A stretch of 64,000 nucleotides of DNA, taken from assembly GCA_026075535.2 (NCBI GenBank), contig AP026542.1:7254001-7318000 (forward strand). Direction: 5' to 3'. Position numbers and translations under genes: made by a program. This DNA comes from Tricholoma matsutake. Lineage: Eukaryota > Basidiomycota > Agaricomycetes > Agaricales > Tricholomataceae. Below, one piece after another: positions 1-64,000 of this stretch. Position 1 is the first letter of the stretch. Every line of letters begins with the position of its first letter. The notes under the pieces are model-generated. The model was not told where the DNA came from and made no database searches. It saw nothing but the letters and a program-made list of their open reading frames with translations.

Positions 1-878
1 TATATTGAAGTTTCAATCATCCAATCCCTTTGAAATAAGACTCGATTAACGACGGGGGTGTACAAAATCTCTATATGGTTGACAACAGTATCTCAAAGCA
101 CTTGCCTTCATGTGCTCAGATTACAATGGCCATGTATTTCTACAAACAGGTTTCCGTGATATTATCTCGAAGTTTGAATCATCCAACCCCTTGAAACGAG
201 ACTCGATTAACGACAACAATATTCAAAATCACTTAAGCATGACAATAGTGCTGCATTTTACTTCACCAACACTCACCGATCCTGGATAATGATGACAAAT
301 AGCAGATGACAAAACCAAAGCAATCCTGATCTCCTGATGAGCATTAACTCCCCAGGTGCCGTTTAGACATCACCAAGGTAAGTACATTAGGGGCAGATAC
401 AGTCCGCGCCGCTCGTCGTCAACCTTGGCGCATTGGGTGTTGCCATTCAGCACTCCCTGTGGCAGTTTTTTTTTGAATATCCGTTAGCAAGGTTCATGCT
501 GGCGCTTGTGACAGCACCTAGTGCTATTATCTCCCGAGGAAACGGAGATAGGACGTGTGAGGAAAGTAGCAGGCTCGTTGTTTATCGTACAAGCGAATAC
601 GATTGAGGATGCAAGAAAGGTGATCTAATCAAACTTGTGTTACATACACTTCTTCTGGTGTCGTGAGTCGCAGCTATGCTGTCACGATACATCTAAGTAG
701 GCTCATCCCTTGACCGACAGTGGGACAGCGAGAAAATTGTCATCTTCCCATTTGTCTCTTTCCCGTAGAATTATTGGATTGTTGGTTGTCGCAGCGGAAG
801 GCGAAGTGTTTTGACTTTTTCATTTGTCCAAGCAGTACATACATAGCTCCGACAAGAGTCGAATCGTTCAAACCTGCC
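1..878. other. 5' intergenic region with a degenerate direct repeat
   Basis: No gene could be supported here. A 46-bp segment at 8-53 recurs with a few substitutions at 169-214 in the same orientation (both end in CTCGATTAACGAC), about 161 bp apart. The rest is presumably the promoter and 5' UTR of the enoyl-CoA hydratase gene that starts at 879. An open frame runs upstream of 879, but the targeting-like N-terminus begins at the ATG at 879. Confidence 0.5.
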
Positions 879-2018
879 ATGTCCCACCTCTTCCGCAGCA
901 CCATTTTTAAATCTTTGAGAGTTGCAGGCACCACACCAGGACTTATTGGATCCGTTCGCCTCATGTCATCCCAGTACACCCACATTCTCACCTCTCGCCC
1001 AGAGCCGTCGGTCGCTCTTATTACGCTGAATAGGCCACACGCACTGAATGCCTTGAGTTCTCCTTTGTTTGCGGAACTCAATCAAGCATTACAAGAAGCC
1101 GACAATGATGCCTCTGTGGGTGCTGTGGTCCTGACGGGATCTGAGAGGGCATTTGCAGGTTAATACACTGTTTTGACAGTCAGCACAAATAGCTCAATTC
1201 TCCTGGCAGCTGGCGCTGATATCAAGGAGATGAAAGACAAAGAGTGTTAGTGAAATATATTTCTTTCTTTTTTGGACTCCTTAGATAACTGGTATTCTAG
1301 TTGCCGATGTGTACAAAAATCGATTCTTAGAAGACTGGGCGGACGTAACTCGCATCCGCAAACCTATAATCGCTGCAGTCAGCGGATACGCCGTATGCCA
1401 ACGTTCCTTTGCGTTTAATCTTTCACATAACTTTTTTCCACAGCTCGGCGGTGGTTGCGAGCTGGCATTAATGTGTGACATCATCCTGGCATCCCCAACC
1501 GCCAAGTTTGGTCAACCAGAAATTAATCTGGGTGTCATCCCAGGTGGAGGAGGTTCGCAACGTCTAGCTCGCATTGTCGGCAAATCGCGTGCAATGGAGA
1601 TGGTTTTGACTGGCCGCAATGTCTCAGCCCAAGAGGCAGAAAAATGGGGCATGGTGAGTAGGGTTGTCGGGGAAGGTGAGGGGGAAGTTGTCAGGGAAGC
1701 TATCATCATGGGCGCAGAAATCGCTAATAAAAGTCAGATCGCTGTTCAAGCCGGTAAAGAGGTCATCAACTCTGGTATGTTGTATTCAGTTTGTAATCCT
1801 GCACAATCGCCTTTTCACTGTGATTTGAAGCCTACGAGCTAGCCCTAGGAGAAGGACTGAGATTTGAGAGACGTATTTTTTATGGATTATTTGCCACCAA
1901 AGATCAGAAAGAGGGTCTGTGTCCATTCATCATCCAAATTACATGAGATGCTCAAATTCCCAATCAAGGTATGGCTGCATTTGGGGATAAAAGGAAGGCC
2001 AACTTTACACATTCGTGA
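879..2018 (+). CDS. Enoyl-CoA hydratase, mitochondrial (crotonase family)
   Basis: Six exons: 879-1158, 1210-1245, 1301-1392, 1444-1774, 1831-1914, 1969-2018. They sum to 873 nt, a 290-residue protein, the usual size for a short-chain enoyl-CoA hydratase. The first 30 residues are basic and rich in Ser/Arg ([14 protein letters not shown]), which fits a mitochondrial targeting sequence. Crotonase hallmarks are in order: [11 protein letters not shown], the oxyanion-hole strand [11 protein letters not shown] (recovered only after splicing intron 1), and [11 protein letters not shown] followed by [20 protein letters not shown], which carries both expected catalytic Glu positions. The C-terminus ends [16 protein letters not shown]. 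The family hydrates trans-2-enoyl-CoA in beta-oxidation. All introns are GT-AG and 51-56 nt. The start at 879 is chosen over an in-frame upstream extension because it yields the targeting peptide directly. Confidence 0.93.
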
Positions 2019-2130
2019 GCCCATGAGCATATAGACATAATCCTATGTCGTATAAAGTCATTAGTGATGCATAAAATGGTACCATCAGCTTAGCACATAT
2101 CCTCAAAGCAAAGATAGGACAAACCGCACG

Positions 2131-2395
2131 TCACTGTATCCACCGAACAACACTCCCAGCAAGAAGAGCTGGACAGACAGGATCAAAGATACGGACATAT
2201 GGACGTAATAGGGTGCGTACCTAGACCAAGACCTGCAATAATCCTCCTCTGGGAAGGGCTACCAGGTGCAGCAGCACGAGATTGCCATAAAGCGTATGTT
2301 CCTACGGTAGCGAGAGTCGTAGAACCTACTATGCGGCAGGACGGACAATCTTTATAATTTGAGGTGGGCTTCTGTGGGTCGTTGCTCATGCACAT
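2131..2395 (-). CDS. Small membrane protein, DMAC1-like (DUF4536 family)
   Basis: Two exons on the minus strand (2395-2221 and 2168-2131, one 52-nt GT-AG intron) give 70 residues. The order is a short polar N-terminus, YKDCPSCRIVGSTTLATVGTY, a basic stretch (SPSQRR), then a second hydrophobic segment IIAGLGLALLAGSVVRW. A CxxC-type pair before a helix and two short membrane segments match the fungal DUF4536/DMAC1-like proteins. In animals, DMAC1 is a complex I distal-arm assembly factor. Whether the fungal protein does the same is inference. The splice is supported because it turns an unrelated tail into a hydrophobic helix followed directly by a stop. The gene is convergent with the hydratase, with 112 bp between the stops. 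Confidence 0.72.
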
Positions 2396-3946
2396 GGCTG
2401 GTTTGGCTGACTAAGGTCTCAAGCAAAACCCAATCAACCTGTCAATGAGAAATATTGCCATCTGTTCTATCTCATGTGTCTTCCTCGTCTTCCGTATCAT
2501 CACTTCACTTCACTTTCCTTCCTTACTTACTCCGAGTCTATATAGTGTCAAACGAGAGGTTAATATACAAAACAGATCACATGAACAAACATTGGCAGTG
2601 GCACGTGGGTGTACCATGCCAACATTGAGCATAGCTCGAGCCTCGCGGTGCTCAACGTCAAAATCTTGTCGACATAGCCTCGTACAGCTTCCTGCGCGCC
2701 TCAGGTAAGTATGCACGCCGAGCATTTGCCATTGACATAGATATTGCCGAGATCGCCTTCTCTCCCCTACAAAATGACATGGACCAAGTGGCACAAGATA
2801 CCCCCATAATACCATGCATAAAGCCTGTGTGCCGCAATTCTAGATCACTCTTCTTGTGCCCTGCGCATCGCGGCAATGCCACTCGATCCAAGCCATCAAT
2901 GCATCACTTGTCACGGCCATCCGCGCCGTCGTAGGATCGTTCTACCAAGATTTAGGTGGATGCATGTCAGTCTTGTGCACGTGGCAGGCGACGCGCGCGG
3001 GGAGTTGTCTTGATGCGTTGGTGATGTGTTTGTAGTCTAGCCAATACGCATTTTTCTAATGACATGTATTTCCTACCTTATCACTCTTCGGTTCATCCTA
3101 GAATATATATCTTTAGGTTTGCCTTGCGACTGTTAAAATATGATATGATCCGTACCTCGCCGACTCCGGGTAAGTAAGAGAGTAAGTAAATAAATAAATA
3201 AGGTTAAGTTGGTAGAATGCATAATAGAAAGACGAGAAGTTGGAGATGGAGTGATGTAAGATAACAAGGTGGGAGATATGGAGGTTTGTGAGGGGTAGTA
3301 GTAGAGGGGCGGTAAGATGAGAAGGAACGACGCACAATCCCCCAAATTCGACCTGCAAGGCGAGTGGATATCGCATGACAGTCGTTCGCCAAACGAAGGA
3401 GCGCTAGCCGAGCTAGCTGCAGTGGTGAAGTCACGGTGCACGTGCTGGGAATATTCATGTGATCTATTTTCTTTAAAGACATGTTCGGGAGATTCAACGT
3501 TCAAGAAGCTGGGCGGTGTGTAGAAACTGGAATGCATTGCAATCATTCTTCAACGTCGTCTTATAGCGTCTGCAATATTATTTATCCATTGGATAAACCA
3601 TTCAACAGCTTGCAAGTGCTCAACTCCAGGCTATTCCATTATCCGGTAAGTTTCCGGTAGCTATTCATCTCACCAAGATTGTGGAACTTGTCCTCTCAGG
3701 CCATTAGTCACATGGAGAAGCGGTTGAATGGTTTATACGTCACCAACGTTCAAGATGGTGGTGATGGGTGATCCGAGCATCCTCCTCCCCTCTCAAGGTA
3801 TCACCTTTATATTTCTGATCCCCTGAAGATGCATGACACGTCCGCTCTTGGCCATCGTATGATCAAGGCGTTCTGCGAGGGATGCGCCGTTAGTATCGTT
3901 AACTTGGGGTGCGTTCGCTAATGACGCCAGTTGTCTCCAGATTGAG
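2396..3946. other. 1.55-kb region with no firmly supported gene
   Basis: No recognisable domain was found on either strand. A strong donor-like CAG/GTAAGTATG lies near 2701-2713 on the plus strand. On the minus strand, a short frame starting with MAVTSDALMAWIEWHCRDAQ near 2930 looks faintly coding but cannot be extended through convincing splice sites. The stretch 3180-3320 is purine/pyrimidine-skewed and of low complexity. A short species-specific gene may lie at about 2550-3000, but I could not build one. Confidence 0.3.
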
Positions 3947-6263
3947 ATGTTATATTACACCTTGGGCGTCTTCGCCGTCCTTTACGCTGGCTATCGTCGC
4001 TATACCCGAATCTCAATTTCACATATCCCAGGGCCCAAGCCGGAGTCATTTATACTCGGTAAGTTTCGTCTATTTTGTTGAGAGCTTACTCTGATAAATT
4101 ATCAGGAAACCTGCCAGAAATCTTCCAGAGTCAAGTAGGAGTACCTGACTTCAAGTATCAGCGTGAATACGGTGATGTAGTCCGTATCAAGGGCCCACTC
4201 GGGGTAAGGAACGTTCTCAGGATCATACCCCATTGCTTAGTAGTCCGCTTTACAGGAAGATCGACTCTTCGTTTCCGACCCGAGGGCCCTGCAGTACATA
4301 ATTCATACTTCCGGCAAGTGTGACATCTGTTATCTGGCTGAAGTTTGTATGACGATGCCCCATTGATGTTTAGGATATAGTTTCCCGAAATGGCCAGAGA
4401 GGACCGAGATATCCCGCGTGTTAATGGGCCGTGGGCTTCTTTGGGCGGACGGCAAGTCGGATTTATGTTTTCTTGAGCTGCTTTTTGCGCTGATCGAACA
4501 TCTAAAGGCGAAATTCACAGAAGGCAGAGAAAAGTTATGTTGCCAGGTTTTGGAGGTTTCTTTTTCTTTGTTTTGTTGTGAGAAATGTTCCTGATGTTGT
4601 TTTCGTAGCTCCGGAGTCAAAAGCATTTGTTCCCATCTTCCGAAAAGTCGGTGCAGAGGTCAGCCTTCCACCTATCGTTCAAGTAGCGAATGACAGACTT
4701 TTTCATCAGTTGACCGCGCAATGGATGGATATTATTGCTAGCTCCGTTGACCAGTCTGCTGTGTTGAACGTTGCCTCTTGGCTTTCTCGTGCAACTATGG
4801 ATTCCATTGGCGAAGGTTTCATATCGATAGTGTCTCCTTCGAAAAAATATGAGTGTCTTACATAACTTTGTTACAGCGGCCTTTGACTATCAATTTGGTG
4901 CATTGGCTCAAACAGATAACGCATTCATGATGGCCTATTCTGGGCTTATGTACGTTTTTTACATTTGTTGGAGTGAGCATCACTAACATAACAACCTGTC
5001 CTCAGGTCAGATACTCTTGGTTCTCCGCCAAAGTCCGCCATCCTTATGCAAACCTTGCTTCCAGTCTGGATTCTTCAGCTGATATCCAAATACTCGTGGC
5101 GTAAACGCCTCGTCCATGCTCGGCACACGGCAAAGTTGGCGAACGCCGTTGCTCGGGCACTTGTTGATTCTAAAGCCGATGCTCTCCTTCAAGGTAAAGG
5201 CAACAAGGATATTCTCAGTTTACTTGGTTCGTTCCCACTCAGTATTCGATAAGGGGTGTGCTGATTTCTAGTAGTCAAGGCCAACACGTCTGAGGGCTCT
5301 GCTACTCAGTTAACCGATGGTGAGATGTTGGCTCAGATGCGGTTAGTGGCTTTGCAATGACTTATCTCTTTCCTGACTCTCACACTCACCAGAACGATAC
5401 TACTTGCTGGCCATGAAACAAGTGCGACATCGTTGTGCTGGGTTCTCTTGGAACTTGCACGACATCCAGAAGTACAGGCTAGACTTCGCGCTGAAATATG
5501 CTCCACAAAGCAGGGAATTCATGCTCATGGTCGCTCCGATTTTACGGCTGCAGATCTGGAGAGCATGCCATATCTGTCGGCTGTACTCAAGGTCTGTGGA
5601 ACACGGCTTCCTTCTATTGCTCTCCCAACGAGGTTTCAACAGGAATGCATGCGTTTTCACCCAGCTGTTTATCAGAACTACCGTCAGGCTGCACGAGATG
5701 ACGTGCTTCCTCTTTCCAAGCCCATCAAAACAAGCACTGGTGACCTAATCACCGAGCTCCCGATTCCGAAAGGAATGAAAATCATCATTTCCATCGCTGG
5801 TTACAACAGGTCTGTGTTCTCTTTGGGGACCGATGTATAAGGCTCTCAATGCCAACCCTTCGCTGTGCTAGAAACCAAGAAATGTTTGGCGATGATGCAC
5901 ATATTTTCAACCCCGAAAGATGGCTTAGAAAAGATGCAGACAAAAAGAAGGCTCCGTCTCTTGGCGTTTATGGTAATTTGTACGATCGATCTCCTTCTGA
6001 GGACACATGGCACTTTCTGAATCGAAATGTACATTAGATTGACGTTTGCTGGGGGAGTGAGGACCTGCATTGGCTGGAGATTTGCTCTATACGAGGTCCA
6101 ATCTCTTACCGTGGAGATCATCAGCAACTTCGAGCTCTCGACCACCCCAGATATTGACAGGCTCCGCCGGGAAGCATGTTTGGTAATGCTTCCGACACTT
6201 GAGGGAGAACAAGGGAAGGGTGAGAATTTGCCACTCAGTGTGCGCATCGCTTCGAGAGATTAG
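3947..6263 (+). CDS. Cytochrome P450 monooxygenase
   Basis: Thirteen exons: 3947-4058, 4106-4203, 4256-4313, 4374-4451, 4508-4555, 4609-4815, 4877-4949, 5006-5226, 5272-5341, 5393-5591, 5643-5809, 5872-5979, 6038-6263. They total 1,665 nt, 554 residues. Order: N-terminal hydrophobic anchor (YYTLGVFAVLYAGY), proline-rich hinge HIPGPKPES, helix C region RRQRKVMLPGFG, I-helix AGHETSA (residue about 330), K-helix ECMR fitting ExxR, FNPERW motif, and the heme-binding loop FAGGVRTCIGWRFA with the axial Cys. The protein is thus predicted to be an ER-anchored, heme-thiolate enzyme using molecular oxygen and a reductase partner. The substrate cannot be inferred, and no secondary-metabolite genes flank it. 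Introns 3 and 4 use GC-AG borders (gcaagt donors); no GT alternative preserves the frame. Confidence 0.93.
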
Positions 6264-6720
6264 GTGATGGTTTGCAGAGTTTTATTATCGAACCGTTGTA
6301 CTTGTAACACTGACTGTTATGAATATGGCTTATGACATTTTTGCCAATCCAGTTGATGAAGCAGCCATCACCGACTTACTAGAAAGGCTTCAGACTATGA
6401 ACAGTCTTATGAGGCTCAAGTGACAACAGAAGTCTTTGGTTGCCAAGTGGAAGGAACCTGATGGTAGTATTGACGCTTAGATGAAGCCAACTTAGAGAAA
6501 CAGCCTAGCAGAAAAGCATACTTGAGTGTGGAGTTTGAATTTTCCCAGGATGCCGCTGGATAATACGAGCCATGCTCAGTCGATGTATCCTCTCCCAGTA
6601 TTTTGCATGTAAGGCAAAGCACGCCGCAGTGGGTCTGTATTCTGTTCCGTCCTCTTGCACAGATGCTTACTGAAATCTCATTGAAGGATCCCACTTCATT
6701 CCTTACCTCGCCTTCTTATC
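6264..6720. other. Intergenic region between P450 and Mtf2-like gene
   Basis: It holds the presumed 3' UTR of the P450 gene and the promoter of the next gene. Short frames on the minus strand have no recognisable features. Nothing else seen. Confidence 0.5.
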
Positions 6721-7957
6721 ATGTCCTCAAAATACTCGCTACTCCAGCCCATTGCGTAACTCACGGCTAAGCTTGAAATTCTTTTCAGCACAAAACTCTT
6801 CTCAGTGCGTAATTCTAACAAGCCAATTGTTTGCATTTCTCACTGGTTTGATTAGAGGAGGTCCGAGTTCAGATTCTAACTCCATTTTCTCTTCTGCAGA
6901 ATCGGCATGGGACCATGTGTTCACAGATATAGATGAAATGCCTCCGCTTCCTTCGACAATGCGTAATCACCTTCGGTCTTCGCCATCAAGACCCCGCCGG
7001 CCGCAAGCTATGACTGCTCGTGAAATCAATGCCTTTGATGAAATGTTCAACATGATTTTCGATGCTGTTGCTGAGGAGAAGACTGCATCTAATTCAGGGG
7101 CTATAGATGATTCCAACATTGGTGTAGGCAGAGGCGGCATCAGTGACCTTTTTGGAAAGCTTCGGAGGCATTCAAAAAAACTGAAATGGACCACGGAGTC
7201 GGATGAACTGCTGGATCGTAAGAAGGAAGCCATGGATATGTGTGAGTCCGACCAGCAACTGCTGGAATGGGCCCTGCTCCACGTTTTCCAGGAGTCGGAG
7301 CGTTACGAAAAAGCAGCACGCCAGGCCATCTCTGAAGCCGCAAAATCTGGGGCTCCCCAAGAGTTACCGATGCTGCAGCCTCCTACATACCCTCACTTGG
7401 TGGCACTTCTTATGCGTGCTTTCCGTGACAAGTACAATGACCCTAATCTCGCTTTAGCGATATTTGATCATGCTCGGCATCTCTCAATAGCTTCATACGT
7501 CTTTGGTTGTTCGACACACGCGTATAACGAACTAATCGAAACTCGTTGGAAATGTTTCCACGATGTAAAAGGCGTGCATGATGCACTGGAAGAGATGGCG
7601 GTTAACGGAGTAGACGTTGATTCGCGGACACGGAAATTAGCTGAAACAGTCAGGAGAGAGATTGGGCAGCGAAATTTGTGGACTGAAGAGTCTGAACTTG
7701 GCAGTGGGGAGGTCTGGAACATGCTGGCCAGGATTGATAAGTTGCTTGCTAAACCTGCCTCATCCAAAAAAGCGAACTACCCACGGAAGTCAATTAGGTG
7801 GGACGAGTGGAAGGCCCTACCTCTTGCGGACAATGCGGATGATAACTGGGGTTTTGATCAGTGGAAAAGGCCAAAACGAAGGAAAGTTCAACGTGGCGCT
7901 AGCGAACTGACGTCAAAAACGGCGCGAAACTCGACATTCGGTTTGACGGAAGCTTAA
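6721..7957 (+). CDS. Mtf2/Nam1-like mitochondrial protein
   Basis: The reading frame from 6856 to the TAA at 7955-7957 encodes a soluble, helical protein. The central part (LLDRKKEAMDMCESDQQLLE through NELIETRWKCFHDVKGVHD) matches my memory of the Mtf2-like domain found in fungal proteins related to yeast Mtf2/Nam1. Those factors bind mitochondrial RNA polymerase and act in mitochondrial transcript processing and translation. The basic C-terminus (KRPKRRKVQR) would suit RNA contact. The open frame has no ATG near its 5' end. Joining an upstream exon 6721-6755 through a 100-nt GT-AG intron gives 378 residues in phase, starting MSSKYSLLQPIAGG. That start is the weakest part of the model, because a typical presequence is missing, and another upstream exon is possible. 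Family call moderate, mitochondrial role inferred. Confidence 0.7.
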
Positions 7958-8077
7958 TGGAACTTATACTATCCACCGTTCGGTTTCATGGAACGTATAT
8001 CGTATTGGTAAAGGACTAATTGTAGGATTAGATCATCCAGCATGATGTTCCACGTACAACCAAAACATCCTATTCAT

Positions 8078-11000
8078 TCAATGCTGTGGCCGTCTGGAGC
8101 GGGATTTAGAAATTCTAGACGTGGGTATTGAAGGTATAGCGCCAAGACCATGAGAAGGTATATAATTATCGTCCACCTCACCACATTTCAGGTGAAGAAG
8201 TAAATTATAAACAAAAATTTGTTCATACCTGGAATGGAGGAATTAAGGGAGTTTGAACAACACGCAAGGAAACTTACTGAGCATTCGTGAAGACGATTGA
8301 CATAGAGTCGGAATTGCAGCGTAGCAGATTTGGCGCCATCACCAACGCCAGATTGGCAGGTGTCATCTTCGTGGCATTCTGGATTCTGTCTTCCAAGAAT
8401 AACTGAAGAAAGCTGACGACAAACAACACAACCCGCCTATTGATCGTGGGTAATCTTTCAACAATTCGAATGCATGCCTCCACGTCATTCGAGCTGATAA
8501 TACATTCATTGTACATCTCTTCTGGTACAAGTGGGTCGCAGAGTTCGCGCAGCCAGAGTTTCATCAACGATGCAAGGACGTGAGGGTCCGTGATGCCGTC
8601 TAACGTGTAATAGCCACGATCAATGCGTAATTTGAGCTCTGAGACCGAGTCTCCGTCCCCAGGAACCCGGAAGATGCCCTCTGACTTAGTGCCTCCCAAG
8701 GCTAATATACCATCAGCGAGAAATGGTAAAACAATGGGTACTTTCTGTTGCGGATAGTTTCGTTCTTGAAGCCTGATGATCGCGTCAAGAGATTCTCCAA
8801 ACGTGGATGGATGAAACGCTGCATCCTAGATTTATGAGATAAGTTTAGACATGGAAAACGGGCAGGGCAAGACCCACTGAAGCTGTCTCGATCTCCGCAA
8901 TGGTCGGCGGTTTACCTCGAGGGCCCTTCTTAGAAATGAACGCCAACCGACGTAGACAATATTTGGCCATGACATCAACTCTTCCTTCCTGTTGAGATAT
9001 GTGCTTCTGGATAAATGATCGGAGGTAGGTCTCAAAATTCTTCGACGGAGGGAAGTTGACTAGTAGCACACATAACAGCTGCCATCCTTTAAAAATACTT
9101 TCACTACTAAAAGGTCAATGATGGCATGCCGCAAAGGTAAGAACTGCTTACGTGGTAGGGTTTCCGGTAAGTTGTTTCATAACTTGACAATAGATCTCGT
9201 CTCTGAGCTCACCATGGGAGAGCCCTTCGCCAAGAAGCCAGCGTTCTTCCTCAAGTATGCCAGCTGGACCCCCTGCTAGAGAAGTAGTGGATGCATTATG
9301 GGAACTGACTATGGCAACGTGGTTTTCGGGAGGGAGGCGGAGGCCAGCAGGTCGTTCACGCTCTCGGTCACCCATGATGTGTTGAATGACCTTGAAAACT
9401 TTCACTGCATCTTTGTTAAGGAAGCGGACCAACGTGAGTAAGGGAGATGTTAATGGGGCCTAAGAAAAGTCAGCTCATGATTATGATTGAACATGGAGCT
9501 TCCAAGTTACTTTCTGCCATGTCATCATTTGGGCCACTGGAACTCTCCGCCTAAAGATGAAACCAGTGCGATGGGTGGAGAAGTATTGCCGAGCAAATTC
9601 AGATTGCGAAAATTGTTGGATATCTGAGGCAAGATCGTCCGGGAGAATGGGGTGGGTCCTATTTATCACAGAAAGGCATCATAAGGATGTGACAGGTTGG
9701 AAAAGATCCTGATGGCATACCCTGAATTGAGTGTCGCAGTTTGGATGCGCTCCGTCATTGGACGTACGGATAATTCTACTGGAATGGGTTTTCCGGTTGC
9801 CCGATTTTTTACGGGGCTCATTTCTAAGGTAGCAGCTGTGGTACCATTGCGGTTATAGCATGTATTCTATCGCATAGATGCGAGCACCCACCATGATTGG
9901 GAATAGGTCTACTGATTTCTTTCCCGCCTACCGTTGGCACATGGATGCCTCGCCGCGCACGGTTCATACCATCTGGAACGGCTGGGATAGGTCGTTGGGG
10001 CGAAGGTGGTACATTACTCTTACCCTTGCCGTTGGTTCGAGCGGATAGTTGGATTGTGACAGTTAACCTTTCATGATCACTTGTGCTGTTTGAACCGCTG
10101 GCTACACTCGGGTCACTGGTAGGTGATGTCGGTGATTTTTGAATGGAATCATGTCCAATATCTGAATTAGAGGTGGTTAACAATTCCAATGCAGCATTCA
10201 AACTCTGGGCAGGACGAGGTCGATGAGCCACGTAAGAAGAGGATTTTGCTTGTGCACCAGAAATGGAATCTGGAACATGAAAAGAGTCCACATTGGAAGT
10301 TCCGTCTGGAGTATTCTTCCCCTTCGTTGAGGAACGAGGAATCCCGGTTACGAAGACGGGAGTTAGAGTGACAGATTTGTGGATGGAAGGGGGACGCGAG
10401 CCAGAACCATCCGAACCGGGTATCGGAGTCAATTGTTGGCCAAGAACATGTGGTCGGCTGTCGTTATGTCGCTCAGTAGAATAAGATCTCTGTACAGGCA
10501 ATTGTTTCTTTCCACCGCGCCCTGAAGCAGAGCGAGTAGAGCGCGTCGGGCGCACATGATTAGAAGTGTGAATTATGCCATGTTCGCTAACAGAGGATCG
10601 TGAACGTCGAAAAGCAGCCTTCCCCAAAGTATCGCTTTCCTCTGCAAACGATTTTGAGAGTCGCGTCGACAGCCTTCGGCCCAGAGCAGTATTCTATACA
10701 CGTAGTTAGATATGGTGTATGGAAGACGGGAGGACTTACTTGGATGATTCCCAATGGTATGATGAATCCCGCTGGGCGGTCCCAGACAGTTTCGCCCGTT
10801 TTTGTTTGATAGTAATAGGGAAGCCCACCGCGCGAGTCGTCGCTGAGCTCCCACCACTCACCCTCAGTACTTGGCGGCAACCTGGATGCAAAAGTTTTTA
10901 AAGGCATTCCAGAATGGCACGCTGCTTACACAAAATTACCAACTGGGGGGTCCCAGCTTACTTGGCCGGTCGCAGGGCATGCGAAAAACGACGTTTGGGT

Positions 11001-11287
11001 CTGGGTTGCAGGCTGCAGTTAGCTTTCCGAGTCGATGAAAAATGACCCACCTGTGGATCAACCAAGGTAACCCAGAAGTTGGAACCCCATGCTGCTTCAT
11101 CCCCTTCTTGCCCAACGATTGGAAATTGACTGCTCTCTGTCCGAGGAGTTCTGGGTTGGGGGTTATCTGCAGTCAGGTTGCTCCCATCCGCGTTTTTTGG
11201 AGGGGAAGATTCATGTGCGAGGTCCTGTACTGAAAAATTGGTTCCATGTGGCGCAAGCAATGTATTTTCGGCCACAGGCGTTGACAT
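8078..11287 (-). CDS. Rho GTPase-activating protein with WW, MyTH4 and RhoGAP domains (ARHGAP39-like)
   Basis: Ten exons: 11287-11051, 11000-10930, 10881-10740, 10693-9913, 9823-9721, 9658-9511, 9459-9152, 9103-8878, 8825-8278, 8228-8078. They sum to 2,715 nt, 904 residues. Order: a WW-like unit (residues about 65-100, WGSNFWVTLVDPQ...TGQVSWDPP), a classical WW domain (about 103-136, EWWELSDD...GETVWDRP), a long Ser/Pro-rich linker, a MyTH4 domain (about 450-670; LLTLVRFLNKDAVKVFKVIQ and LRDEIYCQVMKQL), and a C-terminal RhoGAP domain with the arginine-finger loop SEGIFRVPG and KLWLRELCDPLVP plus NLALVMAPNLLR. This architecture matches animal ARHGAP39/Vilse. RhoGAPs switch off Rho-family GTPases and so control actin and polarity. 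WW units would bind proline-rich partners, and MyTH4 often binds microtubules. The target GTPase is unknown. Convergent with the Mtf2-like gene. Confidence 0.92.
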
Positions 11288-11702
11288 CCCACGCGACTGG
11301 ACCACACGGTAAACGTTTTTGGAAGTGTCCGTACCAACCAAAGACAGGAGAGCAGCCAACAGCACAGGAAGGATTAAACGCAAGAAACAGAGAGCAACGA
11401 CTCAGCGAAAGGTGAAGGAATTCTGGTTTGATGAGATCCTCGTCAATTGTAAGCAAACGAGTAAGTAGCAAGTCTTATCGTTCATTAAGATACGAAGTCC
11501 AAATGGGTGCTTTTGATCAAGGCCCTGGCAACAAGATGAAAATTCCATCGTGGCATCACGCCTCATGCATCATGATCGACACTTCCCTATTAATTGAACA
11601 TATGCCTCGGAGGAGGTGGAATATGTACATTATCATACAGCAAAGCCAAGACATTGATTTGTACTCGAGAAGGGTTAGTACGTGAGACTATATATATGCT
11701 CC

Positions 11703-13330
11703 TTAAGACGACTCAACCGCCGGAACAACGGATACCGTTGGTGCAGCGGTCTGAGGTACACCCCCAATCGAGGGAATGAAAACTGGCGAGTCGACCGACA
11801 ATTTCGAAGCACTTCGCGGGGAAGTGCTTTGAGTTTCAGCCGGATCGACATGAAGAGTACTGGAGACAAGTGAACTTGTAGTCGGGGTCGCGCTGCTCGG
11901 GCTGTCCATTCCCATTACCTTCCGTACGTGTTCAAACGTCCGGAGCAACCGTCTCCGTGCACCCAATGCAATGATTCCTTTAGATTCTAAAGTCGCATCG
12001 TCAAGAACGACCAATTCCTGCCACGGCAATCCATCAAAGCACGCAGTGTACTTGTGTAGCCTTAGAGTCCTCAACCAAGCTGGAATGTCGTTCAACATTT
12101 CCGGGTCGAAATCCTCTATTTTTGGTGATGCCGAGCTATTCGGTGTGTCCAGCCCACTGCTATTTAGCCCGGCACTTTGCAATCCAGCGCTCTTTAAACC
12201 GGCACTCTTCAGTGCGCTGCTCCGCAAAAAACTGCTTCTCAAAGCGCTCCCGGGATATTTCGCACTGGTTGGTGTACGCCAATTCTTTGCTTCTCCCAGA
12301 TGTGTAAGATTCTTGTGCGGGGGCTGCCGCTGCGTTTGCGCAGCAGTTGATTTAGCGGGTTGTACCAAGCCACCCATCACCAGCTGAACCGCCAGAAGTT
12401 GTGCCTCACTAGAAAGCCCAGCGTTCGCGATCATGTTAAGATGGTAGGGGCTCATCATGCCGATCCCAGGAAGCCTGCTGATGCCATGAGGGTCTGCACT
12501 GCCAGGATCCTTGATTCCATCGTCAGTCGTCTGGGCATCCTTTAAGGGTAATGGTGTGATGGTCATGCTAGGCCGATCGTTCGCCTTCCTTTCGACATCA
12601 CTGTCAGCCGATGACGACTGTTGTGATTGAGCATTCAAACTAGTTTTCTTGTCTTGCTCTCCAACATCGAGAGGTTCCCCATCTTTCGCAGCGGTAAGAG
12701 GATTAAATCGTGGGGTAGTAGGTGAGCCAGGAAGAGGAAGATTCAGACTTGGGGGTCGTGTGTTCCTGATACCTTGCTTAGGTTTCGTGTGGTCCTCAGT
12801 GATAGCTAGAACATAAATGGTTGGTGAGCCGATGGATACGCACGACCTATGGATGACGTACCGTTATCCGGGTTTCCGACTTCTGGACGGATCATTTGCT
12901 GCAAAACACATCCGAAGAACCGAATTTGATCCTGATTAGAATGCAGTAGGAGGGTATATATCGAGGCTGTCCGCTCAGCTTCGGACAAAACCTTGAACCC
13001 TACAAACGTCAAATTTAAGTAGTAGTACTGATGGCGGCATCGATAACTACTTACACTGCTCGATGGCGGCGACTTCATCTCTGAACTTGGGTTCCGACGA
13101 CGTTTTATTCACCTCTTGCTACATAGGGTGTTTGTAGGCAATATGACATCTGAAGAAGAAGCAAAGAGACGAACCAGAGTGGCCTCGTACTTCTGGGAGT
13201 TCGACCACAAATCAAGTCCTTGCGGGGAAGGCGCAAGATCCTGTCCACCATTGGGACGGGAAACTGGGGCACTGGTGACCGAAGCGGGCACAGCCGCACT
13301 GGGCAAGTCAACAGAGGTTCCAGTGGACAT
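11703..13330 (-). CDS. VTS1: Vts1-type SAM-domain RNA-binding protein
   Basis: Four exons: 13330-13175, 13118-13055, 12999-12862, 12805-11703; total 1,461 nt, 486 residues. The N-terminal region (DLWSNSQKYEATLQEV, then AAIEQWFKVLSEAERTASIY and RFFGCVLQQM) matches the conserved N-terminal block of fungal Vts1. The SAM domain near residues 355-425 contains IPAWLRTLRLHKYTACFDG, WQELVVLDDATLESKGIIA and LGARRRLLRTFE, the basic face used by Vts1/Smaug to bind CNGGN hairpins. In yeast, Vts1 recruits deadenylation machinery to target mRNAs. Before the SAM domain lies a run of AGLxS-type pentad repeats (about residues 305-340). Both Trp in EQW and the YEATL/QEV junction appear only after splicing, which supports the introns. 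A long frame on the opposite strand at 13,116-13,487 is antisense shadow. Confidence 0.93.
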
Positions 13331-13686
13331 AGATGGATTAATTGCTTCTCAACGCACTACCTTCAAGGTCAGAGCTGACTTCAGAGTTGGGGAAGAAAGA
13401 ACGACAACAGAGGAAATGTTAAATACAGGTTCCACACTGTTTCACATCATCGGGGCCGTGGCGACTACCATCGCAACAGCCTCTTGATCAGATATATCCA
13501 TCGATCTGATGCATGTGTTACGTTGATACGAATTCCTATGCAAAACACTTGTCTTTTGATGGTGGCTTAAGTACCTATACCCGATACCTTAGAAATGATG
13601 ACGGCGCATTTGCGAACCCAAACTGCTTAGGGCAATGAATACTTGAAACAGATACGACTCTCGCGGCGTGAAATTCAACCCTTCTA

Positions 13687-15321
13687 TTAACCTCGCTGTA
13701 CAATGACCTTGTCGTGATATGTCCTCCATAAAACATCTTGAATAAAACGGCTGAAGGTGCTCTTCTCGGTGCCTACAAATATTGAAGCATGCGCTACGAC
13801 CATAGCATCTACAAATGGGAGTAAAAGGTTGCTCAACATTATTCCATCATCGGCATTCTTCAGGTGTCCCAGAGGTGTGATCTCAGCGGGAAAGTCAGAC
13901 AGGTAAAAGGTGCAAGGGAACGTTCTGTGGAATCCCTCGAGTAAGGGGTGGATAGTAGGTTCCTCGACGTCGGTAGATATGAATACTGGTGTGTTTAATC
14001 GAAGGAGGTGAGATTGACGGTGGAGACCAGTCCTGCATCTTAGGTCGCGAGGTGCCTGATTCCATGTCTGGTTGTACGACAAGTTACCTTTCGTGTCATC
14101 CCAATCGGCAGTGATATGTGGCGTAGATAACTTGCTTCGTGAGTGGAACACCGCTGAAGCCCGGAACATCAATTCTAGATCCAGCGTCTCAGTTGCTGTG
14201 TACCCAAAGACTTGATGTACAATCCTCCACCAGATCAATCGTGTGTTGTCCCCTCCGTGCGCTTGAAATGGGCCATCACCAAGGCGCAAATGCACCCCAA
14301 GGTAAGTGGGGCCAATGGATTTTGAGATTGATTGCGCTACGCTGACGAGCGTTGGATTGGTAAAACTCATACTCTGGCGGATTCTTCCACGGATAGAAAT
14401 GTTCGTCGTATTCTTCAGACGTAAGCGCGAGGAGCCAAAAAGTGTCCCAACTTGGATGAGACGATGCTTGGCCAGGGCAAGGTCTGGGAGAAATATGCTT
14501 TCAAGGTACTTATGATTGGGAGGCGAAGTATCGGTAGGTGTGTCTAAGAAGCGATATTGGTAAGGTGTGCTGTCCTTGATGATGAAAACATCTGTGTCGC
14601 GCATCATTAAGCACTCGTAAATCCAATCACTGCTCATATTCCAACGATGACGTAGTCTTTGATGAGCCTTCACCTCGGTTAAATTGACCAGCCATTCCCA
14701 TGAGAGATGGGTATAAGCGAAATAGTCAGCGCACTCTAGTGGCAAGGGAAGATAAGGCGGGACTTGGGAACAATGGCGAAGACCATCTTTTTGCGACAAG
14801 ATGAGAAATTGAGCAAGGGAGTCGAAATTAACATAGCGAAGAGGCTTGTAGCCGAGGCGAATTGGAGGGACAAGAAGAGTTCGATTCAGGAATCGAGCAA
14901 GCACGAGGGCGTTTTCAAATGCAATGCGCTGATTATGAAACCCGCTATGTGGCAGGTACGCTAAAAATCGTTCGTGTGGATCAAATATAGCTCTTTCGCT
15001 AGGTTCCATTGCGAGGACTTTGATGTGTTGATCAGCAAACGGCTGCTCAATCGGCGCGCGGACTTCCCACCTCGTGACAAAGAGATAGTAGGCTATCGCA
15101 AAACAGCTCAGGCATGCAAATATGAGAAAAAAGATCAGAATAGTTGTGTTCGGAATCGTTCTTGAATAATTTGGTCGTCGGTCTCGTGCAGGGATCTTGG
15201 AGGGCAACCTCTCCTGTAAATGCCTTGCACGAGGTGCGCGCATCCTATAAGTACCTTTTTCTAATGATATTGAAGGGGAGTTCGCAGCAAGAGAGGCGGA
15301 AGTAGGTCCAAAGGGAATCAT
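13687..15321 (-). CDS. Type II membrane O-fucosyltransferase-like protein
   Basis: A single exon with an ATG start encodes 544 residues. It has a cytosolic basic N-terminus, one transmembrane segment at about 58-86 (TILIFFLIFACLSCFAIAYY), then a lumenal domain opening with YLPHSGFHNQRIAFENALVL, a motif typical of GDP-fucose protein O-fucosyltransferase-like enzymes. It also has YLGVHLRLGDG, the peptide carrying the Arg that contacts the nucleotide sugar in this fold, and a C-terminal FVGTEKSTFSRFI block. Several N-glycosylation sequons (NRT, NLT, NMS, NTT) fit a Golgi lumen domain. The acceptor and even the donor sugar are inferred from family resemblance only. An intron-free gene in an intron-rich neighbourhood is noteworthy but not rare. 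It lies upstream of VTS1 on the same strand, 356 bp away. Confidence 0.82.
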   Translation of the reverse strand: MIPFGPTSASLAANSPSISLEKGTYRMRAPRARHLQERLPSKIPARDRRPNYSRTIPNTTILIFFLIFACLSCFAIAYYLFVTRWEVRAPIEQPFADQHIKVLAMEPSERAIFDPHERFLAYLPHSGFHNQRIAFENALVLARFLNRTLLVPPIRLGYKPLRYVNFDSLAQFLILSQKDGLRHCSQVPPYLPLPLECADYFAYTHLSWEWLVNLTEVKAHQRLRHRWNMSSDWIYECLMMRDTDVFIIKDSTPYQYRFLDTPTDTSPPNHKYLESIFLPDLALAKHRLIQVGTLFGSSRLRLKNTTNISIRGRIRQSMSFTNPTLVSVAQSISKSIGPTYLGVHLRLGDGPFQAHGGDNTRLIWWRIVHQVFGYTATETLDLELMFRASAVFHSRSKLSTPHITADWDDTKGNLSYNQTWNQAPRDLRCRTGLHRQSHLLRLNTPVFISTDVEEPTIHPLLEGFHRTFPCTFYLSDFPAEITPLGHLKNADDGIMLSNLLLPFVDAMVVAHASIFVGTEKSTFSRFIQDVLWRTYHDKVIVQRG

Positions 15322-15613
15322 GTGTAGTAGTTCTGTAAACTGAGGCGGGTCAGTAAACAGGTCAGAACTTGCTACACGCCAACCTTTCTTGCCGTCCGGC
15401 TCTCAGATTTTGCAATCAGTTTATAGCTTGAGTCTGTTTCCAGTCAGCACTGGCGCGTCTAAAACAAATGCGAAGAATATACAACTGGACTCTGGGCTCT
15501 GGAGAAACGTTGAACGTTTTTGAACGGAGAAGTTGTTGTTATGTGACGATGTGAACGTGACAGTCATATGATCGTTCCATTGTCACACCCAGTGCAATTT
15601 AGAGTAAAGAACG

Positions 15614-17411
15614 ATGTTATCATTGAGATATCGCGCCTTATATCGCGCCTCCTGCATGAGGCATTTACGACGTGCGTACCCTATGTTATGAAATTCAAAA
15701 TTTTGAATTGTGTTGTAAGACGCCCATTATATTCCCACAAACGTTTCGGTTCCACCCCTCGCATTTGTGTTTGATATCGTACGTTCGAAGACATCTGCGC
15801 GTATCTTGACTTTGCAGACCGTAAATTCGCAGGATGGCGTTCTCGTTCGTGGGTCGGATGTTCTACCTGCCGCTCGGCGTGCATTGGCACTCCTTGAAGG
15901 CGATAATCCTTTTAGAAAGTATGTTCACACTTCCCGAATTGTGGTATTCATCTGTCCCACCTGACACTCCAGGAAAATACCATATATTTTTGTAAGCATT
16001 TGCAAATTCATTTCCTCAGACTCACAGAGATCGTGTAGTTAACGAACGGCGGTGGCATCAGTGAGCAAGAACGTTCTCAGAAACTGACGAGGCAACTAGG
16101 CTTTCAGGTGGGCTTGTTCCCATCCATGACTTTCTACCGATTTTCAGCCCCGATCCGTAGATTGGGCCTAAACAATGCATACAAGCGCATACCATCCTTC
16201 GCAAGATCTCGCACAAGTATCAAGAACAAGCTGTGCTTGTCCTTGGAGGAAAACTCGACACTATTCGCCGAGTCGCTAACGAGTGCGGAATTTTCGCGTA
16301 CTCTTATGTTCTCACCTGACAGCAGATCTCTACCTACAGCTATGGCTTCAGAAAGGCTTATACGACTGCTGACGTTCTGGCTTGGAACCCTTCGTGCGCT
16401 CCTCTCAAGGATACTGATTTGTTTGACTAACAAAGCTTTGCACAAGTGTATGGCCTTTCCACGAACTGACTCGTGCTGAACTTGATGTTGCCAAGGTGAG
16501 GACTCAATTGCCGATCTTGAAAATGAAAATGATCAACACATGTACTCAGCTCGCGGACTTTTCCAAAATACGGTTCGCTGCAATTTTTGTGTTCCACGAC
16601 CCTCGAAATTGGGCTTTAGACAGTATTGCGGCTCACCCTGGGACATACACTTAACATTGATGCCTGCTTGCAGTCCAGGTCATTTGCGATATCATCCAAT
16701 CAGAGGGCACAGTTGGCAGGCCGTACATTCGTCCTGGACTGCGAACTGCAGAAGCAGTCGAGGTCTTCTTCTGTAATCCGGACCTTATTTGGCGGTCTGA
16801 TTTTGAGCGACCGAGACTTGGTCAAGGCGCGTTTAGGGAGGCATTCCAAGCAGTATACAAGGTACATTGACCAAATATGGTGTGATTGATTTATTGGTCT
16901 TCACGGATATTTCAGAACTTGACTGGCTCCACGTACCCTTATGTCCAGTATGGAAAGCCCACCCGCGCTACTTATACATTTGCTGAGAGTGTTTTGGCGG
17001 AGCGTATTGAAGAACTATATGGTGTCCAAGGCAAGCTTCCTAACGTGTAAACTCACGCAGCCTTTGATCTTTTTATTATGGCTGAGCAAATTCCTAGATA
17101 CATGATTGGAGGTGAGTTCAAACTACAAATTCTAGGATAGACGTACTGACTGCTTGCAAACTGAAAGACAATCCTGAATCAGGTATTTACGGCTGTTCGA
17201 CGGTGAGGGAAGACAGCAGATAATGATAAACTATCCTTCAGATATCGCAGGAGCGAATGCTGTTAAATGGTCGTCAGTTCTTGTGCGGACGGGGGTCTTT
17301 GATCCACAACAAGGTCCGGCCTCCCATCGACCGAGCCAAACAGTGGACGACGTCGAAAGTGCCGTCAGGTGGGCGATTGACAGGGAGTTGATGGGGGGGG
17401 ATTTAGCATGA
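15614..17411 (+). CDS. CECR5/HDHD5-type HAD-superfamily hydrolase, probably mitochondrial
   Basis: Fourteen exons sum to 1,107 nt, 368 residues: 15614-15671, 15720-15778, 15833-15918, 15973-15991, 16039-16107, 16161-16282, 16340-16393, 16447-16495, 16550-16622, 16674-16861, 16916-17046, 17098-17111, 17168-17182, 17242-17411. After a basic N-terminus (MLSLRYRALYRASCMRHLR, targeting-like) come HAD motif I FDIDGVLVRG with the Asp nucleophile pair, IPYIFLTNGGG (motif II region), QEQAVLVLGGKLD, VFHDPRNWALD, FFCNPDLIW, YGKPTRATYTFAE (motif III Lys) and YMIGDNPESDIAGAN (motif IV). This order is that of the TIGR01456/CECR5 family (yeast YKR070W, human HDHD5). The family's substrate is unknown. Exons of 19, 14 and 15 nt are needed to rebuild motifs II and IV, which is strong support for the model. 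Confidence 0.93.
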
Positions 17412-17627
17412 GGTTCCGATCACTCGAGTCCGCGTGCGTAGGACACGCATTTTAACGGGAAGTACGGTTTGGACGGGGACTTTACGAATCTAGCAGAGGA
17501 ATAGATTACATCGTTGTTCAGAGGCTGACTGTCCGTAGCTGTAGGCCGTGTACCCCACGTCAGTATTTTATTCTATTCAATTTTGCTGTATTTACTGTAT
17601 TCACTACGTCGCCTCTTCCTTTCTCCC

Positions 17628-20266
17628 ATGAGTGTCCTCCCCATATCCCCAGATCAACCCTTGGAATTCAGAAAGAAGGATGGCTCATTGTCCAAGATGC
17701 GCAATCACAAGGGAAACATTCCCGTCCTTCCCCAGAACAAGCTTTGTCCACACTGCCCTGCTAAATTTACCCGAACGACCCACTTGAACCGTCATCTACG
17801 TACTCGTCAGTCACTGCCATTATCTCTATGCCCAGCCGAATCCTGATCATCTACTAAAGACACAAACGAACGATTGCACCGCTGCGATGTGAGTGCCACC
17901 TTTCTCGATAATCTTACAAATAATCTTAGTACAGTCAATTAGACTTGCGACTCGCAATTCACTCGGAGCGATCTCCTGACCAGACATAAGAAGAGCTGCA
18001 ACGATCCGTGCGTATTGTTCACTTCGCGTGATTCGCCATGGCATTACTGGCGTTCTGACAAATGTGGTTGAAAGGTCAAGTCGCACTCGGCGCAAATCCT
18101 GTGCTTCATGTACAGAGTCAAAGATCAAATGTGACAGACAATATCCGTGTTCCAAGTGTGCATCCAGGGGAAGGGAATGTGTTTTCAGTGGCTCAGGAAG
18201 AAAGACGTCAGCGTCGAACCAGCCACAACAGTCATTGCCAACGTGCAACGAAGCTCCTTCAGAGGCATCGACCAACCCTTCCACGTTATTTGTGCCGACA
18301 CCAGAAGCCATGCATTCATATTCCGGGTCTTTCCATGTCCAAGAATCGGAGGAAATCGGTAGCTCAAACATATCCATGCCCTCCATTCAGGAGAGCAAGT
18401 CGTTCCCATCACACCATGATAGCCCAGTGGTTGACAGGTATCCTCCCACCTCGGATGTCGATCGAACTCATGATTCAGAACACCTCTTGCCTGTGCATAG
18501 TCACTTGTCATCGATCTATGCCAGTGACATGTTTGAACCCTTCTTTAGTAACATATTCTCTCAACCGCCACCTAGTGCGCCGATTACGGATTTCTCATGG
18601 CCTGAAAGTCTCGGACACAGGACAAACTCACCCGAAGAATTCCCATTCGCTACTCTGACTACCTCAGCTTCAGGGTATCACGAGGCTGGTATAGGTCCAG
18701 AGGTATTGTCGGGGCCTTCTTCATTCCACGCTTCTCCCATGCTACAACCCGCAACAAGCGACGTTCGGCACAATCCTGCTATAGACAGCACGTCGACTGC
18801 CGATCCGGCTGCCCCTGAACTGCAGCATTACTGTAGGTAACCCTACTTTTCACCGATACACAAGACTAATTTGATATTAATCGCCCAGTGTATCTTTTCT
18901 TTTCTGCGTTTCTTTCGCAGGTTCCCATCGTCCATGCTAAAACGTTCAACCCTGAAAACAAACCGCAAATACTCCTGAGTGCAATGCAAGCATGTGGCGC
19001 ACTCTTCGTCAAAACCCGCAAGGCTACCATATTTATCACCAAGACATTAGCTTCTGCTAGAGAAACTCTAGTTCAAGAATTTGTACGTCGTTAACTGGCC
19101 TCTGAGAATCGAACATTTATAAGTTTGTCACATTAGGCAACGCATCCGACAGATTCGGCAGAACAAATTCATCTTATTTTAGCAGTTGTCTTGCTGCAAA
19201 CTATTGGGCTATTTCATCAGCAGCCAGACCAGCGAGCATCATCCAGTATCTATCATGGTATGCTTGTCATGGTAGGTAACTCTGACCATGTTAGTACATA
19301 CCCCAATAATTGTAATAGATGATTCGGCGGACTGGAATAATGACGAAGAATGCTGCTTGGGAGCCGGGGAGCCTTACAAACGGATCTCTGGAAACCTTGT
19401 GGCAGGAATGGGTGTCGAACGAAACAACGAAACGGTTTGATTTTGACCTTCCTCTGATATATTTGTTACTGAATTGCAGTTTGCAGTGCAATATGGTGGT
19501 CCTACTTGCATGATTGTTGTCATAGTATATACTTCGCACTGCCCTCATCTTACCATCCCAGTGAAATCGAACTGAACCTACCTTGCGAGGACGGTCTTTG
19601 GCAGGCGGGCAGTTCTGAAGATTGGTTCAGAGTCCTTCAAACTACGTCACCGTATGGCTCTTCCAAATCACGCCTAATTGGAATCAGCATGCCGCAGTCC
19701 TTAGTTTCACTTTCGGTCCCGATGAATCCATTTTCGCATTTCATCCTGATTCACTCGATTCTCCGCCACCTCTTCGTCACATGCGTCGAAAGGCGAATAA
19801 GTGAGACGGTCAGACAAGAGATCTACAACTTGCAGTATGCTTTGCACAGCTGGTTGCAGAATTGGATGAACTCTCCAGAACTCCCGCAAGTCAATGGCTC
19901 AAACGACGAGCCTGCTTTCGTCCACAATGGTACGCTGACAATTGCATGCATGTACGATTTTGATGTATGCTTACATTGCCAGCGCTTCCGTTTTACTGGT
20001 TTGGTCAAGTGAGCTTGCTAGCATATCAAGAATCATTGCCCCCATTTGAACGGGACTCGCAAAATAATATCAGTGTGGAGGTTAGGTTCCGGCTGGTCAA
20101 GCAGTGGTTGAAGCATATACGTGGTTTCCTGAAAAACCAGGATCAAGCACCTACACTGTTCTGGGATGAACTTATGAAGATGCGCCTGCAGACATGGCAG
20201 CAGGAAATGGAGAGTGAAGCAGTAGATGATCAGGAAGGGCTGTTAGGATTTTTCCCCGAACATTAG
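17628..20266 (+). CDS. Transcription factor with C2H2 fingers, Zn2Cys6 cluster and fungal_trans region
   Basis: Nine exons: 17628-17805, 17860-17888, 17943-18007, 18075-18832, 18889-19082, 19137-19271, 19319-19434, 19487-19929, 19983-20266; 2,202 nt, 733 residues. Near residues 45-90 are two C2H2 fingers, CPHCPAKFTRTTHLNRHLRTH and CDTCDSQFTRSDLLTRHKKSC, the second completed only by splicing. Next comes a Zn2Cys6 binuclear cluster CASCTESKIKCDRQYPCSKC...C. A Ser/Pro-rich linker carries acidic and hydrophobic patches. The rest is a helical middle-homology region (IHLILAVVLLQTIGLFHQQP, AIWWSYLHDCCHSIYFALPS) as in the fungal_trans domain. It should bind DNA in the nucleus. The combination of two finger types is a known fungal class. 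Targets are unknown. Confidence 0.9.
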
Positions 20267-20403
20267 ATGAGGTTTGACCGTAGGTGATGGCAGGAGAGGA
20301 AGATAGTGGGAGGCTAAATGGTTTTGAGATAGTAATATAAGTAGCGGGACGAGGTGGGTCACTGGAACGATGTAAAGTGGGTTGTGCATCATTTTAGCTC
20401 GCC

Positions 20404-21504
20404 ATGCTGCCTGCTCCGGTGACCTTTACAAAGAGTAACCCTCTTCGTCGTTCTCCTATCCTTCACCCATGCCGTTTGCCCTTTCTGCTTCTGCTTTTGC
20501 TCTGTTCCATCTCCCTCCTTCTCAACGCCTTCTACATGTACCAAAAAAATCATCTTTGCATCTCATCAGCCTTCTCTGCAACCGTCACACGACGAGTGAC
20601 CATTCGTGGTTTGAACCATCTTATCATAGTTCCTGGCCATGCAATTTGGAAAGGTGGAGATCCTCGGTTAAGGCTAGATAATGACCAGTGGCTTCTTGAA
20701 CCATACCAAAAATCTGGTCGGCGTGTTGCCGCATTTTTCGCACATATTGAACGGGGGTAATTATAAGGCCACTCGAAACCCAGATGCAAAGCCATTCTTA
20801 CTTTTGTTGTCAGAGCCGAGCTTGCACGAAACGATGGGGCTTCTCTTCTGGTGTTTAGTGGGTAGGCATCACCCAATGTCTTCGGTTCGATGTCTTCATT
20901 CTCATGTATGTAGAGGGCAGACGCGTCTTCTATCGACCACGACAGAGGCTCAGTCATACATGGCCCTTGCCACGTCTGCGGATGTCTTTCACTCGCCGGC
21001 ACCTTTTCTACGGGCTACTACGGAAGACTACGCCTTGGACTCCTTCCAGAATCTACTTTTTTCAATCGCACGCTTTCATGAGTACACCGGACACTATCCG
21101 ATAGAGATCACAGTTGTAGGCTATGAGTTTAAGAGGCTGCGGTTTATAGATTTGCATCGGACTGCGATTCGCTGGCCAATTCAACGATTCCACTACATCG
21201 GCATAGATCCCGAAGACGGGCACAATTTGACGGCTGCAGAAGAAGGCGAGGTGGGTTGTGAACATTTCATGTCGTACTTTCTTTCAGACATTTTTAGCGA
21301 GAGTCTGGTTATCTGCCTTTTTCCAACGACTCATATGGATGTCACTCTATACTCCTCGCGAAGAGACGACAAAGGAATCCATTCGTCCGATTCCATTCGT
21401 ACTACACGTCGTGTTCAGAGCTGCAGTCGTTATTTGATTGGTGTCCGACTGCTAGCGATGGAGGCGAAGCTGCATTATTCAAAGGCGATTTACCTTGGGA
21501 CTGA
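20404..21504 (+). CDS. DUF218-domain membrane-anchored protein
   Basis: Four exons: 20404-20756, 20814-20861, 20914-21250, 21298-21504; 945 nt, 314 residues. An N-terminal signal anchor (residues about 22-42, CRLPFLLLLLLCSISLLLNA) precedes a DUF218 core: LIIVPGHAIWKGGDP, then LLVFSGGQTR, TEAQSYMALA and ITVVGYEFKRLRFIDLHR. These are the Rossmann-like strands and the conserved Gly/Glu/Arg positions of the family. Bacterial relatives (YdcF, SanA) are envelope-associated; the fungal function is undefined. It starts 137 bp downstream of the transcription factor stop on the same strand. Exon joins restore FSGGQT, which supports the short 48-nt exon 2. Confidence 0.87.
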
Positions 21505-21651
21505 TCGTGCAAGTTTCGATCTCATGGGTTATTCTTTGAATGTTTCAATTCCAAGTGTACGTTAAAATCATTCATGTCTATGTCGAACCATGTATCTTAA
21601 TACCGCCAGGACCTGAAGTGCACTACATGAGATGCGTAGTAGACAGAGTAC

Positions 21652-23549
21652 TTAGACATACCGGCGTTGTGGGGAACCGTCTGGACTCCATTGTGAGCTC
21701 AGTTGTGGTTGGAGTGCACTGCGCTTCGCATTCCGCACTTCGTCCTCCTCATAAACACTGTACATGCTTTCTACGCTGGTTCTGCTGATTATGATATCGG
21801 GAGGTCGAGATTTCTCTTTACGGGTCCGTTGCGCATCGGCATGCTGGCTAGAGCTTGATCCAGGAGAAGACCTGTCCAAAGACGGAGGCCTTGACGAATT
21901 ATTCATCTTGACATCGGGCTGTATATGCGTTGCTTGATGGTATGGATCGCCACCGTGACCGTCAGCACTTGAAGGGGGTTCTCGTGTGCGTGACACAGGA
22001 GGTAGTATACGACGAGTCGTAGTGAACAAGACTACGTTCACCAATCCGGACAGCTGGAAAACGACATCGCTAAAGCGAAATTCTATGAGTCCAATCGGTA
22101 GCCAACAATTGAACAACTAACGCGAATATAGTAGCTTCAAAAGGAACGTTATGTCCTACAAAAGTTGCAAACCGTGAGCTTGCGATGGGTAGCACGAGGG
22201 CAATGTATGCAAGCTGCAGGAAGATTACATCAGTCAAGCATGCCTGTTGAACCAAGGGAATCTCCTTGCCGGATAGCTTGGTATTGATCAATCAGTGTTT
22301 CGCAGGAGAAACGGACGTAAGACGTAAAATGCTTACAGTAACATGTGTCTAGCAACAGCCATCGTCTGATCATCAGCAAACTTACGTCCTTGCCAATCTG
22401 CTGTTCCTGTTCTACGAAAGTGGACGTGCCAGCCCTTTCGAACTACGTTTCCTCGGAGACGGAGGAAGATCAACGTATACAGGACAAGGCTAAAAAATGC
22501 GGCGAGAAACATCTGAAACACATGATAAAACGTCAAAGCTGTAGCTCGAGAAAACGTACAATCATATAGTCCAATCTGTATGGGAGGAAACATGTGTGTT
22601 TGATGCAGAGAAGAAATGTGCCAAGCAACGTACGTGAGACGTTCAGTCCTGTGGTGTGGAGATATCCAACACCAATAACCCGAAATGCCGTCTAAATCTC
22701 ATGCGTCAGAGACATAATTGAACTCTAGGATACTACTCACAAAAGGGACCCCTTCGTCCTGTATTCAGCGTTGCAGGGCCCAAGAGCACCAGAGCAGCGA
22801 TTGCCGACCACCCCCCGACAAGGGTTGTCCAAAGCACAAAAGTCCGAAGTTTCAATTCCAGAAACAGGAGACAAAATGTATGCATTGCGATAACCTGGAT
22901 TCTAGGTGTAAGCTTGAGGTTCGTGATGGGATCCAATAGTACAAGTGCCTTACAACAGTCCAGAAAGCTGTACCAATATCGGAAGCTTGTTTCAAGATAC
23001 CTGAAATTTTATTTAGCGTGTTCGTGGTAGAACCATTGATGTTACTCTTCGTACCCTGCAGAACACAGATACTCCCAAATTCTACAGCCATATGATTGAT
23101 CCATCGCGCATTTGCAACCGATCCGATGCCTACACGTATCATTAGCGCCCAGACCCAAATCGCAAAAGCGAGCATACTGAGAAGCAGGTCGCAGAAGAGA
23201 AGAGAGATAAAATATGCAGCAACGTGCGTGCGGACGAAGAGATGCTCGTCAAGGGATATTCGGGTGTTGAAAGCAGAGAGCTATACATAAACGTTCCATC
23301 GTAAAACGGACCTAAGTGTTCCAACATCTCAGTCTTAGAAGAGACAACTTACAAAAATGAGAGATAGAAGTGTGACGATTGCCACCAGTGAGATACATGA
23401 CACAACGACAAGAACCTGACGAGCTGTTAATGTTTTTGCATGCCGTTACGAAGAACGGACGGACGGACCATTACCCCTTGCTTTTCCCGAGTTGAATAAA
23501 CCATACGAAGGAGGAACTCGGAGCCATCAGGTAAGTGTTGAGTCGACAT
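21652..23549 (-). CDS. Seven-transmembrane receptor, Git3/Dicty_CAR-like GPCR
   Basis: Multi-exon gene on the minus strand. It starts MSTQHLPDGSEFLLRMVYS at 23549 and ends ...SPQRRYV at 21652. Supported exons include 23549-23475, 23415-23353 (TM1, VLVVVSCISLVAIVTLLSLI), 23280-23178 (HLFVRTHVAAYFISLLFCDL, TM2) and 23129-23055 (ARWINHMAVEFGSICVLQG). A later exon runs LRTFVLWTTLVGGWSAIAAL to GPATLNTGRRGP, another holds FYHVFQMFLAAFFSLVLYTL then FLRLRGN, and the last carries TM7-like LSGLVNVVLFTTTRRILPP plus a Ser/Pro-rich tail. The layout matches the large mushroom family of cAMP-receptor/Git3-like GPCRs. The ligand is unknown. Internal exon borders between about 22,950 and 22,050 are approximate. 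The stop of the DUF218 gene is 147 bp away, convergent. Confidence 0.8.
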
Positions 23550-24897
23550 CAGACAGATTGAAAAACAAGAGGTCCAGCCTCAGAGAACAGAAAAAAAATG
23601 AGCAGCTTCACGGTCAACGTTGAAGGTGGAAAGGTGTATCCATCGACACAGGCTCCAAGTTTTAGCTGACGTTGTTAGGAACATCGCCTCAAGCTCGCTG
23701 GCTCCGGATGTTTCATGAATCTACAGACTGTGCTCCGTCATATAACCATATGATCGGTGATCGTAGTTGACGTAATGCTTTACGGCAATTACCTGTTGAT
23801 ACTCAATGGAGTCAACTGGAGTCGTTTGACTTTCAAGTTGATTGACCACTGGCCAGCAGTCGGGTGATGGCCGTGTAACTATCACATATCACACAGGATA
23901 TCAATTTATCTCGCAGTGCTGTTAGAGCTGAATTCGAAGGATTCGGACAACAAAGTGCTGGCCACGTGTAGCTTCACATCGAAGACTTTTATCCACAATC
24001 AGAACGTGAGCAAGAAGCTGGAGTGCAAGTCAGAATCGACTCGCAGCGTACGGTCAAGGTAGATCATCGATTGAGGACATTTGAATCAGAGAATAATTAT
24101 CTGAGTGGAGGACGCAGTGGCGACATATATAACCACGGGACATTGGCAGGGTCAATTTCGCGTTTAATTTCGGGTGACTCATCTGAATTCCAGTTGTGCA
24201 GTGACAACCGTAGATTGATCATAATGTCGGGTAGTACTGTTAGTTACAATTATTTTAAAATCGGATGGATTCATAAGTACACATGAATACTAGGTGTGAT
24301 GTGTTATTGATGTTGATGCCCTCTCAGAGGGTCACCGTCGCTGAACCAAAGAGCAAATAGACAGAATTGCAAGTTGTGGTTTTGTTAAATGTCGTTACGG
24401 TGCAACGGCACCAGACTCCAGAGGCACAGTTGACGACTCGGACAGAGTCATCAGAGATTGGAGACGAGCATAAGATGGCCCGGGACGAACTTACTGGCTT
24501 TGCTTTCCTCCTGTTTCTGCCCCCCGTTGAATTCTGTTCAACTGATACAGCTTCCGATCAACATTCTGATTTTGCCAAGCGTGATTCGACGAAACCGTCC
24601 TTCTACAAGGGAGTCCAAGGGCACCACAGAGCCCCTCGGCGCTTAGATCGCGATGTTCACGTGTCGCATCTAGGAACTCAAACCAATGAACATGATTGCG
24701 TACGTTCTAGAAATCGGGGACAAACTTTATAGGTGAATCAACAATCTTGAGACATTAATGCATTATCCAAGGGGGTTGCAGGATTAAAACTCTACATATC
24801 GGGTCGAAAATTGTTTTAAGGACCTCGGGAGGGAACTAACTAACCGTGGTGGGAAACAATTCCCAAATAAGGAAATTATATTTCGCCCTAATGTCGC
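23550..24897. other. Gene-poor transition to the repeat compartment
   Basis: The GPCR promoter lies at the left end. No coding frame with recognisable content is present on either strand. A frame at 24,367-24,732 has no domain and is bordered by no convincing splice sites. The sequence after 24,760 carries short motifs repeated on the other side of the PHD-finger remnant. Confidence 0.4.
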
Positions 24898-25654
24898 CGC
24901 CGCCGTCCCTGACGTTTCTGATTGCTCCCACTTGCCTCGCATGCCTCACAAGCCCAGCCGCTAACGCGGTACTCCAGTTCAACGCATTGGAGGTGGTACT
25001 TTAGCATTTCAGTGGTATGTTTGTTCTCGAGGGACGTTGCGACTCACCCATCTGGTCTCACACCCTGCAGATTCACATCTGATGCCCTCGCCTGTCGAGA
25101 TCTCTTCATCGGTCACAGCTTCGCCACATGTGCATACCTCCAAGATCGCATGCAAGTCTCTCGCTTTCCGCTTCCTGCCTATACGTGTGACGGGACCGTC
25201 GAGTGTAAATGGGTGGTTGTCTGTCCCTTCGTTGGTTGGCGCTAATATTGGCAGATCGTCAACTGGAACCTCGGGAGAAGTAGGAGTGGGTTCAATGAAT
25301 GGGCTTTGGGGTGGTAGTGCTGGGGACCGTGGCTCAGGTGAGTGCTGAATATGTTGGCTTGTGTTCCACTCGTCACTGAGCCTCTGTTCTGAGGATTTGT
25401 CTCCGGCCTGATGTTCTGAGTCTCGTCATCTCCTGGAGAATCACTTCCCCCCCGTTCCAGATCAAGTGGATCTTTGAGGCCGTCATTGTCGTCGCTCAGG
25501 TGCTTCTTTTCCAAAAAGGAAGCTGTCGCGAGCTTGGGTCGCATCAAATCACAGCCACCTGATCACATGACATCCCAAAAAAATTTAACGACTACTCTGG
25601 GGGGACTAACTAACTGTCCTGATATGGTAAATTCAAACTCCGCAACCCCCTTGG
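24767..25654. repeat. Short repeats bracketing the PHD-finger remnant
   Basis: Direct repeats: GGGAGGGAACTAACTAAC at 24,827-24,844 and GGGGGGACTAACTAAC at 25,599-25,614. Inverted pair: CCAAGGGGGTTGC at 24,767-24,779 and its exact reverse complement at 25,642-25,654. The inverted pair lies outside the direct pair, as might be left by a small element, but the borders are not resolved and no target duplication was found. Confidence 0.35.
24898..25430 (-). pseudogene. C-terminal fragment of a repeat-associated protein with a PHD-like finger
   Basis: On the minus strand two exons (25430-25048 and 24998-24898, 49-nt GTGAGT...AG intron) read DSEHQAGDKSSEQRLSDEWN, a Pro-rich linker with PTPTSPEVPVDDLP, KRKARDLHAILEVCTCGEAV, RCESAGCETRW, then YHLQCVELE and WACEACEASG before a TAG stop. 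Cysteines and one His are spaced as in a C4HC3 PHD finger (C-x-C, C-x4-C, H-x2-C, C-x2-C). Upstream of 25430 the frame meets a TGA and no start can be found, so this is a 5'-truncated copy. PHD fingers read histone tails; here that is only family knowledge. Short direct repeats bracket it (24,827-24,844 and 25,599-25,614), suggesting it travelled in an element. Confidence 0.6.
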
Positions 25655-25951
25655 CATTATCCAGGAGCCTCTGCAAGGTGGGAGGATTATGGCAAAACAA
25701 GGGCTCTTGGCATAGATAGGCAAAGGAGTGGACATGCTACAGATACATAGGAAGCTACTACAATTACATAAAAAGCATGCAGAGACCATTTTACTATCCA
25801 AACAGAAAGAATATGAAAACAAAATATCAAAGGGAGAAGTGGGTGGGTCATGAAAATTGAAAGTTAAAGGAACTATTCGATATGGCCTATAGATATGAGG
25901 CCCGTAAGAATGTGTGCTGACAAGAAATGATGGGCTAGTAATGCAGCTCAC
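25431..25951. other. Intergenic, no gene seen
   Basis: AT-rich sequence without a plausible coding frame. Minus-strand frames of about 100 codons lack recognisable motifs. Confidence 0.4.
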
Positions 25952-26213
25952 TGTTAGGATTCAGTTGATGAATCCTGTTAGGAGATCCTCGATAAGTACA
26001 AGCCTAGACGAACCACAGCGAGAGCTCTTACAATGTAGATAGTTGTTATGTGTGAGACTGATCTCGAGGCGAGGCCTTGTATAACAACTAACTGATAAGG
26101 TAAGAGCTGAATCCATGTCAAAGAAGTGGAATCCTAACAGTTGATGAATCAATGTAGATAGTTGTTATGTGCAAGACTGATCTCGAGGCAAGGCCTTGTA
26201 TAACAACTAACTG
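25952..26213. repeat. Repeat cluster with LTR-like inverted ends
   Basis: A 64-bp unit (AATGTAGATAGTTGTTATGTG...AACAACTAACTG) occurs at 26,031-26,094 and again at 26,150-26,213 with about three differences. The first copy lies between TGTTAGGATTC (25,952-25,962) and its perfect inverse GAATCCTAACA (26,129-26,139), ends typical of a fungal LTR (TG...CA). GTTGATGAATC follows both ends. This could be a solo LTR of about 190 bp inserted beside a related sequence, but no clean 5-bp target duplication is visible. Confidence 0.45.
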
Positions 26214-26577
26214 TGTTGCTTGTGAGATGAGATGGTGGACAGGAGAAAGCAACACAGGACCTCCTAATTGCACATAAACTGTCATATGACTGGGCATCTG
26301 CTAAACCCTAGCACCTTGTCATGGACCGCGTGATTAGGAGGTTGAGTGGAGCTCGATGTGACACGATGCAGATAGCATGGCTAGTCACGTGATTGAAAGC
26401 TTGATGGTGCAGAGGCCTACAAAAACACTCCTTACCCTTGGAACCCATGTTTACGACGAACACAGTAGGCAAGAGTACTAGAACACAAATGAGATAGAAA
26501 TGTTATAGATTGTTGGATCAATACACACACAGCTGTCTGACAGAAACAGGCCAGTAACCACCCACAACCATAGCAAT
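26214..26577. other. Non-coding sequence left of the first TIR element
   Basis: No gene is supported. The sequence may be part of an LTR or other repeat, because it starts TGTTGCTTGTG, but no partner copy is present in the window. Confidence 0.3.
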
Positions 26578-28015
26578 TAGTGTTTAAAGGTCTGGTCCAT
26601 AGGACCAGAAAAAGACCAAAGACCGAACTGAACCGACACACAGTCCGGTCCATTTTTCGGTTGCGGTTGCTTACTTTTGAGCTCAGTCTGGTTGCCGGTT
26701 GCCTTGTTTTGAAAATATTCAAAACCATTACAAAACCGGTTGCAATCGGTTGCAACCAGTCTTGTCAGAGTATATATGCAGTACAATATATATGCTAAAA
26801 TGTACATGTATAGTAATAAAAAAGTATGAATATAAGTACTAATTATAACCATTTATACTATTATACTCGTATTTACATGAAGAAGGAGAAGCCTGGGGGA
26901 AAATGCAGTCGTTTGGTGGGTGCTTATATACCCTGTGGCTGCGCACAGACCATGTGGTCATGTTTGTGCTCGAAAAAACAAAAGTGGCACCATTTGCCAG
27001 TTGACTCCCACGACAACAAACAACTCTCATGCGCACAACTCCCACCATCAACATTTGCCCACCACCCCCCGAAGCATTGCCAATGAACGAACACAAAGGA
27101 GGCAGCCCAAACGACAAATTAGCATTGTTTGGGCCCTATAGTATGTTTTTTGTATAGTTTTTTTCTTTCTTTACTATCTAACTAACTAATCAAATCTTTT
27201 TTCTTTGTTATTAGGTTCTTGCCATTTGATTACAATGTCGCCCATTCACACCCAAGCCCTATGCTGCCACTGCGAGCCTCTGCTCACAGGGCGGCAACGG
27301 GTCCCATTTCTGGACTATGACAATGTAACAGCAACTGACCATGTCAGCGCGGACTGACAACACAAACAGGGGGGATGACACACAGCAACACAATGAGGGA
27401 CAAACGGGAGGACAGTGGGCAACAACAAGATTGGGGGAACGACAGATGACAATGCAAACAGGGGAACAATGGACGATGCAAACAGGGGAACGACGGATGA
27501 TGCAAATGGGGGAACAATGGATGATGCAAACACAGGAATGACAGACAACATGAAGGGGGAATGAATTGCGGGGGACGACTTACAAGCAGCAGTGCCCACC
27601 CTCGCTACGAATGCGAGATGGTGAGACCTTTTTTGTTTTGTTTTTGTTATTCTCATTTGCTCTTGCTGTTAACAGACTCCTACCCACCCCTCCTCTGCCT
27701 CCTGTAGGTGGGGGAGGGGTTTTTCTGTCATGTTTCATTTTTTACTTTCCTAGCATCACACTGCTGCAAGCAACTGCTCGCAGGGTGTAAATGTAATTAT
27801 GTTTATTTAGTATAATATAGAATTTAGTTAGAATCGAAAATAGTAGTAAAGACCGGTCAAAACCGGTCTTTTGGGGGCAACTGAACCGAATAGGACTGGT
27901 CCTATTTGGTTCGGTTGCGGTCCTGTGAAATTGAGTGTCGGTCTAGACCAGTTGCAGTCCCAGTTGCCCCTCTTGGGGGTCAAAAAACTGGACCAGACTG
28001 GACCTTAAAACACTA
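26578..28015. mobile_element. Non-autonomous TIR element, family 1, copy 1 (1,438 bp)
   Basis: The ends are TAGTGTTTAAAGG and CCTTAAAACACTA, exact inverse complements over 13 bp. The element is flanked by a perfect 8-bp target duplication ATAGCAAT (26,570-26,577 and 28,016-28,023). Subterminal regions are rich in GGTTGC/GGTCC-type motifs in both orientations. The interior holds no transposase frame but includes a degenerate minisatellite (about 27,410-27,560, units like GGGGAACGACGGATGATGC). It shares ends and interior blocks with the elements at 35,839 and 61,446. An 8-bp duplication fits hAT and also Zisupton-like KDZ transposons. Confidence 0.9.
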
Positions 28016-28023
28016 ATAGCAAT

Positions 28024-28273
28024 ATTCATTTAATTTTACTTGTAGGTCCTGATCAGCAGCAAATTGAGGAGTATAGCCAGGGTAGGCTCATACCAAAGAG
28101 AGTGAAAGAAATACCCTACACCATCGCACAGCATCCTGAAATATGAGATTAATGAGCGTCAGCTTGCAGAAACACAAGGAATGCCCAGTGCTTACATCCT
28201 TGTCAACTTACAGATCCTAATTCCAGTGATAAGCATGAGGTAAAAAGATATTTGACCTAAGAACGCACAGAGT
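28024..28273. other. Short non-coding segment between elements
   Basis: It continues the sequence interrupted by the 1,438-bp TIR element. No gene or repeat partner is recognised. Confidence 0.4.
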
Positions 28274-28921
28274 TGTTGGAGGTTAATTTGTGAATCATCA
28301 CACCATGAGTACACGCTTGATGCATGTGCTATATTTAGTGCATTCCCCCTTTGATGTACATACAAACATATCATAGATACCTTTCTCCCCTTTCTCCCCT
28401 TTGTCCCTTTATTATACAGAAGACATATATATACAGTAGATAAGTAGATAGCTGGCCACATCAGTCATTTATACAAGGACTGAGGTGAGCATCGATGTAC
28501 TCATATATTTATATTGATTACTTACTGTGCCTGTAGTATAGCCTTGTTTATTCTAGGTACAGTATTTACCGAATACAGTCATTTATACAAGGACTGAGTA
28601 TAGCCTTATTTATTCTAGGATTGATTTTCTATAGGTTATGGGCCATTCTCATTGTTGAAAATGATGTCAGAAATCTCCTAGCCACTCAATGTGTACTGAC
28701 ATTGAGTGTTTTCGATTTGCTGACATGCCTCCCTCCCTTTGTTACAACAAATGATCTCTCTCATCACCCTTCTTGCTTATACACTTTTACACACTCTTCA
28801 ACATGACCACCGGCTCTGAAGATACCTTGCCATCTATTTCCCTTATTAAACTCTCCATTCAGTATTCCAGAGGGAAACTCGACAAACTCAAATCCAACTA
28901 CAAAGAATGGTGCGAGGAAGT
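28274..28921 (+). mobile_element. Truncated Ty1/copia element: 5' LTR, PBS and start of gag
   Basis: The LTR at 28,274-28,633 (TGTTGG...TTCTATA) is followed at once by GGTTATGGGCC, complementary to the anticodon-arm part of initiator tRNA-Met, the primer site used by Drosophila copia. A gag-like frame starts at the ATG at 28,803 (MTTGSEDTLPSISLIKLS) and reads about 40 codons, ending ...YKEWCEEVV where another LTR begins at 28,922. A homologous LTR lies inverted at 43,268-43,607. Confidence 0.75.
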
Positions 28922-29589
28922 TGTAAGGGCAAGACCCAGAAACTGAGGATATAGGGTGCACAAAGGCACAAAGAGGCCACAAAGGGCACAAAGAGTCTAT
29001 AAAGACTACATAATGACAGCTATAAAGCAGTAATACTGGGGAGATACTTAGATGTTCAATTCAAGAGTGTGTCTACTGCCAGCTGTCAGGTATAGGGTTG
29101 TAGGTAAACAATACCAAATAAATGGAATTGAGTAGGATGGAAAGGAATGAAAGGGAAGTATAAACAATAGGTAGGGAACTATAAATACCTGGGAGGGTTG
29201 TCCCCTTACATCACTCCCTCATTAAGGTGTGGTGCCCTCGACGCACTAGAATAATCCCTAAAAAGGGTTGAAAAATAAAAAAAAATAAAAGGTAAATCAT
29301 GAAGAAAAGAAAGAAGAGAAGAAATAAAAGAAATCCCTCCACAACAATGCAAAAAATGCCCATACCAAGCCCAAAGTTGACTGTTCCACCCAATTCTGAC
29401 CAATGGCAAGGCATATCAATCATCTACCTGTCTTCCAGTCCATGCACTGGTATACCACCCACTCTGAAGAGGAAGACCGAGGCAGTCCCCAAATATTGAC
29501 CACCCCATAGCCCTGAATGTTGACACGCATGCCACTATGTAAAAGTTGTGCAGGACGAATTGTGATGTGCCAGGTGTTGTGGGGCATGT
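28922..29589 (-). mobile_element. 3' end of a second gypsy-type element
   Basis: On the minus strand the sequence GAGGGAGTGA (polypurine tract) is followed by an LTR of 289 bp occupying 29,210 down to 28,922, with ends TGTAAGGGG and CCCTTACA. The LTR interrupts the copia gag fragment. The part up to 29,589 is its internal 3' region, without a recognisable domain, cut by the left LTR of gypsy copy A. The LTR start resembles that of gypsy copies A and B but the body differs, so this is a related family. Confidence 0.6.
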
Positions 29590-30015
29590 TGTAAGGGGAC
29601 TAGGGGGGTGCCCTGTGTGTTTTTCCTATTTTTTATGTTCGTCCTATATTTTTCCCCACCTCATTTCCTTCTATTCTTCATATTCTATGATTTTTCCGGA
29701 TTTTATTACTAATTTTCCCTTGCTATCATGTTTGTACATGTTGACACTTTTATATTTAGAGGTGGAGTACCCCTTCCGACACATACCCCTTGGTATGATG
29801 TCATTCAGCGGCCTTGATCCGCCTATCTCCGCCTTTTTCTATTTTTAGGTTATATTTGATTTTTGTCGTCTTCACATATACTGGGCATCAGCAAGGGGAT
29901 CCTTAGAGTTTTCTCTTTGGATTTCCCTTTGCTAGGTGTGTCCCCAATGCCTGTATTATGTAGTATAATTTTAACTTTGGATTTCCCTTTGCTAGAGGCT
30001 TAGGTTGCCCTTATA
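29590..30015 (+). repeat. Gypsy copy A, 5' LTR
   Basis: 426 bp, TGTAAGGGG...CCCTTATA. Near-identical to 35,199-35,624 and, in inverse, to 49,638-50,063. Confidence 0.9.
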
Positions 30016-30181
30016 GTAGAAAACTCTCACCTAAGGCCCGAAAATCGCGAACGCGCTGCCCAAGATAGGCAGGTATGGACTGGACAACGCTTCCCAAAGC
30101 TCCACAGAGTCCCTACACACCGTTCCAGATAATCTCGCCTTTATTACGCTGCCATTTTCGCCAAACACGCTCCCTAGCGAC

Positions 30182-31300
30182 ATGGACACATCGGAACGCT
30201 TCGACATGCTTGAAAGCGACATTTCCGGAATGCGCGCGCAAATCGACTCGCTTAAATCTACGATTGAAAACTTTGTTAGGACCCTCCAGGCTAACCCTAC
30301 GACCAATAGTTCCCCCTTTACGACTCCAAGCGCACCCAACAACGACATTTTGCCAAACACATCCACTAAGGAACGCGCCCAGATCAAACCGTCCCCCTTC
30401 ACCGAATTTAATGGTGCACATGCACAGGGACATGCATTCCTTAATTCCTGTGAGTTATACATCAGTCTCCAGTCACATCAATTCATCGATGAGGCTGCAA
30501 AAATTTATTGGGCCTTCACATACATGAAATCTGAATGCGCCTATCTCTATGTGGACCATATCCTACGTCAAACTAAAGAACTTGGTTCTCTACCTTTCTC
30601 CACTTGGGGTGACTTTCGAGCTGAGTTTGTATGCCACTTCTGCCCCCTCAATGAACACCACCGAGCAGTGACACAACTTGAGTCATCCACTTACCACCAG
30701 GGACGTCAATCTGTGGACGACTATATCGATGAGTTCAAGGATTTGGTGGACATGGCAGGATATGGGAGTGGGTTACCAGTGGTGGTGAAGTTCCGATGGG
30801 GGCTCAACTGAGAAATTCAGGACCAGATTGCACAGATGTTGGAAGGGCGCCCAGTGGACGATGATATCCTTGCTTGGTATGAAGCTGCTTCACTCTGTGA
30901 CGAGAACCAACTCACAAATGCGGTGTTTAATGCTGCATTCCGTGCTCCAACTACCACTCATATGCCCTACACCTTCAATCGAAGCCTCCCCTGCCCTAAC
31001 CCCATTCCTGTTTGTCAAACTCCCGCACCAGCCATCAATGTCCCAGTACCAATGGATGTTGATGCAGCCCACAGCCGTGCACGTAAGTTGGATCTCTGCT
31101 ACCATTGTGGGGAACCTGGACACAGGGCTGGAGCGTGTCCCCATTGTCAGGATATCTGCATGCTCACCCCCGAGGGATGAGACGAACTCCTGCAAGATTT
31201 GTTGGCGCTTGTAGATGTTGAGGAAGCGAAGGATCAAGTTGCAGAGGAGATTAAGTTGGAAGTTGTAGAGGAGCAGGATTTTCCTATTCGCAGCGAGTGA
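30182..31300 (+). pseudogene. Gypsy copy A gag (nucleocapsid), two nonsense mutations
   Basis: It starts MDTSERFDMLESDISGMRAQ, a coiled-coil-like N-terminus. The capsid region follows (FLNSCELYISLQSHQF, STWGDFRAEFVCHFCPLNEH), then a CCHC zinc knuckle (CYHCGEPGHRAGAC, about codon 300). In-frame TGA codons at 30,809-30,811 and 31,178-31,180 stand where copy B has CGA (NREIQ and EGRDK). The natural gag stop is the TGA at 31,298-31,300, where the pol frame overlaps at -1. Gag packages the element RNA. This copy cannot make a full protein. Confidence 0.88.
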
Positions 31301-34300
31301 ATTGTATGCCCTCACTGCCTGTCCATAACCGCTTTGAAGTCTTGTCAGTTGAATCCCCGGAGAATGAATCCATTTCTGTGACTGCTCCCCTCTCTGACCC
31401 TTCAAAGTTGGCTAAAGACATACCTGCTCTCCCCATCTCTCCTTCTACTCCACGTCCCAAAATTAAATCATGGGAGCGTAAACTACCACGCAAGTATATT
31501 GTGGCATCCACTCCCTCTGCACATTCCTTGAACCTAGCCATCGAACTGCAGACAACCGACACTGGACAGATACTCGGTGTCTCTGTGCTCCTGGACTCTG
31601 GTGTGACTGGTCTCTTCATCAATTCCCATCTGGTACAACAACATTGCCTAAATACTCGCTCACTCTCACGTCTGATACCTGTATATAATGTGGATGGATC
31701 CCCAAATGAAGCTGGTGCCATCCGAGAGGTTGCAGACCTGGTTCTCCATTACAAAGATCACAGTGAGCATGCCCTTTTTGCTGTCACTCAATTAGGAAAG
31801 CAAAAGGTGATTTTGGGATATCCATGGCTTCGAGACCATAACCCAGAGGTCGACTGGCATACCGGGGAGGTTACCATGAGCTGATGTCCATCCTGCTGTC
31901 GGACATGTTTCACAGAAGCCAGGCAAGAATGTCATGGACAGAAGGCGGCGATACAACGTACTCAGAAGTGTCGTGCTGGACCCCTGCCTATACCTGAAGT
32001 GGAATTGGAAGGGGTTCCTGATCTAATGCTGGACTCGGATGATGATGATGAGGACCCAGAGGAAGTGGAGGAGGGTGATCGGATCTTCTACACTGCGATT
32101 CACTCATCGCATGAGGTGTGTGCCACATTGAACATATCCCAACGCCTCGCCAAGGCCTTCCACAAAAACAACGCTGCTAAATCCTCTACTAACTCCTTAC
32201 TCCCTCATCTCCATGAGTTTGAAGACATGTTCTCCAAGGAGTCATTTGACTCTCTTCCTGCGTGCAAGCCATGGGATCACGTGATTGAACTCACCCCCGG
32301 TGCAACCCCTTCATCCTGCAAGGTCTATCCTCTCTCTCCGGAAGAACAACGGCAGCTTGACCAGTTCATCGATGAGCACCTGGCCTCTGGACGTATTCGA
32401 CCATCGAAGTCACCCATGGCCTCTCCCTTTTTCTTTGTCAAGAAGAAGGATGGCTCACTTCGACCGGTTCAAGACTACAGAAGGCTCAACAACATCATGG
32501 TCAAAAATCGCTATCCACTACCCCTCATCTCCGAACTCGTAAACCAGCTCCGTGGAGCCCGATACTTCACCAAGCTCGATGTCCATTGGGGCTATAATAA
32601 TGTGAGGATAAAGTGGAAGGCAGCCTTTTGTACCAACCGTGGTCTTTTTGAACCGCTTGTCATGTTCTTTGGCCTTACTAATAGCCCCGCCACCTTTCAG
32701 ACCATGATGAACGACATCTTCCACGACCTCATCCTCAAAGGCGTTGTCTGCATCTATCTCAACGACATCCTCATCTTCACTCGCATGGTTGAAGAGCACC
32801 GTTGCATCATGCACCTCGTCCTAGAGCGACTTCGATGGTACAAACTCTACCTTCATCAGGACAAATGCGAGTTTGAAAAGACCAAGATTGAGTACCTCGG
32901 CCTGATTATCTCAGAGGGTCAAGTGGAGATGGATCCTATCAAGGTAAACGGGGTCACAGCTTGGCTGACGCCCATGAACAAGAAGGAGGTGCAGTCTTTC
33001 CTGGGCTTCATCAATTTCTATCGGTGTTTTATCAAGGATTTCTCACATCATGCATGACCACTGTTCGACTTGACAGGAAAGGAGGCATGGAGGTGGGATA
33101 ATGCACAACAGGAGGCGTTCGAAAAGCTTAAGGAGATGGTCACTTCCGCTCCGATCCTTACCTTTGCTGACAATTTGCGTCCTTTTCATGTAGAAGCCAA
33201 CAGTTCTGACTTTGCGACGGGCGCCGTGTTGTCTCAGCAGTCTCCGGAGGACCAGAAGTGGCATCCTGTTGCATTCTACTCCAAAAGCCTTAGTGCTGTA
33301 GAGCAAAACTACGAGATCTATGACAAGGAGATGTTGGCGATAATGCGTGCGCTTGAGGAGTGGCGACACTTCCTCGAGAGTGCCCAACACAAGGTGGAAA
33401 TTTGGACGGATCACAAGAATCTTGAGTACTTCATGATGGCCAAGAAATTGAACCGTCGTCAAGCTCATTGGTCCCTGTATCTATCTAGATTCGACTTCTC
33501 CTTGCACCACTGTCCGGGTCGCAGCATGGGGAAGACCGATGCCCTATCCCGACGTGCAGACCATGGGGATGGCAGTGGTGACAACCAAAACATTGTGCTG
33601 TTGCAGCCAGACCTGTTCACCATTCGGGCACTGGAAGGCATTGCACCCCAGGGCGAGGAGCGGGACATCCTACGTGACATTCATCGCGCAAACTGTAGTG
33701 GTTTACATGAGGATGTTGTTGCCCGAGCTGTTAAAGAACTGAGGAAGGGATCAACCCTTTCCTTACGTGCGGCAGAGTGGGCTGAAAAGGAGGACTTGTT
33801 GTATTTCAGGGATCGCATCTATGTTCCCAATGACCCAGACCTTTGCCGGCGCATCATATCCCAACACCATGACTCACAGATTGCTGGCCACCCCAGATGC
33901 TGGAAGACCTTGGAGCTCACCTCACGGAACTATTGGTGGCCACAAATGTCACGGCTCATTGGTCAGTATTGTCGCACTTGTGACCTTTGCTTACGCACCA
34001 AGGTTCCTCGTCGCAAGCCTATTGGCGAGCTACACCCTCTTCCTGTTCCAGAGAGTCGTTGGGATGTCATCAGCATCGACTTTGTGGTGGAATTGCCAGA
34101 GTCAAACAGGTTTGATGTGGTGATGTGCACAGTTGACTCAGTGGGAAAACGCGCTCACTTCATTCCCACTCACACCACTGTCAGTGCCCTAGGTGCCGCT
34201 CAACTCTACCTCCACCACGTGTGGAAATTACATGGACTTCCTGGTGCCTTCCTCTCAGATTGTGGCCCTCAGTTCATGGCAGAGTTCACTCGTGAGCTGT

Positions 34301-35163
34301 ACCAACTCCTGGGGATCAAACTCCTCGCTTCAACTGCTTATCACCCACAAACTGATGGCCAGACGGAGCGAGTCAACCAGGAACTGGAGCAGTACATCCG
34401 CCTCTTTGTCAATGAACACCAGGACGATTGGGACGATCTCCTTCCTTTGGCTGAGTTTGGATACAACAACCATGTCCATGCTTCCACTCAACAGACCCCT
34501 TTCCTCTTAGACACTGGATGACATCCACGCATGGGATTTGAACCTCGCCAAACTCCCTCACACATCGAGACAGTGAATGAGTTCACAGAACACATGAGGG
34601 ATAGCTTGGAGGAGGCAAGGGCAGCCTTAGCAAAGGCGAAGGATGACATGGTGCGATTTTACAACCAACGCCACTCCCCAACCCCTCAGTACAAGGTTGG
34701 TGATCGAGTTTATCTTGACTCCAGTGACGTCTCCACTACATGTCCATCCAAGAAACTCGCTCATCGCTTCTTGGGACCTTTCCCCATTGTCAAGTGCGTT
34801 GGAATGCATGCCTATTGTCTATGCCTCCCAGCCTCCATGTCCAGACTCCATCCCGTCTTCCATGTCATCAAATTGCTTCCAGCTCCCCCAGATTCGTTCC
34901 CGGGATGCCATTCACACCCACCACCACCACCTACAGTGATCGAGGGAGAACCCCAATATGAAGTCGAGTCAATCTTGGACAGCCGTTTACGTCGAGGAAA
35001 ACTCCAGTATTTGGTACATTGGAAGGGTTATGGGTATGAGGAGAACTCATGGGTCGAAGAGTCTGACATAAAGGCCCCTCGGTTAATCAAGGAATTCCAC
35101 CGATGGCACACTGCTGCACCGCGTCGCATTCAAGTCATGGACTTTGGTCGTATGCGATTTTGA
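31297..35163 (+). pseudogene. Gypsy copy A pol: protease, RT, RNase H, integrase, chromodomain
   Basis: Protease centre LLDSGVTGLFINS; reverse transcriptase with FFVKKKDGSLRPVQDYR and CIYLNDILIF; RNase H (FCVEANSSDFATGAVLSQQ-type block; here FHVEANSS); integrase with HHCC (HHDSQIAGHPRCWKTLELTS ... CRTCDLC) and DDE residues in SIDFVVELP, LSDCGPQF, QTERVNQE; chromodomain YEVESILDSRLRRGKLQYLV...WEE-like tail near the C-terminus. In-frame TGA codons lie at 31,882-31,884, 33,055-33,057 and 34,519-34,521. The RT catalytic box reads YLND instead of YLDD, and about four residues expected between VRIK and WKAAF are missing. The enzyme is therefore predicted dead. The first and third TGA, the YLND and the gap are shared with copy B. 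Confidence 0.9.
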
Positions 35164-35198
35164 ATGCATCGGGGCGATGCATCTTAGAGAGGGGGTGA

Positions 35199-35624
35199 TG
35201 TAAGGGGACTAGGGGGGTGCCCTGTGTGTTTTTCCTATTTTTTATGTTCGTCCTATATTTTTCCCCACCTCATTTCCTTCTATTCTTCATTTTCTATGAT
35301 TTTTCCAGATTTTATTACTAACTTTCCCTTGCTATCATGTTTGTACATGTTGACACTTTTATATTTAGAGGTGGAGTACCCCTTCCGACACATACCCCTT
35401 GGTATGATGTCATTCGGTGGCCTTGATCCGCCTATCTCCACCTTTTTCTATTTTTAGGTTATATTTGATTTTTGTCATCTTCACATATACTGGGCATCAG
35501 CAAGGGGATCCTTAGAGTTTTCTCTTTGGATTTCCCTTTGCTAGGTGTGTCCCCAATGCCTGTATTATGTAGTATAATTTTAACTTTGGATTTCCCTTTG
35601 CTAGAGGCTTAGGTTGCCCTTATA
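35199..35624 (+). repeat. Gypsy copy A, 3' LTR
   Basis: 426 bp, near-identical to the 5' LTR at 29,590. Preceded by the polypurine tract ending at 35,198. Confidence 0.9.
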
Positions 35625-38600
35625 CTACCAACAACTGTGGCTGACATAGCTGCACTCTTCAGCACTGTTAACAAAGACTCAGACCCCTCCCATTTCATAC
35701 CAGCACCTCCAGCAGCTGACGACACATCTTCACCTTCCATGACAGTAGCAGTTGATGCACCCAGTCTCTCTGGTGCTAACATGCTGTCCTTGTCAGAAGA
35801 CCTTGTTGATTTGTCTGCTTCTTCAGAAGATCTGCATGTAGTGTTTGAAGGTCCGGTTGGCTGGACCGAAAAAATGACCGCAACCCAACCCAACCCAACC
35901 AATTGCAACCAGACTGTCGGTTGCAGTTGCCTACTTCCAAGGCTGGTTGGGTTGCCGGTTGCCCTACTTCAAGAATATATGAAAAACCGTTATAAAACTG
36001 GTTGCAATCAGTTGCAACCAGTTTTTATAGTATATAAATGGTCCTACATATGTACATAGATAGTAAGAAAAAATAACTAATGAGAGCATTAATTATTACT
36101 ACATTTACGTGCAATGGGACGAGCCCAGGGAAGAAGAAGTTGTTTGGTGAGTGCTTATATACCCTCTGGCTGCACATGGACCATATGGTCTTATTTGTGC
36201 TCCCGAAAACAAAAGTGACACTACTTACCAGAAAACTTCCCACGACCACAAACCAACCGCACTGCATCACCTACACCACCTGAACAACCACCTGAACAAC
36301 CACAAATGAACAAAAACAACTAAGGCGGCCCAAACGATGCTAGTCCGTCGTTTGGGCCAGGAGTAAGCTTTCCTTACTCTTCTTTTCTTTCTTTTACTAA
36401 TAGTTTCTTTTTTAGTTTCTTATTTTTTCCTAACGACATGGCCCCACCTACCAGGCGACACCCCGCCCTCTCCATACCTCACCTATGCCGATGCTGCTAA
36501 GCGTGGAACATTGCCACCACAAACGAACCAATGCAAGTGCCCAAATGACGACTAGCATCATTTGGGCTGCGGGTATGTTCATTATCGTTGATTTCTTTTT
36601 TTTACTAGCTAACTGGATCTTTTTTTTAGATTCTTAACCTCTTGATAACAATGACAATGACTGCCAATGCCACCACCTCCCCTATGCCGCCGCTGCAAGC
36701 CCCTGCTTGCAGGGTGGCAATGGGTTCTGCCATGTCACACAGAACCTCCACCCCACCTGCGAGCCACTGCTCATAGGGGGTGATGGGGGTGCTGATGACG
36801 GGGGTACAGGAAACAACAACGAACACCAACAACGAACACCAACAAATGCCAGGGACAATGGACGGCAAGGAAACTGGACCACAGGGAATGACAAATGGGG
36901 AATGACAAATGGCGGGGAATGACAAACTGCAGGGAACAACGAATGGGGAACCATGCACAACAGGGATGATGAATGGTGGAGATGGCGAACAGTGGGGAAT
37001 GAAAGGGATGATGGGCAGCAGAGACAGTGAATGGTAGGGATGACAAACATCAGCGACGCGAACGACAGGACGACAAAGATGAATGGCGGAGTCAACGAAT
37101 GGCGGGGGCAACAGCAAACACGAATGGTAGGACAGGACATCAGCACCCTCACCCTCACTACAAACACGAGACGGTGGGGCAGTTTCTTTTTTTTCTTGTT
37201 TTCTTTTTTCATCTCCTACCTACACTGCTGTGAGCGCCTGCTCGCAGGGTGTAAAAGCATTGATTTTTTTAAATATACATAATTAAATTAGTTCCTAAGA
37301 ATATTTACTACTGAAAGACCGGTTGAGACCAGGTACCCAACTGGTCTCAACTGGTCTTGACCGGTCTCTGTGAGAGACCAGTTTAAATCGGTTAGGGTAC
37401 AGCAACCGGACCGATGTGAACCGGTTGTGTACAGTTCGGTCCAGTTGCCTGGAATTGGGGGTGCAGTTGCAACCGGTTGCGGTTGCGGTTGCACCTGATC
37501 AAGCTCCAAAAACTGGACCAAACTGGACCTTCAAACACTATCTGCATGCGGATGATTTGATCGATCCCCTCTTGCAGAGCATGTTTAATCCTGTGGATGG
37601 AGCCTCATCTGTACACACCCGTGTGGGAATTCACCCCTCTGTCACCGAAACCCTGCCTCTGCCAACGGAAGTGCCGACCCACATCCACGAAGATGCGAAT
37701 GAATTCCAGAATGTGCCCTCAGCTTGGACACCCTCTGCTCCAAACCCTTCCTCCCTGTAGCCATGATCCCAGGTAGTCCACCGACTTCATCCAATGGCAC
37801 GTCGACTGTGGACCAACTCCCATCCTTGGTACCTTTACCAATTGCCCTTCCCTCCACTAATCTTGCGACGCGATCGCCCAGCACTCAATCTACAGTGGCA
37901 ACCACGCCTCCAACAGAGGTTGCCGCCAGTCATGGGATGCAATTGCCTGGCAACACCATCATTGGTCCACAGAAATGATCTACACCAACCGCGCCTCCAA
38001 CAGAGGCTACCGCCAGCAAAAGTGGAAGGGGTCAGCATCTGCACAAGGCTCCTGCAACCAAGGAGATTGTTCCTCTCATGGACATATCATGCAAGGCCCC
38101 AGAATGGTTGCGAGTGGCACATGAGTTTGTGACAGATAAAGCTGCAGGACCAGCTTGGGATCGTTGTGTAACCACATGGTTTGCATTTGAAGGGACTGCC
38201 TCGGCAGATGAGATCGCATCAGTAAGTACCATTGTCGTGAATTCTATTTTATTATTGATGTTATTTCAATGTTCCCAGTCCAGGCTTCCCGGATCTAAAC
38301 ATCGACCTGAAACCCTTTCTCACTGGCTGCTCACCAGACAGTATTCTCAACCCCTGAAAATATCTCATGCAACGATGTTTGGACTGGAGTGGTTGACATG
38401 GTGGAATGCTTTACAACCGGCATGAAGGAAATCACGCACCCATGGTACCCTACCTGTTCCACTCGATCCCAAATGCCCATCAAGCCGCACCATCCACTCA
38501 TTGCACAAACAGGGTTCCAATGGCCTAGTCACGGTCTTACTGGGCCTGAAGCTCTGGCGATTAGCCAGTGGCAATGGTGATTTATGGAGACAGGCGGTCA

Positions 38601-38764
38601 ACAATGTGGCATCATGTTTTGAAGATGCTGCTACCATTTCAATGCCAGCGAAGCGCTTGGCCTCTAGCGATACTAGGTAAGCATCACTATTTGGCCCGTT
38701 TTTCCTTAATAATCCTGCACCCGCCCCCCACCCCCCCAGAGTGGCGAAGAAGAGAAAACTCTGA
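35625..38764 (+). pseudogene. Repeat-associated protein of unknown function, disrupted by a TIR element
   Basis: Left part 35,635-35,838 reads TTVADIAALFSTVNKDSDPS...SASSEDLH. Removing the 1,702-bp TIR element and one 8-bp duplication continues the frame as ADDLIDPLLQSMFNPVDGAS. Further on, after a frameshift near 37,730 and a TGA at 37,977, come ISCKAPEWLRVAHEFVTDKA, WDRCVTTWFAFEG, a GTAAGT...CAG intron (38,222-38,279), SRLPGSKHRPETLSHWLLTR, FGLEWLTWWNALQP, then TVLLGLKLWRLASGN and a final exon ending VAKKRKL with TGA at 38,762. This succession resembles a protein type seen many times in mushroom genomes near transposons; I know no function. The 5' end is lost at the gypsy LTR. Confidence 0.6.
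35839..37540. mobile_element. Non-autonomous TIR element, family 1, copy 2 (1,702 bp)
   Basis: The ends TAGTGTTTGAAGG and CCTTCAAACACTA are exact inverse complements. An 8-bp target duplication TCTGCATG lies at 35,831-35,838 and 37,541-37,548. Two internal blocks carry CGTTTGGGCC-type and GAGCCxCTGCTCxCAGGG motifs shared with copy 1. A degenerate GGAATGACAAATGG-like minisatellite spans about 36,890-37,120. No transposase. It interrupts the unknown repeat-associated gene. Confidence 0.92.
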
Positions 38765-39470
38765 ACTTCCATCATCTTCTTGCACGTTATGTGTCTTGGT
38801 ACAATAATCCACATGTCTTGTTTCTTGCCCGCCAAATTTGCATGTCTTGTTTTTTGCCTGCTGTTTGTACTGTAAATATGTTATATATCATCACTACGCA
38901 AAGCCATCCAGCTGGCCATTATATGTAATATGTATTTCATTGTGAAGAATAATTATTCTTCTGACACCCAGCTATGTTTTTGTCAGAACTATGTTTTCAT
39001 TGCTATGTGGATTATCCGCTGGCCATGTAATAAGTCATTTCATCTGCGAGAGATATGAGATGGCATTACTGTCTGGAGACCTAGCCATGTTTTGATGTTT
39101 TGGAATATCCATCATAGATTTATGTTTTAATAAAATATCATTCTACTATGCCCGACATTGACTTACGCTTACGCAGTGCATCTTGAATCCTTGATCTTGG
39201 TTATTAATGACCTCTGGTGCAACCCCAATCGCATTTCAGGAACAAGTGATGGATTGATGGACAGGAAGAACCCTGAATATAAAAGGATTTATTGCAGCGG
39301 GGAGGTGCAACAATACAGCTGTAGGGAATGTGCGCCCAACGAGCAAAAGCAGCGGGAACCATGCACCACAATCTGAAATCACATGCATTCATGATATATC
39401 AAGCGTATCTGTAGTTACAGTTCTTTGATATATGATAAGGATGGTATTGCCTGCTACATTGAGGTTCTTC
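38765..39470. other. Non-coding sequence between the disrupted gene and the 3.5-kb TIR element
   Basis: AT-rich, with no plausible gene. A motif around 39,405-39,430 (GTAGTTACAGTTCTTTGATATAT) recurs in part near 59,805-59,850. Confidence 0.35.
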
Positions 39471-41149
39471 TGCAGGTGTAGTGCTGCCACAGTTCAGTTC
39501 TGGAGTGAAGTTTGAACCAACCTTTCAGAACTGGACCAAAGTTCAGTTCAAACTTCAAAGGTTTTGCTGAACTGAACTTTCAGTTCAGTTCAGGGTTCAG
39601 GCAGATCCAAAACTATGTGAACTTGTTTGAACCTGTTTGAACCAATGAACTTGTGTGCACAAATGATTACAAAAATTACCTGTCACAGACCAGGAGAGCA
39701 GGCTGTGATGAGTATAGTTCAGGGTCAGATCAACTTTTCCAGTCCCCATTCTGGAAATTTGGCGCATCAGCAGCATCATGTCACACTTCTGGCTCGATAC
39801 TGATAGGTGTGGCCAATACTGACACTGATACTGAGTGGAGTTTGTAAGCATTTCCCATGCCAAATGCGGACATTCTTACCATTATCATCCTCACTCTTGT
39901 GTTTCCTATGCTCATTGCTTCCTATTGGAGGCCCAATTCATTGACCTTGTGTGTAATTGTAGGTCTGAAATCCTAGTTGAGGAGTTGTAGCCAGAAGTTT
40001 AGGTGCTAAGCAATGTCATTTTTGTGTTCTGTACATAATGAAACATGGTCAGTTTCATGGCAACAAGCTTGAGGTGTCTGAATGACAACTGTGCACCTTC
40101 AAGCTATGAGGGGGGTGTTCATAGCATAGCAAATTGAGTTGGAATAGTGATTCTGGGGGATTATTTAAGAATGTGTTGCATTTGATAAATCTCAGTTCAG
40201 TGTTTCATGTTTCACTAATGATAATTGTCCCCTGGCAGTCACAGGGTGGACTACCTGCAAGAAGTACTTCCTGGTGGCATGTTCAATATTACTGTGCTCA
40301 AAATGTCCATGAACCAAACATCTTACCTTGATTTTTGCAATTAAAATGTTGGTTTATTAATCCAACCACAAACTATGCTCCTAAAAATTGATGTATCTTC
40401 ACTATTCTTATCTCCTCTGCTGTTCATGAAACAGCCATCTAATACAGTAGTCCCAGTGCCCAACCTGTGTTTAATGCAAGATAGGCTTTGGTGTTTTGTT
40501 GTAAAATACTGATTGAAATTTCATTTGTGACCACTCACTCAGCCCATTCTTTGAGAATTTGACATATAACTTCAGGCTTCCAAGTCATTGTAATACATAA
40601 CTAGGAGGCCACAGAGGCAGCTGTAAAAATGATCTTGACATGGTGTAGATGAGAGTGCACATAGCGCACAGAAAATTTTGATAGGGAGCTGAATGTGCAT
40701 CAAATATCTTACCATTGAGGGCAAAGCTCTTAGAGGCATGTTATCAATTTTGGATCAAATTGAATACAATACTTTTAATGCCTGAGTGTCTATACAGTGA
40801 GTATGCACACTCCCAATTCAGTATCCAAGACTTTTTTATTTATTTATTTAATTTTTTCCACATCTATCAGTATCGAGCCACACTTCTGTCCCTCGAGAGG
40901 AAATGGCAACCCCAAAAGGGAACACTTACAAATCATCAATAACTGAGGAAAATTTCCAACTTACCATGTATGACAGAAGTTGCTCACCCACAATCAACTT
41001 ATAGATCTATAGGCACTCTTGAAGACATGCATTAGAGTATTACTTAAATCATATTATATACCATCCCTCACATATATGTGTGAGGGAGGCTACATAATAA
41101 AGAGAAAACAGAATAATAAAAAGCCCTCTGGCTCGCATTTCATGTGAGG

Positions 41150-41630
41150 GAAAGGCACTGCTGCTGCCAGTGTTCCCTCAGCACTGGGCACCCATTGTCA
41201 CTGTCAGTGGCCCCCCTCATCAGTGGTGCTTCCTCCTCATTGATGGGAGCTTGTCATTGCTGGTAGTGGTCCTCCTCATTGGTGATGGCTTGTCCTCGCC
41301 AGCAGTGGTCCACTGGTGGTCACTCCCTGTCACTGTTGAGGGCTCCCCCTTGCCAGTAGTGATTCCTCCTTGCTGACAATGACTCCCCATCATCATTGGT
41401 CTCATCTTTGTCAGTGGTGGTCCCTCCTTGTCAGTGGTGGCTCCCTGTCTCCCTGCATGGCTGGTCCAGTCATTGTTGTTGGCACTTCTCAGGTGTTGTC
41501 ATCATTGCCCTGCTCCCCCATCCAGGCTGGTGCTCTCCCCATTGTTGTGATTCCCCACTTTTCATGGGGCTTGCCTGCACTGATGTTCGCCCTGTTTTGT
41601 CTTGTGCTCCTTCTGTCATCACTTCTCCCC
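41150..41630. repeat. Degenerate minisatellite of CAGTGGTGG/CTCCTTGTC units
   Basis: Irregular repeats of a CC-CTCNTTG-NCAGTGGTGGT theme of roughly 18 to 30 bp fill this stretch. It opens short frames on both strands, none of which look like real proteins. Confidence 0.6.
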
Positions 41631-41811
41631 TAAGTAGTTATGTGTTGGATTATATAATCTGTCACTGCTTAATCAGTGCTTAACAGACCATAGTTTGCAC
41701 ATGCACACAAGTGATGTGATAGTTGTAGCAATCCGTGTCTGGTTATATGGTATATTTGTTCTGTTGAACCCTATAAGACCTGATAGCTCAGTTGGTCAGA
41801 GCATCTGGTAT

Positions 41812-42035
41812 TGTTAAACAGAAAAGATGACCAGACTGGGGATTGAACCAAGGCCCTCCTGGACATATACCAGATGCTCTGACCAACTGAGCTATCAGGT
41901 CTTATAGGGTTCAACAGAACAAGGATACCATATAACCAGACACGGATTGCTACAACTATCACATCACTTGTGTGTGTGTGCAAACTATGATCTGTTAAGC
42001 ACTGATTAAGCAGTGACAGATTATATAATCCAACA
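41812..42035 (-). mobile_element. Solo LTR of the same TRIM family nested in the TRIM 5' LTR
   Basis: 224 bp in reverse orientation, from the inverse of TGTTGGATTATATAATC at 42,035 to TGTTAAACAG at 41,812. Flanked by the 5-bp duplication GGTAT (41,807-41,811 and 42,036-42,040). It carries its own full tRNA-like block. Insertion fell in the anticodon loop of the host LTR's tRNA-like sequence. Confidence 0.9.
41829..41901 (-). other. tRNA-like sequence inside the nested solo LTR
   Basis: Reverse-strand copy of the 73-nt tRNA-like block, also followed by a TTTT run. It differs from the 3' LTR copy mainly in the T arm (one base change weakening the stem). Confidence 0.8.
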
Positions 42036-42299
42036 GGTATATGTCCAGGAGGGCCTGGGTTCAATCCCCAGTCTGGTCATCTTTTCTGCATTCCTACAGG
42101 TTATGGGCCCTGGCACTTCTGTCAGATTACCTGAGCAGATTAAGATGTGCCAGATTAAGGGGGTGTGTTGGATTATATAATCTGTCACTGCTTAATCAGT
42201 GCTTAACAGACCATAGTTTGCACATGCACACAAGTGATGTGATAGTTGTAGCAATCCATGTCTGGTTATATGGTATCCTTGTTCTGTTGAACCCTATAA

Positions 42300-42372
42300 G
42301 ACCTGATAGCTCAGTTGGTCAGAGCATCTGGTATATGTCCAGGAGGGCCTGGGTTCAATCCCCAGTCTGGTC
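42300..42372 (+). other. tRNA-like sequence (Pol III-type promoter) inside TRIM 3' LTR
   Basis: 73 nt that fold as a cloverleaf. Acceptor stem GACCTGA/TCTGGTC (one U-U mismatch), D arm GCTC-AGTTGGTCA-GAGC, anticodon stem TCTGG/CCAGG with 7-nt loop TATATGT, and T arm CTGGG-TTCAATC-CCCAG. It contains an A box (TAGCTCAGTTGG) and a B box (GGTTCAATCCC). A TTTT run, the usual Pol III terminator, starts four nt after its end. The base before the would-be anticodon is A rather than the universal U33, so it is probably not a working tRNA. Function as a Pol III promoter is inference. Confidence 0.82.
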
Positions 42373-42953
42373 ATCTTTTCTGCATTCCTACATTATGTAG
42401 AAACAATGTAAAGTTAGTATATATAAAAACAAAGAAAGAAAAAAAGATACATATGGCGTGCCCCCATTTCACTTCCTTGTTGTATTTGCTGGGCTTGTTC
42501 ATTGTAGGAGTATATGTTGATGTTGCCTTTGTCATTGTTGGACTGCTCTGTTTGTAGACTGAGTAAAGATTTACAATAGTGAAAGACAAAAAACTTACCA
42601 ATGAGCTCAGAAGGCATTGTCTGTCATTGTTGTTCATGTTGTCATTGCTTGGCAAATGTCAACCAGGTTTGTCAGCATTTCCTTTTTTGGGAGGTGTGTC
42701 CAACTCAATCTCTGTGTCGCTTACCTGTGAATTGTGTCACAGTGTCATACTTCTCATGTGTGTCATTCTTTGTTTTTCAATATGTGTGTCAAGTACTGTA
42801 TATCCTCCAGTCACAATGTATTTTTGTAGAGTTGGGTTCAGTTCTCAGTTCAAGCACCCCTTGAACCTGAATTGAACCTAAAGTTCAGTTCTAGGTTCAC
42901 AAAAAACCTTGGAGAACCAGACTGAACTGAACTGCAGCAGCACTATGCAGGTG

Positions 42954-43267
42954 CAGTGGAGTCCAACATTGTATCAACCAAAGTGTGAATGGATTCTGAT
43001 GTTCACCTCTGTATCACATGTAATAAGCAGAGTGTTTTTCTAGTCAAGCTAGGGATTAAACCATATGTAAGTGGTATTCTGTCATCCTCATTGTATCCTC
43101 CTCAATGTTTGTTTCCAGGGCAAGTATGTTGTGGTTAGTTTCTGACCATATCTAATGGCTTTGCTGACATGTCAGTAACAGAGCTGCAATATCCTGTGAA
43201 CTGTGACTCATACTTGTATGCTTAGATCTACTATGCAACTGCACAACAGCAATATCTGTGATATTCT
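42954..43267. other. Non-coding segment between TIR element and copia fragment
   Basis: No gene or repeat is recognised. Confidence 0.4.
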
Positions 43268-44024
43268 TATAGAAAATCAATCCTAGAATAAACAAGGCTA
43301 AGGCTATACTCAGTCCTTGTATAAATGACTGTATTTGGTAAGTACTGTACCTAGAATAAACAAGGCTATACTACAGGTACAGTAAGTAATCAATATAAAT
43401 ATATGAGTACATCGATGCTCACCTCAGTCCTTGTATAAATGACTGAGGTGGCCAGCTATCTATCTACTATATATATATGTCTTCTGTATAATAAAGGGAG
43501 AAAGGGGAGAAAGGTATCTATGATATGTTTGTACATACACATCAACGGGGGAATGCACTAAATATAGCACATGCATCAAGCACGTACTCATGGTGTGTTT
43601 CTCAACACTCCTCCTTGCATGGGATCATATCAATGTAAACCAAGGAAATCCCAAAGGTAAGTGAATTGTTTGATGTCCAGGGCCTTAGTGAACATATGTT
43701 ACATATCTGCCACATTTTCATGAGTGTTAATATATGTGAGGTGTAGTTCATTTGACTGAACGTGTTCACGAAGGAAATGATATTTGATGTTGATATGCTT
43801 GACATGGGGGTGGAGAAGAGGGTCTTCAGATAGTGCTTTGGTCACAGTATTATCACAGGAAATTGTCGTAGGCAAAAGTTGGGAATAATTGATGGTGTTG
43901 AGTAAAGTGCATACCCAGACACACAGTCACTCTTTAGCAGTTTCAAAAGCGGTAATACATTCAGCTTCACAAGAAGATGTTGCAACTACTTTCTATTTGC
44001 ATGCTGTCCAAGAGATGGTGCCTG
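43268..44024 (-). mobile_element. 3' fragment of a Ty1/copia element (RNase H end plus LTR)
   Basis: On the minus strand 44,024 to 43,608 decodes, with stops, a copia RNase H C-terminus: SSCEAECITAFETAKE, CDNTVTKALSEDPLLHPHVK, HINIKYHFLREHV and FTKALD. The LTR at 43,607-43,268 follows (TGTTGAG...TTCTATA), homologous to the LTR at 28,274-28,633. It is cut at 44,024 by the LTR of gypsy copy B. At least three in-frame stops make it a pseudogene. Confidence 0.75.
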
Positions 44025-44474
44025 TATAAGGGCAACCTTAGAGGCCACTTAATTAGTGGACTAGCAAAGGGAAATCCAAAGTTAAAATTATGGTACATAT
44101 TATAGGGAGTGGAGGTGCACCTAGCAAAGGGAAATCCAAAGAGAAAACTCTAAGGACCCCTTTGCCAATGCCCAGTATATGTGAAGATTGCAAAAATCAA
44201 ATAATAGCCTAAAAATAGAAAAGGTGGAGATAGGCAGATCAAGGCTGCCGAATGACATCATACCAAGGGGTAGATGTCGGAAAGGGTACTCTGCCTCTAA
44301 ATATAAAACTGTCAACATGCACAAATGTGATAGAAAGGGAAATTAGTAATAAAATAAGGAAAAATCATAGAAAATGAAGAATAGGAGGAAATGAAGTGAG
44401 GAAAAATATAGGATGAATGTAAAAAATAGGAGAAACACATGGGGTACCCCCTAGTCCCCTTACATCACCCCCTC
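44025..44474 (-). repeat. Gypsy copy B, 3' LTR (diverged)
   Basis: About 450 bp. It carries many substitutions and an insertion relative to the other three LTRs of this family in the window. Confidence 0.85.
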
Positions 44475-44559
44475 TCTAAGATGCATCACCCCAATGCATT
44501 CAAAATTGCATACAACCAAAGTCAGTGACTTGAATGTGATGTGGTGCAGCAGTGTGCTG

Positions 44560-47500
44560 TCAGTGGAATTCCTTGACTAACTGAGGGGCGTTTACATCGG
44601 ACTCCTTGACCCATGAGTTCTCCTCATACCGATAACCCTTCCAGTGCACCAAATACTGGAGTTTTCCTTGACACAACTGGCTGTCCAAGATTGACTTGAC
44701 TTTGTACTGGGGTTCTCCCTCAATCACTGTAGGCAGCGATGGTGGATGTGAATGGAGGATCTGGGGGAACTGGAAGGAGTTTGATGACATGAAAGACTGG
44801 GTGGAGTCTGGACATGGAGGCTGGGAGGCACAGATGATAGGCATGCATTCCAATGCACTTGACAATGGGGAAAGGTCCCAAGAAGCGATGAGCGAGTTTC
44901 TTGGATGGACGTGTAGTGGAGACGTCACTGGAGTCAAGATAAACTCGATCACCAACCTTGTACTGAGGGGTTGGGGAGTGGCGTTGGTTGTAAAATCGCA
45001 CCATGTCATCCTTCGCCTTTGCTAAGGCTGCCCTTGCCTCCTCCAAGCTATCCCTCATGCGTTCTGTGAACTCATTCACTGTCTCGATGTGTGAGGGAGT
45101 TTGGCGAGGTTCAAATCCCATGCGTGGATGTCATCCAGTGTCTAAGAGGAAAGGGGTCTGTTGAGTGGAAGCATGGACATGGTTGTTGTATCCAAACTCG
45201 GCCAAAGGAAGGAGATCGTCCCAATCGTCCTGGTGTTCATTGACAAAGAGGCGGATGTACTGCTCCAGTTCCTGGTTGACTTGCTCCGTCTGGCCATCAG
45301 TTTGTGGGTGATAAGCAGTTGAAGCGAGGAGTTTGATCCCCAGGAGTTGGTACAGCTCACGAGTGAACTCTGCCATGAACTGAGGGCCACAATCTGAGAG
45401 GAAGGCACCAGGAAGTCCATGTAATTTCCACACGTGGTGGAGGTAGAGTTGAGCGGCACCTAGGGCACTGACAGTGGTGTGAGTGGGAATGAAGTGAGCG
45501 CGTTTTCCCACTGAGTCAACTGTGCACATCACCACATCAAACCTGTTTGACTCTGGCAATTCCACCACAAAGTCGATGCTGATGACATCCCAACGACTCT
45601 CTGGAACAGGAAGAGGGTGTAGCTCGCCAATAGGCTTGCGACGAGGAACCTTGGTGCATAAGCAAAGGTCACAAGTGTGACAATACTGACCAATGAGCCG
45701 TGACATTTGTGGCCACCAATAGTTCCGTGAGGTGAGCTCCAAGGTCTTCCAGCGTCTGGGGTGGCCAGCAATCTGTGAGTCATGGTGTTGGGATATGATG
45801 CGCCGGCAAAGGTCTGGGTCATTGGGAACATAGATGCGATCCCTGAAATACAACAAGTCCTCCTTTTCAGCCCACTCTGCCGCACGTAAGGAAAGGGTTG
45901 ATCCCTTCCTCAGTTCTTTAACAGCTCGGGCGACAACATCCTCATGTAAACCGCTACAGTTTGCGCAACAAATGTCACGTAGGATGTCCCGCTCCTCGCC
46001 CTGGGGTGCAATGCCTTCCAGTGCCCGAATGGTGAACAGGTCTGGCTGCAACAGCACAATGTTTTGGTTGTCACCGCTGCCATCCCCATGGTCTGCACGT
46101 CGGGATAGGGCATCGGTCTTCCCCATGCTGCGACCCGGACAGTGGTGCAAGGAGAAGTCGAATCTAGATAGATACAGGGACCAATGAGCTTGACGACAGT
46201 TCAATTTCTTGGCCATCATGAAGTACTCAAGATTCTTGTGATCCGTCCAAATTTCCACCTTGTGTTGGGCACTCTCGAGGAAGTGTCGCCACTCCTCAAG
46301 CGCACGCATTATCGCCAACATCTCCTTGTCATGGATCTCGTAGTTTTGCTCTACAGCACTAAGGCTTTTGGAGTAGAATGCAACAGGATGCCACTTCTGG
46401 TCCTCCGGAGACTGCTGAGACAACACGGCGCCCGTCGCAAAGTCAGAACTGTTGGCTTCTACACAAAAAGGACGCGAATCGTCAGCAAAGGTAAGGATCG
46501 GAGCGGAAGTGACCATCTCCTTAAGCTTTTCGAACGCCTCCTGTTGTGCATTATCCCACCTCCATGCCTCCTTTCCTGTCAAGTCAAACAGTGGTCGTGC
46601 ATGATGTGAGAAATCCTTGATAAAACACCGATAGAAATTGATGAAGCCCAGGAAAGACTGCACCTCCTTCTTGTTCATGGGCGTCAGCCAAGCTGTGACC
46701 CCGTTTACCTTGATAGGATCCATCTCCACTTGACCCTCTGAGATAATCAGGCCGAGGTACTCAATCTTGGTCTTTTCAAACTCGCATTTGTCCTGATGAA
46801 GGTAGAGTTTGTACCATCGAAGTCGCTCTAGGACGAGGTGCATGATGCAACGGTGCTCTTCAACCATGCGAGTGAAGATGAGGATGTCGTTGAGATAGAT
46901 GCAGACAACGCCTTTGAGGATGAGGTCGTGGAAGATGTCGTTCATCATGGTCTGAAAGGTGGCGGGGCTATTAGTAAGGCCAAAGAACATGACAAGCGGT
47001 TCAAAAAGACCACGGTTGGTACAAAAGGCTGCCTTCCACTTTATCCTCACATTATTATAGCCCCAATGGACATCGAGCTTGGTGAAGTATCGGGCTCCAC
47101 GGAGCTGGTTTACGAGTTCGGAGATGAGGGGTAGTGGATAGCGATTTTTGACCGTGATGTTGTTGAGCCTTCTGTAGTCTTGAACCGGTCGAAGTGAGCC
47201 ATCCTTCTTCTTGACAAAGAAAAAGGGAGAGGCCATGGGTGACTTCGATGGTCGAATACGTCCAGAGGCCAGGTGCTCATCGATGAACTGGTCAAGCTGC
47301 CGTTGTTCTTCCGGAGAGAGAGGATAGACCTTGCAGGATGAAGGGGTTGCGCCGGGGGTGAGTTCAATCACGTGATCCCATGGCTTGCACGCAGGAAGAG
47401 AGTCAAATGACTCCTTGGAGAACATGTCTTCAAACTCATGGAGATGAGGGAGTAAGGAGTTAGTAGAGGATTTAGCAGCGTTGTTTTTGTGGAAGGCCTC

Positions 47501-48355
47501 GGCGAGGCGTTGGGATATGTTCAATGTGGCACACACCTCATGCGATGAGTGAATCGCAGTGTAGAAGATCCGATCACCCTCCTCCACTTCCTCTGGGTCC
47601 TCATCATCATCATCCGAGTCCAGCATTAGATCAGGAACCCCTTCCAATTCCACTTCAGGTATAGGCAGGGGTCCAGCACGACACTTCTGAGTACGTTGTA
47701 TCGCCGCCTTCTGTCCATGACATTCTTGCCTGGCTTCTGTGAAACATGTCCGACAGCAGGATGGACATCAGCTCATGGTAACCTCCCCGGTATGCCAGTC
47801 GACCTCTGGGTTATGGTCTCGAAGCCATGGATATCCCAAAATCACCTTTTGCTTTCCTAATTGAGTGACAGCAAAAAGGGCATGCTCACTGTGATCTTTG
47901 TAATGGAGAACCAGGTCTGCAACCTCTCGGATGGCACCAGCTTCATTTGGGGATCCATCCACATTATATACAGGTATCAGACGTGAGAGTGAGCGAGTAT
48001 TTAGGCAATGTTGTTGTACCAGATGGGAATTGATGAAGAGACCAGTCACACCAGAGTCCAGGAGCACAGAGACACCGAGTATCTGTCCAGTGTCGGTTGT
48101 CTGCAGTTCGATGGCTAGGTTCAAGGAATGTGCAGAGGGAGTGGATGCCACAATATACTTGCGTGGTAGTTTACGCTCCCATGATTTAATTTTGGGACGT
48201 GGAGTAGAAGGAGAGATGGGGAGAGCAGGTATGTCTTTAGCCAACTTTGAAGGGTCAGAGAGGGGAGCAGTCACAGAAATGGATTCATTCTCCGGGGATT
48301 CAACTGACAAGACTTCAAAGCAGTTATGGACAGGCAGTGAGGGCGTACAATTCAC
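44560..48355 (-). pseudogene. Gypsy copy B pol
   Basis: The long open stretch 47,653-45,131 (840 codons) covers RT, RNase H and integrase. The protease lies in 48,355-47,768 and the chromodomain in 45,009-44,560. Two TGA codons are shared with copy A (complement of 47,768-47,770 and 45,131-45,133). The RT box is also YLND and the same residues between VRIK and WKAAF are missing. Copy-specific damage: integrase TEQVNQE where copy A has TERVNQE, a deletion frameshift near 44,750 before the chromodomain, and a TGA at 44,560-44,562 where copy A has CGA (FHRW). It lacks the extra RT stop of copy A (HARPLFD is intact). Confidence 0.9.
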
Positions 48356-49471
48356 TCGCTGCGAATAGGAAAATCCTGCTCCTCTACAACTTCCAACTTA
48401 ATCTCCTCTGCAACTTGATCCTTTGCTTCCTCAACATCTACAAGCGCCAACAAATTTTGCAGGAGTTTGTCTCGTCCCTCGGGGGTGAGCATGTGGATAT
48501 CCTGACGATGGGGACATGCTCCAGCCCTGTGTCCAGGTTCCCCACAACGGTAGCAGAGATCCAACTTACGTGCATGGCTGCGGGCTGCATCAACATCCAT
48601 TGGTACTGGGACATTGACGGCTGGTGTGGGAGTTTGATGAACAGGAATGGGGTTAGGGCAGGGGAGGCTTCGATTGAAGGTGTAGGGCGTATGAGTGGTA
48701 GTTGGAGCATGGAATGCAGCATTAAACACCACATTTGTGAGTTGGTTCTCGTCACAGAGTGAAGCAGCTTCATACCAAGCAAGGATATCATCGTCCACTG
48801 GGCGCCCTTCCAACATCTGTGCAATCTGGTCCTGAATTTCTCGGTTGAGCCCCCATCGGAACTTCACCACCACTGGTAACCCACTCCCATATCCTGCCAT
48901 GTCCACCAAATCCTTGAACTCATCGATATAGTCGTCCATGGATCGACATCCCTGGTGGTAAGTGGATGACTCAAGTCGTGTCACTGCTCAGTGGCGTTCA
49001 TTGAGGGGGCAGAAGTGGCGTATGAACTCAGCTCAAAAGTCACCCCAAGTGGAGAAAGGTAGAGAACCGAGTTCTTTAGTTTGACGTAGGATATGGTCCA
49101 CATAGAGATAGGCGCATTCAGATTTCATGTATGTGAAGGCCCAATAAATTTTTGCAGCCTCATCGACGAATTGATGTGACTGGAGACTGATGTATAACTC
49201 ACAGGAATTAAGGAATGCATGTCCCTGCGCACGTGCACCATTAAATTCGGCGGGGGGGGGACGGTTTGATCTGGGCGTGTTCCTTAGTGGATGCGTTTGG
49301 CAAAATGTCATTGTTGGGTGCGCTTGGAGTCGTAAAGGGGGAACTATTGGTCGTAGGGTTAGCCTGGAGGGTCCTAACAAAGTTTTCAATCGTAGATTTA
49401 AGCGAGTCGATTTGCGCACGCATTCCGGAAATGTCGCTTTCAAGCGCATCGAAGCGTTCTGATGTGTCCAT
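48352..49471 (-). pseudogene. Gypsy copy B gag
   Basis: It starts MDTSERFDALESD at 49,471. A run of nine C in the coding strand near 49,252-49,260 shifts the frame by one relative to copy A. TGA codons near 49,033-49,035 and 48,985-48,987 replace CGA of copy A (DFRAEF, HHRAV). The downstream part with the CCHC knuckle CYRCGEPGHRAGAC is open to the stop overlapping pol. Confidence 0.85.
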
Positions 49472-49637
49472 GTCGCTAGGGAGCGTGTTTGGCGAAAATG
49501 GCGGTGTAATAAAGGTGAGATTATCTGGAACGGTGTGTAGGGACTCTGTGGAGCTTTGGGAAACATTGTCCAGTCCATACCTGCCTATCTTGGGCAGTGC
49601 ATTCGCGATTTTCAGGCCTTAGGGGAGAGTTTTCTAC

Positions 49638-50063
49638 TATAAGGGCAACCTAAGCCTCTAGCAAAGGGAAATCCAAAGTTAAAATTATACTACATAATAC
49701 AGGCATTGGGGACACACCTAGCAAAGGGAAATCCAAAGAGAAAACTCTAAGGATCCCCTTGCTGATGCCCAGTATATGTGAAGACGACAAAAATCAAATA
49801 TAACCTAAAAATAGAAAAAGGCGGAGATAGGCGGATCAAGGCCGCCGAATGACATCATACCAAGGGGTATGTGTCGGAAGTGGTACTCCGCCTCTAAATA
49901 TAAAAGTGTCAACATGTACAAACATGATAGCAAGGGAAAATTAGTAATAAAATCCGGAAAAATCATAGAAAATGAAGAATAGAAGGAAATGAGGTGGGGA
50001 AAAATATAGGATGAACATAAAAAATAGGAAAAACACACAGGGCACCCCCCTAGTCCCCTTACA
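49638..50063 (-). repeat. Gypsy copy B, 5' LTR
   Basis: 426 bp, near-identical to copy A LTRs. The element's internal start follows at 49,637. Confidence 0.9.
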
Positions 50064-51098
50064 ATGTCCAGCTATTATACTAATATCTCCATGATCGATC
50101 AGATGCATATCTCAGATGCCCCGAATCATTGGTATCATTGAACTGGGCAAAACTACCTTTCTCAAAAGTCTCGCGCCATTTTATACCCAGGCCCTAAAAG
50201 AGGACAAGCTCGATCTGTTTTTCGACAACCTTATTGTTGTTTGGCTTGATCACTGTCCTATCGACGAGGCTTGCAACGGTTTTTTTTGCAGTGATTCTGA
50301 GTACTACGAGTGGGCGACACTACACATCAAAGTGGTAGGTTTTATATCATTTCATGTCAAACTCGTCATTTACACACTATATGGCATAGGACATTAAAAA
50401 AAAACAGCTTACAAACATCTCTCGATGGAGCACTCTTCAGGTACCTGAAGGCTCAAAATGGGAGGATGAGGTCACAGTAGAAAAAATGGGCTGTGTCTCA
50501 ATGGTGGGTAGGTCATAGCTCGCTGGAAATCCCCATAGCATCTACTAATATTCAGAAGTACTTAGCCATGGGGACAACCCCTGCAACTGCAGCTAGGCAA
50601 TGAAGAATACTCCCAGGAGGAATACTCGCAAGAAAGTGAGAGTCTTATTGCATACATAGAAGGCCAGGATGCTGGAACGACATGCGGTGTTCCACATCTA
50701 TTGTGTTTTTGTCCTTGTACCCTAAATGTAGTAGAGTCAGAATGATCTGACTATTGTCTATGTAACTAAAAAATTATGTTGAATTGATGCATGGTCAGGT
50801 GACACCATTGACACTGCAACGTTGAAGAATCCCACTGAATCCCACCATCTCACCTTTCGTCCATGGATCTGTCGTGTCTCTAGCTACTTCCATTTTCGCC
50901 CATGGATCCATGGTGCTGTCTAGGCCTTTTTCTTCTCCTATTGCGAGCCTTTCTTACTGTGATCTGCCCTTCCTTTTGTTTGGGACATTCTCTTCAACGC
51001 ATCGGTGTAAATGATCTAAATCAAGACCAAGGCGCATCCAACGGTTTATTGATGAAGCCTGTGAGGCATATGGTCCTCTCAATTTACCCATCTAACTC
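50064..51098 (+). other. Region upstream of the KDZ gene with an unidentified frame
   Basis: An ATG-started frame at 50,116-50,397 (MPRIIGIIELGKTTFLKSLA, then FDNLIVVWLDHCPIDEACNG) ends in a GTAGGT donor-like site. Possible later exons near 50,620-50,745 read EYSQESESLIAYIEGQDAGT. I do not recognise the protein. It may belong to the KDZ transposon or to another remnant. Confidence 0.35.
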
Positions 51099-52775
51099 AT
51101 GCCTCCAAAGCGTCACCGCCAGATTACTGAGTACATTGACAGTGACGACGAATGCCCCTTGCCTCACATCATCCAAAATCATACCCACATCCTCTCTTCT
51201 TCGCATGGCCTGTCTACAAATAACACTTACTATGAAATGCCAGCATCACCCAAGAAGCAACCTACTCACATAGCAGATGATCCCATTCTGTGGAGAGAGG
51301 ATGAACCAATGTCCCAAGGCAACGAGTTTAGCGATGAAGATGACATGGACTTGGTCGGGAAAATGTTGGAGCCTGGCTATGTCAGCAACGTGTGGGACGA
51401 GGCAGTCAAATGTAGCCGAGGTTTTTTGGGGGTAAGGTGTTCTATTCCCTTGTTTCGCAGGGACTGATTCATAATAGGATAACCCTCTTCTGGCGTGGAT
51501 CCCTGAAATTGATGTATTCGTTCAAGAGCTTCTCCGACACAAAGGATGTGGTAGCCCACACGATGTTTGTCCCATATGCTTTGAATGTGAGGCGTCGATC
51601 CGATGTATGGATTGCTGTGACAATAGGATGTTTTGTCATACCTGCACCGTTGACAATCATCTTTCATCTCCACTCCATTGACTCCAGGTATGTTTGGCTT
51701 GATTTTTGGATGGCGCTGTGCTCACGGCATTACCATAGGAATGGAATGGGTCTTTTTTTAAGGCGACAACTCTGAAAACGCTTGGCCTCCGAATTCAACT
51801 TGGACATATGATAGGAACCCGATGTACCAATCCTGTGCTAGCAGCAAAGAACAATTTTGTCATCATCGACATAAATGCTATTCATTCTGTCTCACTGGCT
51901 TTCTGTGACTGTGAGCACACCCAACAATGATATGTCCAGCTACTCTGTGCAGGGTTGTATCCAGCCACAGTGTTGGAGCCAAAAACCGCTGCTACGCTCC
52001 ATATTCTAAAGCACTTCCAAATGCTCAGCTTTATGTCGAAAGTCTCGGCATTCAAATTTTACTACTCTATCGCACATCAAACTGATAATACAGGGTGTAG
52101 CCCTCCTCCTGTTCGTACCCCCTAAATTCCCGAAGCTTCAGACCCCCTAACAGTCAGTACAGGATCGCTACAAGGCATTCTTGAGAATGGTCAGGGAGTG
52201 GCAGCACATATGGCTTCTCAAATGTATGGGTCATGGTCATAATCCATTGGGTGTCAAGGGTACGAAGGAGGGAGAGTGTGCCTTGCTTTGCCCAGCCTGT
52301 CCCCAGCCTGGAAAAAACCTGCCGCCGGACTGGAGGTCTGCGCCCAAAAATCAACGGTAAGTTATTTGTTTGTCTGTTTAGCGCTCAACTGCTTATGCTT
52401 GTGCAGGTGGCTGTATACACTATTTCTTGGGATTGATGCCAACTTCCGCCTCAAATGTTTAAATGTCTCTACTCAGGAATGCGATCCCAGACTCAACCAT
52501 GGGTTCGTGTATGTTGTTGAAGAGATGAAATTCAAGCAACATCTGAAAGACTACGGTGACAAGATTCCTGACGATGTGAGCACCTGCCACAACCATGATG
52601 CATTGAAGTTGGCAAGTATGCGTGGAGGTAAAGGTACAGCAGCTAGTGGAGTTGGGGCTATTGACTGCATTTGACACAACATGAAGCGTCCCGTGTCTGT
52701 TGGAGATTTGCAGAAAGGTGAGCGGTACATATTTCTTTCTTATAGAATGGCTTTTTTTTTGATGTGTCGTAATGT
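51099..52775 (+). pseudogene. KDZ (Kyakuja-Dileera-Zisupton) transposase, 5' part
   Basis: It starts MPPKRHRQITEYIDSDDE. After an intron (donor near 51,432, acceptor before 51,478) it reads DNPLLAWIPEIDVFVQEL, then a dense cysteine cluster (CPICFECEASIRCMDCCDNR, CHTC; CxC2-like domain), IQLGHMIGTRC, the transposase core RYKAFLRMVREWQHI, CALLCPACPQPGKNLPPDW, and WLYTLFLGIDANFRLK, VSTCHNHDALK and NMKRPVSVGDLQKGE. KDZ enzymes are cut-and-paste transposases expanded in mushrooms. In-frame TGA codons occur after CEHTQQ (about 51,930) and at the expected CARH motif (now C-I-stop-H, about 52,672). The gene is split at 52,781 by the copia element and resumes at 58,220. Confidence 0.85.
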
Positions 52776-52780
52776 GCAGA

Positions 52781-53104
52781 TGTTAAATGTATGATTCACC
52801 ATCTCTCTATTTTACTTCTATCCTACTTCTATTCCATGTCCTATCACTTGTAGTTACACTCATGGGCACTTAGAGTAGTTTCCATCCACCTTGTGTTTAT
52901 CACTGTTTGTTTCACAGTATGTAGACTGCAGAGTCCGGAGTTTTGCACTCTTCAGTTGCTCACTCTGGACTCCAGGTACTGTACTCCTTATTGTCTCATA
53001 TAATAATTAGTTGCTCACTCTGGACTCCAGCTGTTCAGTCTATCTGAGTCTCCCTTCACAGTTGCTAGGTTAAACTGCACTAAAGGCAACCTCAGACTTT
53101 AGCA
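52781..53104 (+). repeat. Copia 5' LTR
   Basis: 324 bp. It differs from the 3' LTR by one 4-bp insertion. Confidence 0.95.
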
Positions 53105-53588
53105 GGTTATGGGCCCTGCACCCTAGTGACTTCAAATCAACTCCAATCACTCTGAAACCACTCTCAGTGAATTCCCTGACCTCAATAACCCCCCCAGCAC
53201 CTACAATTTCCATTCTGTGTGCCTTGGTTGTTGGTCAACAAGCACTTGTTGGAGTTATCAGACTTTTCCCACCAAATTTGACGTTCCTCGTTGCACACTG
53301 GTCGGATCGCTTAGTCCTTTTTCTAGGACACTTGGGGACATACCCCCCACCTCCCGTTAACACCGATAGTCGAACGCGCCCACGGTTCCCGCTCAGCGCT
53401 CATCGCGAATCTGAAACACCAAACACTCAAATTACACCCTTCACTCAAATCATCTCGCACGCACCCAATTCAAACACTATTGTCGAACGGATTCAACAGG
53501 CAGATTCGGCACCTTCCCTTCCCTCGAATGCGCCTACGCTTACCCCAATCATGCCCACACTCGCTTCTCAGTGCATCGTTCTGCAAAC

Positions 53589-56500
53589 ATGTCCAACTCA
53601 TCACCTAATTTCCCAAAGCTCAACAATCGCAATTATGCCTCCTGGAAGGATCAGATGGCTGCCTGGGGACGTAAACAGGGGTGGTGGAGGGTTGTGACTG
53701 GTGATATACAGGAGCCTAGCCCTGGGGATGCAGAGGCACATTGTTTGTGGTTTCAACTAGTGGATAAGGGGGCTGGGGACATTTATTTGCATATTGAGGA
53801 TGACCAGAAGCATCACCTGGGTGGGGTTTTTGACGATCCAAAGAAGATGTGGGAGCTGTTGGAGAGAGGGAATCAATCAAAGAAGCCTGGTATGCACTTC
53901 AATACCTATGATGACTTATTCTCTGTTAGGAAACAAGAGAGTGAGGGCCTGGAAGGTCTCATAGCTCGCATTTCTGAGAAGGTCCGTGCTATCAAGGATC
54001 TCCATCCCTCTGACTTCACCCTCGATGACCTTGACAATGAACTTCACTCCATGGCTCTCATCCGTGCCCTTCCCAATGAATATTCCTCATTCGTCTCTTC
54101 CCTCATGCTCATCGACAATCTTGATCGCTCTACTATTCATGAAGCGTTCAGGAATGAGAAATTAAACCGTGAACGTCGTTCTGGGTTCTCCAGTGACTCC
54201 ACATCTGGTACTGCTCTAGCCACCTCTTCAGTTATCGGTTTACTCTGCGACTTTTGCGGATTTAAAGGTCATACCCTACCTCAGTGCAGGAAATTCCTTG
54301 CTGCAAAGATGGAGGCATGTAAACCCAAGCGGTCTCGCATTGCTAACACCTCTACAACCACATCCTCCACATCACCTTCCTCTCCTGAAAGCGCAGCTGT
54401 TGCTACTGCCGTTTCAGTCACTGAGTTTGCTGGGAATGCAAGTTATCGTTCCTCTCAACCCACTCCTACTTCAACCACAACTTACCTTTGGAATGCAGAC
54501 ACAGGCACCACGTCTCATATGATGCCTCATCGCAACTGGCTTCGTGATTATACCCCTTTTCGTGTCCCAATTCGTCTTGCAGACAATACTATTGTCTATT
54601 CTGAAGGTGTAGGAAGTGTGGTGTTTAAACCGATTATTGCAGGAAAAGAATTGAGGGCTGTCGAGTTTACTCATGTTTTGCATGTCCCCGATCTCCAGAA
54701 CAATCTCCTCTCAGTCTTGTATTTACCCCGTCAACATGGTATTGACATTTATATCTCTGCCAATGAACTTGCGATGATATTCTTACTTGATGGTGAATGC
54801 CTTTTCATGGCTCCCATTGATGAGAACAATTCCGCATTTCTTGCTGGGACTACTGAGGTGTTCACCAAGCATGCTCACTGCTCCATATCCACTCTTCCTG
54901 CAGACTGCAATCTCTGGCATCGTCGTTTTGCTCATCATGACTACAATGTTGTCAATAAGATTGTGAAGGATGAGCTGGTGACTGGTATGCGTATTAATAT
55001 GCATGCCAAACCAGACCCTATATGCGAACCTTGTTTAGCTGGCAAGATGAATGCACATCCATTCCCCACTTCCTCTAGTCGTGCTGCCAATCCCCTTGAT
55101 CTCATCCACTCCAATTTGCATGGTCCCTTCAAAACACGTACTCACTCTGGGTATCATTACTGGATCACTTTCATTGATGACAATACTCATTTCCACTCCA
55201 AATACTTCCTTCATACCAAAGATCAGGCATTTAATGCATTCAAGTTATTCAAAGCGAAAGCTGAGAATCACTGGAATCACAAAATCAAGGCTATGATTGA
55301 TGACAAGGGAGGCGAGTACATGTCTAATGAATTCCTTGCATTCACGGATCAGTGTGGGATTGAACGTTTGCATACTGTTTGCAATCAACCTCAACAGAAT
55401 GGCATTGCTGAACGAGCAAACCGCAGTATTGAGGAACACACTACTGCCATGCTTTATGAAGCTGGTTTACCTCCTTCTTTCTTGGGTGAGGCTGTTGATG
55501 CATACATCACAGTCCAGAACAAGTGTCCCACTCATTCCCTCTCAGAGAAAACCCCCTTTGAACTCTGGCATAAGCGTAAACCAGATGTCTCAAATCTCCG
55601 AGTTTGGGGTTGTGCTGCATATGTTCACATCCAGAAGGATAAGTGTACTGGGATTGGCTCTCACATGGAGAAGTGTGTTTTCATTGGCTACCCTGAGGGT
55701 TACAAAGCCTGGAAATTCTACAATCCTGTGACCAAGCATACTGTGATCTGTGAACGCGCTGAATTTGATGAGCACTATTTTCCTGGTCTCAAACACACTT
55801 GGAATGAGCCACCTGTTGATCCCTCTTCCCCTCTCATCATGTCCAAGTATCTTACACCTTTGACGGTTCCTGATCTTAGTGACATTGATCCTGGACCTGT
55901 ACAGGCAATTCTTCCTTCTGGTGTAACTGATCTTGATGATGATCCTGTTCCATCTCAATCTCCTGCTCATGCTCCTACTCCTCCTGCTTCTTCTCCTCCT
56001 GCTAATACTACCCCTCACACTCCCACTCCTCCTACTCAGACACTTGCTGTATCTCCACCTCAGACCCCAATTTCATCTCCTCCTCCATCACTTCCTCCAC
56101 TTTTAGAGCGTCGAGCTGCTAATCCACGCAAGAATGCTGGATTGCCACCATGGGCTTGGAATGAGCCCCTTGCTCCAATCCCAGCTCCACAATTCGATCA
56201 ACCTTCATCTGATGATGAGTCTGGTCCAGTTGTTGGTGATGGTTCGGATTCTAGTATTGATCTTGCATTATCTACTCATTATGCGGACCCACAGTCATTC
56301 AAGGAGGCTATGAAGTGCTCAGATGCGCGAAAATGGCAGGAGGCAGCAAATGCAGAGATGAACAATCATTTTGAGAATGGGACTTGGGATTATGTGGAGT
56401 TACCTCCTGGTGCAAAGGTAGTTGGATGCAAATGGGTTTTTAACCTCAAGCATAATGCTGATGGCTCCATTGAGCGTTACAAAGGTTGGGTTGTGGCTAA

Positions 56501-57857
56501 GGGTTTCACCCAATGCCCTGGTTTTGAATATGCAGAAGACGCTATGTTCTCCCCAGTTTATCGTCCTGCTTCACTTCGGCTAATTCTTGCATTGGCTGCA
56601 AGGAAAGACCTCCACCTTCGCTCTCTTGACATCTCCCATGCTTTCTTACTTGGGAAAGAACTTGAGGAAGTCATCTACATGCGCCAACCCAAGGGTTTCC
56701 ATCAAGGTAACCCAAACACAGTTTGTCTACTGCGTAAACCTCTCTATGGGTTGAAACAGTCTGCTCGCAACTGGAATGCTCGCCTCCATGAGGTATTGAC
56801 AGCTATGGGATTTACACGCTGTGAAGCAGACCGTGCTGTTTATATTTACATACGAGGTGAAGTCAGGGTAATTGTTCCAATCTTTATCGATGACATTACT
56901 CTTGCTGGGACTTCTACTTCTGCCATTGACAAGGTAGTTGAAGATCTCAAATCCCATTTCAAACTTTGTGATCTTGGTCCTACTCAATTCCTACTTGGCA
57001 TCCACATTACTCATGACCTCACAAATCACACCATCTCCCTCTCCCAACGTCAGTACATCGTTGATGTGCTTGAACGTTTTGGTATGTCAGATTGCAAACC
57101 TGTCTTGGCTCCCATGGATCCCTCCCTTTCATTGACTTCTGACATGTGCCCCAAAACAGAGGAAGATGTTGCAGAAATGCGCAATGTTCCTTATTTGGTT
57201 GCTGTTGGGTCTTTGATGTACCTTGCCACCACCACCCATCCGGACATTGCTTATACAGTTGGTGTACTTGGTCATTTCAACCACAACCCTCGTCCTCATC
57301 ATTGGCTTGCAGTCAAGCATCTACTTCGCTATCTCAAGGGTACTATGGACTACAAACTAGTCTATGGACCTGATGAGGATGGTAGTGAGTTATTCACAAC
57401 TTACACTGATGCTGACCATGGTGGTAACAAGGATAATGGTCGCTCAACTGGTGGCTATTTGACTTGTGTCGGTGGAGGTGCAGTTGACTGGCAGAGTTGG
57501 TTACAACCTTTTGTGATGCTTTCCACCACAGAGGCTGAGTTTGTTGCTGCAGTAGAGGCTGGAAAGGAAATCAAGTGGACTCGCAGCATTTTACAGGAAT
57601 TTGGATATCCTGTTGATTGTTCGTCCACTCTCTTCATTGATAACCAGTCCGCTCTCACTGTTTCCAAAAACCTGGAGCACCATGGACGAATGAAGCACCT
57701 TGATCTCAAGTACTACTGGCTATGCGATGAAGTTGAAGCTGGCACCATTTCCCCTGTCTATATCCCCACCACTGACCAACTTGCCGACATTCTTACCAAG
57801 GCACTACCTCGTGTAACGGTGGAAAAATTCCAGACTCTTCTTGGTTTAGAGGTGTGA
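53589..57857 (+). CDS. Copia gag-pol polyprotein, intact frame
   Basis: 1,422 codons from the ATG at 53,589 (MSNSSPNFPKLNNRNYASWK). The frame is open a few codons further upstream but without an ATG. Order: gag (about 1-210), CCHC knuckle CDFCGFKGHTLPQC (about 220), protease WNADTGTTSHM, integrase HHCC (LWHRRFAHHDYN ... CEPCLAGK), integrase core with FIDDNTHF, DDKGGEYMS and PQQNGIAERANR, a Pro/Ser-rich spacer, reverse transcriptase with GCKWVFNLKHNADGSIERYK and FIDDITLAGTS, and RNase H (YTDADHGGNKDNGRSTGGYL, STTEAEFVAA). It would drive copy-and-paste transposition. Oddity: the first DDE aspartate, normally in IHSDLHGP, is Asn here (IHSNLHGP), which should cripple the integrase. Confidence 0.95.
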   Translation: MSNSSPNFPKLNNRNYASWKDQMAAWGRKQGWWRVVTGDIQEPSPGDAEAHCLWFQLVDKGAGDIYLHIEDDQKHHLGGVFDDPKKMWELLERGNQSKKPGMHFNTYDDLFSVRKQESEGLEGLIARISEKVRAIKDLHPSDFTLDDLDNELHSMALIRALPNEYSSFVSSLMLIDNLDRSTIHEAFRNEKLNRERRSGFSSDSTSGTALATSSVIGLLCDFCGFKGHTLPQCRKFLAAKMEACKPKRSRIANTSTTTSSTSPSSPESAAVATAVSVTEFAGNASYRSSQPTPTSTTTYLWNADTGTTSHMMPHRNWLRDYTPFRVPIRLADNTIVYSEGVGSVVFKPIIAGKELRAVEFTHVLHVPDLQNNLLSVLYLPRQHGIDIYISANELAMIFLLDGECLFMAPIDENNSAFLAGTTEVFTKHAHCSISTLPADCNLWHRRFAHHDYNVVNKIVKDELVTGMRINMHAKPDPICEPCLAGKMNAHPFPTSSSRAANPLDLIHSNLHGPFKTRTHSGYHYWITFIDDNTHFHSKYFLHTKDQAFNAFKLFKAKAENHWNHKIKAMIDDKGGEYMSNEFLAFTDQCGIERLHTVCNQPQQNGIAERANRSIEEHTTAMLYEAGLPPSFLGEAVDAYITVQNKCPTHSLSEKTPFELWHKRKPDVSNLRVWGCAAYVHIQKDKCTGIGSHMEKCVFIGYPEGYKAWKFYNPVTKHTVICERAEFDEHYFPGLKHTWNEPPVDPSSPLIMSKYLTPLTVPDLSDIDPGPVQAILPSGVTDLDDDPVPSQSPAHAPTPPASSPPANTTPHTPTPPTQTLAVSPPQTPISSPPPSLPPLLERRAANPRKNAGLPPWAWNEPLAPIPAPQFDQPSSDDESGPVVGDGSDSSIDLALSTHYADPQSFKEAMKCSDARKWQEAANAEMNNHFENGTWDYVELPPGAKVVGCKWVFNLKHNADGSIERYKGWVVAKGFTQCPGFEYAEDAMFSPVYRPASLRLILALAARKDLHLRSLDISHAFLLGKELEEVIYMRQPKGFHQGNPNTVCLLRKPLYGLKQSARNWNARLHEVLTAMGFTRCEADRAVYIYIRGEVRVIVPIFIDDITLAGTSTSAIDKVVEDLKSHFKLCDLGPTQFLLGIHITHDLTNHTISLSQRQYIVDVLERFGMSDCKPVLAPMDPSLSLTSDMCPKTEEDVAEMRNVPYLVAVGSLMYLATTTHPDIAYTVGVLGHFNHNPRPHHWLAVKHLLRYLKGTMDYKLVYGPDEDGSELFTTYTDADHGGNKDNGRSTGGYLTCVGGGAVDWQSWLQPFVMLSTTEAEFVAAVEAGKEIKWTRSILQEFGYPVDCSSTLFIDNQSALTVSKNLEHHGRMKHLDLKYYWLCDEVEAGTISPVYIPTTDQLADILTKALPRVTVEKFQTLLGLEV

Positions 57858-57894
57858 TTTCAGCGATTTTGAGAGTTGCTTTATCAAGGGGGGG

Positions 57895-58214
57895 TGTTAA
57901 ATGTATGATTCACCATCTCTCTATTTTACTTCTATCCTACTTCTATTCCATGTCCTATCACTTGTAGTTACACTCATGGGCACTTAGAGTAGTTTCCACC
58001 TTGTGTTTATCACTGTTTGTTTCACAGTATGTAGACTGCAGAGTCCGGAGTTTTGCACTCTTCAGTTGCTCACTCTGGACTCCAGGTACTGTACTCCTTA
58101 TTGTCTCATATAATAATTAGTTGCTCACTCTGGACTCCAGCTGTTCAGTCTATCTGAGTCTCCCTTCACAGTTGCTAGGTTAAACTGCACTAAAGGCAAC
58201 CTCAGACTTTAGCA
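57895..58214 (+). repeat. Copia 3' LTR
   Basis: 320 bp, preceded by the polypurine tract. Confidence 0.95.
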
Positions 58215-58219
58215 GCAGA

Positions 58220-59337
58220 TACATCAACATGGACTATTTCCTCCTGTCTACCCTACAGCATATTTCTCCGGATTGTGTCCTTATCTCATATGATATCGCC
58301 TGTCAATGGGCTCATAATATTGTCAGGCAACTTCAGCTGTACCCCGTTATACTTGCTGCGATGTTTTGGACTCTCCTGATCACATATGTCGTTCCAAAGT
58401 TTCATCTTGCGGCGCACATGCTTCGATGCCAGGCATCCTTTTCCCTCAACTTTACCCTGCATATTGGACAAACTAATAGAGAGGCACCTGAACAGGGATG
58501 GGTGGCGACTAATGCTGTGGCTAATAGCACCAAGGAAATGGGTCTGGGATCTCGGCGTGATACATTAGATGATCATTTTGGTGATTACAATTGGTGGAAA
58601 GTGTCATCAATGGGTGAGTCAATTTTGGTTTTGTGTGTGCTTCAAAGTTACTGATAACTGGTGAACTTTTTAGCGGTTATGTTTTTGCGCAAGGTCAAGG
58701 AAGCTGTCCCTGCACAAGAAGAACATCTTTTGGCATTTGAAGAATTTAACATGGCATTACCTGCGGAGAGCACGACGGAGTGGACTGCGTGCATTGAGGC
58801 ATGGGAATGGGACAACAATAAGCATAACCCATTTCATGCTGAACTAGCTAGTCAGTCTTTTATTCTTATTCTCTATTGTTATTTACTTTCTGGTATGCAG
58901 CTATCTCGGAGCATCAAGTACGACTTCAGCTGGTGGAGGAGGATAAAGCAGAGCTTGAAAGTGGTAGATCTGTTGTGATTCACAACAATGTCACACCAAG
59001 CATGCTCATAACACAAGGCATTGAGCTGGAATCCCAACAGTCAGTGACACACCATACATTCTACCACATATCCTGACATGTGTACTTTTATCCCAGGTGT
59101 TGCTTGCGCTATGACTGCTCTCAACTGGGTCTACACTCCACCAACCTGCAACGCACCAAGACAATTGAGCAAAAGAACACCCTGCGTCGGCAAATTGATG
59201 AAGAGCTGATGATGCATGGAGCCACGCAGATGGAAACCAGGATGGGCAAGCTGTGTATGCACTTTGCCAGGCGGATGTCTGCGAGTCGATGGTTGCACAC
59301 TGCGCGGATGTATGGGTTGAAGCTTATACACTTTTAA
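58220..59337 (+). pseudogene. KDZ transposase, 3' part
   Basis: It continues the transposase: YINMDYFLLSTLQHISPDCV, LISYDIACQWAHNIV, VVPKFHLAAHMLRCQASFSL, APEQGWVATNAVANSTKEMG, SRRDTLDDHFGDYNWWKV. After an intron at about 58,613-58,672 come FLRKVKEAVPAQEEHLLAFE, then HQVRLQLVEEDKAELESGRS and VIHNNVTPSMLITQGIELES, and a last exon YDCSQLGLHSTNLQRTKTIE. The usual KDZ C-terminal extension is missing or scrambled after about 59,240, where two frames compete. Together with 51,099-52,775 this forms one gene broken by copia and by point mutations. Confidence 0.82.
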
Positions 59338-61241
59338 ATAATCATGTAGATGCTCAAGAGAATCCCCTACCTGAGGAAAATTAAATATATATTTTTCCGG
59401 TATATTTTTCCCGGAAGCTGAGAGAAGATTGACAAAACTGCAGAAGTAGAAAGAGTTGACAAGCTTTTGCCGAGATAAATCTGATATGTATAGAGTATAT
59501 GAGTATTCCAGGAAGTGAAAATAATATCATAAAACATTAGGAAGTGGAAGACATATCTAACAGGAAACAAACATAGGGATCACCACAAAGACAATTGAAA
59601 CCTGTCAAACTGACGATCAGGCAGAATATAATGAAAATAGAAGCATCGTCAATCCCACATCAATCCACGATGAAGCACCATTCGAAAACAGAACTGAAGG
59701 AGCTATAAATACCCTGACAGTGACCCTGGGTGGGCAAACAAATGGTGGGACGATGACGAGCAGGTTGTGCTCGCTGTCATGTGGGTGTCGACGTGAGCAT
59801 GCAACTACAGTTCTTTTGATATATTGACCCTAACTGTAGTTACAGTTGTGCATGTACCACGCTATATGCTGTAAGTACAGTTAGTTATATATCATACTGC
59901 CAGGGTCTGGTGAATGTAGAGTGTGACCAAATAAGTATGGTGCATCACTTATAATGCAAGCTATTGCATATGCAGCTAGTAAAAAATAACTGGCTCAGCG
60001 GGATCTCCCGGATAGGTTCCAAGCCCTTCAATACTTTTAGAGCTGCTAAAGAGGTAGATAAAAGAAACTGACCAAAGGCATCCCAAAGTCACAAATGCAG
60101 ATATTCACATTTCTCAGGGTGAGCACCACAATACTGACATAACTATAGCACAAACATTGAGCTAAAATCATTGTATGGCAAGGTAAGTTTGGAATTAGAA
60201 TGAAGAACAACAGAGAGAGCCTGCATGAAAGTGGGTCAATTGAGAGTGAGCTCAGAAATGCTCTTTGTAGAATCTCCATGCCATTGGGAATGTTTCTAGA
60301 TAACTGTATCTTGTCTGTGAACTGACAAACCAGATTGAAAAGGATCTCACTTGTAATAGTGACAGCCATTGAGGTTTCCCACAGGTAAGCTGCGATGTTG
60401 ACTCACAATAAAAATTGTTGGCCAAGTGGGTATGGATGGCCAAAGATACCTCCTTGGTGGTTCTATTGTAGATAGTGGTGTACATGCGGGAAATGGTGTC
60501 ATCTTAACAAGTCATGCATGTAGTCACACACACTTCTGGTAAAATAGACAGGGACAATCATGAGGATTGGCTTAATCTTGGCTGAGCCTGAAGCCCAGTA
60601 CAGTTGACACGCTGATGTCCTGCATGACCATTATGGTAACTACAAGCAAGTATGTTAGTAACTTACAGCTCATGTGATGCTATATGTACATGTGACATTA
60701 TTTTCTGTGTGCTATGCATTATGTAATTTTCCCACACACTACATATGTAAGATTTTGATATGAGCCCACAGACACAACTACATAGGGATATACATAGCTC
60801 TTGCAGGCAGTGTCAGAGGCACTTGCAACAATGTTGACACCATGCAAACATTGATATCAGGCACAACAATGATTTTTGAGGGTTACCTCAAGCTAAGCCA
60901 GCAGGTTTAATGTGGAAATGTGCTTTCACAAGAATGGATGTAAGTGCTGGTGAGCAACACACCATTATGCATTAAGACTGGAGGAACAGGATATGGGGAG
61001 GCAGAAAGGTGAGGAGAGAAGACTGTTGACATGGACATGGCATGGTCAGGAACAGCCTGCCATCACAGTTGATTTCTAAAAATAAGTCTTATCTCTTACA
61101 GTTAGTCAACATGGCTTCATGCTCATCATCTCTGATAGCAATGATACAATGTATTGCAACATTTGCTGGCTTCTCTCCTTCACTTTATAGTGATGATAAA
61201 ATAATAATTTGTGGAAGGGATGTTACCACTATTAATCTCTA
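59338..61241. other. 1.9-kb non-coding region
   Basis: AT-rich sequence without a supportable gene on either strand. It contains a short palindromic zone around 59,800-59,900 (CTACAGTT / AACTGTAG). Presumably 3' flank of the KDZ element and unknown repeat. Confidence 0.4.
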
Positions 61242-61445
61242 AGAATGTCTCTTCTTGTCTCTTCATGCCTCTTGACCAATGAGGAGAGAGGACTTTATTA
61301 GCATAAAATAAGTAAATTATCAAAAAAAGTGAAAGGAGAAGGTCCACAATAAGCGAAATACTGTACCCATCATTGGAGATGATGAGCACAAAGCTGTGTC
61401 ATATGTACATTGACCGACTGTGGGAGACGGTCAACAGGTGCTGAT

Positions 61446-63019
61446 TAGTGTTTGAAAGTCTGGTCCAGTCCAGTTTTTTGCCCCCCTCAGGGTGCAACCG
61501 CAGACTGGACCGGTTCATATATTTTAAAATTTACATGCAACTGCAGACTGGACCAGTATAAACTGGTCTGTCATGGTTGCCTAACAGTTGCTGGATGGGT
61601 CACCACCAGTCCAGAACTAGACTGGTCCTGACGTATCTAATACAAACTATAAAGTAAACTAAGCTAGAAAAGGTACCCCTCACAGGCAGGGGCCTGCAAG
61701 TGAGTAGATTAGTAGTAAATAAAATAAAAACTGTCCCCTCTTCACAGGGTGTGCAAGAGGGGGGGGGAGTCATTGCATGTCATAGTAAAAGAAGGGGGGA
61801 AAAACCTGCGAGTGCAGGGGGAAGGCTTCATCGTCCATTGTTGCACTGTCCATTGTTGTCACCTCAGCCCCCATTGTTGTTGTTTGTCCCCCCCACTGTT
61901 GGTGTTCATCATTTGTCCACGGTCTTTCATCCCCCCATTGTCACCATTTGTCCCCCATTGTCATTGTCGTTCATCCCCCATTGTCATTGTCATTCATCCC
62001 CCATTGTCATTGTCATTCATCCCCCATTGTCATTGTCATTCATCCCCCATTGTCATTGTCATTCATCCCCCATTGTCATTGTCATTTGTCCTTGTGTCAC
62101 TATTGTTTGTTCCCCCATCTTCGTTGTTTGTCCCCCCATCACCATTGGGAAGCATTAGCACCCCCCATCTACCCTGTGAGCAGTGGCTCACAGTGGCAGA
62201 GGTGGGTGCTGGGGTTGTCCTCTTGTTGTGGTCCTGGGTTGCTTGGGTTCTGTTGCCTGTGGTTGTGGTTGATTGCTGTTGCTGGTGGGTGGTCAGTGGT
62301 GATGCAGTAGGTTTACAGGCACTTACTGAGTCATTGTTATAATAACATAAGTTTAAACCTACAAAAGAAGAAAAGAACAATGTTAACAGCAAAGAGAACA
62401 ATGAAAGTATGAAGAGAAACTTACTTGTAATGTTGTGAAGCCTTCTCCAACATGGGAATTGGTTGTCGAACACACTAGAACGTGTGACATGGCACTTTGT
62501 GTGTTGCCATTTGGCGTTGTTGAAGGGCATGGGTGGTCAAGGTGGGCCACATGGTGGTGGTGGCTGCATTGGTGGTGGTTGCATTGGTAGTTGCATTGGT
62601 GGTGGATGGTTGCATTGGTGGTGGTGGATGGTCATGTTAGTCATGTTTGGTGGTGTGCACATAAACAATGGTGCGTGGGTTATTTCCACGTGCACACAAA
62701 CATTGGTAAATGGTCTGTGCACAGCCAGACAGTATATAAACCCTCACATTTCTTCTGTTGTGCTTGGGCACGCCCACTCTGTGTTACTTTGTAAATATAT
62801 TGTACTGTATATATTATGTACTTGTATACTAAAAGACAAGTTGCAACCAGTTGCAACCGGTCTATGTGCAGTTTATAAATATTTTTAAAACTACACAACT
62901 GGCAACCGGACCAGTTCACGTCCGCTTCTTCTGCAGCTGCAACACAGACTGGACCGCAGTTGGGTCCGGTTTGGTTGCCAGTCTTTTTTTGGTCCTATAG
63001 ACTGCATTTTCAAACACTA
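61446..63019. mobile_element. Non-autonomous TIR element, family 1, copy 3 (1,574 bp)
   Basis: Ends TAGTGTTTGAAAGTC and TTTTCAAACACTA (inverse over the first 11 bp). Perfect 8-bp target duplication GTGCTGAT at 61,438-61,445 and 63,020-63,027. Subterminal GGTCCAG/CTGGACC motifs and an internal block with GAGCAGTGGCTC are shared with copies 1 and 2. No transposase. Confidence 0.9.
61952..62092 (+). repeat. 24-bp tandem repeat, about six units
   Basis: The unit CCCCCATTGTCATTGTCATT plus CATC repeats nearly perfectly. As 24 is a multiple of three, it keeps frames open on both strands, which explains the long frames at 61,700-62,342; these are not likely genes. Confidence 0.9.
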
Positions 63020-63155
63020 GTGCTGATGCTGCTTGTGGATGGTGGTCTATCTTCACTAATACTACAAGATGGCTTTCCAGGCTAGGAAATCAGCATATTA
63101 TGGGAAGATTGGCTGAATTCTGTGTAGCACATGGAATATCCCATTGCTGGAAGGG

Positions 63156-63564
63156 AGCATACACTCAGGGACTGAAATGTGATGAAGGTGGTATCAATTC
63201 AAGGAAAGGTATTCTACTATTACAAATAGTTGTCATCTATAATGAATGGTGCATGTGATCTATAGTGAACAGTGCATGTGATATGTGTGTGCTTGGACAG
63301 GTGATCGTGTCAGACATGTGATCAGTTACGCAGAATCACTGATGGTGGCGTCGAATGTATGAAGTTGCGTTGTAAGAGATAAGGATCTCTTACAATTGCG
63401 CATGGAAAATAATTTTTGTGCAAAAGAACTGTCATATGTACAAATATTATTTTCCATGTGTGATGAGATTTTCTGTGTGCATGTAGCATATGCATGACAT
63501 TGAAGCTCACACAAAATCCTATTTACTCAAGATATGATGGTTCCTTTGCACAAAAATTATTTTC
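63156..63564. other. Spacer between the two inverted arms
   Basis: No coding sequence is recognised. A small imperfect palindrome with AAAATAATTTTTGTGCA and its inverse occurs near 63,405-63,460 and again near 63,545-63,575. Confidence 0.4.
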
Positions 63565-63855
63565 TGTGCATAATGGGACTATTCCATGCCCTATGCAGAG
63601 TTCAGCCAATCTTTCCACAATATGCTGATTTCCCACCACCATCCACAAGCTTGAAGCATCATCAACATCATCTGTTGACTGTCTCTCCATGGTCGGTCAA
63701 TGTGTGACACAGCTTTGTGCTCATCATCTTTGATGACAAGCACAGTATTCCCCTCATTGTGGACCTTCTCCTGTTTATGCATGGATAATTTCTCCTTTCT
63801 TACACAACTCCTCAAGGCCTCAAGAGGCAAGAAGAGACAAGAAGAGACATTCTTA
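63565..63855 (-). repeat. Right arm of the inverted repeat
   Basis: On the minus strand this arm has an open frame (DDEHKAVSHIDRPWRDSQQM ... WEISILWKDWLN). The left arm carries the same words with stops (DDEHKAVSYV, EISILWEDWLN). This looks like a fragment of a repeated gene, family unknown. Confidence 0.65.
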
Positions 63856-64000
63856 GGGTCTGTTAGGGCGACACCCACTATCTGCTAGCTAAGACCATGC
63901 AGGTTCTCTCTACAAGAAGGGGGCGGGATCCACGTGCATGATGGGGAAATTGATGGTTTTGATGCGAGGGGTTATTAATAGGTAAGTTTGTTGAGATAGG
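63856..64000. other. Window end, no gene seen
   Basis: Only flank of the inverted-repeat arm. No feature is recognised. Confidence 0.4.

What the first reader, a model, noticed from the sequence alone, without database searches (positions are those of the whole stretch)
41643..42392. Miniature LTR retrotransposon whose LTR carries a complete tRNA-like Pol III cassette
The 227-bp LTR contains a 73-nt cloverleaf-capable sequence with A box, B box and a TTTT terminator. The element has PBS, PPT, a 67-bp interior and a perfect TTATG target duplication. Plant Cassandra TRIMs carry 5S RNA in their LTR (established knowledge); a tRNA-like unit in a fungal TRIM LTR would be an analogous but distinct design. 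It would let the LTR be transcribed by Pol III while using a copia-type primer site. I do not know a described family like this, but I could not search.
Basis: partly seen in the sequence, partly recalled or inferred. Interest (0 to 1): 0.88.

Follow-up and report, generated by a model that had tools for sequence, protein, structure and literature searches.

The report
Matsutake miniature retrotransposon carrying tRNA-like promoter
A tiny non-coding retrotransposon of the matsutake mushroom carries a tRNA-like sequence in both of its ends; this kind of element (Helenus) was described in 2024, though not in this mushroom, and it may explain why the genome of a sister species was reported to hold hundreds of odd tRNA-Ile genes.

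Summary
At window 41643-42392 there is a 521-bp TRIM (227-bp LTR, 67-bp interior, 227-bp LTR; TSD TTATG). Its 5' LTR is split by a nested, inverted solo LTR of the same family (TSD GGTAT). Each LTR holds a 74-nt tRNA-like block (Rfam tRNA, 56.3 bits) with A box, B box and a T4 run. It is a family, not a chance capture: 286 LTR-start and 238 tRNA-core sites in the genome (controls 19 and 1), a tRNA call in 75 of 79 sampled LTRs (shuffled: 0 of 1580), frequent 5-bp TSDs. A second complete family (F2) and pieces of two more (F3, F4) carry nearly the same block; F1 and F2 are 93% identical inside it, 57% outside. The genome is Tricholoma matsutake. The novelty claim fails: Kojima 2024 described this design as Helenus / TRIMp3, Agaricomycetes included. 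New here: the Tricholoma families, a plausible Copia partner, a likely but untested explanation of the 275 tRNA-Ile(TAT) genes reported in T. bakamatsutake, and a mostly conserved weak T4 run suggesting Pol III read-through. Pol III transcription itself is inferred.

The parts
41638..41642 (.). outer target site duplication TTATG, left copy
41643..41811 (+). 5' LTR, first part (LTR positions 1-169), starts TGTTGG
41777..41811 (+). tRNA-like block of the 5' LTR, first 35 nt (cut in the anticodon loop by the nested insertion)
41807..41811 (.). nested TSD GGTAT, left copy
41812..42035 (-). nested inverted solo LTR of the same family, 224 bp, end type TTTAACA; 8 substitutions of 224 from the outer 3' LTR
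41828..41901 (-). tRNA-like block of the nested solo LTR
   Evidence: 48 bits
42036..42040 (.). nested TSD GGTAT, right copy
42041..42098 (+). 5' LTR, second part (LTR positions 170-227), ends CTACA
42099..42165 (+). 67-bp interior
42099..42114 (+). presumed primer-binding site GGTTATGGGCCCTGGC, identical over 16 nt to that of a Copia element at G000:C5:8023393
42157..42165 (+). polypurine tract AAGGGGGTG
42166..42392 (+). 3' LTR, 227 bp, TGTTGG...CCTACA; 3 substitutions of 227 from the 5' LTR
42300..42373 (+). tRNA-like block, 74 nt
   Evidence: 56.3 bits
42307..42318 (+). A box TAGCTCAGTTGG (exact in 73 of 79 LTRs)
42352..42362 (+). B box GGTTCAATCCC (the 12-mer GGGTTCAATCCC, one base longer, is exact in 61 of 79 LTRs)
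42376..42379 (+). T4 run, candidate Pol III terminator; longest T run of the LTR tail is 4 in 73 of 79 rows, 3 in 4 and 6 in 2
   Evidence: mends the narrower count
42393..42397 (.). outer target site duplication TTATG, right copy

Best explanation
A Helenus-type TRIM (TRIMp3) of Tricholoma matsutake. SHOWN: LTR-interior-LTR architecture with 5-bp TSDs, many solo LTRs, and a tRNA-like block in 75 of 79 sampled LTRs. SHOWN: the block is almost unchanged between two families whose LTRs otherwise differ. INFERRED: Pol III starts near the block of the 5' LTR, guided by its A and B boxes, reads through the weak T4 run there, and stops, or mostly stops, at the same T4 run in the 3' LTR. If it starts about 10 nt upstream of the block, this gives a genomic RNA of about 384 nt (R about 90 nt, U5 13 nt), plus abortive RNAs of about 90 nt from each LTR, solo LTRs included. 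INFERRED: a tRNA primer binds GGTTATGGGCCC, and proteins of a Copia element reverse-transcribe and integrate the RNA. The block most likely works as a promoter, not as a tRNA: the four families read have A in place of U33 and a U-U mismatch in the acceptor stem.
For: Genome-wide LTR-start motif 286 sites, control 19. tRNA-block core 238, control 1. 55 of 101 motif starts have an exact 5-bp duplication at a CA end, 3-4 of them at odd lengths. 39 of 83 delimited LTRs are single LTRs with a TSD directly after them, and 4 more if the LTR ends 1 nt later. 12 elements with two LTRs and a TSD, including the window; 1-9 substitutions between their LTRs. tRNA call in 75 of 79 LTRs. F1 against F2: block 68 of 73 aligned positions identical, outside 87 of 152, Fisher p 1.2e-8. 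Copia at G000:C5:8023184 shares the 16-nt PBS, a near-identical PPT (AAGGGGGAG) and the LTR termini TGTTG...CTACA. The 17-mer spanning LTR end and PBS lies 2645, 2645, 2645 and 2948 bp upstream of 4 of the 150 scored Copia RT hits, same strand; none on the opposite strand within 7 kb. In yeast Pol III in vitro, T4 gives no detectable release and T6 is efficient (PMC9278858, passage).
Against: No RNA or Pol III occupancy data. The isolated F1 block is not an unusually stable fold (z -0.20; MFE not a cloverleaf). Within F1, shared polymorphisms are depleted in the block only weakly (at least 5 copies: 0/74 against 10/140, p 0.016; at thresholds 3, 4, 6 p is 0.15, 0.06, 0.05). Singleton substitutions are equally frequent inside and outside. 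Two of 79 LTR tails have T6 (L046, L076 minus strand), so T4 is not invariant. The Copia partner's LTR is otherwise unlike the TRIM's, and a different Copia inside the window has a similar PBS and PPT. I could not find the host initiator-Met gene, so primer complementarity is not verified. The absence of other T4 runs inside the element is no more than shuffles give (dinucleotide P(0) 0.49 for F1, 0.27 for F2).
Confidence: 0.9

Rival explanations
1. The block is a passenger: the TRIM is transcribed by Pol II from U3 like an ordinary TRIM, and the tRNA-like block is kept for another reason or shared by recent exchange between families.
For: No transcription data; the TATA-like palindrome GATTATATAATC at the LTR start could serve Pol II; Cassandra-like TRIMs with TATA boxes instead of the 5S promoter exist in some Asteraceae (PMC10853983, passage).
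Against: The block is 93% identical between F1 and F2 while the rest, including the putative U3, is 57% identical. The A box is exact in 73 of 79 LTRs. Differences among F1-F4 fall in the D loop, the variable region or a wobble-tolerant pair, apart from position 44, which breaks a pair in F4.
Confidence: 0.12
2. These are real tRNA-Ile(UAU) genes that the element spreads, supplying functional tRNA.
For: ARAGORN of 79 LTRs tRNA-Ile(TAT); the tRNA covariance score is as high as for some host tRNAs.
Against: Anticodon loop TATATGT has A, not U, at tRNA position 33, and a U-U pair at block positions 5 and 69 (acceptor stem) is shared by the four families read. Kojima reports isotype disagreement in many Helenus families.
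Confidence: 0.04
3. A SINE or tRNA gene jumped by chance into one LTR copy (a single capture), as in the reader's own refutation list.
For: Kojima proposes SINE insertion into an LTR as the ultimate origin of such families.
Against: A tRNA is called in 75 of 79 sampled LTRs, and the block recurs in a second complete LTR family and in pieces of two more.
Confidence: 0.01

Closest known systems
Helenus (TRIMp3), Kojima 2024, PMC10886601
   [quoted passage not shown] PBS and PPT; 5-bp TSDs in fungi; PBS resembling its iMet anticodon-loop type (by recall of the tRNA); Copia-type affinity; several families per genome; inflated tRNA counts
   Different: Tricholoma is not in its Table 1 or main text; Ile(TAT)-like block, whereas its Table 2 lists Thr, Ser, Ala, Pro, Val and suppressor types; its supplementary sequences and Repbase could not be compared
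Cassandra (plants; 5S-RNA-bearing TRIM)
   Same: Small-RNA-gene promoter inside the LTR of a TRIM; transcript from LTR cassette to LTR cassette (for Cassandra as stated; here inferred); tandem copies occur
   Different: tRNA-like, not 5S; fungal; no 5S match in the window
Copia element at G000:C5:8023184-8027695 (T. matsutake)
   Same: 16-nt PBS, PPT class, LTR termini TGTTG...CTACA
   Different: 209-bp LTR without tRNA-like block and otherwise unlike; carries a reverse transcriptase
tRNA-derived SINEs (SINE2)
   Same: tRNA-derived promoter, short, non-coding
   Different: No LTRs, PBS or PPT; LINE-dependent (established knowledge)

Membership tests
Helenus | short TRIM with two LTRs and no coding interior | tested here: met
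   521 bp; of 12 two-LTR elements 11 have interiors of 59-70 bp and L061 has an insert
Helenus | tRNA-derived sequence with A box and GGTTC B box in the LTR | tested here: met
Helenus | 5-bp TSD (fungal Helenus) | tested here: met
Helenus | PBS complementary to a tRNA anticodon loop, mostly iMet (fungal Helenus) | tested here: inconclusive
   PBS GGTTATGGGCCC fits by recall of iMet, but the host iMet gene was not found
Helenus | PBS-region similarity to an autonomous Copia | tested here: met
   not unique to one Copia family
Helenus | sequence homology of LTR to a published Helenus consensus | not testable with these tools
Helenus / TRIMp3 | Pol III transcription | not testable with these tools
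   by its author not validated experimentally for Helenus either
Cassandra | 5S rRNA-derived promoter in the LTR | tested here: not met
   Rfam finds tRNA only, over the whole window
functional tRNA-Ile(UAU) gene | U33 and fully paired acceptor stem | tested here: not met
   A33 and a U-U acceptor pair in F1-F4

The most novel reading that the evidence does not exclude
The element depends on a deliberately weak Pol III terminator. The usual T4 lets a fraction of polymerases read through the 5' LTR to make genomic RNA and terminate at the identical site in the 3' LTR. Terminator strength would thus partition output between a roughly 90-nt tRNA-like RNA and the transposition template, and the promoter cassette would be held constant while the surrounding LTR turns over between families.
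Probability: 0.35. Interest if true: 0.5.

Novelty: new member of a known kind. Interest (0 to 1): 0.3.

Why it matters
It adds Tricholoma to the hosts of tRNA-bearing TRIMs, with a second complete family and pieces of two more in the same genome. It offers a simple explanation of a published oddity: 277 of 365 tRNA genes in T. bakamatsutake called tRNA-Ile, 275 with anticodon TAT (PMC10627285). 238 such cores exist in T. matsutake. Two host Ile-AAT genes were read here, the same number as the non-TAT Ile genes reported there, but the tRNA search scored only 63 of 11061 candidates, so that match may be chance. tRNA annotation of these mushroom genomes should mask the family.

Tried and rejected
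Novelty of the design: rejected after reading Kojima 2024. Chance capture in one copy: rejected by 75 of 79 LTRs. Targeting of host tRNA genes, as for yeast Ty1: ARAGORN on the 117 partly overlapping loci L002-L118 gave 132 Ile-TAT calls and three others, at L016, L081 and L101, where LTRs of the family lie, so no support. Self-targeting: one clear nested insertion (the window); the inverted pair in L076 shares one TSD and looks like a single aberrant copy, so I make no claim. Selection against internal T runs: not significant. Stable cloverleaf fold: not supported for F1 by z-score. Host iMet gene: three patterns, written from recall, gave no gene; the second was answered only on its third try, and 5 of the 38 sites of the last were read, 0 of 5 tRNA. 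Origin of the block: the F3 block and host tRNA-Ile-AAT share 19 of 19 nt in the D-arm region but 51 of 74 overall; only 9 host tRNAs were available, so the parent tRNA is undecided. Polymorphism test within F1: reported at all four thresholds because only one reaches p below 0.05. A first count that no LTR tail had more than T4 was wrong: its pattern missed two T6 tails.

18 of 101 motif starts had no recognisable LTR end, and 4 of 83 delimited LTRs under 215 nt were left out of the alignment. One of the 79 kept rows (L081:1298) is not an LTR beyond its first 22 nt and was not removed. Three pairs share upstream flanks (L039/L054, L042/L043, L053/L055) and are probably duplicated copies of one insertion; they were not removed.

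Full report
WHAT IS THERE. The window holds a terminal-repeat retrotransposon in miniature. Outer TSD TTATG (41638-41642 and 42393-42397); 5' LTR 227 bp; interior 67 bp (42099-42165); 3' LTR 227 bp (42166-42392). A 224-bp inverted solo LTR of the same family sits in it (41812-42035) with its own TSD GGTAT, and the insertion point is in the anticodon loop of the tRNA-like block. The two outer LTRs differ at 3 of 227 positions; the nested one differs from the 3' LTR at 8 of 224.

THE tRNA-LIKE BLOCK. ARAGORN finds tRNA-Ile(TAT) at 42300-42373 and, on the minus strand, 41828-41901. Rfam scores these 56.3 and 48 bits (cut-off 29), the only Rfam hits in the window at gathering scores. A and B boxes are intact and a T4 run follows at 42376-42379. 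Two features argue against a translating tRNA: A instead of U at tRNA position 33, and a U-U pair in the acceptor stem.

THE GENOME. G000 has 161,040,721 bases in 13 contigs, exactly the published Tricholoma matsutake assembly, Sample A / TMA_r1.0 (PMC11595502 Table 1 passage; PMC10627285 passage). The lengths of contigs 12 and 13 equal chromosomes 12 and 13 in PMC10211490 (passage).

THE FAMILY (F1). The 17-nt LTR start motif with up to 2 mismatches occurs 286 times, against 19 for the reversed control. These and the window gave 101 motif starts; 83 could be delimited and 79 of at least 215 nt were aligned. Of the 101 starts, 55 have an exact 5-bp duplication at a CA end, though 3-4 of these lie at odd lengths and may be chance. 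39 of 83 are single LTRs with a TSD directly after them, 4 more if the LTR ends 1 nt later. Twelve elements, including the window, have two LTRs and a TSD; interiors are 67 bp (four, including the window), 70 bp (six), 59 bp (one) and one long insert-bearing case, and LTR pairs differ at 1-9 positions besides gaps. ARAGORN calls a tRNA in 75 of 79 LTRs (74 Ile-TAT) and in 0 of 1580 shuffled LTRs. The longest T run in the LTR tail is 4 in 73 of 79 rows, 3 in 4 (one of them not a true LTR end) and 6 in 2 (one search had missed the two). LTR 3' ends come in three main types (CATTCCTACA, CATTCCTAACA, TTTAACA), which would be U5 on the transcription model.

MORE FAMILIES. Reading the tRNA hits showed other Ile-TAT-like blocks with different surroundings. 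F2 has 21 matches spanning a 154-nt query from its LTR. One complete element was read (L141: LTRs 266 and 259 bp, interior 144 bp, TSD AATGG, the same GGTTATGGGCCC start of the interior). F3 (L142, L143) and F4 (L144) were seen only as LTR pieces. F1 and F2 agree at 68 of 73 aligned block positions but at 87 of 152 outside it (p 1.2e-8). Across F1-F4, one sequence each, the block varies at 5 columns: two in the D loop, one in the variable region and two stem positions, one of which (44) breaks a pair in F4. This is what a retained promoter cassette would look like; recent exchange of the cassette between families is not excluded.

WITHIN-FAMILY TEST. Substitutions shared by at least 5 copies are absent from the block (0 of 74) and present outside (10 of 140), p 0.016; thresholds 3, 4 and 6 give 0.15, 0.06 and 0.05. 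Singletons are equally dense inside and outside, as expected if individual insertions decay neutrally and only source elements are under selection. This is weak support.

PARTNER. The 17-mer spanning LTR end and PBS has 94 exact sites (935 within one mismatch); 25 of the 94 are at F1 copies known and a few other calls. Compared with all 150 scored Copia reverse-transcriptase hits (of 2524 candidates), 4 sites lie 2645, 2645, 2645 and 2948 bp upstream on the same strand, with none on the opposite strand within 7 kb; the remaining 65 are unassigned. The ends of one of these (C5:8023184) show a 209-bp LTR with the same termini TGTTG...CTACA, the same 16-nt PBS and PPT AAGGGGGAG. A different Copia in the window (LTRs 52781-53105 and 57895-58215) has a PBS that departs after GGTTATGGGCCCTG and a similar PPT, so the assignment is suggestive only.

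MECHANISM. Stated for Cassandra and proposed for Helenus (PMC10886601): a Pol III promoter in the LTR drives the element, for Cassandra from the cassette of the 5' LTR to that of the 3' LTR. Here each LTR usually has a T4 run a few bases past the block, so polymerase must pass the first one. In yeast in vitro T4 gives very weak pausing and no detectable release, T5 intermediate, T6 efficient release (PMC9278858, passages). Of 9 host tRNA genes read, 7 have a T run of 5 or more within 40 nt, whereas 2 of 79 F1 LTR tails have one. This fits a leaky terminator, but basidiomycete Pol III has not been tested, n is small, and the absence of further T4 runs in the element is not more than chance.

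KNOWN OR NEW. Kojima 2024 (PMC10886601; parts 1-4 of 6 and the figures-and-tables section read) defines Helenus: tRNA-bearing TRIMs in Pucciniales, three Agaricomycetes, animals and one plant, fungal ones with 5-bp TSDs, mostly iMet anticodon-loop PBS and Copia affinity, inflating tRNA counts. Tricholoma is not mentioned in its main text. In my searches of the held library none of the listed titles and abstract starts names such an element in Tricholoma; the lists were capped and many papers are not held. So: new families of a known kind.

A PUBLISHED ANOMALY. PMC10627285 (section read) reports 365 tRNA genes in T. bakamatsutake, 277 of them tRNA-Ile and 275 with TAT, calling it more than the expected number. 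In T. matsutake I count 238 block cores (control 1), and 41 of the 53 tRNA-model hits reported are F1 or F2, 9 host, 3 unassigned (the search scored only 63 of 11061 candidates). The same kind of element is the likely cause, untested in that genome. Against a simple reading: another paper gives 275 tRNAs in all for T. matsutake Sample A and 287 for the same T. bakamatsutake strain (PMC11595502 Table 2), so counts depend on the pipeline.

Noticed in passing
L076:768-1236: Inverted pair of F1 LTRs separated by just the 9-bp PPT sequence, with a single 5-bp TSD GTGCT outside: looks like a palindromic product of aberrant reverse transcription or self-integration.
   Followed up: partly
L061:1012-3649: F1 tandem (LTR-interior-partial LTR) with an insert of roughly 2 kb before a second LTR tail-interior-LTR, TSD CATTC.
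   Followed up: partly
L081:773-1319: Rearranged F1 copy of 547 bp with TSD AGTAC whose left end is not the LTR and whose right end is a 22-bp palindrome of the LTR start.
   Followed up: partly
window 52781-58215: Copia element with 325-bp LTRs 98.8% identical, a 1428-aa open frame and TSD GCAGA; a different family from the candidate partner.
   Followed up: partly
window 31999-34521 (+) and 45131-47653 (-): Two stretches with reverse transcriptase (RVT_1), RNase H and integrase zinc-binding domains, of Gypsy type.
   Followed up: no
window 6752-7957: ORF matching the Mtf2 family (Pfam 1.2e-59), probably a host gene.
   Followed up: no
G000, 35 sites of GGGCTCATAACCC: Repeated 13-mer; the two of these sites that were read (L148, L149) carry similar flanking sequence and are not tRNA genes, probably another repeat family.
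   Followed up: no
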